This document shows positions 1-64,000 of a DNA stretch of 64,000 nt, in pieces. Source of the DNA: Bacilli bacterium. GTDB taxonomy: Bacteria > Bacillota_I > Bacilli_A > RF39 > UBA660. Positions within the stretch are counted from its first letter, which is position 1; the number at the start of each line of letters is the position of its first letter. Below the pieces are notes generated by a model. That model saw only the letters and a program-made list of their open reading frames with translations. It made no database searches and had not been told where the DNA came from. Made by a program: the position numbers and the translations under genes. The DNA is taken from NCBI GenBank assembly GCA_017941235.1, contig JAGAWU010000057.1, forward strand, positions 1 to 64,000. The letters are read 5' to 3'.

Positions 1-511
1 AATTAATTTAACATACAAAATGATTAATGAGTATAAAGAGAAAAATAAGTTTCATGATGAAGAAGCATTAAGAATATATAAACTTAGAGATGAGACTGGT
101 AAAAACTTCGTAAATAATTTTAACATATATGAATTTAATATGGATTATTACCTTAACTTATGGTATTCTAAAGATGAAAAGTTGATAGATAAATATAAAT
201 ATTTGATAATGCTTGATTTAAATAAGAAAGATTTAACTGAACTATCAAAGAAAGATAAGGTGATAAATAAATATATGGAAGAAGTAGAAAAAATAAATGA
301 AGATCCAGAGTTTTATGAATATATAAGTGCAGAAGAAGATAATAGAAAGATAGAAAACTCACTTAGAAGTCAGTATAAAAGAGAAGGAAGAGAAGAAGGA
401 GAACGTCTAGCTAAGTTAGAAATAGCAAAAAAATTTAAATCTAGTGGAATTGATATAGAAATAATTGCTAAAAATACTGGTCTTACGAAAGAAGAAATTG
501 AAAAAATATAA
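1..511 (+). CDS. Rpn/PD-(D/E)XK nuclease-family protein, C-terminal part (5' end outside window)
   Basis: The reading frame is open from the first complete codon (position 2), so the gene starts upstream of the window. The visible ~170 residues match the second half of the protein at 48698-49747. Both end in a GREEGER/GREDGER motif followed by a helix-turn-helix-like tail of the pattern AKxTGLTxEEIEKI. The family (Rpn, annotated as transposase_31 or PD-(D/E)XK nuclease family transposase) has an N-terminal DNA endonuclease domain and a variable C-terminal domain. The nuclease residues lie outside the window, so activity cannot be judged. An in-frame ATG at 275 preceded by AAGGTGAT (257-264) sits where the paralogue also has an internal start. 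Family assignment is fairly sure by comparison with the paralogue. Confidence 0.8.
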   Translation, partial: INLTYKMINEYKEKNKFHDEEALRIYKLRDETGKNFVNNFNIYEFNMDYYLNLWYSKDEKLIDKYKYLIMLDLNKKDLTELSKKDKVINKYMEEVEKINEDPEFYEYISAEEDNRKIENSLRSQYKREGREEGERLAKLEIAKKFKSSGIDIEIIAKNTGLTKEEIEKI

Positions 512-520
512 TTTTACGAA

Positions 521-548
521 AAATTGTCAAGTGTGACAATTTTTTTTT
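521..548 (+). terminator. Rho-independent terminator of the Rpn gene
   Basis: A perfect 9-bp stem (521-529 with 534-542) closes an AGTG loop and runs into eight T residues. It lies 10 bases after the stop codon. Confidence 0.9.
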
Positions 549-555
549 GTTTCTA

Positions 556-620
556 TTTACAAAATAGCTTCTTTGTGGTAATTTTATAGTAAGCAGTGGC
601 AACTGGTGGGGAAAAGTGGT
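556..620 (+). promoter_or_regulatory. mraZ promoter region and MraZ operator (GTGG direct repeats)
   Basis: Three GTGG boxes at 596-599, 606-609 and 616-619 are spaced exactly 10 bp apart, with a further GTGG at 575-578. MraZ proteins bind such directly repeated GTGG boxes upstream of their own gene, so this is the expected autoregulatory operator. A possible -35 TTTACA lies at 556-561 with a weak -10 (TAATTT) at 579-584. The promoter hexamers are less certain than the repeats. Confidence 0.8.
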
Positions 621-628
621 GAATTTGT

Positions 629-1066
629 ATGTTAATGGGTGAATATCATCATAATATTGATGAAAAAGGTAGACTTACAATTCCTTCTAAGTTTAGAGAA
701 GATTTAAAAGATAAGTTTGTAATTACTCGTGGACTTGAAAATTGTCTTTTCGCGTACTCAGTAGATGATTTTCAAAAAATAGTATCAGAACTACAAAAAA
801 TACCATTTACTAAAAAAGATGCACGTGGATTCATGCGCTTCTTCCTTTCCGGAGCTACTGAGGTAGAATTTGATAAACAAGGTCGCATTAATATAAGTTC
901 CCCACTTATTTCATTTGCCGGTCTAAAAAAAGAATGTGTGATTATTGGAACTGGAGATAGACTTGAAATATGGTCTAAAGAAGGATGGGATGAGTTTTTC
1001 AATTCTACCAAAGACAACATGTCTGACATAGCTGAAGGACTTTTTGATACTAATATTAATATATAA
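629..1066 (+). CDS. mraZ: Transcriptional regulator MraZ
   Basis: This 145-residue protein has the typical MraZ opening MLMGEYHHNIDEKGR and the usual length. It contains two AbrB/SpoVT-like half-domains, each with a D-x-(K)-G-R motif, the first near residues 11-15 and the second near residues 85-91 (FDKQGR). MraZ forms a ring-shaped oligomer and represses the division/cell-wall cluster by binding GTGG repeats, which are present directly upstream. The first gene of the cluster, it is followed after 12 bases by rsmH. ATG 629 is chosen because it gives the conserved N-terminus. Confidence 0.96.
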   Translation: MLMGEYHHNIDEKGRLTIPSKFREDLKDKFVITRGLENCLFAYSVDDFQKIVSELQKIPFTKKDARGFMRFFLSGATEVEFDKQGRINISSPLISFAGLKKECVIIGTGDRLEIWSKEGWDEFFNSTKDNMSDIAEGLFDTNINI

Positions 1067-1078
1067 CAGGTGATTTTT

Positions 1079-2002
1079 ATGCATATAAGTGTTTTAAAAA
1101 ATGAATTAATTGACGGTTTAAATTTAAAAGAAGATAGTATTATAGTAGATTGTACTTTAGGCTATGCAGGAGATAGTAGCACTATTTTGAAGAAGATTAA
1201 AAAGGGGTTTTTATTCGCCTTCGATCAAGATAGTGAAGCAATTGAGTATAGTACTAATGTCTTAAAAGATATTGGTACTAACTTCACTATCATTAAAAGT
1301 AACTTTGTACATTTAGAAGAAGAATTAAAAAAACGTGATGTTGAATTAGTTGATGGAGTTATTTTTGATTTAGGTGTTAGCAGTCCTCAACTTGATGAAA
1401 AAGAAAGAGGGTTTAGCTATCATGAAGATGCAAGACTTGATATGAGAATGGATAGATCAAGTAAGTTAGATGCGCATTATGTTGTAAATAATTACTCTCT
1501 AAACGAATTAAATCGTATATTTAGAGATTATGGTGAAAGTAAATTTTCATATCAAATAGCAAAAAAAATAGTTAAGTGTCGTGAAGAAAAAGAAATAGAT
1601 ACAACACTTGAACTTGTTGAAATAATAAAAAGTAGTGTCCCTGAAAAAGAAAAAAGAAAGAAACATCCTGCTAAACAAATATTTCAAGCTATAAGAATAG
1701 AAGTGAACCATGAATTAGATGTAATTAGACCTGCACTAGAACAAGCAACACAAATGCTTAAAATTGGTGGAAGAATAGAAGTTATAACATTTCATTCATT
1801 GGAAGATAAGATTGTTAAGAAATATTTTAAAGAGATTTGTGATGTTAAAGAAGAAGTAAAAGGACTTCCAAATATAGATTCTAAGTATTTACCAGATTTT
1901 AAACTAGTTGCTAATAAAGCAATTGTTCCTACAGAAGAAGAATTAGAAAACAATAATAGAGCTAGAAGTGCAAAACTTAGAATAATAGAAAGAGTAAAAT
2001 AG
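1079..2002 (+). CDS. rsmH: 16S rRNA m4C1402 methyltransferase RsmH
   Basis: RsmH methylates N4 of C1402 in 16S rRNA using S-adenosylmethionine. The 307-residue protein shows the family blocks in order: N-terminal HISVL, a SAM-binding loop (DCTLGYAG, a variant of the usual DxTxGxGGHS), FDLGVSSPQLD, RLDMRMD, FQAIRIEVNHEL and FHSLEDKIVK. ATG 1079 is preferred over the upstream GTG at 1070 because AGGTG (1068-1072) is at proper distance from ATG and HISVL is the usual start. It sits between mraZ and ftsL as in most Firmicutes. Confidence 0.96.
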   Translation: MHISVLKNELIDGLNLKEDSIIVDCTLGYAGDSSTILKKIKKGFLFAFDQDSEAIEYSTNVLKDIGTNFTIIKSNFVHLEEELKKRDVELVDGVIFDLGVSSPQLDEKERGFSYHEDARLDMRMDRSSKLDAHYVVNNYSLNELNRIFRDYGESKFSYQIAKKIVKCREEKEIDTTLELVEIIKSSVPEKEKRKKHPAKQIFQAIRIEVNHELDVIRPALEQATQMLKIGGRIEVITFHSLEDKIVKKYFKEICDVKEEVKGLPNIDSKYLPDFKLVANKAIVPTEEELENNNRARSAKLRIIERVK

Positions 2003-2013
2003 GAGAGATGAAT

Positions 2014-2310
2014 ATGAAAAAGAAAAAAATGAAGAAAGTTGTAAAAATAACTAAGTTTGAAAGATTTGTTTATACACTTGCTGTAGCTTTAGTTTTAATT
2101 GCACCTATTTCTATTGTTTTTTCTAAAGCTACACTTTCTAAACTAAATTTTGAAGTAGAAGAATTAAAAGGAGAAATTGCTGTACAAGAAAAAGAAAATG
2201 CTTCACTTGCAATGGCAATAGATGAACTTGCTAGTCTTACAACAATACAAGAAGTTGCACAAAATGAAGGATTAAGTTATAATAATAATAACATTAAGGT
2301 CGTAAGATAG
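2014..2310 (+). CDS. ftsL: Cell-division protein FtsL-like
   Basis: This is a small bitopic protein of 98 residues. It has a lysine-rich cytoplasmic N-terminus, one membrane helix at about residues 18-38 and an extracytoplasmic leucine-zipper-like helix at about 40-70. FtsL sequences are poorly conserved; the topology, size and position between rsmH and the penicillin-binding protein identify it. It is expected to join DivIC/DivIB in the divisome. ATG 2014 is chosen over ATG 2008 because GGAG at 2002-2005 is only 2 bases from the latter. Confidence 0.85.
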   Translation: MKKKKMKKVVKITKFERFVYTLAVALVLIAPISIVFSKATLSKLNFEVEELKGEIAVQEKENASLAMAIDELASLTTIQEVAQNEGLSYNNNNIKVVR

Positions 2311-2328
2311 ACAAAGGACGTGAGTTAA

Positions 2329-4497
2329 TTGAAAAAGAAAAAGAGGAGAAATAATGTTAAATATGGAAAGATATTAATTATTTTTTCTCTTTTTTTGTTT
2401 GGCTTAATGATATTTAGATTAATTCAACTTTCTACATCTAAAGAAATAGATGATGTTAATTTACAAAAACTTGCTAATAGTAGAACTACACGTACAGATA
2501 AATTAGAAGCTAAACGTGGTACAATTTATAGTACTAATGAAGATATTTTAGCTCAGAATGTTACTTCTTATAAATTAATTGCATATTTATCTAAGTCTAG
2601 AACTACAAATAATAAAAAGCCACAACATGTTGTAGATAAAGAATTAACAGCTGAGAAACTTGCTCCTATACTTGGAATGGAGAAAGAAGATATATTAAAA
2701 TATTTAAGTAAAGAGAATCTTTATCAAACAGAGTTTGGAAGTCATGGTAGGGGACTTTCTGAAATACAGAAACAAGAAATAGAAAATTTAAATTTACCAG
2801 GTCTTGATTTTATAGAAAGTTATAAAAGATACTATCCTAAAGGTAATTTTCTTTCTTATACTTTGGGATATGCTACTACTAAGATAGATGATAATGGTAA
2901 TTCAGTTATTAATGGTAAGATGGGTCTTGAACTTTATTATGATAACATATTAAAAGGCGAGGATGGTTTTGTTACTTATCAGAAAGATTTAAAGGGATAT
3001 AAGATAAGTGGAACAAACGAAGTTAGAAGAGAAGCTGTGCAGGGTAAAGATATTTATCTTACTATAGATAGTAATGTTCAATTCTTTGTGGAACAAGCAC
3101 TTACTAATTGTAAGAATAATTTTGGTTATGAATGGTTTACAATGGTTATAATGGATGCTAAGACAGGGAAAATACTTGGTCTTTCTTCTAATCCTAATTT
3201 TGATTTAAATACTCGTGAAAATATAACTAATTATTTAGATTTAACTATTGCACTTCCTTATGAACCTGGTAGTACTATGAAGACTTTTACTTATATGGCT
3301 GCTATGGAAAATGGTGTTTATGATGGCAATAAGACTTATAAATCTGGTACTTATGTAACTGGTGATGGTACTGAAATTGGTGATTGGAATAGAAATGGTT
3401 GGGGGTATATTACATATGATAAGGGGTATGCTTTATCTAGTAATGTAGGTGTTATTAATTTACTTCATAACTTTATGAATGCTGCTATGCTTAGACAATA
3501 TTACAGAAAACTTGGGTTTGGTAAAAAGACAGGTATTACACTTCCTAATGAAAGTACTGGAAAACTTGGATTTAAATATGAAACAGAAATATATAATGCT
3601 GGTTTTGGACAAGGTATTACTACAACACCTTTACAAAATGTTCAAGCTATGACACCACTTACTAATGATGGAATGTTACTTAAACCTTATATAGTTGAAA
3701 AGATTATAGATCCTGATACAAAGGAAGTTATATATACAGGTAAAAGGACTGAAAAAGATCGTGTTGCATCTACTCAAACTGTACAAAAAATGATTAGTTT
3801 GATGGATGATACAGTAAATGGTATAGGTAATACTGGCTCTGGGTATAGAATAGATAGTGGTGAACTTATTGGTAAAACGGGTACAGCTCAAATTGCTCGT
3901 GATAATGGTGGAGGATACTTAAATGGAAAAGAAGATATAATTTCATCTTTTTCGGGTGTTTATCCTAAATCTAATCCAAGGTTTATAATTTATGCTTCAG
4001 TTAAAAGACCTTCTGGTGGAAGTCAAAAAGGTATTTCTACCGCTGTTAAAGAAGTTGTAAGTAATTTATCTAAGTATTATGGTACTGAAGTAACCGAAAC
4101 TCAAGGTGAAGAAATATTTACTTATAAAATACCTAATTTTGATAATAAGAAAGTTGAAGATGTTAAAAATATTCTTAATAATAATAAAATGTATAATCAA
4201 GTTGTAATTGGTGAAGGTAATAAAGTTATTAAACAATATCCTTATAAAAATAGTAGTATTACTAATAAGGATAGAGTATTCTTAATTACAAATGATTCTA
4301 ATCTTAAGTTAATGGATTTAAATGGATATTCTAGTAAAGAAGCTAAGGGAATACTTGAACTTTTGGGTATGAAAGTTAAACTTACTGGTAATGGTTATGT
4401 TACTGGACAGAGTGTAGAAGCTGGTACTGTAATAACTAATGGTATGAGTATAGAACTTACTTTAAATCCAAAATTTGATGCTAATAATGCTAATTAA
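2329..4497 (+). CDS. ftsI: Class B penicillin-binding protein (division transpeptidase) with PASTA domains
   Basis: A 722-residue transpeptidase for septal peptidoglycan cross-linking. It has a membrane anchor near residues 13-33, a PBP dimerisation domain (about 55-225) and a transpeptidase domain with all three active-site motifs: STMK at 315-318, SSN at 370-372 and KTG at 516-518. The last ~140 residues contain two PASTA-like repeats, as in Bacillus PbpB and SpoVD. The start is TTG 2329 with AAAGG at 2313-2317; no better ATG exists. It follows ftsL by 18 bases in the mraZ cluster. mraY, murD and ftsW do not follow, so the dcw cluster is short here. Confidence 0.93.
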   Translation: MKKKKRRNNVKYGKILIIFSLFLFGLMIFRLIQLSTSKEIDDVNLQKLANSRTTRTDKLEAKRGTIYSTNEDILAQNVTSYKLIAYLSKSRTTNNKKPQHVVDKELTAEKLAPILGMEKEDILKYLSKENLYQTEFGSHGRGLSEIQKQEIENLNLPGLDFIESYKRYYPKGNFLSYTLGYATTKIDDNGNSVINGKMGLELYYDNILKGEDGFVTYQKDLKGYKISGTNEVRREAVQGKDIYLTIDSNVQFFVEQALTNCKNNFGYEWFTMVIMDAKTGKILGLSSNPNFDLNTRENITNYLDLTIALPYEPGSTMKTFTYMAAMENGVYDGNKTYKSGTYVTGDGTEIGDWNRNGWGYITYDKGYALSSNVGVINLLHNFMNAAMLRQYYRKLGFGKKTGITLPNESTGKLGFKYETEIYNAGFGQGITTTPLQNVQAMTPLTNDGMLLKPYIVEKIIDPDTKEVIYTGKRTEKDRVASTQTVQKMISLMDDTVNGIGNTGSGYRIDSGELIGKTGTAQIARDNGGGYLNGKEDIISSFSGVYPKSNPRFIIYASVKRPSGGSQKGISTAVKEVVSNLSKYYGTEVTETQGEEIFTYKIPNFDNKKVEDVKNILNNNKMYNQVVIGEGNKVIKQYPYKNSSITNKDRVFLITNDSNLKLMDLNGYSSKEAKGILELLGMKVKLTGNGYVTGQSVEAGTVITNGMSIELTLNPKFDANNAN

Positions 4498-4525
4498 TGT
4501 GTTACAATATTTAAAGGTGATATAG

Positions 4526-5062
4526 ATGGAAAATAAGAGAACAAAGCGTGAAATAGTTAAAATGTTATTAAAAAATAGTGAACTTGATCAAAAAGATGAA
4601 GAAGAACTTTTAGATTTACTTATTGATCAACCAATTAGTATAGATGTAGATAAGCAAGAAGAAGCTAAGATGACTAGGGGAGATAGGATTGCTGATAAAG
4701 TTAGTGAAGTAGCTGGTTCTTGGGGCTTTATTATTGGGTTTTCTAGTTTTTTAATATTTTGGATAGTTTTAAATACTGTTTTACTTGCTAAAGGTAAACA
4801 GATTGATCCTTATCCATTTATTCTTCTTAATTTGCTTTTATCTTGTTTAGCGGCGCTTCAAGCTCCTATAATTATGATGAGTCAGAATAGACAGGCCGAA
4901 AAAGATAGTTTACGAAATCAAAATGATTATCGTACTGATTTAAAAAGTGAGCTTATTTTAGAAGAATTACATGATAAAATGGAAGTGATTATTAAACAAC
5001 AATATAGAATTATTAGTCGTTTAGATAAATTAGAGGGTGGTAAAGATGAAAAAAATAATTAG
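4526..5062 (+). CDS. DUF1003 family membrane protein
   Basis: The 178-residue protein shows the DUF1003 pattern. A charged N-terminal region leads to DRIADKVSEVAGSWGF, then two membrane helices (about residues 67-90 and 96-116) joined by a short loop, then an MSQNRQ-type sequence and a charged C-terminal helix. The biochemical role of the family is not established. It lies 28 bases after the PBP gene, and its last codons overlap the start of the lipoprotein gene, so all three may be co-transcribed. ATG 4526 has AAAGGTGAT at proper distance. Confidence 0.85.
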   Translation: MENKRTKREIVKMLLKNSELDQKDEEELLDLLIDQPISIDVDKQEEAKMTRGDRIADKVSEVAGSWGFIIGFSSFLIFWIVLNTVLLAKGKQIDPYPFILLNLLLSCLAALQAPIIMMSQNRQAEKDSLRNQNDYRTDLKSELILEELHDKMEVIIKQQYRIISRLDKLEGGKDEKNN

Positions 5063-5540
5063 TTTATGTTTTGTTATTTTGTTTATTTTTCTTTTGACTG
5101 GTTGTGAAGCAGAAAAAAATGGAGCTAAAAAAGTAAAACAAGAAAAAGGTGAAGAAGTAATAAAATGTACAAGAACTGCTGCTGGTATGAATAATGCTAC
5201 TGCTTCACTTAATTATACTATTTATTATAAAGGTGATTATGTAACTAAATCTGTTTCTATAGAAAGAGTAAAATCTAGTGATTCTTCTGTTTTAGATCAA
5301 TATGAGAGTGCATATAAAAAAGTGTTCCAAAATTATAAGGATATTGATTATTATGATAATACTGTTGATAGAACTTCAGATACTGTTACTAGTACTACAG
5401 TTATTAATTATGAAAAAGTCGATACTTCTAAGATACTTGAATTAGAAGGTGAAAATGCTAATGTTTATGAAGAAGACGGAAAAGTAAAAAAAGATACTCT
5501 TGTTTCTTTCTTTAAAAAATATGGAGCTAAATGTGAATAG
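5046..5540 (+). CDS. Lipoprotein, YehR/DUF1307-like
   Basis: The 164-residue protein begins with a lipoprotein signal peptide ending in a lipobox (LTGC), so Cys ~19 should be lipidated and the protein anchored outside the membrane. The rest, with paired Cys near the start and at the penultimate residue (KCE), resembles the YehR/DUF1307 lipoproteins of unknown function. ATG 5046 is chosen rather than GTG 5037 because the GAGGGTGG ribosome site at 5033-5040 overlaps the latter. The gene overlaps the DUF1003 gene by 17 bases. Confidence 0.7.
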   Translation: MKKIISLCFVILFIFLLTGCEAEKNGAKKVKQEKGEEVIKCTRTAAGMNNATASLNYTIYYKGDYVTKSVSIERVKSSDSSVLDQYESAYKKVFQNYKDIDYYDNTVDRTSDTVTSTTVINYEKVDTSKILELEGENANVYEEDGKVKKDTLVSFFKKYGAKCE

Positions 5541-5550
5541 CTCCTTATTT

Positions 5551-5625
5551 GCTTGAATAGTTTAATGGATAAAATGCTTTCCTCCGACGAAAGAGATATA
5601 GGTTCGATTCCTATTTCAAGTACCA
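5551..5625 (+). tRNA. tRNA-Arg (anticodon CCG)
   Basis: A full cloverleaf can be folded. The acceptor pairs 5551-5557 with TTCAAGT, including a G-U first pair. The anticodon stem CTTTC/GAAAG holds loop CTCCGAC, giving anticodon CCG (reads CGG, Arg). The T-arm is ATAGG/CCTAT with loop TTCGATT. The CCA end is encoded (5623-5625). Confidence 0.93.
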
Positions 5626-5628
5626 AAT

Positions 5629-5702
5629 GCCGATATAGTTTAGTGGTAAAACAGATCCTTGGTAAGGATCAGAGGACAGTTCAATTCTGTCTTTCGGCAC
5701 CA
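5629..5702 (+). tRNA. tRNA-Thr (anticodon GGT)
   Basis: The acceptor is GCCGATA with TTTCGGC (one T-T mismatch at the sixth pair). The anticodon stem GATCC/GGATC holds loop TTGGTAA, giving anticodon GGT (Thr). The T-arm is GACAG/CTGTC with loop TTCAATT. CCA is encoded (5700-5702). It lies 3 bases after tRNA-Arg, so both are probably cut from one transcript. Confidence 0.93.
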
Positions 5703-5750
5703 TAGGGAAATCCGCTTGAACTTATTTATAAGTATCGATAATAAATAGAC

Positions 5751-5780
5751 AATCAATTCTAAATTACGATTGATTTTTTT
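5751..5780 (+). terminator. Terminator after the tRNA pair
   Basis: AATCAAT (5751-5757) pairs with ATTGATT (5769-5775) and is followed by T residues to 5780. The loop is 11 bases. Confidence 0.75.
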
Positions 5781-5821
5781 CTTGTTTAGAAAAAAGTCTT
5801 TCAAAGAAAGGATTGATTAAA

Positions 5822-6094
5822 ATGGTAAATGTTATCAAGCAAGAAGTTAGAATGGAAGAACACTTGCGAAAAAGGTTAGAATTTATTTGTGAGTTTTGTA
5901 GAGTTAAACCAATTATTATTAATGGTAATTTGAGAACTATTGATAAAACTAATCTTACTTATCTAGAATCACATAGAATTATAATTAATGATATAACCTT
6001 TCTAGCTTTTAATTATTCTAATGAAATATTTATTGAGAACTTATCAAACAAAATCAAATTATCAGAACTAGAAGATTATTTAAAAACTATCTAA
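5822..6094 (+). CDS. Small unrecognised protein with a CxxC motif
   Basis: I do not recognise this 90-residue protein. It has a basic amphipathic N-terminal helix, a single CEFC motif near residue 26 and a predicted alternating beta/alpha C-terminal half. A lone CxxC is too little to claim metal binding or redox activity. ATG 5822 is preferred because AGAAAGGA (5805-5812) is well spaced to it. It opens the block of unrecognised genes between the tRNA pair and rpsO. Nothing links it functionally to its neighbours. Confidence 0.6.
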   Translation: MVNVIKQEVRMEEHLRKRLEFICEFCRVKPIIINGNLRTIDKTNLTYLESHRIIINDITFLAFNYSNEIFIENLSNKIKLSELEDYLKTI

Positions 6095-6103
6095 ATACTA
6101 TGT

Positions 6104-6162
6104 ATTCCCTAATCAGGGAGTTATATAAAAATAGTTAAACTAAACAAATAATATGGTATAAT
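6104..6162 (+). promoter_or_regulatory. Probable promoter of the 374-residue gene
   Basis: TATAAT at 6157-6162 is preceded by TGG, giving an extended -10 (TATGGTATAAT). TTAAAC (6135-6140) is a possible -35 at 16 bp. A short perfect inverted repeat TCCCT-AATC-AGGGA (6106-6119) lies upstream and could be an operator or a weak terminator. The paralogue at 10795 has a nearly identical TATGGTATACT -10. Confidence 0.55.
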
Positions 6163-6195
6163 TAATTTGTATATTGCTTGTTAGGAGGGTTAAAA

Positions 6196-7320
6196 TTGAG
6201 TATTAAAGATGAATTATTAAAATTTAGAACAAAGCTTACTGGAATTACTGAAGTAGAAAGCACACTAATTGATTTAGATGCTAAAGTTGATGAGTTTATT
6301 GATTGGTATTTTGAAAATATGGTGAAAGGAAATTATACTGACATTGGAGAATATCATGCTCCAAGAGAAATGAGAGATTTAATTGAAAAAATAGCAGTAT
6401 GGTATGAATTAAGATACCCAAGTTATGAAATTAATAGATTAATGCCAGGAAGTGGACAAGAACAAATTAATGTTAATGATGTAATGTTTAGAAATAATCC
6501 TTATGTAAATGAATTACTTGATGAAAATTCAGATGCAAAGGAATTAGACTGGAATGATTTTTATAACACTAATGTATTTATGAAATCATTACCATGGGAA
6601 GAAAGATGTTATTTTACTAAACCAAGATATAGAAACATAGTTTATTTAAATCTAAATTCTAGAGTTGCACATTTACATTTAACAAGAAATGGATTTGTTG
6701 AAATGGCTGAAGATGTTACAGGCTATACAAAGTCAGTTGTAAAAGATGAAGAATTAACTGGATTAAATGTTAGAGATGTTGTTAAATTGTTTCAAGAAAA
6801 AGGAATTGAACTACCAGAAAATAATGAATTAGAAAAAACTATCAATGAAGCTAATAAATGGATTCAACAAAAAGAAGGAATATTAGATTGTGCAATGTAT
6901 AGAATTATAGAACGAGGCGGAAATAGAATTGGTCCTCGTAGAGCATTCTTATTTGCTAAAGAGTTTGGAAGAAATATTGATATTCCAATGATGTATGCAG
7001 TAGATCATTCTGATCCAGGATTAAGATTATTTATGAATGAATATATTAAAGCTGGAGGTTCTAAAGATTTAGAATGTTATGTAGGTTATTTTTGGAGAGC
7101 TAGTAAAAAAGAAAAACTTGATACTATATCAGTGAAAAATTTGATATTAACACAAAATAATGATGCTGCAACATTCTATACACCTGAAGAAGATGAATTA
7201 CATCAAAGATTAGTTAATGCAATAGCTAGTCAGGTTGACCAAAAAGTAGTAAAACAAGATGAAATTAAAAGATTAAGATTAGAAAGAAAATTGGAAAAAA
7301 GTAGAATAAATAAGGGCTAG
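6196..7320 (+). CDS. Unrecognised protein, paralogue of 10795-12027
   Basis: The protein (374 residues) has no domain that I recognise. It is a clear paralogue of the 410-residue product of 10795-12027. Shared blocks are EKIAVWYELRYP near residue 80, FYNTNVF near 120, KPRYRN, and a strongly conserved C-terminal part with MYRIIERGG, GPRRAF, FAKEFGRNIDIPM and NEYIKAGG. It ends in a basic helix with many R/K. No signal peptide or membrane segment is visible, so it is probably cytoplasmic. The start is TTG 6196, 6 bases after a perfect AGGAGGG ribosome site; the upstream in-frame TTG at 6178 lies before that site. Confidence 0.7.
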   Translation: MSIKDELLKFRTKLTGITEVESTLIDLDAKVDEFIDWYFENMVKGNYTDIGEYHAPREMRDLIEKIAVWYELRYPSYEINRLMPGSGQEQINVNDVMFRNNPYVNELLDENSDAKELDWNDFYNTNVFMKSLPWEERCYFTKPRYRNIVYLNLNSRVAHLHLTRNGFVEMAEDVTGYTKSVVKDEELTGLNVRDVVKLFQEKGIELPENNELEKTINEANKWIQQKEGILDCAMYRIIERGGNRIGPRRAFLFAKEFGRNIDIPMMYAVDHSDPGLRLFMNEYIKAGGSKDLECYVGYFWRASKKEKLDTISVKNLILTQNNDAATFYTPEEDELHQRLVNAIASQVDQKVVKQDEIKRLRLERKLEKSRINKG

Positions 7321-7379
7321 TAGAGACTTATAAAATAGGTTATACTATGCTTTTTTTAGTAGCTAGGAGTGATTTTTAA

Positions 7380-8045
7380 ATGGAAAATAAAATAGATGAA
7401 TTAATTAAAAGTATAGATAGATTAAACTCATTTTCGTGGGGAGATATAATAAGTTTAATAGCACTTATTGGATCTTGGATAACAATTTTTATTTTACTAA
7501 AAGATAAACATAATGAAAATAGGCCATATTTACAAGTTACATTTGAATTAGTGAGATCTAATCTTACATGTGTGGTATTAAGAAATGTTGGGAAAGTGCC
7601 ATTAGTTTTAACACATATACATTATAACGAAGATTTTATAAATCAATTAGACGAAAGAGATAGAAGATACTTAAATGATAATACTGTAAATAACTTAACT
7701 ATTTTCCCCGGAAAAGAATGGATTATTTGTTTAGGTGTTATAGTTCCAGATATATTAAATAAATTTGATTTAAAAAAATTAAAAGTTGAATATGAATATA
7801 AAAAATTAAATGGTATAAAAAAATATAAAGAAAATACTGAAATAGATTTTGAACAATATTCTAGATTTTTAGTTTATATTTCTGAAATTGATGAGTTAAA
7901 ACAAGTTAATGAGAAAATAGAAAAAACATCTAAAAATATTGAAAAAAGACTAAAAAATATTGAAACTAGTATTGTTCAGTATCATAATATCGAAGATACA
8001 TTTATAAAAACAGTTGCTAATGGTTTTATAGAAAAGGATAAATAA
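7380..8045 (+). CDS. Unrecognised single-span membrane protein with coiled-coil tail
   Basis: The 221-residue protein has one membrane helix near residues 20-41 (IISLIALIGSWITIFILL). A beta-rich domain of about 120 residues follows, beginning at NRPYLQV, and the C-terminal ~50 residues form a charged coiled coil. This layout resembles small membrane-anchored proteins seen in accessory regions, but I cannot name a family. ATG 7380 has TAGGAGTGA at proper distance. A TATACT -10 lies at 7341-7346 in the short gap after the preceding gene. Confidence 0.6.
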   Translation: MENKIDELIKSIDRLNSFSWGDIISLIALIGSWITIFILLKDKHNENRPYLQVTFELVRSNLTCVVLRNVGKVPLVLTHIHYNEDFINQLDERDRRYLNDNTVNNLTIFPGKEWIICLGVIVPDILNKFDLKKLKVEYEYKKLNGIKKYKENTEIDFEQYSRFLVYISEIDELKQVNEKIEKTSKNIEKRLKNIETSIVQYHNIEDTFIKTVANGFIEKDK

Positions 8046-8339
8046 TTTCTTCAAAAGTATTGCATTTTATTAATAAATAGTGTATATTATTTATCGGGAT
8101 GTGCCTAGGAAACTTTAGAAGCCTTAGGTCTTTTTCATTTTTATAAAAATTTTTTATAAAATTAGTAAAAGTCATGGTGTAATGATTGTAGAATTAAATT
8201 GTTTATTTATTTGTTGTGATGGTTTCGGACTATCTTAACTATCGCACCATTAATGAATCTAGTTGAACTATTTGAACTTTAAATATAATTTTCCGTATGA
8301 ATAAGATTGTTTTTTTTTGTTACATAAAAAATAAAGCTA
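8046..8339 (+). other. Gene-free stretch with an orphan promoter and hairpins; possible small RNA
   Basis: No plausible gene is present. A good promoter, TTGCAT (8060-8065), 17 bp, TATATT (8083-8088), points rightward, but no + strand gene follows until 9945. The predicted transcript starts near 8095. It contains a hairpin GCCTAGG/CCTTAGG followed by T-rich sequence (8103-8140). A second pairing of ATGGTG (8174-8179) with CACCAT (8245-8250) encloses GATGG-TTTCGGA-CTATC. The bidirectional terminator at 8326-8364 could end it. No known RNA family fits. Confidence 0.3.
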
Positions 8340-8364
8340 TTATTTGTTTATAGCTTTATTTTTT
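8326..8364. terminator. Bidirectional terminator hairpin
   Basis: Perfect 15-bp arms 8326-8340 and 8350-8364 flank a 9-base loop. The arms carry A and T runs at the ends, so the hairpin can stop transcription on either strand. It includes the last codons of the minus-strand gene 8340-9269. Confidence 0.85.
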
Positions 8365-9269
8365 AATTTATACTCTTTATTCTTTTTATCCATCGTTTCT
8401 TTTTCTGATTCAGATAGAAAACAATAATAATTTGCACTTTTTCTAAGTTTTCTTAATCTATCATTTAATGTATCATTAGTAGGTTCTATATAATCATATA
8501 ATTCATCAGTTTGTTTAGTTATCCATGCAAGCATTAGTGTTTTTTCATTTAATTTATCTAATTCTTTGTATAAATAAATTAATTCATAGCAAGCCTCATT
8601 ACGTTTTTTCTTCCATGTTTTTTTTGCTTCGCTTAACTCAGTATAATTTATATATCTGTTAGTGATTTTACTAGTTGTTATGTCATCTATTATTTGATGA
8701 TAAGAGTTCTTTGATTTATCTAGTTCAAATGATGAAGTTTGAATTCTTTTAATTAAATCTTCAAGTCTTCTTTTAGTTTCTATATAGTAAATATCTATTT
8801 TTTCCTTATTATCATATTCATTCATAGCTGCACTTATATTACTAATTGTTATATTTAATATTTCTTTAAAACTTGATAATTCAGTTAATATATTATCATT
8901 GTTATTATTTTGTTTTTCTCCAAAACCATTTTCTTTTCTTTGTTTAAATCTATATTCACTAATTCTTCTTATTAAACCATCATATGAATCTAATAAACTT
9001 GTTACTAGTTCTCCAACTGGTTTAAATACTTTTTGTTCTTCTAAAACATAAAATAAATAATTATAAGCAGTTTCAATTTCAAATCTCTTTTTACTATTTT
9101 CCTCATTATTATCATTAAAATATAAATCAGAATATGATAAGTATACTCTATATAAATTTTCAGTATTTTTATTAGAGTTTACCTTTCCATCCCTTGTTAT
9201 AAATTCATAAAAATATTTCTTTGCAAATAACTTTGCTCTTTCTTCTTTTGCATAATTTATTTCTGGCAT
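8340..9269 (-). CDS. Unrecognised charged helical protein
   Basis: The product is 309 residues, almost entirely predicted helix, very rich in Lys, Glu, Asn and Tyr, with no signal peptide or membrane segment. I recognise no domain. The ATG at 9269 has a perfect CGGAGG ribosome site at 9275-9283 on the minus strand. It runs opposite to the flanking genes, together with the next gene upstream (9319-9834), from which it is separated by 49 bases. The two probably form one minus-strand operon. Confidence 0.65.
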   Translation of the reverse strand: MPEINYAKEERAKLFAKKYFYEFITRDGKVNSNKNTENLYRVYLSYSDLYFNDNNEENSKKRFEIETAYNYLFYVLEEQKVFKPVGELVTSLLDSYDGLIRRISEYRFKQRKENGFGEKQNNNNDNILTELSSFKEILNITISNISAAMNEYDNKEKIDIYYIETKRRLEDLIKRIQTSSFELDKSKNSYHQIIDDITTSKITNRYINYTELSEAKKTWKKKRNEACYELIYLYKELDKLNEKTLMLAWITKQTDELYDYIEPTNDTLNDRLRKLRKSANYYCFLSESEKETMDKKNKEYKLKNKAINK

Positions 9270-9318
9270 TTTCTAATTCCTCCGTTTTTAAATATTATAT
9301 AAAAAAAATATTTCTTGT

Positions 9319-9834
9319 CTATGATTTTAATAATTTTTTTAAATTTTTTTCAATATAATTGTCAATACCAATATCTAACAGTTCTATTTTACTTTTAATA
9401 TTCTCAATACAATCTTTTCTATTAGAAATAATATAAAAATCATGATTTCTTAATTTCTCAATGGCTAAAGTTATACCAGGAATCATATGATCATTAATTA
9501 AATTTTTATCAAATATTTCAGTTAATATATTAACATCGTTATATATCATTCTTCTATCATCAACAGTTAATATTTTAGTATTAAAAAAACTATAATTATC
9601 CTTAAGCGTTGGTTTAATTAATTTAATTAGTTCATATAAATCTTCATCACTAATACTTTTCTTTAATTTATTTTCTAAATATCTTTTAAATAAAATAAAC
9701 TGAATATCAGCATAATAATTAATTACAATACAAGTTATAATAACATCTCTTATTTCATCTTCATTAGAAGAATCAAGCTTATATTTATTAATTATATTTC
9801 TAATAAAGATATCTAAATTTTTATCCTTATTCAT
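9319..9834 (-). CDS. Unrecognised helical protein
   Basis: This is a 171-residue mostly helical, acidic/lysine-rich protein of unknown function. The segment MIPGITLAIEKLRNHDFYIISNR near residue 115 faintly recalls the middle of HAD-type phosphatases, but the DxD nucleophile motif is absent, so I do not assign that family. ATG 9834 (complement) is preferred over GTG 9843 because CAGGTG lies 7 bases before the ATG. It is divergent from the 260-residue gene at 9945, and a 10-bp palindrome lies between them. Confidence 0.6.
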   Translation of the reverse strand: MNKDKNLDIFIRNIINKYKLDSSNEDEIRDVIITCIVINYYADIQFILFKRYLENKLKKSISDEDLYELIKLIKPTLKDNYSFFNTKILTVDDRRMIYNDVNILTEIFDKNLINDHMIPGITLAIEKLRNHDFYIISNRKDCIENIKSKIELLDIGIDNYIEKNLKKLLKS

Positions 9835-9861
9835 AATAATCACCTGTTTTTTAAATAGTTT

Positions 9862-9921
9862 AACTTAAGTTGTATTTTTTGTAAATATGTTTTGACTTTG
9901 ATTAAAACTTGTATTTATAAT
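9862..9921 (+). promoter_or_regulatory. Divergent intergenic region: palindrome and + strand promoter
   Basis: AACTTAAGTT (9862-9871) is a perfect palindrome between the divergent genes. TTGACT (9892-9897) and TATAAT (9916-9921), 18 bp apart, form a good promoter for the gene at 9945. The operator role of the palindrome is inference. Confidence 0.6.
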
Positions 9922-9944
9922 CTTATTATAGGAGGTAGTTTAAA

Positions 9945-10727
9945 ATGATAGAAATAGGTGATACATATCCAAAAATTAGTAAAAAAGAGGAGTTAACACA
10001 ACTTTTGGAAAAATATAAATTAGTTATTAATACTTATATGATTGATTATTTAAAGTGTTTAATTGATTTAGAAGTTCCAGTTACAAAAAACTATATTACT
10101 GATGATGAAAGGAAGATTCTTTCTGAACTTGAAATATATAGAGAAGCTTCAATATATAATATATATAATATAACTAAAGGTTTATTAAATAAATATAAAG
10201 ATAAATATGATGTTTATACAATAGATGAGTATGGTATTTATAGTTTTAGATTAGATGATGTTAATGTATTTAAATTTGATTATCGTAATAGTAATAAGAA
10301 TAAAGAAATAGGTATAATTTCTTTATTTCAAAATATAGAAGATGCTGAATTAAGAAATGAAGAATTAGAAAGAGTTAAAAATAAACTTGATGAATTATAT
10401 AATCAAGAAAATCCTTTATTTAATAAATTTAATATTTGTGAAGGACCTTTTGATTATTGGGATAAAATGAAAAATGCTGAGATAAAAGCATATCAAGAAT
10501 TATTTAAAAAATTAGAATCTAGAAAAATACTTACTGATAAAGAAATGAAATCAATTGAATTAACAAAATTATTTCATGATTCATTTTTTAAAACATTTGG
10601 ACTTGAGAGTAATAGTTTCTTTCAAAAAAAAGAAGATCCTTTTAAAATTGATGCTAAATCATTAGAAAAAGTATTAGTTAAGAAAATGCCACTTTTAGAA
10701 ATTAATGATAATATTAAATATATATAA
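9945..10727 (+). CDS. Unrecognised protein
   Basis: The 260-residue protein has no recognisable domain, signal peptide or membrane helix. Helical segments flank a short beta-rich middle (DVYTIDEYGIYSFRLDDVNVFKFDY, about residues 90-113 read in two parts). The ribosome site TAGGAGGTAG is strong and the promoter TTGACT/TATAAT lies just upstream, so it is very probably expressed. It ends 67 bases before the next gene, which has its own promoter. It belongs to the block of unrecognised genes between the tRNAs and rpsO. Confidence 0.65.
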   Translation: MIEIGDTYPKISKKEELTQLLEKYKLVINTYMIDYLKCLIDLEVPVTKNYITDDERKILSELEIYREASIYNIYNITKGLLNKYKDKYDVYTIDEYGIYSFRLDDVNVFKFDYRNSNKNKEIGIISLFQNIEDAELRNEELERVKNKLDELYNQENPLFNKFNICEGPFDYWDKMKNAEIKAYQELFKKLESRKILTDKEMKSIELTKLFHDSFFKTFGLESNSFFQKKEDPFKIDAKSLEKVLVKKMPLLEINDNIKYI

Positions 10728-10734
10728 TTTTTTG

Positions 10735-10762
10735 TTTACAATTAATTAAAGTATGGTATACT
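10735..10762 (+). promoter_or_regulatory. Promoter of the 410-residue gene
   Basis: TTTACA (10735-10740), 16 bp, TATACT (10757-10762), with TGG before the -10. It resembles the promoter of the paralogue at 6196. Confidence 0.65.
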
Positions 10763-10794
10763 TAATCTACTAATTTATATTAAAGGAGCAAATT

Positions 10795-12027
10795 ATGGGT
10801 TTTATAGCAGATAAAATGAAAAAAGTATTAGGATTTGAAGAAGAAGATTTTGAATTGGAAAAATTAGAATCTGAAGAGAATTATGAGGATTTATATAAGG
10901 CTATTTCAAATGCTAAAAGAATTAAAGAAGATAAATCAATATCACTTAATGATAAAGTTAATAATATAACTAGATGGTATAAAGATGAGTATTTAAAAGA
11001 AAAAGATGATTTTGTTAGATATTATTCACCATTTAAGCTTAGAGATTTTATTGAAAAAGTTGCTGTATGGTATGAATTAAGATATCCAAATCATGATGTT
11101 TTAGAACTTGGTGTTAAGAGAAAAAGTAATTTGTCTGATACTAATCGTATTTTATTAGAAGATAATGAATATGTTGATTTATTCTTTTCTGGACTTGATA
11201 TGAAAGATTTTGAATGGTCTAAGTTTTATAATACACATGCTTTTGTAAGAGGTTTAGATGAAGATGAAAAGAAATTTTTTGAAAAACCAAGATATCCAAA
11301 AACTATTTGTTGGAATAATGCAACAATTGATGAAATGCCTTTTCCAACGTATCTTGATGGAGAACGTATTGATACTAGAGAAACTAGTTATAAATCAGAA
11401 CTTTCTTTAAGTAAGAATGGAAAAGTTATTGATTCTAAAAATATGCGTTTAATCTGTAATAACATATCTGATAGAAAATTAATTGGTATGCACATTGTAG
11501 ATGTAATTAACTTATTACATGAAAATGGTATTAGAATTTCATCTAATAATTCATTTGTTAAAGCAGTACAACAATATGAATTAGAAAAAGAAATGAGAGA
11601 AAAATTATTTGATGCTATTATGTATAGAATAATAGAACGTGGTGGAGAAAGAGTAGGACCTAAAAGAGGATTAATATTTGCTAAAGAATTTGGAAGAGAT
11701 ATTGATGTACCTATGAAGTATGGAATGGATCTTTCAGATCCTTACTTAGAAGATTTTATAAATGAATATTTAAAATCTGGTGGAAATAAAAATTTAGAGT
11801 GTTTATTAAATTACTTTATTTGTAAAGGTGATTATTCTAGAATTAAAAGAAGAACAGTTTCTGAAATGCTAAGTAGCTCAAGAAGATATACAGAAGAAGA
11901 AAAAGAATTAGCACAAAAATTAGTAGATTTACTAGCTAGTCAAATTGATTATGATGTAATAAGAAAAGAAGATGCTAAAAAACTAAGGCTTGAAAAGCAA
12001 CTTAGAAAGAGTAAAATTAAGAAATAA
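10795..12027 (+). CDS. Unrecognised protein, paralogue of 6196-7320
   Basis: The product is 410 residues long and its function is unknown. It shares with the 374-residue protein the blocks EKVAVWYELRYP, FYNTHAFVRG, KPRYPK, MYRIIERGGERVGPKRG, FAKEFGRDIDVPM and NEYLKSGG, and both end in a basic helix. The N-terminal ~55 residues are extra and acidic. The conservation of Arg, Gly and aromatic residues in the C-terminal block suggests a folded, functional domain rather than drift. ATG 10795 follows AAAGGAG. The two paralogues bracket five other genes, so this may be a family that expanded within this lineage. Confidence 0.7.
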   Translation: MGFIADKMKKVLGFEEEDFELEKLESEENYEDLYKAISNAKRIKEDKSISLNDKVNNITRWYKDEYLKEKDDFVRYYSPFKLRDFIEKVAVWYELRYPNHDVLELGVKRKSNLSDTNRILLEDNEYVDLFFSGLDMKDFEWSKFYNTHAFVRGLDEDEKKFFEKPRYPKTICWNNATIDEMPFPTYLDGERIDTRETSYKSELSLSKNGKVIDSKNMRLICNNISDRKLIGMHIVDVINLLHENGIRISSNNSFVKAVQQYELEKEMREKLFDAIMYRIIERGGERVGPKRGLIFAKEFGRDIDVPMKYGMDLSDPYLEDFINEYLKSGGNKNLECLLNYFICKGDYSRIKRRTVSEMLSSSRRYTEEEKELAQKLVDLLASQIDYDVIRKEDAKKLRLEKQLRKSKIKK

Positions 12028-12033
12028 GATTAT

Positions 12034-12058
12034 AAATAACTAATTATTTGTTATTTTT
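12034..12058 (+). terminator. Weak AT-rich terminator
   Basis: AAATAAC (12034-12040) pairs with GTTATTT (12050-12056), followed by two more T. The stem contains only one G-C pair. Confidence 0.4.
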
Positions 12059-12060
12059 GC

Positions 12061-12173
12061 TTGATTTTTTGTATTATTTTTAGTATATTATTGTTGTTAC
12101 TAATTCTTAGTTTGAGGAATTTCCGACCTCTTACCCAGTTTTAGTGAATCTTATAAGAAAGGAAGGTGTAATG
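12061..12173 (+). promoter_or_regulatory. rpsO promoter and leader
   Basis: TTGATT (12061-12066), 17 bp, TATATT (12084-12089) is a good promoter. The leader of about 78 bases contains a GAGG/CCTC hairpin (12114-12130). In several bacteria S15 represses its own translation by binding the rpsO leader, so a similar role is possible, but the fold here has not been matched to a known motif. Confidence 0.6.
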
Positions 12174-12443
12174 ATGGCTTTATCAAAAGAAATAAAGAAA
12201 TCAATTATCGAAGAATACAGAAGAGATGAGAAAGATACTGGATCATGTGAAGTACAAATCGCTATTCTTACAAAAGAAATTAATGATTTAACTGAACATT
12301 TAAAAGTTCATACACATGATTATCATTCACGTCGTGGATTACTTAAGAAAATTGGTCAAAGAAGAAGTATGCTTCAATACTTAGCTAAGACTGATATAAG
12401 TAGATATCGTGTATTGATTAACAAATTAGGATTAAGAAAGTAG
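12174..12443 (+). CDS. rpsO: 30S ribosomal protein S15
   Basis: S15 binds 16S rRNA helices h20-h22 and nucleates assembly of the small-subunit platform. From ATG 12174 the protein is 89 residues, the standard length, beginning [12 protein letters not shown]. It has the family signature region [19 protein letters not shown] and ends in [10 protein letters not shown]. The preceding ATG at 12171 is also possible; 12174 is chosen because the GGAAGG ribosome site is then 7 bases away and MALSKE is the usual start. It is followed by a terminator and then pnp, as in Bacillus. Confidence 0.97.
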
Positions 12444-12469
12444 ACACTATTTTTTGTGTCTCTTTTTTT
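12442..12469 (+). terminator. Terminator/attenuator between rpsO and pnp
   Basis: AGACAC (12442-12447) pairs with GTGTCT (12456-12461), followed by C and seven T. It may be partly read through to supply pnp, as no separate pnp promoter is obvious. Confidence 0.8.
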
Positions 12470-12489
12470 AAGTATTAGAAGGAGAAGTA

Positions 12490-14664
12490 ATGAAGAGAGT
12501 ATTTAAGAAAAAATTTTATGGGAAAGACTTAATTATTGAACATGGTGAGCTGGCTAAACAAGCTACTGGTAGTGTACTTGTTAGATATGGTGATACAGTT
12601 GTTCTTACAGCAGTTGTATTAAATAAAAATGTTAATTTATTATCTGATTTCTTTCCTCTTACAGTAAATTATCAAGAAAAATTATATTCAGTTGGAAAAA
12701 TTCCAGGTGGTTTTATAAAGAGAGAAGGTAGACCTACGGATAATGCAACACTTGCTGCAAGAATGATAGATAGACCTATGAGACCACTTTTCCCTGAAGA
12801 TTTTAAAAATGAAGTACAAATAATTAATACAGTATTAAGTGTTGAACCAGATTGTTCACCTGAACTTGCTGCACTTTTTGGATCAAGTATTGCTACTTGT
12901 ATTAGTAAAATTCCATTTAATGGACCAGTTGCTGGTGTAAAAGTTGGTTATATAGATAAAGAGTATGTTATTAATCCAACACACGAACAACTTGAAAATT
13001 CATTAATAGATTTAACAGTTGCTGGTACTGAAGATGCAATTAATATGGTTGAGTCAAGTGCTAAAGAAGCTTCTGAAAAAATAATGCTTGATGGTTTGAT
13101 GAAAGGTCATGAAGCAGTTCGTGAACTTGTTGAGTTCCAAAATGAAATTATAGATGCTATTGGCGAAGAAAAGATGGAATATGAGCATCTTGAGATAAGT
13201 GAAGACTTGCGAAAAGAAGTAGAAGGACTTGCTGAAAAAAGATTAGATAAAGCATTAAGAATTAAAGAAAAACTTAAGATGCATGAAGAAGTAGATTCTA
13301 TTAAAGAAGAAATTGTTTTAAAATATGAAGAAGAAAATAAAGATTTAGATTCTGAAGAACTTGAATTCTTAAAGACTAAAGTTAAATTAATTTTAGGTGA
13401 TTTAGAGTATAGATTATTTAGAAATATAGTTGTTAAAGAACATATTCGTGCTGATGGTAGAAAAATGGATGAAATTAGACCACTTTCTACAGGAATAGAT
13501 TTACTTCCTAGAACACATGGTTCTGCATTATTTACTAGGGGTGAAACACAGGCACTTTCTATTACAACACTTGGAGCACTTGGAGAACATCAAATACTTG
13601 ATGGACTTGGTATTGAAAATCAAAAAAGATTTATGCTTCATTATAACTTCCCACAATTTTCTGTAGGAGAAACAGGTAGATATGGAGCTCCAGGAAGACG
13701 TGAAATAGGACATGGGGCACTTGGTGAAAAAGCTCTTGCTCAAGTAATACCTAGTGAAGAAGAATTTCCTTATACAATTCGTGTTGTTTCTGAAATATTA
13801 GAATCTAATGGTTCATCATCACAAGCTAGTATTTGTGCTGGTTGTATGTCACTTATGGCAGCAGGAGTTCCTATTAAAGCACCAGTTGCAGGTATAGCTA
13901 TGGGTTTAATTACTGCAGGTAAAGATTATACAATATTAACTGATATTCAAGGAATGGAAGATCACCTTGGAGATATGGATTTTAAAGTTGCTGGTACTCG
14001 TGATGGTATATGTGCACTTCAAATGGATATTAAGATTAAAGGTGTAACAGAAAAAATACTTAAAGAAGCATTAAAACAAGCTAAAAAAGCTAGACTTGAA
14101 ATACTTGATGTAATTGGTAAACAAATTGAAGAACCTAGAAAAGAAGTTTCAAAATATGCTCCTAAGATGGAAACATTTACTATTAATCCAGCTAAGATTA
14201 AAGATGTAATCGGACGTGGTGGAGAAATGATCACTAAGATTATTTGCGAAGCTTCTAATGTTACAGAAGTAAACGATGTTAATGCTGTTAAAGTTGATCT
14301 TGAAGATGATGGTAGAGTAATTATTTATCATACTGATAAAGATATAATTGCTAAAACTCGTAAGATGATCGAAGACATTACTCGTGAAGTAGAAGTTGGA
14401 AAAGATTATATGGCTAAGGTCGTTAAAATTGAAGACTTTGGATGCTTTGTTGAAATTTGGCCTGGATGTGAAGGACTTGTTCATGTTTCACAACTATCTC
14501 ATGAAAGAGTAGATAAAGCTGGTGATGTTGTTAACCTAGGAGATGAAATAATGGTTAAAGCACTAGGACCAGATAAAAAAGGACGTCAAAACTTCTCTAG
14601 AAAAGATTGCCTTCCAAAGCCAAAAGAAAAGAAAGAAAAGAAAGATAAAAAATCTGAAAAATAA
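12490..14664 (+). CDS. pnp: Polyribonucleotide nucleotidyltransferase (PNPase)
   Basis: PNPase degrades RNA 3' to 5' with phosphate and is part of the RNA degradosome. The 724-residue protein has the expected architecture: first RNase PH domain (1-~210), the all-helical linker, second RNase PH domain (~310-545) with the [18 protein letters not shown] region, a KH domain with the [11 protein letters not shown] loop near residue 575 and a C-terminal S1 domain (about 635-705, [15 protein letters not shown]). The tail is a lysine-rich stretch. ATG 12490 follows AGAAGGAG. It forms the conserved rpsO-pnp pair. Confidence 0.97.
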
Positions 14665-14673
14665 AATAAAACA

Positions 14674-14703
14674 AAAAGTTTTGATTGATTTCAAAACTTT
14701 TTT
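14674..14703 (+). terminator. Terminator of pnp
   Basis: An 11-bp stem, 14674-14684 with 14691-14701, closes a 6-base loop and ends in a T run. Confidence 0.88.
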
Positions 14704-14740
14704 ATTTACATTATATTTATTAATTTTGTATACTTATTTG

Positions 14741-14769
14741 TTTACAAGTTAAGAATAAAAATGTAAAAT
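14741..14769 (+). promoter_or_regulatory. Promoter of the deacetylase gene
   Basis: TTTACA (14741-14746), 17 bp, TAAAAT (14764-14769), ending 18 bases before the GTG start. Confidence 0.6.
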
Positions 14770-14787
14770 ATAGGTAGGTGGTAAATC

Positions 14788-16161
14788 GTGAGAGTAGTTA
14801 GAAATTTATGTACAATTTTATGTACAGTTTTGGCGTTTCTTGTAATTATTTATTCAATTTTTCTTCCTAGAATAGTATTAAAAGGTGAGAGTAGTTTAAT
14901 AATTAATTATAAACAAAAATATGTAGAAAAGGGTTGCAAAGCCACGATACTTGGTAAGGATTTAACTGACAAAGTTAAACTGAAAGGTAAAGTTAATAAT
15001 AATAAACTTGGTGATTACAAGATAGAGTATATAGTATCACTTTTTGGTATCAAGTTTTCTCAGGAGAGAATAGTTAAGGTTCGTGATATTTCTAAACCTG
15101 TTATTGAGTTGAATGGTCTAGAAAATACTTATGTTTGTCCTAATACTAAGTATAAGGATGAAGGTGCTAAAGCTTTTGATAATTATGATAAGGATATAAC
15201 TAAGAAAATTAGGATAGAGAAAAAGGATGATTCTGTTATTTATACTGTATCTGATTCTTCAAATAATATTAATAGTGTTACTAGAAAACTTATTTATGAT
15301 GACAAAACTAAACCTGAAATTAAACTTTCTGGTAGTGAGGAATTATATGTATCTCTTGGTGGAAGTTATAGTGATCCTGGATATATCGCTACTGATAATT
15401 GTGATGGTGATGTTACTAATAAAGTAAAGACTTCTGGTGGTGTTGATACTTCTAAACAGGGTTCTTATGAGATTACTTATTTTGTTCAAGATAGTAAAAG
15501 TAATAAATCTGAAGTTAAAAGAAAAGTAATTGTTTCTAATGGAGTTATTTATTTAACATTTGATGATGGACCTCAAATGGGTACTACTAATGTAATTCTT
15601 GATATTTTAAAAGAAGAAGGAGTTAAGGCTACTTTCTTTGTTACAAATAAGGGTGATGATTCTTTAATTAAGAGAGAATATGATGAGGGCCATACTGTAG
15701 CTCTTCATACGGCCACTCACGATTATGCAATTTTATATGCATCAGATGAAGCTTATTTTAATGATTTATATAGTGTTCAAAATAGAGTTAAGAGAATAAC
15801 TGGTATTGAGAGTAAAATAATTAGATTCCCAGGTGGAAGTAGTAATACAATAAGTCGTAGATATTCTCAAGGTATTATGTCTAGAATAACAAAAGAAGTT
15901 TTAAATCGCGGATTTAAATACTATGATTGGAATTTATCTAGTGGTGATGCTGCTGGTGGTACTCCAAGTTCTTCTGATATATATAATAATGTAGTTAATA
16001 ATTTGAGACATGATAGAGTTAATATGGTTTTAATGCATGATATAAAACCATATACTAGGGATGCACTTCGTGATATTATCAGATATGGTAAACAAAATGG
16101 TTATCGTTTTGAAAAAATCACAGAAGATACAGAAATGGTTACTCAGAGAGTTAATAATTAA
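14788..16161 (+). CDS. Membrane-anchored polysaccharide deacetylase with Ig-like repeats
   Basis: The 457-residue protein has an N-terminal membrane anchor (about residues 7-28) and two or three DUF5011-type Ig-like repeats (about 70-250), each containing a (D/S)-x-G-Y/A-x-A-x-D motif. A NodB-type deacetylase domain follows from about 253. The NodB motifs are present: TFDDGP with its two Asp residues, HTATHD (metal-binding His pair), RFPGG and LMHD. It probably removes acetyl groups from peptidoglycan or another cell-surface glycan. GTG 14788 is used with TAGGTAGGTGG before it. A deacetylase (ylxY) also follows pnp in Bacillus subtilis, so gene order is conserved. Confidence 0.9.
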   Translation: MRVVRNLCTILCTVLAFLVIIYSIFLPRIVLKGESSLIINYKQKYVEKGCKATILGKDLTDKVKLKGKVNNNKLGDYKIEYIVSLFGIKFSQERIVKVRDISKPVIELNGLENTYVCPNTKYKDEGAKAFDNYDKDITKKIRIEKKDDSVIYTVSDSSNNINSVTRKLIYDDKTKPEIKLSGSEELYVSLGGSYSDPGYIATDNCDGDVTNKVKTSGGVDTSKQGSYEITYFVQDSKSNKSEVKRKVIVSNGVIYLTFDDGPQMGTTNVILDILKEEGVKATFFVTNKGDDSLIKREYDEGHTVALHTATHDYAILYASDEAYFNDLYSVQNRVKRITGIESKIIRFPGGSSNTISRRYSQGIMSRITKEVLNRGFKYYDWNLSSGDAAGGTPSSSDIYNNVVNNLRHDRVNMVLMHDIKPYTRDALRDIIRYGKQNGYRFEKITEDTEMVTQRVNN

Positions 16162-16186
16162 AGAGTAGATACAAATCTACTCTTTT
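16161..16186 (+). terminator. Terminator of the deacetylase gene
   Basis: AAGAGTAGA (16161-16169) pairs perfectly with TCTACTCTT (16176-16184), followed by T residues. The stem begins at the last base of the stop codon. Confidence 0.88.
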
Positions 16187-16305
16187 GTGTTATAATAGTT
16201 TCCAAATTTATAAAATTATTATAAATTTTATGTAAACATATGTTTAAAAAGTTTAGTATTATTTCATTTTTCTTGATATTAGGTTATAATTATATTGGTG
16301 GTTAT

Positions 16306-16824
16306 ATGAAATATGTACCAAAAATGTATAAAAAAACAATTTTTGATATACCTTATCATAAATTATTAATGGAAGGTATTAAGTGTTTAGTATTTGATTT
16401 AGATAATACTATAGCTCTAATAGATGAAAGAGTTCCAAGTAAGGAAGTAAAAGATTTGTTTAAAAAACTTAATAAAGATTTTAGTATATTTATATTAAGC
16501 AATAATCATAGTGGTAAGAGGGTTAAATCGTTTGCGTTGGAACTTGGTGTCAAATCAATTAATTTTGCTTGTAAACCATTTACTAGAGGGCTTAGAAAGA
16601 TATCTACTAATAATAATTTTGCTAAAGAAGAGATGGTAATTATTGGTGATCAACTAGTTACTGATATATATTCTGGTACTAGATTTGGTATAAAAACGAT
16701 TTTAGTAGATCCACTTGCTGAGAAAGATTTATGGATTACTAAGTTTAATAGAATTAAAGAAAATATGAAATTAAGAAAATATAGGAAAAAGAATTTATTT
16801 GAAAGAGGTAAATATTATGAATGA
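16306..16824 (+). CDS. yqeG: YqeG family HAD phosphatase
   Basis: The 172-residue protein is a HAD-IIIA hydrolase of the YqeG group. It has the nucleophile motif DLDNT at residues 31-35, motif II in FILSNNHSG and the acidic motif IIGDQLVTDI. Substrate is unknown for the family. The frame is open to 16240, but ATG 16306 is chosen because the family starts at this point (YVPKMYKKTIFDI) and because a TATAAT (16285-16290) falls inside the longer version. It overlaps yqeH by 8 bases, as in the Bacillus yqeG-yqeH operon. Confidence 0.88.
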   Translation: MKYVPKMYKKTIFDIPYHKLLMEGIKCLVFDLDNTIALIDERVPSKEVKDLFKKLNKDFSIFILSNNHSGKRVKSFALELGVKSINFACKPFTRGLRKISTNNNFAKEEMVIIGDQLVTDIYSGTRFGIKTILVDPLAEKDLWITKFNRIKENMKLRKYRKKNLFERGKYYE

Positions 16825-17821
16825 GAAAAAGTGTCTTGGATGTGGAGTAACATTACAAGATGAAAATGTGCTCTTGGAGGGTTATACAGTAAATTTAGAG
16901 AATGACTTGTGTCAGAGATGTTTTAGATTAAAAAATTATGGTGAATATCAATCTACTACTAGAACTAATGAAGAATATAAAGAAATTCTTGAAAATGTAG
17001 GTAAGACTAAAGATTTAGTTATTTATGTTACAGATTTACTTAATATAGAACAAGATTTATTTAATATAAGAGAATTTCTTCCGAATAAAATACTTCTTGT
17101 TTTGAATAAAAGAGATGTAATTCCTAGAAGTGTAAAAGATGAAAAAATAATTAATTATTTTAAAGAAAAATATGACTTCTTTGTTGATATAGTAGTAGTT
17201 AGTAGTGAAAAGAATATTAATTTAGATTTACTTCTTAGAAGAATTAAATTTTTCCAAGTTACTAAAAATGTATATGTTTGTGGCCAAACTAATGCAGGTA
17301 AGAGTAGTTTAATTAATAGACTTATTAAAAACTATTCAGAGAGTAAGCAGGAACTTACAATATCTCCAATTCCATCAACTACTCTTGATTCTATAACTAT
17401 AGAAATAAATGATCATCTTACTATAATTGATACTCCTGGATTGATTGATGAGGAAGCTATTACTAATTATGTTTCTGAAAAAGAATTAAAGAGTATTCTT
17501 CCTAAAAAAGAAATTAAGCCTAGAACTTATCAAATAAAAGCTGGTCAATCTCTTTTAATTGGTGATCTTGTTAGACTTGATTATATAGAAGGCGAAAAGA
17601 ATAGTTTTACTTTATATATGTCTAATAGTATTAAAGTTAAAAGAATTAGTTCTTTAAGAAATGATAGTTTGAAGAATTTATCTAAGAGAACTTATCAACT
17701 TCCTTTTAATCAAGATATAGTTATTAAAGGACTTGGATTTGTTAAAATAGTAAATAGAGGAGTAGTAGATATGTATCTTAACCAAAGAGTTGGTACATTC
17801 TTAAGAGATAATTTAATATAA
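16817..17821 (+). CDS. yqeH: Ribosome-biogenesis GTPase YqeH
   Basis: The 334-residue protein is a circularly permuted GTPase needed for 30S subunit assembly. It begins with a treble-clef zinc motif (CLGCG and CQRC). The G motifs then come in the permuted order: G4 NKRD, G5 VSS, G1 GQTNAGKSS and G3 DTPG. A C-terminal RNA-binding part follows. ATG 16817 directly precedes the zinc motif and follows AGAGG; the upstream TTG is not needed. Downstream Bacillus partners (aroE, yhbY, nadD) are absent here. Confidence 0.94.
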   Translation: MNEKKCLGCGVTLQDENVLLEGYTVNLENDLCQRCFRLKNYGEYQSTTRTNEEYKEILENVGKTKDLVIYVTDLLNIEQDLFNIREFLPNKILLVLNKRDVIPRSVKDEKIINYFKEKYDFFVDIVVVSSEKNINLDLLLRRIKFFQVTKNVYVCGQTNAGKSSLINRLIKNYSESKQELTISPIPSTTLDSITIEINDHLTIIDTPGLIDEEAITNYVSEKELKSILPKKEIKPRTYQIKAGQSLLIGDLVRLDYIEGEKNSFTLYMSNSIKVKRISSLRNDSLKNLSKRTYQLPFNQDIVIKGLGFVKIVNRGVVDMYLNQRVGTFLRDNLI

Positions 17822-17840
17822 AATTTAGATTTGTTTTAGA

Positions 17841-17863
17841 AGCAGTTGTATAACTGCTTTTTT
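17841..17863 (+). terminator. Terminator of yqeG-yqeH
   Basis: AGCAGTT (17841-17847) pairs with AACTGCT (17852-17858) around a 4-base loop, followed by T residues. Confidence 0.88.
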
Positions 17864-17864
17864 A

Positions 17865-17893
17865 TTGACTTAAAATAGTGTTAATGTTATAAT
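17865..17893 (+). promoter_or_regulatory. Strong promoter of the 17918 gene
   Basis: TTGACT (17865-17870), 17 bp, TATAAT (17888-17893). It lies directly behind the yqeH terminator. Confidence 0.88.
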
Positions 17894-17917
17894 ATGCAAA
17901 CAGAGAGAGGGGTTAAA

Positions 17918-18913
17918 ATGAATATAGATAGTTTCCTTGATGAATATAAATTTATTAGTGATTTTTATAAAGTTGTTTATAGTCCTGAATATGTTAGTTT
18001 GAGTAAAGATGAGAAAAAAGAAGTATTAATTAGACTTATAGAAATTAATACACAGAGAAAAAATAGTGATATTATTAAAAGACTTGAAGGGAATTTAGAA
18101 CTTTCTATTTCTTCTAAATATGAGGAAAAAGAAGTTTTAAAGGATATAGCGCGTCCTAAAAGGGTAAAGCAAAGAAAGTTTGAAGATGTTAATATTAATC
18201 CAATTTTAGAATGTAGTTCAATAGAACAAATGCTTTCTTTAGGACTTATACCTAAAAAAGAGGATGAAGAATCCTTAAAGAAAATTCAAAAAATATTACT
18301 TACTATAGTTCGTGAAATTGAAGAATATAAATTACTTCAAGTAGAAGAAGAAAGTGATTTTTTTGATGAAGAAATTGAAAAACTAGAGAATATATTTGAG
18401 ATAATAAGTGATTATGCATTTTATGAAGAAAATGTAGAGATAGAAACTCAGAGTGATTTTTCTGTTGTATATTTACCTAATAATTTATGCTTTGGTGATG
18501 ATAATAATTTTTCACCTTTATATAAAGATATAGAAAAAAATAAAAAACAAGAAGTACTTGTTTCTATGATTGATTCAATTAAAAATCAAGAATTTAAAGG
18601 TTTAAAGAGATTTGGTAATCATTTTTCTGATTTTTATGAACTTAGAAATGGGCAACAAAGAGTAGTTTTTAATTTTATTACTCCTAAAATTGCAGTGGTA
18701 ATATTTGCGTTTACTAAGAAAGTTGATAATGATAAGAAGTATAGAATGGAACTTTCTAATAGAATAAAAAAATATAGAGGAATGAAGTCTCAATTAAAAA
18801 AGGTATTTAAAGATGAAAAATTTATATCAAAACAAATAGATATTGATACAGCTATTTATGGGTTAATTCATAAAGAAAAAAGCCTTGTAAAAGTAGGTGA
18901 AGATAATGAATGA
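17918..18913 (+). CDS. Unrecognised protein with a C-terminal RelE/HigB-like domain
   Basis: The protein has 331 residues. The first ~210 are acidic and helical with no known domain. The last ~100 resemble the RelE/ParE/HigB (phage Gp49-like) toxin fold: LKRFGNHFSDFYELR, then GQQRVVFNFI, KIAVVIFAFTKKVDN and a final Arg-rich helix. In toxins of that family such residues build an mRNA-cleaving or gyrase-targeting domain, but whether this domain is active cannot be told. No small antitoxin gene follows. Instead, a 638-residue gene overlaps its end by 8 bases. ATG 17918 follows GAGAGGGG. The start and expression are well supported; the function is open. Confidence 0.65.
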   Translation: MNIDSFLDEYKFISDFYKVVYSPEYVSLSKDEKKEVLIRLIEINTQRKNSDIIKRLEGNLELSISSKYEEKEVLKDIARPKRVKQRKFEDVNINPILECSSIEQMLSLGLIPKKEDEESLKKIQKILLTIVREIEEYKLLQVEEESDFFDEEIEKLENIFEIISDYAFYEENVEIETQSDFSVVYLPNNLCFGDDNNFSPLYKDIEKNKKQEVLVSMIDSIKNQEFKGLKRFGNHFSDFYELRNGQQRVVFNFITPKIAVVIFAFTKKVDNDKKYRMELSNRIKKYRGMKSQLKKVFKDEKFISKQIDIDTAIYGLIHKEKSLVKVGEDNE

Positions 18914-20822
18914 AATTATTAAAAATATAGAAAATAAAGTAGAATATAATCAAAAACTATTAGATAGTTTTGATTATTTAATTGATATGAATAAAAAGCT
19001 AGATGAAATATTAGTACTTGTTTGTGATAATAAGGGGAGTATTGCTTCTGAAAAACTTTCTTTTATAGGTAGAGATGAACTTATAAAGTATTTTGTAACT
19101 TTTCTTAGATTTTATGATACAAAAGATGAACAAGAAAAAATAATGGAGACTGTTGATTTTTTCCTTTATGATGGAAAAGTTAGGGACTTAAGAATTAAAA
19201 AGTTTAATTTATTATTTACATTGTCGGTTTTAATATATGAAATGAAATTCAAAAATTCTGAAGAAGTATTTAGTGAAATGGAAAAATATAAGAAACGTTT
19301 TTCTGAAGTCTATGGGGCTGATTTTTATGAAGTGTTAGAAGAACTATCTTGTACACCAGATTTTTCTCTTATTTATACTATTTTATATAATTATAATGAT
19401 GTTATACATCATGATTATAAATCAGAAAACACTTGTATTAGAATTGATATTTTAAGACACACTATAGCTGTTAGTGATAATCCATTCTATGATAAGTATA
19501 TTGAAGATGAAGATATTAGAGTTGATTATGCACTTTTACTTTTGGATACTTATAATGCTGTTATAAAACAAAAAATAGAGGAATATAGAAAAGAATTAAG
19601 AAAGATTAGAAAAGAGAATTCTGTTTTATTAACAAAGTTAGAAAAACTTAAAAGAATTAGTGATAAATTAGGAAAAGAGATGATTAGTCCAAGTGTTTTA
19701 TCAAATATTTTGGATGATTCAGATGAGTCAATTAAAATACTTTCTTCGATAGCAAAATCTAATTCAGATTTAGTTAGTGAAACTGAAAAAGAATTTACAT
19801 TAAAAGAAAAATTAATTTATATTTTATATAGTTATCATTATAATTTTGATGAATTGTCTTCTGAATTTAAAAATAATATAAATAGTATTAATATAGATAT
19901 ATTAAAAGAGAATTTAGATAAACTAAAAGGTAGTCATATTGTACTTTCTAATACTAATTTAGAGTATATTATTAATTATAATAAGTTAATTGATTTTGAT
20001 AGATTAAAACCTTTTATATCTAGAGGAGTAATATATAGTTTAATTTTAAATAATAATATAAAACTTTTAACTTCAGATGAAGAATTTAATAATTTTTATA
20101 ATAATATTAAACTTTTTGAAGATTTTAATATTAATATTACTGATGTTGCTCAAGGACATTTCTCTTTATTTTTTATAAATCATGAATATTTAAAGAGTAT
20201 ATTAAATATTTATACTTCTTATGATATTAAAATAGATGGTAATAATTTAATTAGATTTGTTGATACTAATAATCTTGATGTTATAGATTTATTTATAGAA
20301 GAGGGATATGGAGATTTTATATTATCTAATTTAGATTATTTAGATGATGGTGAAAATATAGCTAAGAGAATTCATATTAATAATTTAGTTGAAAGCGATT
20401 CGGTATATGGAGGAAGTATTAATTCAGATTTACTTAGTGAAGGTAGTTTCTTTGTTAGTGATAGATATTTAGATGATGCTTGTTCAAGTAAAGTTAGTTA
20501 TTTTCAGAATAAAGAAATAAAAGATATTCTTGATAATTCTTTTAGAACTAATATATCTAAGGAATTATCATTTAGTGATTTAGTTTTAAAATTAGATAGT
20601 AATTATAAAGATAGTAATTCTAATATATATAGTTTTGATGGAATTATTATTTCTAGAAATAAAGTATTAAGAAATTTAGAAGCTTTAAAAGGTACAAATT
20701 ATTCGGATTTAGATAAAGTATTTAATAGTGTTATTTATAATTCTCTTCTTGGAGTAGATGATTTAAAGACTATTTCTTCTGAGATTAAAAAATTATTTGG
20801 TATAACTAAAGAATTAAATTAA
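18906..20822 (+). CDS. Unrecognised large helical protein
   Basis: The product is 638 residues, mostly helical, with a strongly charged coiled-coil segment near residues 215-250 (KQKIEEYRKELRKIRKEN). The C-terminal ~250 residues are rich in Asn, Asp and Ile. There is no signal peptide or membrane helix and I recognise no family. It overlaps the preceding toxin-fold gene by 8 bases, so the two are co-translated and may interact. It ends 51 bases before dnaG. ATG 18906 is preferred over GTG 18897 because of the spacing to GTAGGTGA. Confidence 0.65.
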   Translation: MNEIIKNIENKVEYNQKLLDSFDYLIDMNKKLDEILVLVCDNKGSIASEKLSFIGRDELIKYFVTFLRFYDTKDEQEKIMETVDFFLYDGKVRDLRIKKFNLLFTLSVLIYEMKFKNSEEVFSEMEKYKKRFSEVYGADFYEVLEELSCTPDFSLIYTILYNYNDVIHHDYKSENTCIRIDILRHTIAVSDNPFYDKYIEDEDIRVDYALLLLDTYNAVIKQKIEEYRKELRKIRKENSVLLTKLEKLKRISDKLGKEMISPSVLSNILDDSDESIKILSSIAKSNSDLVSETEKEFTLKEKLIYILYSYHYNFDELSSEFKNNINSINIDILKENLDKLKGSHIVLSNTNLEYIINYNKLIDFDRLKPFISRGVIYSLILNNNIKLLTSDEEFNNFYNNIKLFEDFNINITDVAQGHFSLFFINHEYLKSILNIYTSYDIKIDGNNLIRFVDTNNLDVIDLFIEEGYGDFILSNLDYLDDGENIAKRIHINNLVESDSVYGGSINSDLLSEGSFFVSDRYLDDACSSKVSYFQNKEIKDILDNSFRTNISKELSFSDLVLKLDSNYKDSNSNIYSFDGIIISRNKVLRNLEALKGTNYSDLDKVFNSVIYNSLLGVDDLKTISSEIKKLFGITKELN

Positions 20823-20850
20823 TTGAAAAAATAATATATTTATGTAATAA
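20823..20850 (+). promoter_or_regulatory. Possible promoter of dnaG-rpoD-trmK
   Basis: TTGAAA (20823-20828) and TAATAA (20845-20850) are 16 bp apart, immediately after the stop of the 638-residue gene. The -10 is weak. Confidence 0.45.
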
Positions 20851-20873
20851 TATTAGTGTTTGGAGGGACTTTC

Positions 20874-22607
20874 ATGAATGGAGGAACACTAAGTAATTTA
20901 ATACGTAGTAAAACTGATATAGTAGATATTATTGGTGAGAGAATTCCTCTAGTTAAAAGAGGAAAGAATTTTTTTGGGGTATGTCCATTTCATGATGATA
21001 CTAATCCCTCTATGTCTGTATCACGTGAAAAACAAATATTTACATGTTTTACTTGTCATCATACTGGTAATGTATTTACCTTTTTAATGGATTATGACAA
21101 GATGAGTTTTAATGAAGCACTTAAATATTTAGGTGATAGAGTTGGGGTTGATACTAAAGGTGTTTCGATAAAACAAAGTAATACTAAATATAGTAGATTT
21201 TATGAAATATATGATTTATCTGTTAAATATTATCAAAATAATTTACTTTCAAGTTTTGGTAGTAATGCAAGAAATTATTTGGAAAATAGGGGTATAGATA
21301 AAGATACAATTAAAAAGTTTTCTATTGGTCTTTCTTTACCTAATAATAATGATTTAACAGAGCTTTTAACTAAGAAAAAATATGATATAGAAGATCTTAA
21401 TAAGATAGGTCTTTCTAATAATAATTTTGATATATATAAAGATAGAATAATGTTTCCACTTTTTGATATAAATGGAAGAGTTGTAGCGTTTTCTGGTAGA
21501 ATATATGATAATCGTGATGAGAGTAAATATATTAATACTAAGGAGACTCCTATATTTATAAAAGGAGAACAACTTTATAATTATCATATAGCTAAAGAAG
21601 AAGTTAGAAATAGTAAGTACTTAATAATTATGGAAGGGTTTATGGATGTTATTAGAGCAAGCACTATAGGCCTTTCAAATGTAATAGCGCTTATGGGAAC
21701 TGCTTTAACTAAAGAACAAATGAAATTAATTAAGAGACTTTCTAATAATATTGTACTTTGTTTAGATGGGGATAAGCCAGGACAGAGTGCTAGTTATAAG
21801 ATAGGAGAAGAATTTTTAAAAGAAAACATAGAAGTAAAAGTTGTAAGCCTTCCTAATAATGATGATCCTGATTCTTTTATACTTAAAGAAGGGAAAGATA
21901 AGTTTTTAAGTTATATAGAGAATGCAGTTAACTATAGTGATTTTAAAATTAATATGATGAAAGAAGATGTTAATTTTAATAGTGATATAGAGAAAGCTAA
22001 CTATATAAATAAAGTAATTGAAGAACTAGTTTCTTTAAATGATGAAATTAGAATTGAAATAATATTAAAAAAACTTGCAAAAGAGTTTGATTTGGAGTAT
22101 AATACCCTCGGAAAAAGGTTTCAAGAATTAAAAGATAAGAGTAATGTTAAAAAAGAACAAAAAGTTAAAATTGAACCTATTAAGACAACTCGAAAGAATA
22201 AGTATAATCAAGCAATAGAACAAGTAATATATTTTATGCTTACTAATGAGTGGGTTATAACAGAAGTAGAAAAAGAAAGACTTCTATTACCAGATGAGAA
22301 ATTTAGAATTTTAGTACAAGAAATAATATATTACTATAAAACGTTCGGAAGTATTAATGTTGCTGATTTTTATACTTATGTGCAAGAAAAAAAGGATTTA
22401 GTTCCAAGTGTTAATGATATTTTGAATGGTCAATATAATGAAAAAGTTGATAGAGATACTTTGTTTCTATATTTTGGAGTAATTAGAGATTATAGTAGAA
22501 AAAATCAAATTAAGAGACTAAAAGAAAAAATGATTAACGAAATTGATCCTTTAGAACAAGCAAGGCTTGCTGATGAGATAAGAAAACTCAGAATAGGAGA
22601 AGTGTAA
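20874..22607 (+). CDS. dnaG: DNA primase DnaG
   Basis: DnaG makes the RNA primers for replication. The 577-residue protein has the N-terminal zinc-binding module with C37, H40, C58 and C61. Next come the DnaG core with the EGFMDV and CLDGDKPGQ motifs of the TOPRIM domain (about residues 250-340) and a C-terminal helical part that would bind the replicative helicase. ATG 20874 is used with GGAGGGAC before it. It is followed after one base by rpoD, the classical macromolecular-synthesis order. Confidence 0.96.
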
Positions 22608-22608
22608 A

Positions 22609-23700
22609 ATGGTTGACGAAATAAAGACAATGGAAAAGAGAAAAGAAGAATTAGTTGCTTTAGGAAAGAAACAAGGGTTTATTACATATGAACAACTTGC
22701 TGATGAATTAAAGGGCTTAGATATAGATAGTGATGTACTTGATGACTTATATAATACTTTAGTAGAAATGGGAATTGAAGTAGTTGCTGAAGGTGATCAA
22801 GGACAAGAAGAAGTACAAGGTGGAGTAGTAGATCTTGAGGTAGAAGAGTTAACTTTATCTAAAGATGTAAGAATAAATGATCCTGTTAGAATGTATTTAA
22901 AAGAAATAGGACGTATCAACTTACTTACTACAGATGAAGAATTTGAATATGCTAATAGAGCTATTGAAGGTGATGAAGAAGCTAAGAAGATGCTTGCTGA
23001 ATCAAATCTTCGTTTAGTTGTTAGTATAGCTAAAAGATATGTTGGACGTGGTATGGCTTTTCTTGATTTAATTCAAGAAGGAAATATAGGTTTAATGAAA
23101 GCAGTAGATAAATTTGATCCATCTAAAGGTTATAAATTTTCTACTTATGCTACTTGGTGGATAAGACAAGCAATTACACGTGCTATAGCTGATCAAGCTA
23201 GAACTATTAGAGTTCCTGTACATATGGTTGAAACAATTAATAAACTTTCTCGTATTCAGAGACAATTAACACAAGAATTAAATCGTGAACCAACAGATGA
23301 TGAACTTGCTGAAAAGTTAAATATACCAGTAGAAAAAGTTAGAGAAGTATATAAAATAAGTCAAGATCCAGTATCACTTGAAACACCAATAGGTGAAGAA
23401 GAAGATTCACACTTAGGTGATTTCTTACCAGATGAAAGAGCACTTGGACCTGAAGAATATACTACACAAGAAATGCTTAAAGAAGAACTTGATGGTGTTT
23501 TACTTACACTTACTGATAGAGAAGAAAAAGTATTACGTTTGAGATTTGGTCTTGATGATGGACAATGCAGAACACTAGAAGAAGTTGGACAAATATTTGG
23601 AGTTACTAGAGAAAGAATTCGTCAAATAGAAGCAAAAGCTCTTCGTAAACTTCGTCATCCATCTCGTTCAAGAAAACTTAAGGATTTCATGATAGATTAA
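22609..23700 (+). CDS. rpoD: Primary sigma factor RpoD (SigA)
   Basis: This 363-residue sigma-70 factor directs RNA polymerase to TTGACA/TATAAT promoters. Visible parts are an N-terminal region 1.1-like helical domain, region 1.2 ([11 protein letters not shown]), region 2 with [12 protein letters not shown] and [10 protein letters not shown], region 3, and region 4 with the helix-turn-helix [21 protein letters not shown]. Length is typical of Bacilli SigA. ATG 22609 follows AGGAGAAGTG inside the end of dnaG. The promoters found in this window match its expected specificity. Confidence 0.97.
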
Positions 23701-23701
23701 T

Positions 23702-24376
23702 ATGATTATAAATAAAAGATTAAAAGAAGTAGGAAGATTAGTTGATGACAATTCTTCCTTTTTAGATATTGGTTGTGATCATGCATTTCTTGATATTTAT
23801 CTTGCTCAAGATAAAAAACGTAAATTTAAAAAAATAGTTGCAAGTGATAATAAGGAAGGTCCACTTACACAAGCTAAAAATAATATAAATCAACATAAAT
23901 TATCTAAAGAAATAGAATTAAGACTAGGCGATGGTTTAGATACCTATACAGATGATATAGACACAGTTATTATATCTGGTATGGGTGGAAGAAATATGAT
24001 TGGTATAATAAAAAATCATTTAGAGTATTTAAAGACAATAGATACATTTATTCTTTCACCTAATAATTATCAAGTTGATGTTAAAGAGTATTTAACTAAA
24101 GTAGGTTATTATATTGAAGATGAAGTGTTAATTAAAGATTCTAAGTTTATATATCAAATTATAAAATTTAAAAAGGGAAGGAAAAAATATAGTAAAAAAG
24201 AATTATTCTTTGGACCAGTTTTACTTACTAAAAAAGATGATAACTTTATGCATTATTATAAGAGAGAATTAAAATCTAGAGAAATAATAATGGAACTTCT
24301 TCCTAAAGGTTTTTCTTTTAGAAAAGTTAAACTAAAAAAAGAAATGAAACTTATAAAAAGTGAAATAAATAATTAA
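23702..24376 (+). CDS. trmK: tRNA (adenine22-N1)-methyltransferase TrmK
   Basis: TrmK methylates N1 of A22 in tRNA. The 224-residue protein has the Rossmann SAM-binding motif FLDIGCDHAFL near residue 20, the GDGLD motif and the catalytic-loop sequence ISGMGG, all typical for the YqfN/TrmK family. The ATG lies one base after the rpoD stop codon, so translation is probably coupled. trmK is also found close behind sigA in Bacillus subtilis. Confidence 0.93.
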   Translation: MIINKRLKEVGRLVDDNSSFLDIGCDHAFLDIYLAQDKKRKFKKIVASDNKEGPLTQAKNNINQHKLSKEIELRLGDGLDTYTDDIDTVIISGMGGRNMIGIIKNHLEYLKTIDTFILSPNNYQVDVKEYLTKVGYYIEDEVLIKDSKFIYQIIKFKKGRKKYSKKELFFGPVLLTKKDDNFMHYYKRELKSREIIMELLPKGFSFRKVKLKKEMKLIKSEINN

Positions 24377-24380
24377 TTTA

Positions 24381-24418
24381 AAAAGAGTGTTAAACTTGTT
24401 TGTTTATACTCTTTTTTT
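24381..24418 (+). terminator. Terminator of dnaG-rpoD-trmK
   Basis: AAAGAGTGT pairs with TATACTCTTT across a 15-base loop (one G-U pair), followed by seven T. Confidence 0.8.
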
Positions 24419-24525
24419 GTTTATAATATAAAAATTAAAATTAAAAAGGTAAAAATAGTATACTTGAATTGAGTGATGTTTCATGATAAAATTTTACTTG
24501 GATTTATAATTTGGGAGGAGAGAAA

Positions 24526-24981
24526 ATGGAAGAATTTAATACAATTGAAAAGGTTAAACAATTATTTGAAAGTGTAGGAGGATTAGGAAATGAAAACTTA
24601 TTTTTTGTTACTTGCCAAGATAAACAAAAAGTAAGTGGCGCTGTTGCTGGTATTGAATATCCATATGATGGATTATTAATTAATGCTAGTGAAAAAGGTA
24701 TTGGAATGTTTTATTTAAAGGGTAGTGCTTTAAGTGGATTAATTACATTATCTAGTCCATCTAAAATGACATTAGATAAACAAAATTATATATTTATACC
24801 AAATGAAAATATAGGAAATATAGTAGTTAAAAATTTTGCACTATTTAACTCGAAAACAAAAAGAATTGAGATAAATACAACAGATGGTAAATCTCATAAA
24901 TTATATGCAAAACTAGATGAAAATGGTTTCCCTTATCATAAAGATAATTTTGCTAAATGGATTCAAAAGTATTCTAAATAA
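24526..24981 (+). CDS. Unrecognised small protein
   Basis: I do not recognise this 151-residue protein. It is beta-rich, with sequences such as NLFFVTCQDKQKVSGAVAG and GLLINASEKGIGMFYLKG that suggest a PH-like or small beta-barrel fold. No signal peptide or membrane helix is present. ATG 24526 follows a strong GGGAGGAG; a TATAAT at 24505-24510 lies too close to serve it, while TATACT at 24459-24464 is a possible -10. It stands alone between the trmK terminator and ppdK. Confidence 0.6.
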   Translation: MEEFNTIEKVKQLFESVGGLGNENLFFVTCQDKQKVSGAVAGIEYPYDGLLINASEKGIGMFYLKGSALSGLITLSSPSKMTLDKQNYIFIPNENIGNIVVKNFALFNSKTKRIEINTTDGKSHKLYAKLDENGFPYHKDNFAKWIQKYSK

Positions 24982-25209
24982 ATAAGAAAAAAATTGAAGG
25001 TATGTTCATTTAAATATAAAAATATGGAGTTATATTGGGATTGCGATATTTTAGGATATGAAGGAAAATATAGAATAAATTTATATATAATATTAAGAAC
25101 TCGTATTATAAAAATCCATTTTCTAAAAATAATGTATTTTATATTGATGGTTAAATATACTTTTATTTTTTTTTAGAGATGTAAAAGAAAAAACGGATAT
25201 AAAAAGCGT
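24982..25209 (+). other. Gene-poor stretch with a possible decayed reading frame
   Basis: A frame open from a TTG at 24994 has no convincing start signal, and its second half has an unlikely composition. Joining its first part (25024-25083, starting MELYWDCDI) with another frame that ends at 25157 in NPFSKNNVFYIDG would give a more protein-like sequence. This suggests a frameshifted remnant of a small gene. Nothing else is visible before the hairpin at 25210. Confidence 0.25.
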
Positions 25210-25256
25210 AAACTTTCTATAATTTATTAAGTAATTATAGAAAGTTTTAGTTTTAT
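25210..25256 (+). terminator. Long perfect hairpin upstream of ppdK
   Basis: Fifteen perfectly paired bases (25210-25224 with 25233-25247) around an 8-base loop are followed by TTAGTTTTA. It probably terminates upstream transcription; a regulatory role in the ppdK leader is possible. Confidence 0.7.
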
Positions 25257-25290
25257 TTGATATACTTTAATAGAATAGGAAGGGTGAAAT

Positions 25291-27921
25291 ATGAAATACG
25301 TTTATTCTTTTAAAGAGGGAAATAAAGATATGCGTGAAATACTTGGTGGTAAGGGAGCTAATCTTGCTGAGATGACTAATTTAGGTCTTCCAGTACCACA
25401 AGGTTTTACTGTGTCTACTGAAGCTTGTAATGATTATTATGAAAATAATTTAAAAATTAGTGATGAAATTACTATTCAAATATTTGAAAAGCTTGAAGAG
25501 TTAGAAAGAATAACTGAAAAGAAATTTGGAGATAAAGAAAACCCACTTTTGGTATCTGTAAGAAGTGGTGCTAGAGCTAGTATGCCTGGTATGATGGATA
25601 CTATTTTAAATTTAGGTATGAATAGTGAAGTTTGTGAGTCTTTAGCTATTAAGACAAATAATAGAAGATTTGCACTAGATAGTTATAGAAGACTTATTCA
25701 AATGTATAGTGATGTTGTTATGAATCTTCCTAAAGGATCTTTTGAAGGGTTATTTGATGAATATAAGAAGGAAGTAGGTAAAGAACTTGATACTGATCTT
25801 AATTCTCAAGATTTAGAAGAAGTAATTAGAAGATATAAGAGAGAATACTTAAAACTTGTTGGAAAAGAATTTCCAGAAGATCCACGTGAACAATTAATAG
25901 AAGCTGTTAAAGCTGTGTTTAGAAGCTGGAATACTGATAGAGCTAAAACTTATAGAAAACTTAATGATATACCTGAAGAATGGGGTACAGCTGTTAATGT
26001 ACAATCAATGGTATATGGTAATACAGGAGATAATTCTGGTACTGGAGTATGTTTTACTCGTAATCCTTCTACTGGTGAAAATGAACTTTTTGGGGAGTTT
26101 TTAATTAATGCACAGGGTGAAGATGTGGTTGCTGGTATTAGAACTCCTGAAAGTATAGATAAATTAAAAGAAATAATGCCTGAATGTTATGAAGAATTTA
26201 AAAGAGTATGTGAAATTCTAGAAAAACATTATAAGGACATGCAAGATATGGAGTTTACTATTGAAAATAGAAAACTATATATGCTTCAAACTAGAAATGG
26301 AAAGAGGACTACTAAAGCTGCTATTAAAATTGCAGTTGATCAAGTTAGAGAGGGATTAATTACTAGAAATGAAGCTCTTCTTAGAATTGAACCTAAAGAT
26401 TTAGATCAACTTTTACATCCTATATTTGATGAAAAAGATTTAAAAGCAAAAGAAGTAGTAGCACATGGACTTGCTGCATCACCTGGTGCTGCATGTGGTA
26501 AACTATATTTTTCTAAAGAAGATGTTTTAAAAGCACATGATAATGGTGAAAAAGATATTATTCTTGTTCGAGAAGAAACTTCTCCTGAGGATATAGAAGG
26601 TATGAATGTAGCTCGTGGTATTTTAACTGTTAGAGGTGGTATGACTTCTCATGCTGCTGTTGTTGCTCGTGGTATGGGTACTACTTGTGTTTCTGGATGT
26701 TCATCAATAGTTGTAGATATATCTAATAAAACTATTAAAACTTTAGACGGTAAAATATTAAGAGAAGGAGAATATATTAGTTTAGATGGTTCAACAGGTA
26801 ATGTATACTTTGATAAAATAAATATGTTAGAAGCTGAAATAAGTGGAGACTTTGAAGAATTTATGAGATGGGCTGATGATGTTAGAAGATTAGAGGTTAG
26901 AGTTAATGCTGATACACCTAGAGATGCTAAAGTTGCTCGTAAATTTGGTGCTCAAGGTATAGGTCTTTGTAGGACTGAGCATATGTTTTTTGATGAGGCG
27001 AGAATATTTAATTTTAGAAGAATGATTATAGCTCCAACATTGGAAAAAAGGGAAGAAGCTCTTTCTAAAATACTTCCTTATCAAAGAGAAGATTTTGAAG
27101 GATTATTTACAGAGATGAATAATCTTCCTGTTATAATTCGTTTTCTTGATCCACCACTTCATGAGTTTTTACCAAAGAAAGATAGTGAAATTCGTATGCT
27201 TGCTGAATCACTTGGAGAAGATTTCAATTTTATAAAAGAGAAAGTAGATAGTTTAAAAGAGTTTAATCCTATGATGGGACATCGTGGATGTAGACTTGCT
27301 ATAACATATCCAGAAATAGCTAGAATGCAAACAAGAGCTGTATTAGAAGCTGCTATTAATGTTAAGAAAAAAGGACTTAATCCTGTTCCTGAGATTATGA
27401 TTCCTTTAGTTGGAGATGCTAAAGAATTTGTATTTGTTAAGACAATAGTTGATTTAGAGGCTAAAAAAGTATTTGAAGAAAATAATATGACTATTGATTA
27501 CAAGGTTGGTACTATGATTGAAATACCTCGTGCTTGTGTTGAGTCTGATAAAATTGCAAGTGTTGCTGAGTTCTTTAGTTATGGTACTAATGATTTGACT
27601 CAATTAACATATGGTTTCTCGAGAGATGATGCTTCTAAATTCTTAAAGGATTATTACGATAAAAAAGTATTTGATAATGATCCATTCCAATCTATAGATA
27701 GGGATGGAGTTGGTAAGCTTATGTCACTTTCTAGTATATTAGCTAGAAGTGTTAGAAGTGATATTTCACTTGGTATTTGTGGTGAACATGGTGGAGATAA
27801 AAACTCTATTGAGTTTTGTCATAATATAGGACTTGATTATGTATCTTGTTCTCCATATAGAGTACCAATTGCTAGACTTGCTGCTGCTCAAGCTGCAATC
27901 AAAGCAAAAAACAATAAGTAA
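25291..27921 (+). CDS. ppdK: Pyruvate, phosphate dikinase
   Basis: PPDK interconverts pyruvate + ATP + Pi and phosphoenolpyruvate + AMP + PPi. In anaerobes with PPi-linked glycolysis it often runs toward ATP. The 876-residue protein has the N-terminal ATP-grasp domain (GGKGANLAEM near residue 19, SVRSGARASMPGMMDTILNLG). The swivelling phosphohistidine domain has the catalytic His454 in GGMTSH. The C-terminal TIM barrel has GLCRTEHMFF, MIEIPRA and ICGEHGGD with the catalytic Cys. Length is typical. It is a single-gene unit, closed by a strong terminator. Confidence 0.97.
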   Translation: MKYVYSFKEGNKDMREILGGKGANLAEMTNLGLPVPQGFTVSTEACNDYYENNLKISDEITIQIFEKLEELERITEKKFGDKENPLLVSVRSGARASMPGMMDTILNLGMNSEVCESLAIKTNNRRFALDSYRRLIQMYSDVVMNLPKGSFEGLFDEYKKEVGKELDTDLNSQDLEEVIRRYKREYLKLVGKEFPEDPREQLIEAVKAVFRSWNTDRAKTYRKLNDIPEEWGTAVNVQSMVYGNTGDNSGTGVCFTRNPSTGENELFGEFLINAQGEDVVAGIRTPESIDKLKEIMPECYEEFKRVCEILEKHYKDMQDMEFTIENRKLYMLQTRNGKRTTKAAIKIAVDQVREGLITRNEALLRIEPKDLDQLLHPIFDEKDLKAKEVVAHGLAASPGAACGKLYFSKEDVLKAHDNGEKDIILVREETSPEDIEGMNVARGILTVRGGMTSHAAVVARGMGTTCVSGCSSIVVDISNKTIKTLDGKILREGEYISLDGSTGNVYFDKINMLEAEISGDFEEFMRWADDVRRLEVRVNADTPRDAKVARKFGAQGIGLCRTEHMFFDEARIFNFRRMIIAPTLEKREEALSKILPYQREDFEGLFTEMNNLPVIIRFLDPPLHEFLPKKDSEIRMLAESLGEDFNFIKEKVDSLKEFNPMMGHRGCRLAITYPEIARMQTRAVLEAAINVKKKGLNPVPEIMIPLVGDAKEFVFVKTIVDLEAKKVFEENNMTIDYKVGTMIEIPRACVESDKIASVAEFFSYGTNDLTQLTYGFSRDDASKFLKDYYDKKVFDNDPFQSIDRDGVGKLMSLSSILARSVRSDISLGICGEHGGDKNSIEFCHNIGLDYVSCSPYRVPIARLAAAQAAIKAKNNK

Positions 27922-27929
27922 TTAAACTA

Positions 27930-27957
27930 AAAAAGACTAGAGAAATCTAGTCTTTTT
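27930..27957 (+). terminator. Terminator of ppdK
   Basis: Twelve perfect base pairs (27930-27941 with 27946-27957) close a GAAA tetraloop, with the T run in the 3' arm. Confidence 0.92.
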
Positions 27958-28025
27958 AAATTAAGTCACATTCAATAATTTAATCATTTAATTTTATGGT
28001 AAAATAATTGTAGGATGTGAGAATA

Positions 28026-30581
28026 ATGAATAATGATTTAGAGTACAAAGAATTATCTTCTAAAAGTAAAGAAGAAATAATGGAACTATTTAAAACAAAT
28101 GAAGGTGGACTAAATATAAATGCTTTTCGTCATAGATTAGAAGAATATGGAGAAAACATCGCAACTAATAGAAAAAAGAAAACTCCATTATATTTTATGT
28201 TTGAAGCATTAAAAGATAAGTTTGTCTTAATATTATTTTTACTTGCCACAATTGATTTTATTACAGATGATAAAATAGGTGCTTTTATAATACTTGGTAT
28301 TACATTAATAAGTGTTATTATAAGGTTTAGTCAAGATTGGTCCACATATAAATTTAATGAAAAATTAAAAGAACAAATAAGGATATTTACTGATGTTATA
28401 AGAGAAGGCAAACAAAAAGAAATAAGACAAGAAAAAGTAGTCTATGGAGATATTATTACATTAAGTGCAGGAAGTGTTATACCAGCAGATTTATATTTGT
28501 TTGAAAGTAAAGACTTATTTATTAATCAATCAGCATTTACTGGTGAAAGTGCAGCAGTAGAAAAGAATATCAATATAGAAAGTAAAACTAATGATCCTAT
28601 AGATATAAATAATATATGTTTAATGGGGTGTAATGTTATAAGTGGTCAAGGAAAAGGTGTAGTTATTAAAACTGGACTTGATACATTTATAGGTAATATG
28701 AACAAACAAAAAGAAGTAGTTAAAGAAGAAACAACCTTTGATAAAGGTATGAATCATATTACAGGGCTTCTTATTAAATGTATGTTGATAATTTGTATAT
28801 TAGTATTTGTAATTTATGGAATGATAAGAGGAAATATCAATCAAGCAATATTGTTTGCTTTATCAGTCGCTGTAGGTATTACACCTAGTATGTTACCAAT
28901 GATAGTTAATGTTAACTTAACTAAGGGAAGTAAAGCATTAGCTAAAAAGAATACTCTAGTTAAAAGTATTAAATCAATTCAAAATTTAGGTTCTATGGAT
29001 GTGTTATGTACTGATAAAACAGGAACTCTTACAAAAAACAACATTGAACTACAAAAGTATATTAATGTTGATGGAGAAGATGATGATTATGTACTAAAAT
29101 GTGCATATGTTAATAGTTCTCTTGGTACGGGGTATAAAAACATAGTAGATAAAGCTATAATTCAATATGCCAAAAGTCATAATGTAGATATATCTAACTA
29201 TAAAAAAATAGATGAAATTCCATTTGATTATATGAGAAAAAGATCATCAATAGTTGTGACTCATCATGATAAAATTAGAGTAATTGCCAAAGGAGCATTA
29301 GAAGAAGTAATAAAAGTATGTGATATGGCACGAGTAAATGGAGAAGAGGTTCCAATTACAAAAGAAATAACAGAAAAAGTAAATAAAAAAGCCGAAGAAA
29401 TGGCAAAAGATGGAATGCAAGTAATTGCTCTAGCAGTTAAACCAGAATATATTGGTGTAGATGAGTATGATGCAGAAGATGAAGTGGATTTTACATTAAT
29501 TGGCTTAATTGCATTCTTGGATCCACCAAAACCATCAGCAGAACAAACTATTAAAAAATTAAAAGAATATGGTGTAGATATAAAAATACTAACTGGAGAT
29601 AATGCTTTTGCAACTAAAAATATATGTAATGCTGTTGGAATAGAAACTAAAATTTTAACTGGAAAAGAAATAGATGAATTAAATGATTATGAACTAAGTA
29701 AAAAAGTAGAAGAAATAGATATATTTGCAAGAATGAATCCAATGCAAAAAGAAAGAGTAGTATCAATTCTAAGAAAAAATGGACATTCAGTAGGATATAT
29801 GGGTGATGGAGTAAATGATGCTCCAGCACTAAGAAGTTCTGATGTCGGAATAAGTGTAGATGGAGGAACAGATATTGCCAAAGAATCAAGTGATATAATT
29901 CTTTTAGAACAAAACTTAGAAGTAATACATAATGGTGTTATAGAAGGTAGAACTGTTTATGGAAATATATTAAAATATATGAAACTAGCTTTAAGTCAAG
30001 ACTTTGGGGATGTATTTAGTATCTTAATTGCATCTATATTTTTACCATTCTTACCATTATTACCAATTCAAATGTTAATACAAGATTTTATTGTAGAATT
30101 ATCCCAAATTGGTATACCATATGATAATGTTGATGAAGGTTTCTTAAGGAGAGTAAAAAAGTGGGACATAAAATCAATAGGAAGATTTATGGTTATATTT
30201 GGAGTTATCTCATCAATTACAGATATAGTAGCATTCCTAGTATTCTGGTTTGTATTAAAATATAATTCAATGAATTTACAAGCTTATTTCCAAACAGCAT
30301 GGTTTGTTGAGTGTATTGTTACAGAAACATTTATGATATTTTATATAAGAACAAATCATATTACAAAATCTAGACCAAGTAATTCTTTATTATTATTAAC
30401 ATTCTTAACAATAGTTGCAACTATAACTGTACCTATAGTATTAAGCTTTACAACAGGATTTAACTTCGTAATATTACCAGCTATATATTATTTATATTTA
30501 ATTGGTTTTGTAGTAATATATGGAGTAATTGCACAAATAGTAAAAAGTATATATATTAAAAAATTTGGTGAGTGGTTATAA
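28026..30581 (+). CDS. mgtA: P-type Mg2+-importing ATPase (MgtA-like)
   Basis: The 851-residue membrane protein is a P-type ATPase of the P3B (MgtA/MgtB) group, which imports Mg2+. It has the actuator motif TGES, the phosphorylation motif CTDKTGT with Asp330, the N-domain, the hinge GDGVNDAPAL and about ten membrane helices. The M4 sequence VGITPSMLPMI and M5/M6 VELSQIGIPYDNVDE are characteristic of MgtA. ATG 28026 is chosen with AGGATGTGAG before it. No M-box riboswitch is visible in the 68-base gap upstream, so Mg2+ control by RNA is not supported. Confidence 0.92.
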   Translation: MNNDLEYKELSSKSKEEIMELFKTNEGGLNINAFRHRLEEYGENIATNRKKKTPLYFMFEALKDKFVLILFLLATIDFITDDKIGAFIILGITLISVIIRFSQDWSTYKFNEKLKEQIRIFTDVIREGKQKEIRQEKVVYGDIITLSAGSVIPADLYLFESKDLFINQSAFTGESAAVEKNINIESKTNDPIDINNICLMGCNVISGQGKGVVIKTGLDTFIGNMNKQKEVVKEETTFDKGMNHITGLLIKCMLIICILVFVIYGMIRGNINQAILFALSVAVGITPSMLPMIVNVNLTKGSKALAKKNTLVKSIKSIQNLGSMDVLCTDKTGTLTKNNIELQKYINVDGEDDDYVLKCAYVNSSLGTGYKNIVDKAIIQYAKSHNVDISNYKKIDEIPFDYMRKRSSIVVTHHDKIRVIAKGALEEVIKVCDMARVNGEEVPITKEITEKVNKKAEEMAKDGMQVIALAVKPEYIGVDEYDAEDEVDFTLIGLIAFLDPPKPSAEQTIKKLKEYGVDIKILTGDNAFATKNICNAVGIETKILTGKEIDELNDYELSKKVEEIDIFARMNPMQKERVVSILRKNGHSVGYMGDGVNDAPALRSSDVGISVDGGTDIAKESSDIILLEQNLEVIHNGVIEGRTVYGNILKYMKLALSQDFGDVFSILIASIFLPFLPLLPIQMLIQDFIVELSQIGIPYDNVDEGFLRRVKKWDIKSIGRFMVIFGVISSITDIVAFLVFWFVLKYNSMNLQAYFQTAWFVECIVTETFMIFYIRTNHITKSRPSNSLLLLTFLTIVATITVPIVLSFTTGFNFVILPAIYYLYLIGFVVIYGVIAQIVKSIYIKKFGEWL

Positions 30582-30637
30582 TAATTATATAAATATAGTT
30601 ATATATTTTCACAAAGAAGAATTAATATATAATTACT

Positions 30638-30665
30638 AAAAGACTAGAGTAAACTAGTCTTTTTT
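30638..30665 (+). terminator. Terminator of the Mg2+ ATPase gene
   Basis: AAAAGACTAG (30638-30647) pairs with CTAGTCTTTT (30654-30663), followed by T. The stem is nearly identical to that of the ppdK terminator. Confidence 0.88.
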
Positions 30666-30785
30666 CGTTCAGAAAATAGTAATCTTACGATCATTTAGAT
30701 TTTTAAATATTTAATTCATAACTATATGAGATTTAGCCAAATAGTAGTATAATTTATTTAGAAGAATTGGTGGTGATAATTTAAT

Positions 30786-31361
30786 ATGAGAGCTATATTA
30801 GGATACATCGTAAATATGATTCCTTACATGGTAATTACAATTCCTATTTATCTATTAATTAGATTCGTTTATTTAAAAAGTAAACACAAGAAACTAAATT
30901 GGCACCATGAAGTTGTCTTATTCTTATTTGTAATATTTATTGTAGGACTGGCATCACAAACAATAATTCCAAAATTTGAAACTGGGGTTGGAGGATTTAA
31001 AATTGTAAAAAGTGGTATTCATGAAACTAACTTGATTCCATTTAAAGTACTATTTGAAACATATAATGAAGTATTTGTTAATGGTTATATAAATTATTTT
31101 CTAATTAACTTTTTAGGTAATATAATTTTATTTATGCCATTTGGATTTATTATTCCATTATTATGGAAGGTATCTGATAAAAAAGTAATTGTTATAGGAT
31201 TTTGTTCATCTTTATTTATAGAGATATGTCAATTATTTTTAACAAGAGGAACTGATGTAGATGATTTGATTTTAAATACATTAGGCGTTGTATTTGGATT
31301 ATTATGCTATAAATTATTCTATAAGAAATTTAATAATAAAATGGATAAATTTAGATTGTAA
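30786..31361 (+). CDS. VanZ family membrane protein
   Basis: The 191-residue protein has about five membrane helices and the VanZ-family blocks: an N-terminal helix, the loop with NLIPF, the segment NFLGNIILFMPFGFIIPL and the late motif EICQLFLTRGTDVDDLILNTLG. VanZ-like proteins give low-level teicoplanin resistance in some hosts and otherwise have unknown cell-envelope roles. The context, a single gene with a TATAAT at 30748-30753, does not suggest a resistance cluster. Confidence 0.88.
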   Translation: MRAILGYIVNMIPYMVITIPIYLLIRFVYLKSKHKKLNWHHEVVLFLFVIFIVGLASQTIIPKFETGVGGFKIVKSGIHETNLIPFKVLFETYNEVFVNGYINYFLINFLGNIILFMPFGFIIPLLWKVSDKKVIVIGFCSSLFIEICQLFLTRGTDVDDLILNTLGVVFGLLCYKLFYKKFNNKMDKFRL

Positions 31362-31373
31362 TATTAAGATATT

Positions 31374-31406
31374 AGGAACGAAAGTTCCTTTTACTTGTGA
31401 TATAAT
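31374..31406 (+). promoter_or_regulatory. Short terminator and extended -10 promoter before the XRE gene
   Basis: AGGAAC-GAAA-GTTCCT (31374-31389) followed by four T ends the VanZ transcript. TGA-TATAAT (31398-31406) is an extended -10 for the next gene. The leader after it contains two GTTGCAAA copies and a GGTAG/CTACC hairpin, purpose unknown. Confidence 0.65.
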
Positions 31407-31539
31407 ATAGATATATTAATAGTGATTTGCTAATAAGGAAACTTAAAGTTGCAAAGAAAATTACAGTTGCAAAATGTAGTTGGTAGAAAAACTTTGAGTG
31501 CTACCACATAATAGAGTTATACATTGGGAGGTGTATAAT

Positions 31540-32439
31540 ATGTTTTTTGGAGAGAATCTTCAAATATTAAGAAAAAGAGATAATTTATCACAAGAAGATC
31601 TTGCAGATAAATTACAAGTTTCAAGACAAGCAGTTAGTAAATGGGAAAGTGGTACTGGATTTCCTGAAACTGAAAAAATAATAGCTATTTGTGATGTATT
31701 TAAATGTAGTATGGATGAATTAGTTAAAGGTAAAATATCATTAGATGTTAAATCTGAAAAAGAAGAATATGAAAGAATAATGAATAAACAAATATATGGT
31801 TCTATGTTAGGTGTAGCTATTATTTTGTTAGGTGTAACTATAATGATGATTTTAATGGGTTTAGCTCCAGCTGGTGAATTAGAAGAAAGATATTCAATGT
31901 TTGGTATAATATCTATTTTAATTGCTGTAGCAGTCGCAGTACCAACATTTATAATCACAGGAAATGAAGCGGAAAACTTTAAAAAAAATAATACTAAAAT
32001 TACAAATATGTATACTGATAAAGAATTAGAAAATATAAAAAGAAAAACAACAATTATTAAAGCTATTGGAATTTTTATTATATTAGTAGGTACAATAATA
32101 ATGTTTTCAACAATGGCTCTTAATATTTTTGGAGAAAGAACACAATTATCAGTTGCTTGTTTATTAGGATGCATAACAATAGCTATTCCATTTTTAATAT
32201 ATGCTGGTCAAAATGAAGAAAAAGTTGATATTGAGAAATATAATCTAGGCCAAACCAAAGAAGCTAAAAAGAATCAACAATTAATTGGAAAGATATGTGG
32301 AACTATAATGCTTGTCGCAACTATTATTTTCTTAATATGGAGTTTCACAACAAACATGTGGAATATTAGTTGGATTGTTTTTCCAATTGGTGGAATTCTA
32401 TGTGGTATTGTTGGAACAATATTTGGAAGCAAAGAATAA
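31540..32439 (+). CDS. XRE-family regulator with a multi-span membrane domain
   Basis: The 299-residue protein starts with a Cro/C1-type helix-turn-helix (LRKRDNLSQEDLADKLQVSRQAVSKWESG, residues ~8-36, read in two parts). It continues with about six membrane helices between residue 85 and the C-terminus. Such membrane-tethered XRE proteins are common in Firmicutes and may couple a membrane signal to transcription. Its target is unknown. ATG 31540 follows GGGAGGTG; the open frame upstream to 31498 is not used because it precedes this site. It is a single-gene unit. Confidence 0.87.
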   Translation: MFFGENLQILRKRDNLSQEDLADKLQVSRQAVSKWESGTGFPETEKIIAICDVFKCSMDELVKGKISLDVKSEKEEYERIMNKQIYGSMLGVAIILLGVTIMMILMGLAPAGELEERYSMFGIISILIAVAVAVPTFIITGNEAENFKKNNTKITNMYTDKELENIKRKTTIIKAIGIFIILVGTIIMFSTMALNIFGERTQLSVACLLGCITIAIPFLIYAGQNEEKVDIEKYNLGQTKEAKKNQQLIGKICGTIMLVATIIFLIWSFTTNMWNISWIVFPIGGILCGIVGTIFGSKE

Positions 32440-32507
32440 AAAAAGATTATAATTCAAACATTTATAATAGATAGTTGGTCGGACTATTAAGATATTCCGA
32501 ACTATTA

Positions 32508-32529
32508 AGAGGTAGAAATACTTCTTTTT
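32508..32529 (+). terminator. Terminator of the XRE gene
   Basis: AGAGGTA (32508-32514) pairs with TACTTCT (32519-32525; one G-U pair) around a GAAA loop, followed by T residues. Just before it, ACTATTAAGA is repeated at 32483 and 32501 with a TCGGA/TTCCGA inverted repeat. Confidence 0.75.
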
Positions 32530-32581
32530 CTTATGCACAAAATCGCATCCTAAACTTATTTTTATAAAAGTGATAGTTTTA

Positions 32582-32610
32582 TTGTATTTTTTTGTAAAAT
32601 AATGTAAAAT
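32582..32610 (+). promoter_or_regulatory. Promoter of the MoxR/Bat-like operon
   Basis: TTGTAT (32582-32587), 17 bp, TAAAAT (32605-32610), 30 bases before the first start codon. Confidence 0.6.
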
Positions 32611-32640
32611 ATATGTGTATTTATAATAAGGAGTGATTAT

Positions 32641-33627
32641 ATGAATAATGATGCTATTACTAATGAGGAACTTGAAAAAAGTAATAAGATAATTAATAGT
32701 ATTTTTGATTACTATTCAAAAAGAATAGTTGGCCAAGATAATTTAAAGAAAGCGCTTTTAATGGCTTTGATGGCTAATGGACATGTTTTACTTGAGTCTG
32801 TACCAGGACTTGCTAAAACGACTGCTGCTAAGGTTTTAACTAATGCTGTAGATGGTAATTTTTCTAGAATACAATGTACGCCAGATTTATTACCTAGTGA
32901 TATAATTGGTACTCAAATATTTAATTATTCAAATAATAAATTTGAAACTAAGATAGGACCAATTTATGCAAACTTTGTTTTACTTGATGAAATAAATAGA
33001 TCAAGTGCTAAAACTCAAAGTGCTACACTAGAAGCAATGCAAGAAAAACAAATTACGATAGATGGACATATATATAAATTACCTGAGATATTTACTGTAA
33101 TTGCTACACAAAATCCTATTGAACAAGAGGGTACTTATATACTTGCTGAAGCACAGCTTGATAGATTCTTACTTAAAGAGATTGTTAATTATCCTACTGC
33201 TAGTCAAGAAGTAGAAATACTTAATAGACTTGAGAATAAAGTGTTTGAAGAAAGTGAAGCAGTATCAAGTTTAGAAGATTTAAAATACTTACAAGATTTA
33301 ACTGAAAAAGTTTATTTAGATGAATCAATTAAAAAATATATATCTCAGATTATACTTGCTACTCGTGCACCATTAGGTTATATAGGTAAAGAACTTTCTG
33401 AGTATATTAATTTAGGTTCTAGTACTAGGGGTTCTATTGCTTTTATGCAATGTGCTAAAGCTCTTGCGTTAATAAATGGTAGGGGACATGTTATACCTGA
33501 GGATATAAAGGAATTAAAGTATAGTGTATTAAGGCATAGAATATCACTTAATTTTTCTGCCATAGCTGATAATGTAACAGTAGAACAAATAATTGATGCT
33601 ATATTTGGAGCTGTTCCAACACCATGA
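32641..33627 (+). CDS. MoxR-type AAA+ ATPase
   Basis: The 328-residue protein is a MoxR AAA+ ATPase, a chaperone-like enzyme thought to activate metal- or vWA-containing partner proteins. It has a GQDNLK start to the AAA domain, a Walker A of the form PGLAKTT, Walker B LLDEINR, the sensor segment VIATQNPIEQEGTY and the arginine-finger region EAQLDRF. It is the first of seven tightly packed genes. Its stop overlaps the next ATG (ATGA). Confidence 0.93.
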   Translation: MNNDAITNEELEKSNKIINSIFDYYSKRIVGQDNLKKALLMALMANGHVLLESVPGLAKTTAAKVLTNAVDGNFSRIQCTPDLLPSDIIGTQIFNYSNNKFETKIGPIYANFVLLDEINRSSAKTQSATLEAMQEKQITIDGHIYKLPEIFTVIATQNPIEQEGTYILAEAQLDRFLLKEIVNYPTASQEVEILNRLENKVFEESEAVSSLEDLKYLQDLTEKVYLDESIKKYISQIILATRAPLGYIGKELSEYINLGSSTRGSIAFMQCAKALALINGRGHVIPEDIKELKYSVLRHRISLNFSAIADNVTVEQIIDAIFGAVPTP

Positions 33628-34496
33628 AACTAAATTATATTAATAAAATTAAAGCTAATATTTCAATAGATTCTCAGAAAAAGTCATCTAATATATTAGA
33701 TGGTACTTATAAATCTATTTATAGAGGAAAAAGTATGAATTTTGAAAATCTTAGAGCGTATGTTCTTACTGATGATGTTAAGGATATAGATTGGAAATCT
33801 TCTACTAGAACAGGTACTTTGCTTGTTAAACAGTTTGTTGCTGAAAAGAAACATAATATTATGTTTATAATGGATACTGGTGTTAAAATGAGTGCTGATA
33901 CTGATTTTCATGAAAGTAAAAAAAATCTTGCTCTTTTTTTAGCGGGTACTATTGGATATTTAGCAGTTAAAAATAATGATTATGTTGGTATGTTGTTTTC
34001 TAAAAATAACAAGATTGATTTTAAACCATTTAAATATAATATGTATAATCTTGAAGAATACTTATGCGAATATGAAAGATGTGCAACTAATGATGATGTA
34101 GATATTAATGATTTACTTGAATTTACATATAAAAATATTCATAAAAGAATGATTATATTTGTTATAACTGATATTAATGGAATACAGAAGATTAAAACTA
34201 ATACATTAAAAAAACTAGAACAAAATAGTGATGTGTTAGTAGTTAATATTAATGATAATTATATGTTTGGGGATAGTATATATGATGTTTTAAAAGAAGA
34301 GTATCTTCCTGAATTTTTACTAAAAGATGCTGATTTAAATATTATAGAGCAAAATATTAAGAAAAGTGTTTTAGATAAAAATATTAAAAGATTTAAAAAG
34401 AATAATATACCAATTATATCTATTAGTTCAATAAAACAAATTAATTATAAAATAATTGAACTACTAAAGGAGCAGAGTTATGCGAGTAGAAACTGA
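33624..34496 (+). CDS. DUF58 domain protein
   Basis: The 290-residue protein has the DUF58 hallmark around residues 30-70 (YRGKSMNFENLRAY and DDVKDIDWKSSTRTG). A degenerate vWA-like fold begins at MFIMDTGVKMS. DUF58 proteins regularly accompany MoxR ATPases and may be their substrates or adaptors. It overlaps moxR by 4 bases and the following membrane gene by 17 bases, so the genes are translationally coupled. Confidence 0.92.
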   Translation: MKLNYINKIKANISIDSQKKSSNILDGTYKSIYRGKSMNFENLRAYVLTDDVKDIDWKSSTRTGTLLVKQFVAEKKHNIMFIMDTGVKMSADTDFHESKKNLALFLAGTIGYLAVKNNDYVGMLFSKNNKIDFKPFKYNMYNLEEYLCEYERCATNDDVDINDLLEFTYKNIHKRMIIFVITDINGIQKIKTNTLKKLEQNSDVLVVNINDNYMFGDSIYDVLKEEYLPEFLLKDADLNIIEQNIKKSVLDKNIKRFKKNNIPIISISSIKQINYKIIELLKEQSYASRN

Positions 34497-34944
34497 ATTA
34501 AGAGATATGTTTTCGTATTCTTTATTACCTTTAATACTTGTAGTGTTATTATTAATAATAACTATAATTATCCTTAAAGTTTATAAACCTAAAGAAAGAA
34601 AAAAACAAGTGATTACTAATGTTGTAGTACCACCTCGTAAGGATATTACTGTCATTAAAAAAAGATATTTAGAAGAAATAGATAAGCTGTTGCTAGGTGT
34701 TAATAATGGGGAAATCAAAAATAGAAAAGCTTATCAATTATTAAGTAAAATAGTTAGAAACTATATATATGAAACTACTAATATTAAAGTTCAAAATTAT
34801 ACACTTTCAGAAATAGAGAAAGTTAATATGCCTTCTTTATATGAACTTGTTAAAGAGTATTATGATCCGGAATTTTGTAAGGAGTCTTTAGGTAATATAA
34901 CTGATTCTATTGTTAAAACTAGAGAGGTGATTAAAAAATGGTAA
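34480..34944 (+). CDS. Small membrane protein of the Bat-like operon
   Basis: The 154-residue protein has one membrane helix near residues 14-34 and a cytoplasmic helical domain with conserved-looking RNYIYETTNI and LSEIEK segments. Position and size correspond to the DUF4381-like membrane component often found between DUF58 and the vWA genes in such operons, but similarity is too weak to be sure. ATG 34480 follows AAAGGAG at 7 bases; the end overlaps the next gene by 7 bases. Confidence 0.65.
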   Translation: MRVETELRDMFSYSLLPLILVVLLLIITIIILKVYKPKERKKQVITNVVVPPRKDITVIKKRYLEEIDKLLLGVNNGEIKNRKAYQLLSKIVRNYIYETTNIKVQNYTLSEIEKVNMPSLYELVKEYYDPEFCKESLGNITDSIVKTREVIKKW

Positions 34945-35951
34945 TAAGATATCCAATATTTTTAATAATTATTCCTCTAGTAGTATTTTTAATTTTATTC
35001 TTAGTAAAAAAGAAAAAAGGTGTTTATAAAGATGGTAGTAAGATTGCTAATACTGATTTAATTAAGAATACTGATTATTTTAAAAAGAAAATAAGAGAAT
35101 ATAAAATAATTAAGAGTTTTACATATATATCATTTATTGCTGTTATTATGTTTCTTTCTCTTCTTATTTCTAGGCCTAGTAAATTAGATAAGAAAGAGTT
35201 AAATAAATATAATAGAGATATTATTTTATGTATGGATGTATCTGCTTCTGTTGATGAACTTAATTTAGAGCTTGTAAATAGTTTAAAGGATACTGTAAGT
35301 AAACTTCATGGTGAAAGATTTGGTATTTCAATTTTTAATACTTCATCTATTCTTGTTGTACCTCTTACTGATGATTATGATTATATTATTAAGTCACTTG
35401 ATTTAATACATAGATCTATTGAGTTAAATTCTACATATGATATTTCGAATTATAAAAATGTAGATAATTATTTTTATATAAAAGATTATATACGAAGTGG
35501 AACACTTGAAGGAAATAAAGAAAGAGGTAGTTCTTTGATTGGAGATGGACTTCTATCTTGTGTATATAGTTTTTCTAGTAAAGAAAAAAATAGAACTAAA
35601 TTAATTATATTTTCAACTGATAATGAATTAGAAGGAGATCCACTTGTTACATTGAATGAGGCGGCTAAAATAAGTAAAAATGAAAATATTAAAGTATTTG
35701 GTATAGGTACTAAGATTATGAAAAATGAATTTAGGGAAGATTTTAGAAAATCTGTTTTGTTAACTGGTGGTAAATATTATGAACATTCTAATTCTACAGT
35801 TAATAACATAGTTAATGATATTGAGAAAACATCCACTTCGTTATTAAAAAGTAAAACACAAACTAGAAGATATGATGCTCCAGAAGTACCATTTATACTA
35901 TTCTTAGGGTTCTTTACTTTATTTATTTTCTTTAGTAAGAAGGTGATATAA
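34938..35951 (+). CDS. vWA-domain membrane protein, BatA-like
   Basis: The 337-residue protein has two N-terminal membrane helices (about 5-23 and 56-76), a vWA domain with the metal-dependent adhesion site DVSAS near residue 100, and a C-terminal membrane helix. This is the BatA layout. vWA domains bind ligands through a divalent metal; in Bat operons they are believed to form an envelope complex served by MoxR. The stop TAA overlaps the next ATG by one base. Confidence 0.88.
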   Translation: MVIRYPIFLIIIPLVVFLILFLVKKKKGVYKDGSKIANTDLIKNTDYFKKKIREYKIIKSFTYISFIAVIMFLSLLISRPSKLDKKELNKYNRDIILCMDVSASVDELNLELVNSLKDTVSKLHGERFGISIFNTSSILVVPLTDDYDYIIKSLDLIHRSIELNSTYDISNYKNVDNYFYIKDYIRSGTLEGNKERGSSLIGDGLLSCVYSFSSKEKNRTKLIIFSTDNELEGDPLVTLNEAAKISKNENIKVFGIGTKIMKNEFREDFRKSVLLTGGKYYEHSNSTVNNIVNDIEKTSTSLLKSKTQTRRYDAPEVPFILFLGFFTLFIFFSKKVI

Positions 35952-36889
35952 TGGTAATATTTCCAATTATCCCTATTTGGGTTATCTCTATTGTATGTGT
36001 ACTTTTAATAGTGATTATTTTTAAGTATAATAAGAAGAGTATACTTAGAATACTTATGGTTATATTAGTATTTATTATTAATTTAAGAATAATGATACCG
36101 GGGAGTGGTTCTGAGAGTTTATCGAGTGATTTGGATGTTTTATTAGTTGTAGATAGTACTATAAGTATGAATGCTTTAGATTATGGCAATAAAGAAACAA
36201 GACTTTCTGGTGCAAAAAAAGATTGTGAAAATATTATAAATGAACTTGAAGGATCTAGGTTTTCTATAATTAGTTTTGATAATAATGCTAAAGTATTAGT
36301 ACCTTTTACATATGATTCAGATATTGCCTTATCCTCAATTGATTTAATAACACCTATTAGTGAACTTTATGCTAGGGGATCATCACTTAATACACCTTAT
36401 GATGCAATCTTAGATGTTTTAAAATCTGATTCTGAAGATGATAAACGAAGTAAAATAATATTCTTTATTAGTGATGGAGAAATAACAGATGAATCTAAAT
36501 TAAAGAGTTTTAAAGAATTATCAAAATATGTAAGTGGTGGAGCTGTACTTGGTTATGGTACTGAAAAAGGCGGCAATATGAAGTATAAGAATAAATATAG
36601 TGATGAAGAAAGATACTTAATGGATTATTCTGGTAGTTATGGTATGGCAGTTTCTAAAATAGATGAGAAGAATCTAAAGAAGATTTCTAGTGATTTGAGA
36701 GTAGATTATATAAATATGAATAATCATAATAATATTAATTATAAGTTAAAAGAAATTAAAAGAAAAAATAATCTAAGGGTAACTGCTAATGATAAAAGTT
36801 CTTATAAAGATATATATTTTATTTTTATAATTCCTCTTCTTATTTTAATGGTTTTAGATTTTTATAAAATTAGGAGAAAATTTATATGA
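35951..36889 (+). CDS. vWA-domain membrane protein, BatB-like
   Basis: The 312-residue protein repeats the plan of its neighbour: N-terminal membrane helices, a vWA domain starting at LLVVDSTISMNALDY and a C-terminal helix. The metal site reads D-S-T-I-S, so the first Ser of the DxSxS motif is replaced by Thr, which should still allow metal binding. The Asp of the later motif is in FFISDGEITDE. Four-base ATGA overlap with the next gene. Confidence 0.87.
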   Translation: MVIFPIIPIWVISIVCVLLIVIIFKYNKKSILRILMVILVFIINLRIMIPGSGSESLSSDLDVLLVVDSTISMNALDYGNKETRLSGAKKDCENIINELEGSRFSIISFDNNAKVLVPFTYDSDIALSSIDLITPISELYARGSSLNTPYDAILDVLKSDSEDDKRSKIIFFISDGEITDESKLKSFKELSKYVSGGAVLGYGTEKGGNMKYKNKYSDEERYLMDYSGSYGMAVSKIDEKNLKKISSDLRVDYINMNNHNNINYKLKEIKRKNNLRVTANDKSSYKDIYFIFIIPLLILMVLDFYKIRRKFI

Positions 36890-37548
36890 AAAAAGTATTT
36901 AAAGTTTTAATCGTAATATTTTCTATAATACTTTTAAAATTAATTTTTACATTTACTATAAATGAAATTGTAAAATTTAATTTTAACCATAATAGATATA
37001 ATTCTAAACTTGTTAAGCTTTTATATGTGTTAAATATTAATGAATCATATATAGCTTATTATAATGATGGTAATATATCATATAAGAAGGGTGATTATGA
37101 TAGCGCTATTACAAGTTATGAAGAAGCACTTGAAAGAAAGCCTCCCAGAAAAAGGGTTTGTGATGTTAGAATAAATATGTCTTTAGCTATTATATATAAT
37201 ATCAATACAAATGATAAAAAGTATATAAATAGTGAATTAGAAGAAGCTAAAAAAGTTCTTTATAAGGATGGATGTGCTAATATAGATGATGATAATGGTT
37301 ATAGTAAAGATGCTGAAAAATTAGAAGAAGAAATAAAAAAATTACAAGAACAATTAAATAATTCTAGTAATAGTTCTGATGATGATCAAAATCAGGATGA
37401 TAATACAAATGATGATAATACTAAAACTAAAGAAATAGAAGAAAAATTAAAACAAATACAAAAAGATGCTAATCGTTCAAGAAAAGATGATATGAATGAT
37501 ACTGAATATATTGGTAATTATAAGTATTATTCTGGAAAGAGATGGTAG
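36886..37548 (+). CDS. Membrane-anchored TPR protein, BatC-like
   Basis: The 220-residue protein has one N-terminal membrane helix, then tetratricopeptide-like helices. The clearest is a repeat near residues 58-90 (AYYNDGNISYKKGDYDSAITSYEEAL). An acidic low-complexity stretch follows (SSDDDQNQDDNTNDDN). TPR proteins in this place in Bat operons are called BatC and are thought to scaffold the vWA proteins. It overlaps the long frame of the next gene, but the true start of that gene lies 17 bases after its stop. Confidence 0.8.
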   Translation: MKKVFKVLIVIFSIILLKLIFTFTINEIVKFNFNHNRYNSKLVKLLYVLNINESYIAYYNDGNISYKKGDYDSAITSYEEALERKPPRKRVCDVRINMSLAIIYNINTNDKKYINSELEEAKKVLYKDGCANIDDDNGYSKDAEKLEEEIKKLQEQLNNSSNSSDDDQNQDDNTNDDNTKTKEIEEKLKQIQKDANRSRKDDMNDTEYIGNYKYYSGKRW

Positions 37549-37565
37549 TTAAAGGTATAGTATAT

Positions 37566-38675
37566 ATGAAGAGGTTATTTAAGATCATGTTAAAGATTTT
37601 TATTATAGTTTTAATTATTATAGTTTTGGCTTTTTTATTTATTAAACTTTATAAACCATTTGGTTCTTCTCCTAATAAAAATGATAAGAATGATTATTTT
37701 AAGAGAAGTAAAATATTTAAAGATGGTAAATTTGTAAATATAAAAGATTCTAATACTAATGATAATTATATTGATACATTTAAAGATAGAACTAGTGGTA
37801 AAGATACTACTCCTTTAGATGAGATTCCTTATAAAAAATATAAATATAAAAAGGCTAAAAAAGATGAAGTTTTAATTACTTGGTTTGGGCATTCTAGTAT
37901 TCTAATTCAAATGCATGGACTTAATATATTAGTAGATCCAATATTTGATAAGAGGTCTTCACCAGTATCATTTGTTGGACCTAAAAGATTTAGTAAAGTT
38001 CCAGTTAATATTAATGATTTACCTAAAATTGATGTTATACTTCTTACACATGATCATTATGATCATGTATCATATAAAACACTTTTATCTTTAGAAGACA
38101 AAACAACTAAATTTATAGTTCCTTTAGGAATAGATAAAGATTTAGAAAAGTTTGGAATTAGTAAAGATAAAATTCAAAATATGGCTTGGTATGAGGAAAT
38201 AAATATCGATGGGCTTTCCATAATTAGTGGACCAGGTAGACATTTTTCTGGAAGATATATATTTGATCATAATGATACACTTTGGTCTTCTTGGATTTTA
38301 AAAGATGAATATCATAGTATATTTGATAGTGGTGATACTGGATATGGTAATCATTTTAAAGAAGTTTATGAGAAATATGGTCAGATTGATTTTGCTATTT
38401 TAGATGGTTCTCAATATAATGAAAAGTGGCATGGTGTTCACATGTTTCCTGAAGAAAGTGTAGAAGCATCTCTTGATCTTCATTCTAAAGTTTCTATGGT
38501 AAATCATTATGGTGCTTATGTTCTATCTAATCATTCTTGGGATGATCCAGTAGAAAGATTTACTAGAAGATGTGAAGAGAAGAATGTAGAATATGTTGCA
38601 CCTTTACTAGGAGAAACATTTAATATTGATCAATACAAAGATTATCAAACTAAATGGTGGAAAGATATAAAGTAG
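37566..38675 (+). CDS. Membrane-anchored metallo-beta-lactamase-fold hydrolase
   Basis: The 369-residue protein has an N-terminal membrane helix and a metallo-beta-lactamase domain of the UlaG/NAPE-PLD-like group. The metal motif THDHYDH is near residue 160, and further motifs are WFGHSS, SGPGRHFSGR, FDSGDTGYG and a late HYGAY. Enzymes of this group cleave phosphodiester or ester bonds; the substrate here is unknown, though N-acyl-phospholipid-type substrates fit the membrane anchor. ATG 37566 is chosen (AAAGG upstream, membrane helix directly after). It closes the operon before a terminator. Confidence 0.87.
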   Translation: MKRLFKIMLKIFIIVLIIIVLAFLFIKLYKPFGSSPNKNDKNDYFKRSKIFKDGKFVNIKDSNTNDNYIDTFKDRTSGKDTTPLDEIPYKKYKYKKAKKDEVLITWFGHSSILIQMHGLNILVDPIFDKRSSPVSFVGPKRFSKVPVNINDLPKIDVILLTHDHYDHVSYKTLLSLEDKTTKFIVPLGIDKDLEKFGISKDKIQNMAWYEEINIDGLSIISGPGRHFSGRYIFDHNDTLWSSWILKDEYHSIFDSGDTGYGNHFKEVYEKYGQIDFAILDGSQYNEKWHGVHMFPEESVEASLDLHSKVSMVNHYGAYVLSNHSWDDPVERFTRRCEEKNVEYVAPLLGETFNIDQYKDYQTKWWKDIK

Positions 38676-38702
38676 AAAACATTTACGTTTTCTGCTTTTT
38701 TT
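38674..38702 (+). terminator. Terminator of the MoxR/Bat-like operon
   Basis: AGAAAAC (38674-38680) pairs with GTTTTCT (38687-38693), then GC and seven T. Confidence 0.82.
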
Positions 38703-38727
38703 GATAGAATTTATTTAGGTGAGTTTT

Positions 38728-40494
38728 ATGAGTAAAATTAAAGTTATGGATGAAGTTCTTGCTAATAAAATAGCAGCTGGAGAAGTTATTGAAAAAATGA
38801 TGAATATCGTTAAAGAATTAGTAGAAAATAGTATTGATGCTTCAAGTGATGAAATTAAAATAGAACTTATAGATTCTGGAACTAAAATGGTTAAAATTTC
38901 TGATAACGGAATAGGTATGGATAGAGATGATGCTGAACTTAGTTTTTCTAGACATGCTACTAGTAAATGCAAAGATTTACATGATCTTTTTAATATTAAT
39001 TCACTTGGTTTTAGAGGAGAAGCTCTTCCTTCAATAGCATCTATTTCTAAAGTTACTTTAAAAACTTCTAATGGTGATGTTGGAACACTTGTTAAAATAG
39101 AGGGTGGAAAAGTTATAGAGGTTTCATCATCTGATTTACAAAAAGGAACTACAATTACTGTAGAAGATGTATTTTATAATACGCCTGTAAGACTTAAATA
39201 TATTAAAAATCTTTATAGTGAACTTGCTAATATTGTAGAATACATAAATAAAATGGCTCTTTCTTATCCAAATATAAAATTTACTTTAATAAATAATGAT
39301 AAAGTTTTACTAGATACAGCAGGTGATGGTAATTTATTAAAAGTTATTTATGAAATATATGGTGGTAGTGTTGCAAAAAGAATGGTTGAGGTATCAGATT
39401 CTAATGATGATTATCATATAAGTGGTTATATTTCATATCCTGAAAATCAAAGGGCTTCTAGAAATAGTATTACAACACTAATTAATGGACGTGTTATTAG
39501 AAATAATGACTTAGTTAGAATAATAACTGATATATATCATTTATATATGCCTAAGGATAAATTTCCAATAATAGTTTTAAATATAGAAACAGACCCAATT
39601 TTAGTTGATGTTAATGTACATCCTACTAAAATGGATGTTAAATTTTCTAAAATGGATACATTAAAAGAACTACTTACTGAGATGATTAATTCAAAATTAA
39701 AAGAGCTTACTATGATACCTGATATTTCTATTAAAACTAGGACAGATATTAGTTTTGATGAAGTAGAAGACGATCCTAATGAAATATCTTATCAAGAAAC
39801 TACTATTACTTTTGATGTAGAAGAAGAGAGTACTGTAGAAAAAAAAGCTATAAATGAAGAAAAAGTAGTTAAGCAAATTGAAATGGAAGAAATAGTTCCA
39901 GAAGAATATAAAATAAAAGAAATGATACCTAGAGGTATAGTTTATAAAACTTATATAATAGCCGAAAACTCTGATGGTATGTATATAATAGATCAACATG
40001 CTGCTGCTGAAAGAGTTAACTATGAAAAGTGTATGAAAAAAGTGCTTAACTCTGAAATAGAAAGAGTAGATATGCTTATACCTGTAAGAGTAGAACTTCC
40101 TAAAAATGAATTCTTAATAGTAAGAGAACACTTAGATTTACTTGATGAACTTGGATTATTAACAGAAGAATTTGATGAAAATACATTTGTAGTTAGAACA
40201 CATCCGACTTGGATACGTGGAGATTTAGAAAAAGGCGATATAGAAAAAATATTTGAAGTAATAGCGCATCATGAAGATTTCTCAAAAGAGAAGTTTGTAG
40301 ATCATTTTGTTGCTACTATGGCTTGTCGTATGTCAATTAAAGCAAATGATTACATAACACTTGAAGAAGCAGAGTTTTTACTTAATGAACTTAGAAAATG
40401 TGAGAATCCATTTAACTGTCCACATGGAAGACCAACAATAATAACTTACACTAAATATGAACTTGAGAAAATGTTTAAAAGAATTATGAATTGA
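38728..40494 (+). CDS. mutL: DNA mismatch repair protein MutL (endonuclease type)
   Basis: The 588-residue protein has the N-terminal GHKL ATPase (KELVENSIDA, DNGIGM, GFRGEAL, TTITVEDVFYNTPVR), a variable acidic linker (about 330-400) and the C-terminal dimerisation/endonuclease domain. The nuclease motif DQHAAAERVNYE begins at Asp422, and the zinc-site parts ACRMS and FNCPHGRPT are present, so this is a nicking MutL as in Bacillus. MutS is not next to it. ATG 38728 follows AGGTGAG; GTG 38719 overlaps that site. Confidence 0.95.
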   Translation: MSKIKVMDEVLANKIAAGEVIEKMMNIVKELVENSIDASSDEIKIELIDSGTKMVKISDNGIGMDRDDAELSFSRHATSKCKDLHDLFNINSLGFRGEALPSIASISKVTLKTSNGDVGTLVKIEGGKVIEVSSSDLQKGTTITVEDVFYNTPVRLKYIKNLYSELANIVEYINKMALSYPNIKFTLINNDKVLLDTAGDGNLLKVIYEIYGGSVAKRMVEVSDSNDDYHISGYISYPENQRASRNSITTLINGRVIRNNDLVRIITDIYHLYMPKDKFPIIVLNIETDPILVDVNVHPTKMDVKFSKMDTLKELLTEMINSKLKELTMIPDISIKTRTDISFDEVEDDPNEISYQETTITFDVEEESTVEKKAINEEKVVKQIEMEEIVPEEYKIKEMIPRGIVYKTYIIAENSDGMYIIDQHAAAERVNYEKCMKKVLNSEIERVDMLIPVRVELPKNEFLIVREHLDLLDELGLLTEEFDENTFVVRTHPTWIRGDLEKGDIEKIFEVIAHHEDFSKEKFVDHFVATMACRMSIKANDYITLEEAEFLLNELRKCENPFNCPHGRPTIITYTKYELEKMFKRIMN

Positions 40495-40549
40495 TATTGA
40501 AAAAAAATTAAAAAAATAATACAATTAAGGAGTATAGAAGAGGGATAAT

Positions 40550-42100
40550 ATGGATAAAAGACAATTAGATGAGTTATTTGAACTTACTACTGATTTAAAC
40601 TTAATTAAAAGGATAGCTGATGAAGATATTTATACTATAGATTTCATAATAGAATTTATTTCTTTACATAGAGATTTAACTAGTGATGAAATATTATATT
40701 ATATAAATAAATTTACAAATTGTTGTTATGATGAAATAGTAGATGTTTCTAAAAATATTTTACTTAATAGTAATTATAATAATGAAGATTTAAAAAGTGT
40801 ATTTGATGAAATATATAGTATAGATGATTTGTTAAAATATGATCCTAGAATAGAACTTTTAAAGAAAAATGATATAGTTACAACACTTAGTAGTAGTGAA
40901 TTAATAAAATTATTAAAATCAGATATAAATTTATTACCTGAAAAAGTAAAATTAGTTGATAAATTGTGTAAAAATAGTGAAATTGAAAAAGATGAAGCGT
41001 TTCATAATCAGATTAATAAAATAATCGAAAATAATGCTTTAAAAGAAGCAATACCTAGAGTTAAAACTGTCAACCAGGATAAATTAGTAGAACAAAGAAA
41101 TGCATATATTAAGGCTGATATAATTAAAAAAATTTCTTGTTGTAGTGATAGAGATAATTCAAAAATATTTGAGATTAAGAAAAGCTTTGATAATATAGAA
41201 TCATTTGAAAGATTATGGAGTATACTTCATATAATTCAATTATATGAAGATAAAAAACAAAATCTTCGCTTTAGTCAGATAGAATTATTAATAAAACTAA
41301 ATGCAGTACTTGATTCATTGTCTTCTTCTAAACTTAATACTTATTTTGAAGATTTAGAACTTACAAAATATAGAACATTTGAAGAAATACTTGCTATTGC
41401 ATATAAAATATTACCATTTAGATTTTATGATAATAGTTTAGATGTTGAACAATTATTAGTTCATCAAAGTATTGTTTCTAAAAGAGATTTTGAACAGAGT
41501 ATGTACTTTGTAGATGAACTTGATAAGTATACTAATGAAAAACATTCATATAAAGGATTAAAATCACTTTATGATATTGCATTAAATGTTTCTACAGATT
41601 TTGATGTTCAGAAAAACCAATTTAATTATGTAAAATTACTTAAAAATGATTTTGACAAAGAATGTGCTACTAAAATATTTTTAACATCTAGGTATACTGG
41701 GACAAGCTTTTTAGAATGTGCTAAATATATTGATGAAATTGTTAAATGTGATGATATTTCTAAAAAGAAATGTTTAACTGATGTATTTAGATTTATTTTT
41801 GAAAATGAAAATTTAACTATAGATGAAAAGAAAGCACTTGTAAAACTAATTAGAAAAGCTGATTCTAAGACAGAAACAAAAGCTGTTTCAGAAATAGTAA
41901 AATATTCTAAGCATTTACCTTTAAGTGATATTTATTCTTTAATTAGTTTAGATGAGCAATCTAATGCATCTAAGGTAACAGAGGCACAAAGAGATATTAA
42001 ATTTATAAATAGTATTAAAGATGCTGCTAGTAGAGAAGATATGATTTATGTATTTAATTCTATACCGCAATCAAAGAGTAATGGCTATTTTCATTTTTAG
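40550..42100 (+). CDS. Unrecognised large helical protein
   Basis: The product (516 residues) is nearly all helical, rich in Lys, Asp, Ile and Leu, without signal peptide, membrane helix or any motif I can name. Repeated short helices suggest an alpha-solenoid-like fold, but no defined repeat is visible. It starts 55 bases after mutL and may be co-transcribed with it. It ends just before the clpB control region. It is similar in character to the other long unknowns of this window (18906-20822, 50850-51638). Confidence 0.6.
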   Translation: MDKRQLDELFELTTDLNLIKRIADEDIYTIDFIIEFISLHRDLTSDEILYYINKFTNCCYDEIVDVSKNILLNSNYNNEDLKSVFDEIYSIDDLLKYDPRIELLKKNDIVTTLSSSELIKLLKSDINLLPEKVKLVDKLCKNSEIEKDEAFHNQINKIIENNALKEAIPRVKTVNQDKLVEQRNAYIKADIIKKISCCSDRDNSKIFEIKKSFDNIESFERLWSILHIIQLYEDKKQNLRFSQIELLIKLNAVLDSLSSSKLNTYFEDLELTKYRTFEEILAIAYKILPFRFYDNSLDVEQLLVHQSIVSKRDFEQSMYFVDELDKYTNEKHSYKGLKSLYDIALNVSTDFDVQKNQFNYVKLLKNDFDKECATKIFLTSRYTGTSFLECAKYIDEIVKCDDISKKKCLTDVFRFIFENENLTIDEKKALVKLIRKADSKTETKAVSEIVKYSKHLPLSDIYSLISLDEQSNASKVTEAQRDIKFINSIKDAASREDMIYVFNSIPQSKSNGYFHF

Positions 42101-42122
42101 TCATTTCTTTTTTTGTCACTTT

Positions 42123-42163
42123 TTAGCACTCTCACTTGACAAGTGCTAAAATAATAGTATAAT
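42123..42163 (+). promoter_or_regulatory. CIRCE element overlapping the clpB promoter
   Basis: TTAGCACTC (42123-42131), nine bases, AAGTGCTAA (42141-42149) is the HrcA operator CIRCE with a single mismatch. The -35 TTGACA (42136-42141) lies inside it, and TATAAT (42158-42163) follows at 16 bp. HrcA binding would block the polymerase directly. Confidence 0.95.
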
Positions 42164-42183
42164 TATGATTGTGAGGTGATATT

Positions 42184-44286
42184 ATGTTTAATAATAATGA
42201 AGAAGAAAATGTTCTAGAAAAATATGGTCGTAATATTACTCTTAAAGCTCGTGAAGGAAAGATGGATCCTGTTATAGGACGAGATGATGAAATACGTAAT
42301 ATTACTAGGGTTCTTTCTAGAAAAACTAAGAACAATCCAGTTTTAATTGGTGAACCTGGGGTTGGTAAAACAGCTATTGTTGAAGGACTTGCTGAAAGAA
42401 TAGTTAAAAATGATGTACCAAATAGCTTAAAAAACAAAACTATTTGGGAACTTGATATGGCTGCTTTAATAGCAGGTGCTAAGTATAGAGGAGAGTTTGA
42501 AGAAAGACTTAAAAAAGTACTTAATGAAGTTAAAAAATCTGAAGGAGAAATCATCATGTTCATTGATGAAATTCATACTATTGTAGGAGCAGGTAACTCT
42601 GAAGGTGGAATGGATACTTCAAATATATTAAAACCTATGCTTGCTAGAGGTGAAATACATGTAATTGGTGCTACTACACTTAATGAGTATCGTAAATACA
42701 TAGAGAAAGATGGAGCACTTGAAAGACGTTTTCAAAAAGTTAAAGTTAATGAACCAAGTGTAATAGATACAATAACTATACTACGTGGTTTAAAAGAAAG
42801 ATTTGAAATACATCATGGTGTAACTATACAAGATAAAGCAATTATTTCTGCTACCAATTTATCTAATAGATATATTACAGATAGATTTTTACCAGATAAA
42901 GCAATTGATTTAATAGATGAAGCTTGTGCTACTATTAGAGTTCAACTTGATAGTGTTCCTGAAGAACTTGATAATTTACAGAGAGAAATAATGAGACTCG
43001 AAGTAGAAAAAGAAGCAATAAAAAAAGAAAAAGACGAAATAAGCAAAGCTCGTGTTTTATCACTTGATGAAACCATATCTAATTTAAAATCAGAGGAAAA
43101 AGAACTTTCTAACAAATGGAAAGAAGAAAAAAATGTAATAGATTCTATTAAAGATAAAAAGAGTGAACTTGAAAAAGCAAAATTTAATCTTTCTAAAGCA
43201 GAAAATGAATATGATTTAGAAACAGCTGCTAGACTTAAACACGGAGTTATACCTACACTTGAGAAAGAACTTGCTAGTTTGCGTGAAAAAAATAATAATC
43301 GTATATTAAGTGATGTTGTTACTCCTGATGATATAGCAGTTGTTATATCTAGATGGACAGGTGTTCCTATTTCAAAACTTGTAAGTAGTGAAAAGGAAAA
43401 ATTACTTTCACTTGAAGATAATCTTAAGAAAAGAGTTATTGGCCAAGACGAAGCATTATCTTTAGTTAGTGATGCTATACTTAAAAGCCGTAGTGGTATA
43501 AAAGATCCTAATAGACCAATTGGTTCATTTATGTTTTTAGGACCAACTGGAGTAGGTAAAACAGAAGTAGCTCGTAGTTTAGCATATGAACTATTTGATG
43601 ATGAAAAACATATGATTAGAATTGATATGAGTGAATACATGGAAAAGTTCAGTGTTTCTAGACTTATAGGTTCTCCTCCAGGATATGTAGGTTATGATGA
43701 AGGTGGAGAATTGACTGAAAAAGTTAGACGTAATCCATATAGTATAGTACTTTTTGATGAAATAGAAAAAGCTCATCCTGAAGTTTTGAATTTACTACTT
43801 CAAATACTTGATGATGGTAGACTTACAGATTCTAATGGAAGACTTGTAGATTTTAAGAATACTATAATAATTATGACATCAAATTTAGGTAGTGAATATG
43901 TACTTGATGGTAAAAAAGAATTGGTTTTAAAGGAAGTACAAAATGCATTTAGACCAGAATTTATAAATAGAATAGATGAAATAATAGTATTTAATGAATT
44001 ACAAAAAGATTCAATTAGAATTATTTTAGATAAAATAATTAGTGAGATAGAAAATAGATTAAAGGACTTGGATATAACTATTAAACTTACTGAAAGATGT
44101 AAAGATTACTTAGTTGATAATGGTTATGATGTAAATTATGGGGCTAGACCTTTAAAAAGAATAGTAAGTAGAACACTAGAAGTACTTTTATCTAAGAAGA
44201 TTATAAGTGGTGAAATTAAGCCTTCTTCTATAGTTAATATTGATTATTTAGATGATGAATTTAAAATAAGTACTATTAATAAATAA
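42184..44286 (+). CDS. clpB: Disaggregase ClpB lacking the N-terminal domain
   Basis: ClpB is the ATP-driven disaggregase that works with DnaK. The 700-residue protein has AAA-1 (Walker A GEPGVGKT at 56-63), the long coiled-coil M-domain with [17 protein letters not shown] that marks ClpB rather than ClpC, and AAA-2 (Walker A GPTGVGKT at 453-460; GSPPGYVG pore region). The usual ~150-residue N-terminal substrate-binding domain is missing; the protein begins only ~24 residues before the AAA-1 entry sequence ([10 protein letters not shown]). ATG 42184 follows GAGGTGAT. Heat control by HrcA is indicated by the CIRCE upstream. Confidence 0.93.
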
Positions 44287-44313
44287 TAATTAATTAAACT
44301 ATTATTAATGATT

Positions 44314-44334
44314 AGAGTTGTCTACAACTCTTTT
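44314..44334 (+). terminator. Terminator of clpB
   Basis: AGAGTTG (44314-44320) pairs with CAACTCT (44325-44331) around a 4-base loop, followed by TTT. Confidence 0.8.
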
Positions 44335-44340
44335 CTTTTA

Positions 44341-44369
44341 TTGAAATATTTTTCTTTAATATGTATAAT
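44341..44369 (+). promoter_or_regulatory. Promoter of tkt
   Basis: TTGAAA (44341-44346), 17 bp, TATAAT (44364-44369). It falls inside the longer possible frame of tkt, which supports the later ATG. Confidence 0.8.
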
Positions 44370-44390
44370 ATAAACAAGAGGAGTGAGAAT

Positions 44391-46364
44391 ATGAATATGG
44401 AAAGTGAAGAATTAGAACCGATTAATGAAACTAAAATAGTTGACAGTATAAGAATGCTTGCTATTGATATGATTGATGCTGCTAAGAGTGGACATCCAGG
44501 TATAGCGCTTGGAGCTGCCCCTATAATATATAGTATTTATGCTAATCATTTAAGATTTGATCCTAAGAATCCTAATTTTTATAATAGAGATAGATTTGTA
44601 CTTAGTGCTGGGCATGCTTCAAGTTTACTTTATTCAACTTTATATATGGCTGGATTTGATTTAACACTTGATGATTTAAAAAACTTTAGACAAATAGATT
44701 CTAAAACACCTGGACATCCAGAGTATAAAGTAACACCAGGGGTAGATATTTCAACTGGTCCACTTGGTGAAGGAATTGCTTCAGCTGTAGGAATGGCTAT
44801 GGCACGTAAACATACTAATAGTTTAATTGATACTAAAGAAGATTTATTAGATTATAACGTTTATGTGTTGTGCAGTGATGGAGATCTAATGGAAGGTGTT
44901 AGTTATGAAGCTGCATCTATTGCTGGAAATTTAAAACTTGATAACTTAATAGTTTTATATGATTCTAATGATATAAGTTTAGATGGTAAAGTTAGTCTTT
45001 CAACAAATAATAATATTAGACTTATATATGAAGGAATGGGCTGGAATACAATAGAAGTTATTAATTCAGAAGATTTATCTATGCTTAATTCTGCAATTGA
45101 ACAAGCTAAGAGTAGTGATAAACCAACACTAATAGAAGTAAAATCTATAATAGGACAATATTCAAAATTACAAGGAACTAATCTTTGCCATGGAACACCA
45201 CTTGAAAAAGAAGATATCTCAAATATTAAAGAAAAACTTGGAATACGTGATATACCATTTACTGTATCTACTGAAGCAGTAGAAGATTTTAGATATATTA
45301 TTAATGCAAGATGTTGTAATATAGTTTCAGACTTTGATAAAAAAATAGAGAAGTTATCTGATTATGATAAAAACTTTATTTTAGAACTTCAAAATGATCA
45401 AAAGAAGATTAATTTAAATACTTTAGATTTAGGGATTAATGAAGAAGATTCACTTAGAGTTATAGCTGGTAAAGTATTAAATGCTTATTCACATGATTCT
45501 AGAATCTTATTTGGTGGAAGTGCTGATTTATTCTCATCTTGTAAAACATTTGTAGATGGAGGATGTTTCTCAGCTGATGATTATGCTGGCAGAAATATAT
45601 TCTTTGGAGTTAGAGAACATGCAATGGGATCTATCATGAATGGTATTGCACTTTCTGGATATATTGCTTATGGTTCTACATTCCTTTCATTTAGTGATTA
45701 TTTAAAACCAGCTATACGTATGGCAACACTTCAAAATTTACCAGTTTTATATATATTTACACATGATTCAATAAGTATAGGAGAAGATGGACCAACACAT
45801 CAGCCTGTAGAACAATTAAATACACTTCGTAATATTATTAATTTAAATACATATAGGCCATGTGATGGTAATGAAGTAATAGGTTCTTTTAAAAATATAA
45901 TGAACAATGTTACACCAACTGCTTTAGTAATTTCTAGAAATAAAACTAAAACACAAGAAAAAACTAGTATTAATAAAGTATCTAAAGGTGGATATATAGT
46001 TAGAGAAGAGCAAAGAGGATTTGATGGAATACTTATATCTTCAGGAGAAGAAGTGGAGACATGTATAGAAATAGCAGAAAGACTATATGTGAAAGGATTT
46101 GACTTAAGAGTAGTTTCAATGCCATCACTAGGTATATTTTTGAAACAAGAAAATGAATATATAGATTCAATTATTCCAGTAGAAAAGAAAAAAATAGTAA
46201 TAGAAAAATCTAGAAAAGTAGATTGGAATAGAATAATATTTAATGATAAATACATTATTTCACTTGAAGAATATGGAACAAGTGGAAAAATGGAAGATGT
46301 ACTTAAAAAATATGGATTCGATGTAGATACATTAGAAGAAAAAGTAGAAAATCTAATTAAATAA
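44391..46364 (+). CDS. tkt: Transketolase
   Basis: Transketolase moves two-carbon units in the non-oxidative pentose-phosphate pathway using thiamine diphosphate. The 657-residue protein has the family signature SIRMLAIDMIDAAKSGHPG, the SAGHASSLLYS and GPLGEGIASAVGMA segments, the ThDP motif starting at GDGDL-like CSDGDLMEG, the second-domain signature (GEDGPTHQPVEQL) and the usual C-terminal domain. ATG 44391 has AAGAGGAG at 7 bases; the frame upstream contains the promoter. It is followed by sirA and yneF as in Bacillus subtilis. Confidence 0.95.
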   Translation: MNMESEELEPINETKIVDSIRMLAIDMIDAAKSGHPGIALGAAPIIYSIYANHLRFDPKNPNFYNRDRFVLSAGHASSLLYSTLYMAGFDLTLDDLKNFRQIDSKTPGHPEYKVTPGVDISTGPLGEGIASAVGMAMARKHTNSLIDTKEDLLDYNVYVLCSDGDLMEGVSYEAASIAGNLKLDNLIVLYDSNDISLDGKVSLSTNNNIRLIYEGMGWNTIEVINSEDLSMLNSAIEQAKSSDKPTLIEVKSIIGQYSKLQGTNLCHGTPLEKEDISNIKEKLGIRDIPFTVSTEAVEDFRYIINARCCNIVSDFDKKIEKLSDYDKNFILELQNDQKKINLNTLDLGINEEDSLRVIAGKVLNAYSHDSRILFGGSADLFSSCKTFVDGGCFSADDYAGRNIFFGVREHAMGSIMNGIALSGYIAYGSTFLSFSDYLKPAIRMATLQNLPVLYIFTHDSISIGEDGPTHQPVEQLNTLRNIINLNTYRPCDGNEVIGSFKNIMNNVTPTALVISRNKTKTQEKTSINKVSKGGYIVREEQRGFDGILISSGEEVETCIEIAERLYVKGFDLRVVSMPSLGIFLKQENEYIDSIIPVEKKKIVIEKSRKVDWNRIIFNDKYIISLEEYGTSGKMEDVLKKYGFDVDTLEEKVENLIK

Positions 46365-46413
46365 TTCGACAAAATAATTAGTTCTTATAATATACACTAA
46401 TATTGGTGATATT

Positions 46414-46833
46414 ATGAGAACTTTTTTAATTTTTGACATAAATGATAATTATTATTCTTTATATAAAGAATATCCAAAATCTATTTTTAATATATTAAAA
46501 CAAGTTTATTTTTTAAAAAGAGATAACTTGGGGTTTGCTAAAAATATACTTTATAGTTTAGTTAATAATATAGAAAAAAATGATCTTGATAAAAATATAT
46601 TCATAAAACTTCATAAAGATTTACCATATAGTAAAAGAGGAAATGTTCATATGTTTAATAACTTTTATTATGGTGAAATTACTACAATGGAAATAAAGAA
46701 TACTTATATAAAAATAAAGAGTAGTAAAGATTATAATTATTTTTTTAATTGTTTATCTTTTTATAATCATTTATTTGTGTGTGACTTTGAAACTAATGAT
46801 TATTTTTTTCTTAAAGATATGTTTAATGTTTAG
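46414..46833 (+). CDS. sirA: SirA-like replication inhibitor (YneE family)
   Basis: The 139-residue protein resembles SirA of Bacillus subtilis. It has an MRTFLIFDINDNYYSLYKE-type start, KLHKDLPYSKRGNVHMFNN in the middle and a final LFVCDFETNDYFFLKD segment. In Bacillus SirA binds DnaA domain I and blocks new rounds of replication at sporulation. The gene order tkt-sirA-yneF is also that of Bacillus, which supports the call. A TATAAT at 46386-46391 may give it its own promoter. Whether this organism sporulates cannot be told from the window. Confidence 0.8.
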   Translation: MRTFLIFDINDNYYSLYKEYPKSIFNILKQVYFLKRDNLGFAKNILYSLVNNIEKNDLDKNIFIKLHKDLPYSKRGNVHMFNNFYYGEITTMEIKNTYIKIKSSKDYNYFFNCLSFYNHLFVCDFETNDYFFLKDMFNV

Positions 46834-46897
46834 TAAAATAAAGCTTTACGAATATTTAAAAATTTAGTAAAATATTATAAGAAAAGGAGATGAAGTT

Positions 46898-47113
46898 ATG
46901 AATATCGTTCATGATATTATATTAATAGTAGTAAGTTTAATTATTGGAGCAGCAGCAGGTTTCTTTATAGCTCGTCATGTTATGAAAAAGTATTTAAAGG
47001 AAAATCCTCCTATTAATGAAGCTATGATTAAAGATTTAATGATGCAAATGGGGAGAAAACCTAATCAAAAACAAATTAATCAAATGATGAAGTCAATGAG
47101 TAAATATATGTAA
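46898..47113 (+). CDS. yneF: YneF family (UPF0154) small membrane protein
   Basis: The 71-residue protein has one N-terminal membrane helix with a GAAAGFF glycine/alanine pattern. The UPF0154 tail follows, with [23 protein letters not shown] and a short repeat of QMM/SMS residues at the end. Its function is unknown. It follows sirA by 64 bases, as in Bacillus subtilis. ATG 46898 has AAAAGGAGATG before it. Confidence 0.93.
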
Positions 47114-47135
47114 TTTAGATTATTAGGAGTTAATT

Positions 47136-48566
47136 ATGGAGAAGGATAATAAAAGTATAACTTCAAGAGAAGTTGATTTTGCTAAATGGTATACAGATGT
47201 TGTAATGGCTGCTAGACTTGCTAGTTATACATCTGTTAAAGGTTGTATTGCTATTGAACCTAATGGTTATGCTATATGGGAAAAGATGCAAAGTATATTA
47301 GATAAAGAATTTAAAAAACTAGGACATGTTAATTGTCAAATGCCTTTATTAATACCTGAAGCAATGCTTAACAAAGAAAAAGAATTAGTAGAAGGATTTG
47401 CTCCTGAAGTTGCTTGGGTTACAGAAGGTGGAAGTAAGAAACTTGAAGATAGACTTTGTATTAGACCTACAAGTGAAACTTTATTTTGTGATTATTATCA
47501 ATCACATGTAAAAAGTTATAGAGATCTTCCAATGCTTTATAATCAATGGTGTAATGTTTTAAGATGGGAAAAAGAAACAAGACCTTTTTTAAGAAGTCGT
47601 GAATTTTTATGGCAAGAAGGACATACTATACATGCAACTAGTGAAGAAGCAGAAAAAGAAACTAAGCAGATGATGGATGTATATTTCAATTTCTTTAATG
47701 ATGTACTTGCTATTCCATCTATTAGAGGAATGAAAACTGAAAAAGAAAAGTTTTCAGGAGCAGAATATACATTAACTAATGAAGCTTTGATGTATAATGG
47801 AGTTGCACTACAAGCATGTACTTCACATTATTTTGGACAGAAGTTTTCTAGTGCTTATGATGTTAAATTTACAAATAAAGAAAATAAAGAGGAATATGTT
47901 TATCAAACATCTTGGGGTACTACTACTCGTATGATTGGTGCTTTAATTATGGTACATGGTGATGATTATGGATTAGTACTTCCACCAAAGATTGCACCTA
48001 AACAAGTAGTAATTGTTCCAATTGGTAAAAGTGAAGAAATTAAAGATATGGCTTATAATTTAAGAGATAATCTTTTAGAGAATAATATAGATGCTTATGT
48101 AGATGATAGTGAAAAGTCTCCTGGATTTAAATTTGCAGAAGCTGAAGTAAAAGGTATACCTGTTAGAATAGAACTTGGAGAAAGAGATTTAAAAGAAAAT
48201 AAAATAGTATTTGCTCGTCGTGATACAAGAGAAAAAATAGAAAAATCAAGTGATATAGATATAGTTTCTTATGTAAAAGAATTATTAGATACAATTCAAA
48301 AAGATATGTATGAAAGAGCTAAAGAAAGACGTGATAAATTAACTTTTGAAGCTCATAATTTAGATGACATGAAGAATATTTTAGAAACTCAACCAGGATT
48401 TATTCATGCTATGTGGTGTGGAGATAAAGAATGCGAAGAAAAAATAAAAGAGATTAAAGGTTGTAAATCTAGATGTATAGATGATAGTCTTCCTAAAATA
48501 GATGATAAATGTGTTTGTTGTGGTAGGAATGCTAAACATCATGTTATTTGGGGAATACAATATTAA
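47136..48566 (+). CDS. proS: Prolyl-tRNA synthetase, archaeal/eukaryotic (ProS type 3)
   Basis: ProRS charges tRNA-Pro. The 476-residue protein begins directly with the class II core and lacks the editing insertion of bacterial-type ProRS. Motif 2 (LRWEKETRPFLRSREFLWQEGHT) and motif 3 are present. An anticodon-binding domain follows, then a C-terminal zinc-binding domain with four Cys (WCGDKECE, CVCCG) ending in a Tyr. This is the archaeal/eukaryotic form that also occurs in Mycoplasmas and some Firmicutes, so an old horizontal origin is known for the type. The start follows TTAGGAGTT. Confidence 0.95.
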   Translation: MEKDNKSITSREVDFAKWYTDVVMAARLASYTSVKGCIAIEPNGYAIWEKMQSILDKEFKKLGHVNCQMPLLIPEAMLNKEKELVEGFAPEVAWVTEGGSKKLEDRLCIRPTSETLFCDYYQSHVKSYRDLPMLYNQWCNVLRWEKETRPFLRSREFLWQEGHTIHATSEEAEKETKQMMDVYFNFFNDVLAIPSIRGMKTEKEKFSGAEYTLTNEALMYNGVALQACTSHYFGQKFSSAYDVKFTNKENKEEYVYQTSWGTTTRMIGALIMVHGDDYGLVLPPKIAPKQVVIVPIGKSEEIKDMAYNLRDNLLENNIDAYVDDSEKSPGFKFAEAEVKGIPVRIELGERDLKENKIVFARRDTREKIEKSSDIDIVSYVKELLDTIQKDMYERAKERRDKLTFEAHNLDDMKNILETQPGFIHAMWCGDKECEEKIKEIKGCKSRCIDDSLPKIDDKCVCCGRNAKHHVIWGIQY

Positions 48567-48588
48567 GAAAAATATCAAATTGATATAT

Positions 48589-48613
48589 AAACTTGCAAAT
48601 TTGCAAGTTTTTT
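48589..48613 (+). terminator. Terminator of proS
   Basis: A 22-base perfect palindrome (48589-48610) with arms AAACTTGCAAA/TTTGCAAGTTT runs into further T residues. Confidence 0.85.
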
Positions 48614-48697
48614 CTTTTTATAGGTAAAAACTCTAAAAACTTTTGAATAATATAATTGAAACCAAAAGAAATCTAAATATCAGAAGGGGGAGATTAT

Positions 48698-49747
48698 ATG
48701 AAAGTTTATGGAGATAATTTAGATTGTATAGAAGATTATACAGTGGTTAAAACAGATAAAAACTTAATTATAAAATTAAGAGAATTAGAGGAAGGTGAGA
48801 AAGTATCAATAATATCTGATGTAATGTTTAAGACTATGTTTCAAAACTCTAAAAGAATTAAATATTCAGCTAAACTAATATCATATTTTATAGATGTTAG
48901 TTATGAGAAATTACTTAATAATTTAAAGTTAGTACAGAATGATTTTGATAATGATAAGTATTACTCTAAAGGAGAAAGAGGAGATTATGTAGCTGAGATA
49001 GATGGAATGCATATAAATATAGAGATAAATAATAATTTTAAAGATTATACTTTTGAAAGAAATCTAGAATATATTTTTAAAATATATAATAGTGGGGTAA
49101 AAAGGAGTAAGGGAAGTACTGGCTATAAATATAATAAAGTAGTACAAATAAACTTTAATAATTTTTATTATAAGAATGATGAAGAAGCTGTAAAAATATT
49201 TACAGTAAATGATGGAAAAGTAAAGTATACAGATAAGATAACAATAGTACAAGTTTATCTACCCCTTTTAAGAAAAAAATGGTATGATTTAGGTATAGAG
49301 AACTTAGAAGAAAAAGAGAAATTTATTTTATCATTATATGAAATGAATATTAATAATTCTAAGGAGATAGGAGGTAAGATAAATATTATGAATGATTATC
49401 TAGAAGAAAGTAAAGAAGTAATGGAAGATACTGTCTTTGGAGAAAGTTATGATAAAGAATTAGCAACATATGAAGGTGGATTTGATGAAGGAAGACAGGC
49501 TGGATATGATGATGGATTTGCTGCTGGCCGAGAAGAAGGACTCGCTGCTGGTCGAGAAGAAGGAATAGCTGCTGGTCGAGAAGAAGGACTCACCGCTGGT
49601 CGAGAAGAAGGAATAGCTGTTGGCCGAGAAGATGGAGAACGTTTCGCTAAATTAGAAACTGCTAAGAATTTAAAGAATAATGGAGTTTCAATAGAAATAA
49701 TAGCTAAGTCAACAGGGTTAACTTTAGAAGAAATAGAAAAAATATAG
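48698..49747 (+). CDS. Rpn/PD-(D/E)XK nuclease-family protein with tandem C-terminal repeats
   Basis: The 349-residue protein has the Rpn layout. SDVMFKTMFQN comes near residue 42, then the PD-(D/E)XK core with GDYVAEIDGMHINIEIN (about 97-113) carrying the catalytic D-E-x-N/K-type residues, a connecting region, and a C-terminal part with five GREEG-type repeats and a helical tail (AKSTGLTLEEIEKI). E. coli Rpn proteins are DNA endonucleases studied for RecA-independent recombination, toxicity and phage defence. A perfect AGGAGGT (49369-49375) precedes an in-frame ATG at 49388, so a shorter C-terminal protein may also be made. It is a paralogue of the gene at the window start. Confidence 0.85.
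   Translation: MKVYGDNLDCIEDYTVVKTDKNLIIKLRELEEGEKVSIISDVMFKTMFQNSKRIKYSAKLISYFIDVSYEKLLNNLKLVQNDFDNDKYYSKGERGDYVAEIDGMHINIEINNNFKDYTFERNLEYIFKIYNSGVKRSKGSTGYKYNKVVQINFNNFYYKNDEEAVKIFTVNDGKVKYTDKITIVQVYLPLLRKKWYDLGIENLEEKEKFILSLYEMNINNSKEIGGKINIMNDYLEESKEVMEDTVFGESYDKELATYEGGFDEGRQAGYDDGFAAGREEGLAAGREEGIAAGREEGLTAGREEGIAVGREDGERFAKLETAKNLKNNGVSIEIIAKSTGLTLEEIEKI
49520..49639 (+). repeat. Five tandem 24-bp repeats inside the Rpn gene
   Basis: Units start at 49520, 49544, 49568, 49592 and 49616 and encode (A/T)(A/V)GRE(E/D)G(L/I/E). Units 1 and 3 end in CTC and units 2 and 4 in ATA, which points to duplication of a 48-bp pair. They use CGA, GGC, CTC and ACC codons that are rare in this AT-rich gene. 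Confidence 0.92.
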
Positions 49748-49768
49748 TCACATGACTATACTTTTTTT
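49743..49768 (+). terminator. Terminator between convergent genes
   Basis: TATAGTCA pairs with TGACTATA (43-60 of this line of sequence, centre at 49751), followed by seven T. It covers the stop codon of the Rpn gene and reaches into the 3' end of the minus-strand hydrolase gene. Confidence 0.78.
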
Positions 49769-50511
49769 ATGAAATTTAGTATTTTATTTGTTACATCTTT
49801 TTCAGTTATATATACAAAGTGATTTCCTTCTTTATAAGTTATTAATTTTGAATCTTTTATCTTTCTTTTTAAATAGTATCCATCTTTTAGTGGTGTATCC
49901 ATATCTTTTTCTCCCCAGAGTATTAAAGTTTTACTATTTATATTTTTTATGTACTTCTTTAAATTTTCATTTACTATATTTTTAAATGTTATATACATGT
50001 TTTTTTGCAAATTATTATAATCATTTGAAGAATATTTTTTTCTCAGATTAATTAGATATTTTACTTTGTTTTTCTTTAGGTATACTAGTTTTTTTCTTAG
50101 TTTATATATTAATACTCTTAGTGTTCTTTTTATGGACTTTCTTCTTATACCTGCTATGTCAATTAAAATTAGTTTATCTATAGGTACTTTGTATAATCCC
50201 TTTAGAATTATGGCAATCCTTCCACCAAATGAGTGACAGATTAAACTAGGTTTTACTTTAAGGTTATCTTTTATAAATTCCTTTATTATATTAGCATAAT
50301 CGTATATATTTAAATCTTTGTTTGGAAATGGTGAAGAACCAAAACCGGGGTAATCTAATATATATATTTTATAATCTTTTTGTAATTTTTCTATCATTTT
50401 TGTAAATGTTAATCTTGTGTTTCCCCATCCTGGGAGTATTATTATTTCTTTTTTATTTTCTTTTCCATATATTTCATAGTATATTTTAATATTATTTTTT
50501 TCATAATACAT
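49756..50511 (-). CDS. Alpha/beta hydrolase
   Basis: The 251-residue protein has the alpha/beta-hydrolase pattern: oxyanion strand LPGWG near residue 32, DYPGFG near 62, the nucleophile elbow CHSFGG (Ser) near 96, the acid in WGEKDMDTP and the catalytic His in GNHFVY near the end. Substrate is unknown. A basic region (RKSIKRTLRVLIYKLRKK) in the cap is notable. The start at 50511 (minus strand) is chosen because TAGGTGAT lies at proper distance; the longer frame has no site. Convergent with the Rpn gene. Confidence 0.88.
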   Translation of the reverse strand: MYYEKNNIKIYYEIYGKENKKEIIILPGWGNTRLTFTKMIEKLQKDYKIYILDYPGFGSSPFPNKDLNIYDYANIIKEFIKDNLKVKPSLICHSFGGRIAIILKGLYKVPIDKLILIDIAGIRRKSIKRTLRVLIYKLRKKLVYLKKNKVKYLINLRKKYSSNDYNNLQKNMYITFKNIVNENLKKYIKNINSKTLILWGEKDMDTPLKDGYYLKRKIKDSKLITYKEGNHFVYITEKDVTNKILNFIKKV

Positions 50512-50580
50512 AATATCACCTATAGTAACATATGCAGTCATATTAAAAATGTCAATTTAAGTAAAGTTTTGTTAAACTAC

Positions 50581-50609
50581 TTGATTATATATATGTGCTG
50601 TGTTATATT
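50581..50609 (+). promoter_or_regulatory. Promoter of the 6S RNA candidate
   Basis: TTGATT (50581-50586), 17 bp, TATATT (50604-50609). Transcription would start close to 50612-50616. Confidence 0.75.
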
Positions 50610-50610
50610 A

Positions 50611-50798
50611 TAAGTGTCTAGAGGATGCGATTCTAGCAAATATAAAACCGACTAAATTAACGATAAGGGAATCTTGAAATCAGTTTATCCGTGTTGAATG
50701 CCTTTTATTAGGAATCCTAAAGATAAAATAAAGATGCCCACCTGTACAAAGACAGGTTTTATCGTATGCAAAGACCGCTCCTATTGGACTTTTTTTTT
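50611..50798 (+). ncRNA. ssrS: Probable 6S RNA
   Basis: A free-standing transcript of about 185 bases with its own promoter and a T9 end. Its two ends pair: AAGTGTC (50612-50618) with GGACTT (50786-50791), and AGGATGCG (50622-50629) with CGCTCCT (50776-50782; one bulge). Further in, ATAAAACC (50642-50649) pairs with GGTTTTAT (50755-50762). The apical arm GGGAATCTT (50667-50675) pairs with AAGATGCCC (50731-50739; one mismatch). A closing stem, an open middle and a long apical arm is the shape of 6S RNA, which binds the housekeeping RNA polymerase. In Bacillus subtilis 6S-1 RNA lies beside yrvM (tcdA), and tcdA is close downstream here. No sequence-level match was possible. Confidence 0.65.
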
Positions 50799-50825
50799 GC
50801 ATTTTTTTTTAAAGTGTGTTATAAT
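50797..50825 (+). promoter_or_regulatory. Promoter of the 50850 gene and tcdA
   Basis: TTGCAT (50797-50802), 17 bp, TATAAT (50820-50825), beginning in the T run of the 6S RNA terminator. Confidence 0.8.
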
Positions 50826-50849
50826 AGGCTACCTGAGGAGATGGTTTTT

Positions 50850-51638
50850 ATGATAATACTTCCAATTTGTAATAGAGAAAGAATTTTAAACGTAGAAGTA
50901 GAATTAAAAAAAGCTAGAAAAGTTGCTAGAAAAGTAAATGATTTTAATGTTAAACCTTGTGATGTTATGGTTAATGGATATAGATATAGTGAATCACATT
51001 TTAGTAAAGATATAGCAACTCCTAAAAGTATTATGAATTTCATAAGAACCAATTCAAAAACTGGACGTAGTAGTATTTTAATATCAACAAAAGAAGAAGA
51101 TGGGGTATATGATATATATGAACTTGAGGGAGTTAATGATAAAGTATCTGATGGTGTAGATAATTTAATTGGGACATTGATACTTGCTTTAAAAAACGAA
51201 AGCTCAACTCAAAAGGGAAGATACTTAGATTTAAGCAAAATAGAATTATTTGATGAAATAACTTTAGATAGAGTTAGAGAATTAGAATTTTTAAGTAAAA
51301 ATATGGATAAACTTAATATATCTAAATATATAGAAGAACATGATTTAAGATGTTTATTTAGATTACTTCAATCTATGGATGAGTTTAGTTTTACTATAAT
51401 TAAGAATTCATTAATATTAGAAGAAGAGTTTAATAAAACAATTAAATTTTTAGAACCAACTAATAGTCGTGATTATAATAATTTAAAGAATTATTTAGAA
51501 CTTTCTAAAGATAATCAAAGAGAGTATTCTAAACTTTCTTATGTAAATAAAGTAATTAATAATAAGCCACTTAAATTAATTCAAAGTAGTCATGAGAAAG
51601 TAAAAGTTTATCAAGAAAATAATGTTGAGGCTAGTTAA
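50850..51638 (+). CDS. Unrecognised protein upstream of tcdA
   Basis: This 262-residue product is not recognised. The N-terminal half mixes strands and helices (IILPICNRERILNVEVELKKARK; later RSSILISTKEEDGVYDIYELEG), and the C-terminal half is helical and acidic. There is no signal peptide or membrane helix. The ATG at 50850 is preferred over ATG 50841 because GAGGAG ends directly before the latter. Its stop codon overlaps the ATG of tcdA by one base, so the two are translationally coupled. Confidence 0.6.
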   Translation: MIILPICNRERILNVEVELKKARKVARKVNDFNVKPCDVMVNGYRYSESHFSKDIATPKSIMNFIRTNSKTGRSSILISTKEEDGVYDIYELEGVNDKVSDGVDNLIGTLILALKNESSTQKGRYLDLSKIELFDEITLDRVRELEFLSKNMDKLNISKYIEEHDLRCLFRLLQSMDEFSFTIIKNSLILEEEFNKTIKFLEPTNSRDYNNLKNYLELSKDNQREYSKLSYVNKVINNKPLKLIQSSHEKVKVYQENNVEAS

Positions 51639-52324
51639 TGGATAATAGATTTCAAAGATTAGAACTTCTTTATGGAGAAGAGAATGTTGATAAATTAAAG
51701 AAAAGTACTATATTGGTACTTGGACTTGGTGGAGTTGGAGGATATGTTGTTGAAGCCCTAGCAAGATGTGGTGTAGGAAGACTCATACTTATTGATTCTG
51801 ATAAAGTTGATATAACAAATATAAATAGACAAATAATAGCACTTAATAATACGGTAGGAAAATATAAAACAGAGTGCTTTAAAGATAGAATTAAATTAAT
51901 AAATGAAGAGTGTGAAGTGGTACTTATTAATAAATTTATAGATGAAAGTAATTACCTTTCCATTTTTAAAGATAAAATAGATTTTGTAGTAGATGCAATA
52001 GATTGTGTTAAAACTAAAGAATTAGTTATTAAATACTGTTTAGATAATAATATTAATATAATTTCTTCTATGGGAACAGGTAATAGAATAGATCCATCTA
52101 AACTAGAAATAGTAGATATTAAAAAGACTAGTTATGATCCTATAGCTAAGAGAATAAGAAAATATTTAAAAGATAATAATATAAATAAAAAACTAAATGT
52201 TTGCTTTAGTAGAGAAGTACCTAATAAGAAGATAGATAAAATAATACCTTCTAATTCATTTGTACCATCTTCAGCAGGACTATTAATAGCAAGCTATGTA
52301 GTAAATAATATAACTAATAAATAA
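51638..52324 (+). CDS. tcdA: tRNA threonylcarbamoyladenosine dehydratase TcdA
   Basis: TcdA uses ATP to cyclise t6A37 of ANN-decoding tRNAs to ct6A. The 228-residue protein is a ThiF/E1-type adenylating enzyme starting RFQRLELLYGEE. It has the nucleotide-binding loop GLGGVGGYVVEALARCG near residue 29, the DSDKVDITNINRQ block and the DAIDCVKTK segment. The later Cys-containing FSREVP region and IPSNSFVPSSAGLL end are typical of TcdA/YgdL. It is coupled to the preceding unknown gene by a one-base overlap. Confidence 0.94.
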   Translation: MDNRFQRLELLYGEENVDKLKKSTILVLGLGGVGGYVVEALARCGVGRLILIDSDKVDITNINRQIIALNNTVGKYKTECFKDRIKLINEECEVVLINKFIDESNYLSIFKDKIDFVVDAIDCVKTKELVIKYCLDNNINIISSMGTGNRIDPSKLEIVDIKKTSYDPIAKRIRKYLKDNNINKKLNVCFSREVPNKKIDKIIPSNSFVPSSAGLLIASYVVNNITNK

Positions 52325-52346
52325 ATTAATAAATGGTGGGTTCGAT

Positions 52347-53249
52347 ATGGAAATTAGAAGAGTTACAGTTACACATTTTTTTGATGACTTAAGAGATGAA
52401 TTAGAAAGAGTTCTTCTTAAAATACAAGAAAAATATGGTTTAGATGAGTATGTAGATACTTCTGATAATGGTAAAGAAGAAGAATATGAGAAGTATGAAG
52501 AAGATTTATTTTGTTGTTTTGATAGTTTAAAACAAAATAATTATAAGCATTATCAACTTATTATAAGTATTTTATATCATGATTATGTTTTATCTATACA
52601 AGATAAGAATGATCCAATGCGAGATATACTTGATGAAGAATATCAAAGAGCTAGAGAGAAAGTTAATGATGTAGAATCACTTGAAGAATATTTAGGTGAT
52701 AATGAGCAGTTTTACTCAGATATGGTAGAAGGATTTTTAGAGTTTCATCAATGTGATTACTTTGAAAAAAGAGAAAGATTTTTAGAAACTAAAGAGTTAG
52801 ATAAATATTTAACTAAAGTATTTCCTTTACATATATTAGATAAACTTTATTACGTAATTACTTTAACTGAAGAAGATTTAATGTCTTACTTTGCAGAAGA
52901 CGGAATGAGTGCAATTGGTATAATAATTTCAGCACTCAAAAATTTATATCATTTTGATAAAAATAATTTTGATAAATTAATTAAACCATTAATTTATAAG
53001 TATTATAAAAATTTTAATTATAAGAGAGAGTTAAACGAATCAGATGAAGATAATGATCAATTACTTAAATTAATAGAAAAAGAAGATGTTAAAATAATAA
53101 AAGAAAAAATAATTAATTCTATTGATTATTTAGAATATATATTATTGGAATTTTATAATGATTCATTTGTTTATGATGATGAATATAAGAAAAAAGTTAA
53201 TGATACTTATCAAAAACATAAAGTAAAAAAATTAGAAGAGATGATGTAA
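52347..53249 (+). CDS. Unrecognised protein, first of a tandem paralogous pair
   Basis: The 300-residue, very acidic helical protein is unrecognised. It shares with the next gene a FxDD(L/F)R motif near the N-terminus, a LFYHDY/LFLDDY-type helix and a middle block YLTKVFPLHILDKLYY, so the pair arose by duplication. No membrane segment or signal peptide is seen. ATG 52347 follows GGTGGG. It lies 22 bases after tcdA, and its stop codon overlaps the next gene's ATG. Confidence 0.62.
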   Translation: MEIRRVTVTHFFDDLRDELERVLLKIQEKYGLDEYVDTSDNGKEEEYEKYEEDLFCCFDSLKQNNYKHYQLIISILYHDYVLSIQDKNDPMRDILDEEYQRAREKVNDVESLEEYLGDNEQFYSDMVEGFLEFHQCDYFEKRERFLETKELDKYLTKVFPLHILDKLYYVITLTEEDLMSYFAEDGMSAIGIIISALKNLYHFDKNNFDKLIKPLIYKYYKNFNYKRELNESDEDNDQLLKLIEKEDVKIIKEKIINSIDYLEYILLEFYNDSFVYDDEYKKKVNDTYQKHKVKKLEEMM

Positions 53250-54088
53250 TGATGAAAATTAATAATTTTTTAGATGACTTTAGAAATAGAATATATATGG
53301 CTTTTTTTCCATATTTAAATAAGAATGAAGATGAAATTGATTATGATGATATATTTGGAAAAATAGAATTAATTTCTAATAATGAGGCATATTATAAACT
53401 TTTTCTTTCTGTATTATTTTTAGATGATTATAGATTAAAATTAAGATATTTAATAAATAATCAAGCTACTGAAAGTGATAAAGAAACATTAGAGTTTTAT
53501 GATAATAATATAAAAAGTATAGACGATGTAATTGATTATATAGATAATGATGGAGATATACTTGATATGATTAATTCTACACTTGTTTTTACTAATTTAA
53601 AGAAGAGTTATCAAAGAGAAGTTCTTACTTGTTCTTGGATTAAAAATGATTATTTAAAGAAAGTTACACCACTTCATATATTAGATTTGTTTTATTATAG
53701 TTTTCCAATATCACTTGATAACTTTATTGAATTATTTAATGAATATAATGAAGAAGAAAATAGTTTAGATGCTAGTGGTGAAGCTACTGTTGAATTTTCA
53801 AAAGTATTAACTGATTTATATAATTCAGATTTAGATAATTATAAGAAATTAACAGATGAATTAGTGGAAACATATAAGATTATGAAATATCATAAAATAT
53901 TTGAGGATGAGGAACTCGATAAGTTTGTTTTGAAGAAGGATATAGATTTATATCAATCTTTATATACAGATTCACATATAAGAATCAAAATATTAGATTA
54001 TTTTTTGGAGTATAGTGTACTTTGTAGTAAAGAAGAAAAAGATTCATTTAAAGATGAGTATATTAAAGTTAGAAAGAATAAAAGATAG
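53249..54088 (+). CDS. Unrecognised protein, second of a tandem paralogous pair
   Basis: The 279-residue product is a paralogue of the preceding protein (NFLDDFRNR; YLKKVTPLHILDLFYYSFPISLDNF). It is acidic and helical, with no known domain. Two adjacent ATG codons (53249 and 53252) can serve as start. The first overlaps the upstream stop by one base, which suggests coupled translation and a possible hetero-complex of the two proteins. The capsule gene cpsB follows after 10 bases. Confidence 0.62.
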   Translation: MMKINNFLDDFRNRIYMAFFPYLNKNEDEIDYDDIFGKIELISNNEAYYKLFLSVLFLDDYRLKLRYLINNQATESDKETLEFYDNNIKSIDDVIDYIDNDGDILDMINSTLVFTNLKKSYQREVLTCSWIKNDYLKKVTPLHILDLFYYSFPISLDNFIELFNEYNEEENSLDASGEATVEFSKVLTDLYNSDLDNYKKLTDELVETYKIMKYHKIFEDEELDKFVLKKDIDLYQSLYTDSHIRIKILDYFLEYSVLCSKEEKDSFKDEYIKVRKNKR

Positions 54089-54098
54089 GGGGGATAGT

Positions 54099-54809
54099 AT
54101 GATAGATATTCATTCACATATAATGTTTGGTATAGATGATGGTAGTAAAGATATAGAAACATCTATGGAAATACTTAGAGATGCATATAAGAATGGGGTT
54201 ACAGATATAATTTTAACTCCACATTATATAGAAGATAGTAAATATACTTGTAATAATATAGAAAAAGGGAAAATACTTAAAAAATTACAATATACGCTAA
54301 AAAAAGAAAATATAGATATTAATTTATATATTGGTAATGAAATATTTATAAATGAAAATATTTCAGATTATATTAAGAAAAAAGAAATAGCACCACTTAA
54401 TAATTCAGAGTATATATTAGTAGAACTACCTATGGGAAGAATGTATAATAATACTAAGTCAATATTTTTTGAATTAATTAGAGAAGGTTATACAGTAATA
54501 CTTGCTCATCCAGAAAGATATAGATATATGCATAAAAATCAAGAAAAACTTGAAGAATTATTAGAGATGGGTGTACTTCTTCAAGGAAATTATAGAAGTT
54601 TATTTGGTTATTATGGTAAAGATGCTAAAAAAGCTTTACAAAAATTAATAAAGAAAAAACAAATTAGTTTCTTAGGTAGTGATATACATAAGAATGATGG
54701 ATATAATTTAAAAAAATTAGAGAAGGAGATACTTAGACTTTCTAAAGATAAAGAATATACAGAAAGTATAATAAATGGGAATGCTAAAGATATTTTGAAG
54801 AAAAATTAA
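54099..54809 (+). CDS. cpsB: PHP-type tyrosine-protein phosphatase CpsB
   Basis: CpsB is a manganese-dependent phosphatase of the PHP superfamily that dephosphorylates the tyrosine kinase CpsD and so tunes capsule length. The 236-residue protein has DIHSHI at the start, TPHY near residue 44, the NEIF segment, ILAHPERY near 130 and GSDIHK near 190, which together supply the metal ligands. ATG 54099 follows a run of six G. It sits upstream of cpsC-cpsD, separated from them by a small membrane gene and a terminator. Confidence 0.92.
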   Translation: MIDIHSHIMFGIDDGSKDIETSMEILRDAYKNGVTDIILTPHYIEDSKYTCNNIEKGKILKKLQYTLKKENIDINLYIGNEIFINENISDYIKKKEIAPLNNSEYILVELPMGRMYNNTKSIFFELIREGYTVILAHPERYRYMHKNQEKLEELLEMGVLLQGNYRSLFGYYGKDAKKALQKLIKKKQISFLGSDIHKNDGYNLKKLEKEILRLSKDKEYTESIINGNAKDILKKN

Positions 54810-54822
54810 AAAAATGTATAAA

Positions 54823-54850
54823 TTACGACTATTTTTGATTATAATATAAT
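54823..54850 (+). promoter_or_regulatory. Promoter of the 37-residue gene
   Basis: TTACGA (54823-54828), 16 bp, TATAAT (54845-54850). Confidence 0.55.
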
Positions 54851-54873
54851 TAGGGTAGGTTGTAAGGAGGTAC

Positions 54874-54987
54874 ATGAGAGTATTATTAGTGTTATTAATT
54901 AGTTTTATAATAACATCTTTGGTATTTCTATTTTGTGCATTTAGATTAAGTAACAATAGTGATAAATTAATGAAATATGATGATTAA
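54874..54987 (+). CDS. 37-residue membrane peptide
   Basis: A short gene with a strong TAAGGAGGT ribosome site at 54862-54870, its own promoter and its own terminator encodes a 37-residue peptide. It opens MRVLLVLLISFII, continues as one hydrophobic membrane helix to about residue 24 and ends in a polar tail, SNNSDKLMKYDD. The complete expression unit argues that it is real. Function is unknown; its place between cpsB and the cpsC promoter hints at a link with capsule regulation, but that is inference. It is not related to known toxins as far as can be seen. Confidence 0.65.
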   Translation: MRVLLVLLISFIITSLVFLFCAFRLSNNSDKLMKYDD

Positions 54988-55012
54988 TATAGCTAAACAG
55001 CTATATTTTTTT
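54987..55012 (+). terminator. Terminator of the 37-residue gene
   Basis: ATATAGCT (54987-54994) pairs perfectly with AGCTATAT (54999-55006) around AAAC, followed by six to seven T. Confidence 0.9.
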
Positions 55013-55110
55013 GTATTTGTTTTTATTAAAATAATAGCTAAATTTGTAGAATTAGTTATTTTTTTTATATCAATTTATATATAATTACATGTATATGCTC
55101 ATTTTACTAT

Positions 55111-55158
55111 ATGAAAAAGTGTTTTTGTATTGACTTTTAGCACTTTTTCATTTATAAT
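55111..55158 (+). promoter_or_regulatory. cps promoter overlapped by an 11-bp inverted repeat
   Basis: TTGACT (55130-55135), 17 bp, TATAAT (55153-55158) is a near-consensus promoter. The inverted repeat ATGAAAAAGTG (55111-55121) and CACTTTTTCAT (55141-55151) is perfect, with 19 bases between arms. It brackets the -35 and covers the spacer, a position expected for a repressor operator. Confidence 0.8.
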
Positions 55159-55188
55159 AGTGCTTGCTAATTGAAGGGGAGTGTATTT

Positions 55189-55851
55189 GTGGAAGAAATC
55201 AATTTAGTTGAAATATTTAGTTATTTCAAATCAAAGATAGTACCAATATTAATAGTAATAGGAGTAATACTAGTTGTTGGTAATATTTATTCAATATTTT
55301 TAAAAACACCTATGTATCAAAGTAACACTACAGTATTATTAGTTAATAGTAAGAATAATAATACAACTGAGTTACAACTTAATAAAAACTTAGTTACTAC
55401 TTATACTGAAATTATTAAGAGTCGTAGAGTATTAACTCAAGTAATAAAAGAAGGAAAACTTGATTGTAGTGTAGCTGAACTATCTAATATGATAAGTGTA
55501 GAAGCAGTAGGAGATACTGAACTTATTAGAATTACAGTTAAAAATCCTAATAAGAAAAAAGCTTCTATAATAGCTGATCAAATAGCTGATACTTTTATTA
55601 AAGAAATAAAAGATTTATATCATTTAGAGAATGTTAGTGTTGTAGATAAAGCTATAGTAAATAATAATGCTTATAACATTAACTATTTAAAAGATAATAT
55701 TATATATTTAGGAATAGGAATAGTACTTACATTTGGTATAGTATTTGTTATGTATTATTTCGATACTACTATTAAATCAACAGAAGTAGTTGAAAATAAA
55801 CTTGGTTTAACAGTAATAGGAATTGTTCCTGAAGAAAAGGATAGGGGGTAA
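55189..55851 (+). CDS. cpsC: Polysaccharide chain-length/kinase-modulator protein CpsC (Wzz family)
   Basis: The 220-residue protein has two membrane helices (about residues 18-40 and 172-193) flanking an extracytoplasmic Wzz domain (LKTPMYQSNTTVLLV near 45). It ends in a short cytoplasmic tail that activates the separate kinase CpsD. GTG 55189 is chosen because AAGGGGAG lies at proper distance; TTG 55171 precedes that site. It is the first gene behind the cps promoter and is followed after 5 bases by cpsD. Confidence 0.92.
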   Translation: MEEINLVEIFSYFKSKIVPILIVIGVILVVGNIYSIFLKTPMYQSNTTVLLVNSKNNNTTELQLNKNLVTTYTEIIKSRRVLTQVIKEGKLDCSVAELSNMISVEAVGDTELIRITVKNPNKKKASIIADQIADTFIKEIKDLYHLENVSVVDKAIVNNNAYNINYLKDNIIYLGIGIVLTFGIVFVMYYFDTTIKSTEVVENKLGLTVIGIVPEEKDRG

Positions 55852-55856
55852 TAAAT

Positions 55857-56609
55857 ATGAGAACAACTGATTTAATTATGAACTCAAATCCTAAATCTAT
55901 GTTTAGTGAGGCAATTAAAACTATTCGTACTAACTTAGCTTTTTCTGCTATTTCAGGAAATATGAAAACATTACTTGTTACATCACCAGAAGCTGGAGAT
56001 GGTAAAAGTTTCGTAGCAGCTAACCTTGCTGTAGCTTATGCACATGAAGAAAAAAAAGTACTAATTATTGATTGTGATTTAAGAAAAGGTAGACAACATG
56101 ATATATTTGGTGTCAATAATATGGGAACTAGAGGATACTCAAATTTAATATTAAACTATGATAAAAATGATACTAAATTTGGTGACTATATAATAGAAAC
56201 TGGTGTTAAAAATGTTAATTTAATACCTGCTGGTCCTACACCTCCAAATCCAGTTGAATTATTAAATTCTGAAAATAATCAAAAATTACTCTTTGAATTA
56301 AAAGAAAAGTTTGATATAATTATACTTGACTGTCCGCCAGTTATAGGATTAAGTGATACATTAGTTTTAACTAAATATAGTGATAGCAATATAGTTGTTG
56401 TTTCTAATAAGAAAACTAAAGTAGAAAGTTTAGAGAAAACTAAGAAAACATTTGAACAAATAGAAGCACCTATTACTGGAGTAATTATTAATAAAGCTTC
56501 TGTTAAAGATAATAGTTATTATGGATATTATTGTAATGATTATTATTACTATGACGAGAATGGGACAAAAAAGACAAAGAGAAGTAGATTAAAAAGATTT
56601 AGAAGATAA
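55857..56609 (+). CDS. cpsD: Tyrosine-protein kinase CpsD (BY-kinase)
   Basis: The 250-residue protein is a BY-kinase cytoplasmic domain. Walker A is SPEAGDGKS near residue 41, Walker A' is IIDCDLRKGRQHDIFG near residue 70 and Walker B is ILDCPPVIG. The C-terminus carries a tyrosine cluster (SYYGYYCNDYYYYDENG) that is the expected autophosphorylation site. It works with CpsC and is reversed by CpsB, controlling polysaccharide polymerisation and export. Confidence 0.94.
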   Translation: MRTTDLIMNSNPKSMFSEAIKTIRTNLAFSAISGNMKTLLVTSPEAGDGKSFVAANLAVAYAHEEKKVLIIDCDLRKGRQHDIFGVNNMGTRGYSNLILNYDKNDTKFGDYIIETGVKNVNLIPAGPTPPNPVELLNSENNQKLLFELKEKFDIIILDCPPVIGLSDTLVLTKYSDSNIVVVSNKKTKVESLEKTKKTFEQIEAPITGVIINKASVKDNSYYGYYCNDYYYYDENGTKKTKRSRLKRFRR

Positions 56610-56621
56610 TGGAGGGATACT

Positions 56622-57296
56622 ATGAATGAAGCAGTTGTAGATACTAGCTTAGTTGAGGAAAGAAGTTCAGTAAAAGAAAAAATGTATTTTGGTATTAAAA
56701 GAGCATTTGATATATGTGTATCTTTAGTAGGTATGTTATTCTTAATACCAAGTGTTATTTTTGTAAAACTTGCTTATTTATTATCTGGAGATTTCCATAC
56801 AATATTTTATTCTCAAAAGAGAATTGGTAAAGATGGAAAAGAATTTAAGTTTTATAAATTTAGAAGTATGCTTGTAGATAGTGAAGGGATACTTGAGAAT
56901 ACACTTAAGATGGATCCAATAGCAGCTGATGAATATAAAAGAACTAAGAAACTTAAAAATGATCCTAGAATTACTAAAGTAGGGAGATTTATAAGAAAAA
57001 CTTCTATAGATGAACTTCCACAATTAATTAATATATTTAAGGGTGATATGAGTTTAATAGGTAATAGACCTTATTTACCTAGAGAAAAAGAAGATATGGG
57101 ACCTTTCTATAACTCAATTATTAAGACTAAACCAGGACTTACTGGTTATTGGCAAGTAAATGGTAGAAGTAATACTACTTTTGCTAAAAGATTAGAATTA
57201 GAAAGCTATTATTCTAATCATTGTGGTTTAAGAATGGATATAAAAATATTCTTTAAAACATTTACTGCAGTATTATTTCATAAAGGTGCAGAATAG
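56622..57296 (+). CDS. Undecaprenyl-phosphate sugar transferase (initiating glycosyltransferase)
   Basis: The 224-residue protein belongs to the bacterial sugar transferase family (PF02397), which loads the first sugar-phosphate onto undecaprenyl phosphate. It has an N-terminal membrane segment (about 30-52), KFYKFRSM, DPRITKVGRFIRKTSIDELPQ with the catalytic Asp-Glu pair, SLIGNRP, and the C-terminal PGLTGYWQVNGRS. The large N-terminal membrane domain of WbaP/CpsE is lacking, so it is the short type. Which sugar is moved cannot be read from sequence. Confidence 0.93.
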   Translation: MNEAVVDTSLVEERSSVKEKMYFGIKRAFDICVSLVGMLFLIPSVIFVKLAYLLSGDFHTIFYSQKRIGKDGKEFKFYKFRSMLVDSEGILENTLKMDPIAADEYKRTKKLKNDPRITKVGRFIRKTSIDELPQLINIFKGDMSLIGNRPYLPREKEDMGPFYNSIIKTKPGLTGYWQVNGRSNTTFAKRLELESYYSNHCGLRMDIKIFFKTFTAVLFHKGAE

Positions 57297-57793
57297 TGTT
57301 AAAATTAGTTGATGTAACTCCTAGTGATGATGAATTATTAAAGGTTAGAATAATGATGTATGAAGAGCCAGGAATTAGAGAAGTCTTTAATGGTAGAGGA
57401 GATAGACTTGCTACTAGTCATAAAGTATATATTATTATGAATGATAACCAAGAAGTTGGGTTTGCAAATTTAGTATTTGAAAAACAAAATTATGATTTTT
57501 ATTTCTTAGATATGGGAATAAAAGAAAATTATAGAGGTAAAGGTATAGCAACAGAAGTGTTACAAACCTTAAAAAATATTAATTCTAAACCTATTATAAT
57601 TGAAACTAGAGAGAATAATACTTTAGCTAATTGTTCTGCTGAAAGAATAGGTTGTATGTTAATGAGTAAAGATAATAAAAACTATTATTTATTACAGAGA
57701 GAACATTATAATGAATTTATAGATAATGGTTATCTTGATAAATTAACTGAACATTTAAACGAAGATAAAGATAAAAGATTTTTATATAAATAA
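57296..57793 (+). CDS. GNAT-family acetyltransferase
   Basis: The 165-residue protein has the GNAT fold with the acetyl-CoA loop YRGKGIATEVL near residue 81 and the preceding beta strand FYFLDMGIKENYRG. The substrate is unknown; in this locus it may acetylate an amino sugar. It starts with GTG, sharing one base with the upstream stop codon, with AAAGGTG before it. The last ~20 residues are highly charged. Confidence 0.82.
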   Translation: MLKLVDVTPSDDELLKVRIMMYEEPGIREVFNGRGDRLATSHKVYIIMNDNQEVGFANLVFEKQNYDFYFLDMGIKENYRGKGIATEVLQTLKNINSKPIIIETRENNTLANCSAERIGCMLMSKDNKNYYLLQREHYNEFIDNGYLDKLTEHLNEDKDKRFLYK

Positions 57794-57820
57794 AGAATTA
57801 AGGGGTAAAAAAAACATAAT

Positions 57821-57868
57821 AAAAGATACACATTAAGATTATCCTTAATAGATGTGTATCTTTTGTTT
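57821..57868 (+). terminator. Strong terminator inside the cps locus
   Basis: AAAAGATACACAT (57821-57833) pairs with ATGTGTATCTTTT (57852-57864). An inner TAAG/CTTA stem is present and a T-rich tail follows. It separates the acetyltransferase gene from the glycosyltransferase start, so later cps genes need readthrough or antitermination. Confidence 0.85.
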
Positions 57869-57885
57869 TGTAGAGGGGTGAGTAT

Positions 57886-57942
57886 ATGAGAAAGAAAAAT
57901 GAACCAATTAGAATAGCACAAATTATAGGTAAATGTGTCTAG
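57886..57942 (+). pseudogene. Glycosyltransferase gene fragment, cut off after 18 codons
   Basis: A good ribosome site (AGAGGGGTGAG) and ATG 57886 open a frame reading MRKKNEPIRIAQIIGKCV and then a stop at 57940-57942. This is the typical N-terminus of family-1 (GT4) capsule glycosyltransferases, where IGxxVxGGVE normally follows. The expected GGVE and the rest of the ~370-residue protein are absent in all frames. The gene is therefore interrupted at this point, most simply by the element that follows. Confidence 0.8.
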
Positions 57943-58029
57943 GCGTTCGTAGACGAGAAATCGAATGTCAAAAAATCCCTGAAAATAAAGGGAAAACAAA
58001 AATTGCAAATTTTCATATTTTGAAATATG

Positions 58030-58051
58030 CAGTCAAAAGAAGACTGTTTTT
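58030..58051 (+). terminator. Terminator in the element's left end
   Basis: CAGTC (58030-58034) pairs with GACTG (58042-58046), followed by five T. Confidence 0.6.
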
Positions 58052-58246
58052 ATTTTGGCAAAATTCGAGAGTCTTATGTAGTAGATAATCTCTAACATAC
58101 AACTTATACAAAAATATATAATTAAAAAAATAATAAAATCCTTAAGATTTTAAACAAAAAATGAATCTATTATTTTTACTCCTTTCAAGTGGATAATAAC
58201 TAATAGACCTTAAATTGTTAAATGTGTAATTATAGTGAAAAAAACA

Positions 58247-58280
58247 AGTAGTCTACAATGAATATTTAGACTGCTTTTTT
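58247..58280 (+). terminator. Terminator before the element's first gene
   Basis: AGTAGTCTA (58247-58255) pairs with TAGACTGCT (58267-58275; one G-U pair), followed by T residues to 58280. Confidence 0.78.
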
Positions 58281-58340
58281 ATTTGATAGATTAGAAGTTA
58301 TAAATATAATTCTCATTCTCTCATAGATAGGAAGGAAAAA

Positions 58341-58763
58341 ATGGAGAATAAAAAAGGAGATAAAGAATTAGTATTTATGCTATATAATTATCCAAATATA
58401 GATAAACTAATTGAAAATAGAAAACTAGAAATAATAGACAAAGTAAATACTAGTTATAACGAATGGAGTAAAGCTAAACATTCATTGTATACAAATACTT
58501 TAGAAGATATTATTGAAAGAATTGATTCGGATAAAACAATAAGTAGATTGAACAAATGGAAAAATATAATAGAAAAATTCCTAGGTGGTATTAGTTATAA
58601 CGACATGATTAAAAGATTTGTTACTAACAAGTATTTTTTTAATGGTTCCACAGAAGAAGTAATGAAAACATTAAAGATTAATTATGATGAATATTATTTT
58701 CTAGATCAAATAACAAAAAAAAGTTTATATAGATTATGTGAAAAAGAAAAACTATATGTATGA
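58341..58763 (+). CDS. Possible ArpU/RinA-like regulator of the element
   Basis: The 140-residue helical protein ends in a sequence resembling a sigma-region-4-like helix-turn-helix: KYFFNGSTEEVMKTLKINYDEYYFLDQITKKSLYRL, read in parts. That arrangement recalls the ArpU/RinA late regulators of phages and related elements. The similarity is weak, so function is tentative. ATG 58341 follows AGGAAGGA. Its last 4 bases overlap the open frame of the next gene, so it is the first gene of the element's operon. Confidence 0.5.
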   Translation: MENKKGDKELVFMLYNYPNIDKLIENRKLEIIDKVNTSYNEWSKAKHSLYTNTLEDIIERIDSDKTISRLNKWKNIIEKFLGGISYNDMIKRFVTNKYFFNGSTEEVMKTLKINYDEYYFLDQITKKSLYRLCEKEKLYV

Positions 58764-58774
58764 AAGGAGTAAAA

Positions 58775-59572
58775 ATGACACCAGCAGGTGAAGTTCGAGT
58801 ACACAAGAATAATGGATATACTATTATTCCTAATGAAATACTTAGAGATATGAATTTATCATTAAAATCTAAATCATTACTTAGCTTAATGTTGAGCTTA
58901 CCTGATGATTGGGATTACACTGTAGCAGGACTAACTAAACTTGTGAAAGAAGGATATGATTCTGTTGATTCAGGAATTAAAGAATTAATTAAGTTTGGTT
59001 ATGTTTATAGAGAAGAATCTAGAAAAGAAAGAGGATATTTTAAATATATTTATCATATATTTGAAAGTCCTAAAGATAACTATTTTTTAAACAAAAATCA
59101 ACCGGTGGGGGAAAAACGGGTAGCCGTTAAACGGATAGCCGAAAAAACCGAACAACAAAATAAAGATTATAAAAAAGATATAAAAGATAAATATGATAAA
59201 ACTCAAAATGAAAATATTAATCATAATATTTTAACCAAAGAACTGATTAAGCTAAACTACATTGATAGTGATGACGAATTTAGTTCTTTTAATTTTGATA
59301 ATTTATTTCATAAATATCTATCTGAAGGAAAAAGTTATTTAGAACTGTTTACTAGCATTCATTATATAGTATCTAGAGTAAAAGGAAATAATTATACGGA
59401 CGAAGATGGAAATGAGATAAAAAATCGTTATTCATATTTTAAAAATGCCATTGAATCAAATTTTGAAAGATTAGATAACCAGACAGATGAAATTTGGTCA
59501 GAGGCAGAATTAACAAAAATGTTAGAAGAATTTAAGATTAAGAAAAAAGAAGAAGGTGATTTATATAGATGA
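58775..59572 (+). CDS. Winged-helix replication-initiator-like protein
   Basis: The 265-residue protein starts with a winged-helix domain of the kind found in replisome organisers of phages and conjugative elements (GYTIIPNEILRDMNLSLKSKSLLSLMLSLPDDW, then DSGIKELIKFGYVYRE, residues ~14-80). A polar linker near residues 110-145 is encoded by unusual GC-rich repeats, and a helical C-terminal domain follows. ATG 58775 is preferred because AAAGGAG lies 6 bases before it. Its stop overlaps parA by 4 bases, which fits a replication-partition operon. Confidence 0.7.
   Translation: MTPAGEVRVHKNNGYTIIPNEILRDMNLSLKSKSLLSLMLSLPDDWDYTVAGLTKLVKEGYDSVDSGIKELIKFGYVYREESRKERGYFKYIYHIFESPKDNYFLNKNQPVGEKRVAVKRIAEKTEQQNKDYKKDIKDKYDKTQNENINHNILTKELIKLNYIDSDDEFSSFNFDNLFHKYLSEGKSYLELFTSIHYIVSRVKGNNYTDEDGNEIKNRYSYFKNAIESNFERLDNQTDEIWSEAELTKMLEEFKIKKKEEGDLYR
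59116..59141 (+). repeat. GC-rich direct repeats in the initiator-like gene
   Basis: ACGGGTAGCCG (59116-59126) and ACGGATAGCCG (59131-59141) repeat with 15-bp period inside the linker-coding part. The surrounding 59101-59150 contains ACCGG and AACCG and is far richer in G+C than its neighbourhood. Origins located within rep genes carry such iterons; here this is inference. Confidence 0.6.
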
Positions 59573-60399
59573 AATGCCAAGTACTAGCTATAGCAAATCA
59601 AAAAGGTGGAGTTGGGAAAACAACAACTACATTTAATCTTGGAGTTGCATTGGCACATAGTGGGAGAAAAGTATTATTAATAGATGCAGATCCACAAGGA
59701 GATTTAACTACTTACATGGGGTGGCATAATGCTGATAATTTACCAGTAACTTTGTCTACAATAATGAGTAGATGTATAAACGATATGGATATTAATTCTG
59801 AAGAAGCAGTTCTTCACCATAATGAAGGGGTTGATTTAATACCAACTAATTTGGAACTTGCTTCATTAGAAGTAAGTTTGGTTAATGCAATGAGTAGAGA
59901 ATCAACAATGAAAAATTGTATTGAAGAATTAAAACAAAAATATGATTTTATTTTAATAGACTGTATGCCTTCACTAGGAATGATTACAATAAACGCTTTA
60001 GCTAGTGCTGATAAGGTAATTATACCTGTTCAATCAGAATTCTTAGCTGCAAAAGGAATGAATCATTTAATGAATACTATTATGAAAGTTAGAAAAAACA
60101 TCAATAAGGAATTGGATGTTTCTGGAATTGTTTTAACTATTGTAGATGGTAGAAGAAAATTATCAAAAGAAATAACTGAAGAGTTAAAAGAAACATATGG
60201 AAAAGTATTCAAAATATATGATACACAGATTCCTAGAGCAGTAAAAGCAGCAGAATCATCTAGAATGGGAGAGAGTATCCTTTCTTATGACAAAGATAGT
60301 AATGTTGCAAAAAGTTATATTGAATTAGCAAAGGAGGTTTTAAACGATGAGCGAACAAAGAATAAAACAAGAGATTCCCATGAACTTCAATCTAGATGA
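59569..60399 (+). CDS. parA: ParA-family partition ATPase
   Basis: The 276-residue protein is a ParA/Soj ATPase with the deviant Walker A KGGVGKTT at residues 12-19, LLIDADPQGDLT near 37, Walker B FILIDCMPSLG near 125 and VQSEFLAAKG. It moves plasmid or element copies to daughter cells together with ParB. No N-terminal DNA-binding extension is present (type Ib/Soj-like size). It overlaps the initiator-like gene by 4 bases and the parB gene by 53 bases. Confidence 0.94.
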   Translation: MKCQVLAIANQKGGVGKTTTTFNLGVALAHSGRKVLLIDADPQGDLTTYMGWHNADNLPVTLSTIMSRCINDMDINSEEAVLHHNEGVDLIPTNLELASLEVSLVNAMSRESTMKNCIEELKQKYDFILIDCMPSLGMITINALASADKVIIPVQSEFLAAKGMNHLMNTIMKVRKNINKELDVSGIVLTIVDGRRKLSKEITEELKETYGKVFKIYDTQIPRAVKAAESSRMGESILSYDKDSNVAKSYIELAKEVLNDERTKNKTRDSHELQSR

Positions 60400-61318
60400 T
60401 TTCTATACAACCCAAGAACAAAGAGACGAAAATAAAAAAGAAAAAATTGAAGAAATAGATATCTCGTTAATTGATAGTTTTAAAAATCATCCGTTTAAAG
60501 TCTTAGATAATGAAGAATTAAATTCATTAGAAGAAAGTATTAAAAATAATGGTTTAATGGAAGCTGTTATTATTAGACCTAAAGAAGATGGACGATACGA
60601 AATGGTATCAGGTCATAGAAGATTACTTGCTTGTAAAAAATTAGGATTAGATAAGATTCCAAGTATAGTAAGAAACCTTTCACAAGACGAAGCTACTATT
60701 TATATGGTTGATTCTAATCTACATAGAGAAAAACTTTTACCAAGTGAAAAAGCTTTTGCATATAAAATGAAATATGAGGCAATAAAACATCAAGGTAAAA
60801 CTTTTGGTCCACTGGACCAGAAGTTAGATACTTCAGGACCAATTGACCGAAAGTCTAGTGCAGAAATACTTGGTGACGAACATGGTGAAAGTGAAAAGAC
60901 AGTAAGAAGATATATAAGATTAACTTACTTGATTCCTGAACTATTACAAATGGTAGATAATTCAGAGCTTAACGAATCACCATCAATTGCAATAAGACCA
61001 GCTGTAGAACTTTCTTATTTAATAACTCATGAGCAAAGAATATTGGCAGAATATATTGAATACAATCTAACAACCCCATCACTAGAACAAGCAAAAAAAT
61101 TAAAAGAATTAAGTAAGAATGGAGTTGTAGATGAAACAAAAATTGAAGAATTATTAGACCAGCCAAAAGCGAACCAAATACAAAAAATTAAGATTAGTGA
61201 AGAAAAATTATTCACAGTTGTTCCTAAAAATGTAGATAGAACTAAATTAGAAGATTTTGTGTTAAAAGCATGTGAGTTTTATTCTAAACATTTAAAGAAT
61301 AGAGAAAGAGAAAGATAA
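60347..61318 (+). CDS. parB: ParB-family partition protein
   Basis: The 323-residue protein has the ParB N-terminal CTP-binding domain (LDNEELNSLEESIKNNGLMEAVIIRP, then SGHRRLLACKKLG, IYMVDSNLHRE). A helix-turn-helix domain (GESEKTVRRYIRL, IAIRPAVELSYL) and a C-terminal charged part follow. ParB binds the centromere site and loads onto DNA with CTP. ATG 60347 follows AAGGAGGTT within the end of parA. An insert (FGPLDQKLDTSGPIDR) between the two domains is encoded by sequence with an unusual inverted repeat. Confidence 0.93.
   Translation: MSEQRIKQEIPMNFNLDDFYTTQEQRDENKKEKIEEIDISLIDSFKNHPFKVLDNEELNSLEESIKNNGLMEAVIIRPKEDGRYEMVSGHRRLLACKKLGLDKIPSIVRNLSQDEATIYMVDSNLHREKLLPSEKAFAYKMKYEAIKHQGKTFGPLDQKLDTSGPIDRKSSAEILGDEHGESEKTVRRYIRLTYLIPELLQMVDNSELNESPSIAIRPAVELSYLITHEQRILAEYIEYNLTTPSLEQAKKLKELSKNGVVDETKIEELLDQPKANQIQKIKISEEKLFTVVPKNVDRTKLEDFVLKACEFYSKHLKNRERER
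60805..60819 (+). repeat. Perfect inverted repeat inside parB
   Basis: TGGTCC-ACT-GGACCA is a perfect 6-bp inverted repeat. Related GGACC and GACC words follow at 60836-60846. It could be a ParB binding site or be coincidental to the coding of GPLDQ. Confidence 0.45.
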
Positions 61319-61326
61319 TTGCACAT

Positions 61327-61354
61327 TTGATTAATATTCATTAATCTTTATAAT
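61327..61354 (+). promoter_or_regulatory. Promoter of the secreted-protein gene
   Basis: TTGATT (61327-61332), 16 bp, TATAAT (61349-61354), 24 bases before the start codon. Confidence 0.75.
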
Positions 61355-61377
61355 GCAGGTTAGAAAGGGTGAATTTT

Positions 61378-61989
61378 ATGAAAAAGAAAAAAATAATAGT
61401 TGTACTTATTCTAGCTGTATTAAGCATTGGTTTTTATTTTAAAGATGATATAGCAATGATTAAACATCATATATATCCGATTCAATCTAATAAAAAGTTA
61501 GAAAATCAAGAGACGATTGAAGAAGAACAAATAGTTAAAGAAGATTCTAAAGAAGAAATAAAAACAGAAAAAGAAGAAGCTAAAGAAATAATTAAAACTG
61601 AACAAGAAGAAGTTAAGGAAGAAGTTAAAGTGAATAATAATTTCTCTAAGACAGAAACAAAAAAAGAAAATGTTAACAATCAAAAAATAGAAATGCCGAA
61701 ACAAGATCCACCAAAGAACAATAATAATCAACATAGTGAATCAGGAAATTCTAATGAAAATGTTAAACATGAAGAGAAACCAGTTGTAGTTCAAAAACAA
61801 CCATGGGAAGAATTAGGACTAACTGAAGATCAATTTAAAAATCAACCAATGTACTCCTGGGAAGAAGTTGATTTTAAAACAAAAGAGGAATGTATGAATT
61901 ATGGTAATGAACATGCAGAATATGGATTCGAATGTTCAGAAGTAACTAGTTGGACAAGGAGTCTTGGATGGGACTATAGAACATTTTAA
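61378..61989 (+). CDS. Membrane-anchored/secreted protein with low-complexity stalk
   Basis: The 203-residue protein has an N-terminal membrane helix (about residues 5-22), a Lys/Glu-rich low-complexity stalk (about 40-130, repeated EEVKEE/EEAKEI words) and a small C-terminal domain of ~60 residues. That domain is rich in aromatic and acidic residues and contains two Cys (KEECMNYG and GFECSE) that may form a disulfide outside the cell. I do not recognise the C-terminal domain. ATG 61378 follows AAAGGGTG. It has its own promoter and terminator. Confidence 0.62.
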   Translation: MKKKKIIVVLILAVLSIGFYFKDDIAMIKHHIYPIQSNKKLENQETIEEEQIVKEDSKEEIKTEKEEAKEIIKTEQEEVKEEVKVNNNFSKTETKKENVNNQKIEMPKQDPPKNNNNQHSESGNSNENVKHEEKPVVVQKQPWEELGLTEDQFKNQPMYSWEEVDFKTKEECMNYGNEHAEYGFECSEVTSWTRSLGWDYRTF

Positions 61990-61997
61990 AAATATAT

Positions 61998-62020
61998 AGA
62001 TGCTTAAGGCATCTTTTTTT
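61998..62020 (+). terminator. Terminator before the adhesin gene
   Basis: AGATGC (61998-62003) pairs with GCATCT (62009-62014), followed by T residues to 62020. Confidence 0.82.
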
Positions 62021-62035
62021 ATTGGAGGTAGAAAT

Positions 62036-64000
62036 ATGAAAAGGAAAATAACAGGACTATTGTTATTATTAATTACAATAGTTGGTGTAGTTTTTGGCAT
62101 TACTAAAGTTAATGCTGAAAGCTATCAAGGAACAATAAGAGAGGGAGCTTGGATTCCTGGATATTGGATAAGTAAAAAAGATGGTAGCACAATAAGTTAT
62201 CATCAAGCTAGATGGCTTAACAATTCAGAAGGAGAAGCAATATATTGTATTCAACCATACGTACGAATTGTAGATGGAACGACATATACTATTACAAATG
62301 AAGATATGCAAATACTTGCGGGATTATCTCAAGAACAATGGCAGATGGTTACAAGATTAGCATATTATGGTTATGGATATAATGAAAATGGATATAATCA
62401 TAGTGATGCAAAATGGTATGTAGCAACTCAAATGTTAATTTGGAGAACAGTTGATCCAGCAAGAGCAAATGATATGTATTTTACTAATGGACTAAACGGA
62501 ACAAGAAACGATAGTATTTTAGTAAGTGAAATGAATGAAGTAAAAGCACTTGCAGAATCTCATTCAGCTAGACCAAATTTAAATGTACCAAGTGAAGCTA
62601 TAATTGGAAATGAATTTAATGTTTCAGATAGTAATGGAGTATTAAATAAATTTAGAGTAACTAATGTAACTGGAGGAACTGCTAGTATTAATAACAATAC
62701 TTTATATGTTAATCCAACTGAAGTAGGAGATATGAAAATAACATTATCTCGTGAAGCTAATATGGCTCATAAAACAATTTATTTATACTTTGCTACTTCA
62801 TCTCAAAACTTAATGAGAAGAGGAGACTTAGATCCAATTAACATTAATCTAAATGTTAAAGTTTTAGGTGGTAAAGTAACAATCAATAAAGAAGATAAAG
62901 TTACAAAAGAAGCACAAGGAGAAGCTACTTTAAAAGGTGCTACTTATGGTATTTATGATGAATCTGGAACATTAATAGATAAAATAACTACTGGTGATGA
63001 TGGAAAAGTTACATCTGGATATCTTCCTAAATTAGGTAAGTTCTACTTACAAGAAATATCTCCAAGTGAGGGTTATAAATTAGATAATACAAAATATGAT
63101 TTTGAAACTACTAAAGACAGTTTAGAGCCATCTGTAACTGTTAAAGAAGAAGTAATTGAGAATCATTTTAATTATGTAAAAGTATATGCTAGTGATGAAA
63201 CAGGAGTTATGACTCCAGAAGAAAATGTTGATTTCGCAGTATATAATAAGAACAATGAATTAGTAATGAATTTAACTACTGATAAAGATGGAATTATTAA
63301 TTTCAAATTACCTTATGGAACATATACATTAAAACAAATGACATCTCCAAAAACACATAAGAAAATGGAAGATTTAACTTTAACAGTTAAAGAAGCTGAT
63401 GTAAAAATTAATAAAGTTATTTCAAATGGAGAATATAAAGCAAAACTAAGAGTAGTTAAAATTGATAAGGAAACTAAAGAAGTAATTAAAAGAGCTGGAA
63501 TTAAATTCAAAATATTAGATACTAAAACAAATGAATATGTATGCCAAACAACATCATATCCAAAAGCTACTATTTGTGAATTTGAAACAGATAAAAACGG
63601 AGAATTTATAACTCCATTTGTACTTAATAGTGGAACTTATAAATTAGAAGAAGTAGATCAAAAAATAGATGGTTATTTATGGAATAAAGAATCTCATGAA
63701 TTTACTATTGATGAAGATGCTAATTTAAGAACTGATTCTGAATATGGAGTAATATTTGATACCGATTTTGAAAATCAAAGAGTTAAAGGTGAAATAAAGA
63801 TTGAAAAAGTTGGTAACAATGTTCAAGTTGCAGAAGAAGGATTGATACTATTCCAAGAACCATTAGAAGGTATTAAATTCTGTGTATTTACTAAAGATGG
63901 TAAAGAAGTTAAATGTGGAACTACTGATAGTGAAGGACATTTAACATTTAAAGATTTAGAATTAGGAGAATACTATGTTCAAGAAATTGAAACATTAGAA
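62036..64000 (+). CDS. Thioester-domain and Cna-B-repeat surface adhesin (3' end outside window)
   Basis: The open frame from ATG 62036 (TTGGAGG before it) encodes 655 residues up to the window end. A signal peptide ends near Ala27 (TKVNA). The next ~250 residues form a thioester domain with Cys71 in YCIQP and Gln132 in TQMLIW, positioned to form an internal Cys-Gln thioester that can bond covalently to host surface amines. At least four SpaA/Cna-B domains follow (about 280-370, 381-455, 467-570 and from 583). They show LKGATYGIYD, LQEISPSEGY and LEEVD type motifs that supply the Lys and Glu of isopeptide bonds. A sortase motif is expected beyond the window. Confidence 0.9.
   Translation, partial: MKRKITGLLLLLITIVGVVFGITKVNAESYQGTIREGAWIPGYWISKKDGSTISYHQARWLNNSEGEAIYCIQPYVRIVDGTTYTITNEDMQILAGLSQEQWQMVTRLAYYGYGYNENGYNHSDAKWYVATQMLIWRTVDPARANDMYFTNGLNGTRNDSILVSEMNEVKALAESHSARPNLNVPSEAIIGNEFNVSDSNGVLNKFRVTNVTGGTASINNNTLYVNPTEVGDMKITLSREANMAHKTIYLYFATSSQNLMRRGDLDPININLNVKVLGGKVTINKEDKVTKEAQGEATLKGATYGIYDESGTLIDKITTGDDGKVTSGYLPKLGKFYLQEISPSEGYKLDNTKYDFETTKDSLEPSVTVKEEVIENHFNYVKVYASDETGVMTPEENVDFAVYNKNNELVMNLTTDKDGIINFKLPYGTYTLKQMTSPKTHKKMEDLTLTVKEADVKINKVISNGEYKAKLRVVKIDKETKEVIKRAGIKFKILDTKTNEYVCQTTSYPKATICEFETDKNGEFITPFVLNSGTYKLEEVDQKIDGYLWNKESHEFTIDEDANLRTDSEYGVIFDTDFENQRVKGEIKIEKVGNNVQVAEEGLILFQEPLEGIKFCVFTKDGKEVKCGTTDSEGHLTFKDLELGEYYVQEIETLE

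What the first reader, a model, noticed from the sequence alone, without database searches (positions are those of the whole stretch)
57886..57990. Capsule glycosyltransferase gene interrupted after 18 codons by an inserted element
Seen: a well-initiated frame encodes the GT4-type N-terminus MRKKNEPIRIAQIIGKCV and stops at 57940. No frame continues with the expected GGVE motif. From there on the genes are rep-like, parA, parB and a Cna-B adhesin instead of capsule synthesis genes. A GTCTA-N8-TAGAC inverted repeat lies at the junction. Inference: the conserved IGK-V-GGVE coding sequence of this glycosyltransferase is the attachment site, so capsule synthesis could be switched off by insertion and restored by excision.
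Basis: partly seen in the sequence, partly recalled or inferred. Interest (0 to 1): 0.82.

Follow-up and report, generated by a model that had tools for sequence, protein, structure and literature searches.

The report
Mobile element inserted in capsule gene
A self-transferring DNA element has inserted at a precise codon of a capsule-sugar gene in an uncultured bacterium and carries its own set of capsule-sugar genes; relatives of the element sit in capsule genes of other bacteria too, so it may swap one bacterial coat for another rather than merely switch it off.

Summary
A GT4 gene is cut after its 16th codon (host DNA up to the dinucleotide TG at 57934-57935), and everything rightward is an integrative and conjugative element (ICE). 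A congener has the gene intact at the same locus. A near-identical ICE in another genus is joined to the same codon of a homologous gene, so the site is a real attachment site. The ICE runs to about 98.6 kb of the contig (about 40.7 kb). It has par genes, an SSB, a relaxase, a CD1110/CD1115-type (Tn1549-like) transfer apparatus, a ten-gene polysaccharide cluster and four tandem large serine recombinases. The rest of the GT is not at its right end, nor found in the assembly; the right end lies in a truncated surface-protein ORF. The "excision restores the gene" idea is therefore not supported here. Three relatives sharing the outermost recombinase clade also carry polysaccharide clusters and sit in capsule genes; one is complete, bounded by two different capsule genes. 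Best reading: a lineage of capsule-cargo ICEs that integrate into capsule operons and substitute host capsule genes. How the two ends come to lie in different genes is unresolved.

The parts
54015..54809 (+). host capsule locus: CpsB/CapC-type phosphatase
   Evidence: PF19567, E 1e-60
55171..55851 (+). host capsule locus: Wzz chain-length protein
   Evidence: PF02706
55857..56609 (+). host capsule locus: Wze/CpsD-type kinase
   Evidence: ORF and synteny with G003
56622..57296 (+). host capsule locus: priming sugar transferase
   Evidence: PF02397, E 2e-62
57296..57793 (+). host capsule locus: GNAT acetyltransferase; ortholog directly precedes the intact GT in G003
   Evidence: PF13508; 43% to G003
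57821..57864 (+). hairpin between GNAT and GT genes (AAAAGATACACAT...ATGTGTATCTTTT), stem also present in G003
   Evidence: fold -19.1 kcal/mol; same stem with a different loop in G003
57886..57942 (+). 5' fragment of GT4 glycosyltransferase (16 host codons plus 2 codons from the junction, then TAG)
57934..57935 (+). inferred crossover core TG of attL (first two bases of the Trp codon of IGK-W-V-GGGVE)
   Evidence: three-way comparison G000/G316/G003
57936..58340 (+). left terminus of the ICE, non-coding
   Evidence: 249/250 nt identical to G316:C14 over the first 250 nt
58341..58763 (+). ICE ORF of unknown function (140 aa)
   Evidence: 96% in G316; no Pfam
58760..59572 (+). ICE rep-like HTH_36 protein
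   Evidence: PF13730 just under cut-off; identical in G316
59569..60399 (+). ICE ParA
   Evidence: PF13614
60347..61318 (+). ICE ParB
   Evidence: PF02195
61369..61989 (+). ICE ORF of unknown function (206 aa)
   Evidence: 92% in G316
62036..64000 (+). ICE thioester/SpaA (Cna-B) adhesin, runs off the window to C35:64507. The rest of the ICE lies beyond the window on the same contig (same numbering): SSB 65983, relaxase 66960, VirD4 69074, VirB4 74473, NlpC/p60-like 77229-78905, polysaccharide cluster 79237-89333, sigma-like 90823, serine recombinases 92109-98494, right end 98.5-98.7 kb
   Evidence: PF17802, PF08341

Best explanation
An ICE of the CD1110/CD1115 (Tn1549-like) transfer type integrated, by a large-serine-recombinase reaction at a TG core, into the Trp codon of the conserved IGK-W-V-GGGVE motif of the GT4 gene that follows the priming transferase in the host capsule operon (shown: junction, independent second junction, intact relative). 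The ICE carries a polysaccharide cluster with its own promoter and leader (GT2, GT4, acyltransferases, Wzy-like, pyruvyltransferase, Wzx, FrhB-like, UDP-glucose dehydrogenase) but no priming transferase (shown). The host CpsB-Wzz-Wze-priming genes upstream stay intact (shown), so the new cluster can use them to make a different polysaccharide (inferred). The host GT and what followed it are no longer joined to the element: its right end lies in another gene (shown in the assembly). The net outcome is therefore substitution of the downstream host capsule genes by the element's set rather than a reversible interruption (inferred). Three related ICEs with the same outermost recombinase show the same association of capsule cargo with a capsule-gene site (shown).
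For: Junction. The transfer genes give equivalog-level NCBIfam matches over cut-off to conju_CD1110 (VirB4, 1026 bits against 325) and conju_CD1115 (VirD4, 527 against 250); relaxase PF03432, ParA, ParB and SSB. Cargo position: in sister ICEs the region between the NlpC/p60-like gene and the sigma-like gene holds variable cargo (ABC transporters, tetracycline-resistance-type GTPase, others), so the capsule cluster occupies the cargo slot of the ICE. Cargo identity. Recombinases: Resolvase + Recombinase + Zn-ribbon domains in all four. Relatives: G276 right end in the 3' part of a priming sugar transferase, with its own complete PF02397 enzyme in the cargo; RUG11250/G410 right end in an FrhB-like capsule gene; RGIG6622/G409 complete element between a truncated priming transferase and a different gene, followed by Caps_synth, GT2, Wzy-like and Wzx genes. 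The outermost recombinases of these four form one clade, 100/100 support. All four capsule-cargo elements have an end in a capsule gene (for G000 the left end only); five sister ICEs with other cargo (G354 next to rbgA; G397, G090, G281, G140 next to other non-capsule genes) do not (one-sided exact p = 1/126). No second contig carries either junction sequence of G000.
Against: G000's right end lies in a surface-protein ORF, not a capsule gene, and cannot be placed better than 98.5-98.7 kb. No reads were available; the MAG is 91% complete with 6% contamination, so the contig could be chimeric or the missing GT half unbinned. Whether other Wzx/Wzy genes of the host exist elsewhere in the genome was not tested. 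Host capsule genes remain to the right of the element in G409 and G410, so replacement there is partial at most. The first capsule-like cargo gene of G409 (priming transferase) appears frameshifted.
Confidence: 0.72

Rival explanations
1. Simple reversible insertion: the ICE silences the GT and excision restores it; the 3' half of the gene exists but is missing from the assembly because of fragmentation or strain mixture.
For: Serine-recombinase ICEs normally leave both halves of the target at the two ends. Ambroset et al. (PMC4701971) suggest that ICEs disrupting genes may excise when those genes are useful. The MAG is incomplete.
Against: The contig continues past the recombinases into another gene; no GT 3' half is found in the assembly with protein, motif or Pfam searches; no second contig carries the ICE termini. 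An independent complete element (G409) also has its two ends in different genes.
Confidence: 0.15
2. Assembly chimera: the GT left flank and the surface-protein right flank come from two insertion sites of the same ICE, or from two strains, joined through the shared ICE sequence.
For: Metagenome-assembled genome with 6% contamination; a near-identical ICE occurs in another genus (97% at its left end), so identical ICEs in one sample are plausible.
Against: A 40-kb repeat with two flanks on each side should break the contig at its ends, yet the contig is 133 kb; no alternative junction pieces are in the bin. The 609-kb G409 contig shows the same pattern.
Confidence: 0.15
3. The polysaccharide genes at 79-89 kb are the host's own capsule operon, and the ICE is only the 57.9-79 kb part, inserted between the GT and the rest of the operon.
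For: The cluster follows the transfer genes directly and has a capsule-type leader like the one before the GT in G316.
Against: The sigma-like gene and recombinases that end this ICE type lie to the right of the cluster; G276, G316:C38, G409 and G410 have the same order (transfer genes or their last gene where visible, polysaccharide genes, recombinases, with a sigma-like gene before the recombinases in all but G409) with host capsule genes outside the recombinases in G276, G409 and G410. No GT 3' half lies at 79 kb.
Confidence: 0.06

Closest known systems
ICEs of the Tn1549 / C. difficile CTn type (CD1110 VirB4, CD1115 VirD4)
   Same: Transfer proteins are members by curated NCBIfam cut-offs; modular backbone with a variable cargo slot.
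   Different: Carries a polysaccharide cluster and sits in a capsule gene; four serine recombinases.
Streptococcal ICEs with triplets of serine integrases (Ambroset et al. 2016, PMC4701971)
   Same: Tandem large serine recombinases at one end, insertion inside and disruption of a gene, very short shared core, conservation by position of the outermost recombinase.
   Different: Reported targets are mutT, traG and hsdM; that paper's main text does not mention capsule or polysaccharide. Here 3-4 recombinases, capsule-gene targets, and ends in two different genes.
SCCcap1 of Staphylococcus aureus
   Same: A serine-recombinase (Ccr) element that carries a capsule gene cluster (capsule type 1; PMC2040198 and own knowledge).
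   Different: Integrates at orfX, not in the capsule locus; not conjugative (own knowledge). The outermost recombinase here scores far below the CcrA/B/C cut-offs (132 bits against 900 for CcrB).

Membership tests
CD1110/CD1115 (Tn1549-like) ICE | VirB4 of CD1110 family and VirD4 of CD1115 family over curated cut-off | tested here: met
   1026 against 325 bits and 527 against 250 bits
CD1110/CD1115 (Tn1549-like) ICE | MobA/VirD2-type relaxase | tested here: met
   PF03432, E 5e-42
CD1110/CD1115 (Tn1549-like) ICE | self-transfer by conjugation | not testable with these tools
   only gene content; recent spread is suggested by high protein identity of most ICE genes, VirB4 99%, with another genus
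Serine-integrase-array ICE (Ambroset type) | several adjacent large serine recombinases, same orientation, at one end | tested here: met
   four, 92109-98494, all three domains each
Serine-integrase-array ICE (Ambroset type) | insertion within a gene with both halves at the two ends and a 2-8 bp repeat | tested here: not met
   left half present with TG core; right end is not the other half
SCC elements | CcrA/B/C recombinase over cut-off and orfX site | tested here: not met
   outermost recombinase: CcrB 132/900, CcrC 127/900, CcrA 92/700 bits; site is a GT gene

The most novel reading that the evidence does not exclude
The recombinase array performs a two-site exchange: different recombinases of the array act on different sites of the recipient's capsule region, so the ICE enters with its two ends in two different genes and removes the host segment between them, a conjugative, site-directed capsule swap.
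Probability: 0.22. Interest if true: 0.9.

Novelty: new variant of a known kind. Interest (0 to 1): 0.7.

Why it matters
Capsule loci are among the most exchanged loci of bacteria, and homologous recombination is the usual explanation. An ICE lineage that brings a capsule cluster and integrates inside capsule genes would be a dedicated vehicle for coat exchange between genera, including lineages with no known transformation. It would also give a concrete test bed for the open question of why some ICEs carry three or four serine recombinases.

Tried and rejected
The 5-bp inverted repeat as a signal: rejected, 28 comparable repeats per kb. Pattern search for an intact IGK-C-V-GGVE gene in all species representatives: no hit (pattern too strict). 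ICE left terminus in viral contigs: none; in 386 genomes of the family only G000 and G316. Relaxase in viral contigs: no relative. Placing the right end by similarity to other right ends or by codon usage: inconclusive. Rfam on the cargo leader: nothing near a gathering score. Full-length homologs of the right-flank surface protein: only C-terminal matches in three genomes, so its missing N-terminus could not be sought. A common attB consensus across the GT, sugar transferase, FrhB-like and G409 right-end sites: TG followed a few bases later by (T/A)GG can be drawn, but the right-hand junctions are not exact enough to claim it.

Full report
The window is the first 64 kb of a 133-kb contig (C35) of a 1.56-Mb low-GC genome in 57 contigs, 91% complete.

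Observation. The short frame starts at 57886 and stops at 57940-57942. It follows CpsB, Wzz, Wze, priming sugar transferase and GNAT genes. In a congener (G003) the same gene order continues into an intact GT4 beginning MSKKNEPIRIAQIIGKWVGGGVEAVVMNYYRHID, then Wzy-like, GT2, pyruvyltransferase-like and Wzx genes (the last names from sequence look). In G000 the Trp codon TGG has become TGT and the sequence diverges from there.

Attachment site. G316, another genus of the family, holds a near-identical ICE (VirB4 99%, relaxase 97%). Its left terminus is joined to MRSKKTEPIRIAQIMGNC-, the same codon of a homologous GT whose upstream DNA is unrelated. Left of the junction the two are 38/48 identical, right of it 249/250; against G003 the figures are 42/48 and 13/40. 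The only bases compatible with both comparisons are TG at 57934-57935. The site is therefore used by the element and is not a random break.

The element. From 57936 rightward, in contig coordinates: rep-like, parA, parB, Cna-B/SpaA adhesin, SSB 65983, relaxase 66960, VirD4 69074, VirB4 74473, NlpC/p60-like 77229-78905 (a working label by position and sequence look; no NCBIfam match), a polysaccharide cluster 79237-89333, YaaC-like 89390, sigma-like 90823, four large serine recombinases 92109-98494. VirB4 and VirD4 pass the NCBIfam cut-offs for the CD1110 and CD1115 families. In sister ICEs the slot after the p60-like gene holds other cargo, which places the polysaccharide cluster inside the ICE. 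The cluster has its own leader (ACAGGTACTA-n-TAGTACC plus a promoter-like site) resembling the one before the host GT of G316. It lacks a priming transferase, which the host still has intact at 56622.

Right end. The recombinase array is followed at 98.5-98.7 kb by an open frame of a surface protein with no start of its own, then non-capsule genes, a YfhO-like membrane protein, an LCP protein, LexA and PolA (labels other than LCP from sequence look). The GT remainder is not there, not elsewhere on the contig and not found in the assembly. No other contig carries the junction sequences.

Relatives. A genome-wide scan with the outermost recombinase, made without regard to site, gave RUG11250 (= G410) and RGIG6622 (= G409); the family search gave G276. 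All three carry polysaccharide clusters next to the recombinases. G276 ends inside the 3' part of a priming transferase and carries a complete one as cargo. G410 ends inside an FrhB-like capsule gene followed by Wzx-like and UDP-glucose dehydrogenase genes. G409 is complete in a 609-kb contig: left end in a host priming transferase cut at IIGPRPYL, right end in the last ~33 codons of a different gene, then Caps_synth, GT2, Wzy-like and Wzx genes. The outermost recombinases of G000, G276, G409 and G410 form one clade with 100/100 support, next to single recombinases of other elements; the inner ones are more diverged. G316:C38 shows polysaccharide genes, sigma-like gene and two recombinases at a contig end, consistent with a fifth member. 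Five sister ICEs with other cargo sit next to non-capsule genes, G354 next to rbgA.

Interpretation. Shown: capsule cargo, capsule-gene sites and one recombinase clade go together. Shown in the two elements with both ends visible: the ends lie in different genes. Inferred: entry of such an ICE substitutes part of the recipient's capsule genes. Possible routes are insertion followed by deletion of adjoining host DNA, a second recombination at another site by a different recombinase of the array, or, for G000, misassembly. The evidence does not separate these.

Literature. Ambroset et al. (PMC4701971) describe ICEs with serine-integrase triplets that disrupt mutT, traG and hsdM; their main text does not mention capsule or polysaccharide. 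SCCcap1 is a capsule-type-1-associated cassette element, a class that integrates at orfX (PMC2040198). Nine text searches of an open-access library found no report of a capsule-gene-targeting, capsule-carrying ICE; most subscription papers are not in that library.

Noticed in passing
window 57821-57864 and G003:C16 (L025, L041): A long hairpin (AAAAGATACACAT...ATGTGTATCTTTT) lies between the GNAT and GT genes in both genomes, with the stem kept and the loop different.
   Followed up: partly
window 58297-58327 and C35:91679-91710 (L008): A ~31-bp sequence (TTATAAATATAATTCTCATTCTCTCA) near the ICE left end recurs inverted just upstream of the recombinase array, at 94% identity.
   Followed up: no
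C35:98681-110117 (L009): Right flank: LPXTG-like 958-aa surface protein without N-terminus, DUF1016-type nuclease, RhuM/Fic-like protein, YfhO-like membrane protein and LCP protein; part of this may be another island.
   Followed up: partly
G316:C14 21641-24053 (L114): After the p60-like gene the near-identical ICE runs into a second rep/parA/parB set (parA 83%, parB 77%), suggesting a tandem or composite element.
   Followed up: no
G140:C3 (L116) and G006:C5 (L121): Sister ICEs carry a Tet(M)-type ribosomal-protection gene with a PadR-like regulator, in G140 in the same cargo slot and in G006 upstream of the relaxase.
   Followed up: no
G409:C14, cargo priming transferase (L175 about 17789-18700): The cargo copy of the priming transferase in the complete G409 element appears frameshifted near its conserved GPRPYL motif.
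   Followed up: partly
L008 about 4000-4236 and L113 560-850: Shared leader of capsule-type operons in two genera: promoter-like site, ACAGGTACTA-n-TAGTACC-T-run attenuator-like hairpin, second promoter-like site, conserved ribosome-binding region; no Rfam family.
   Followed up: partly
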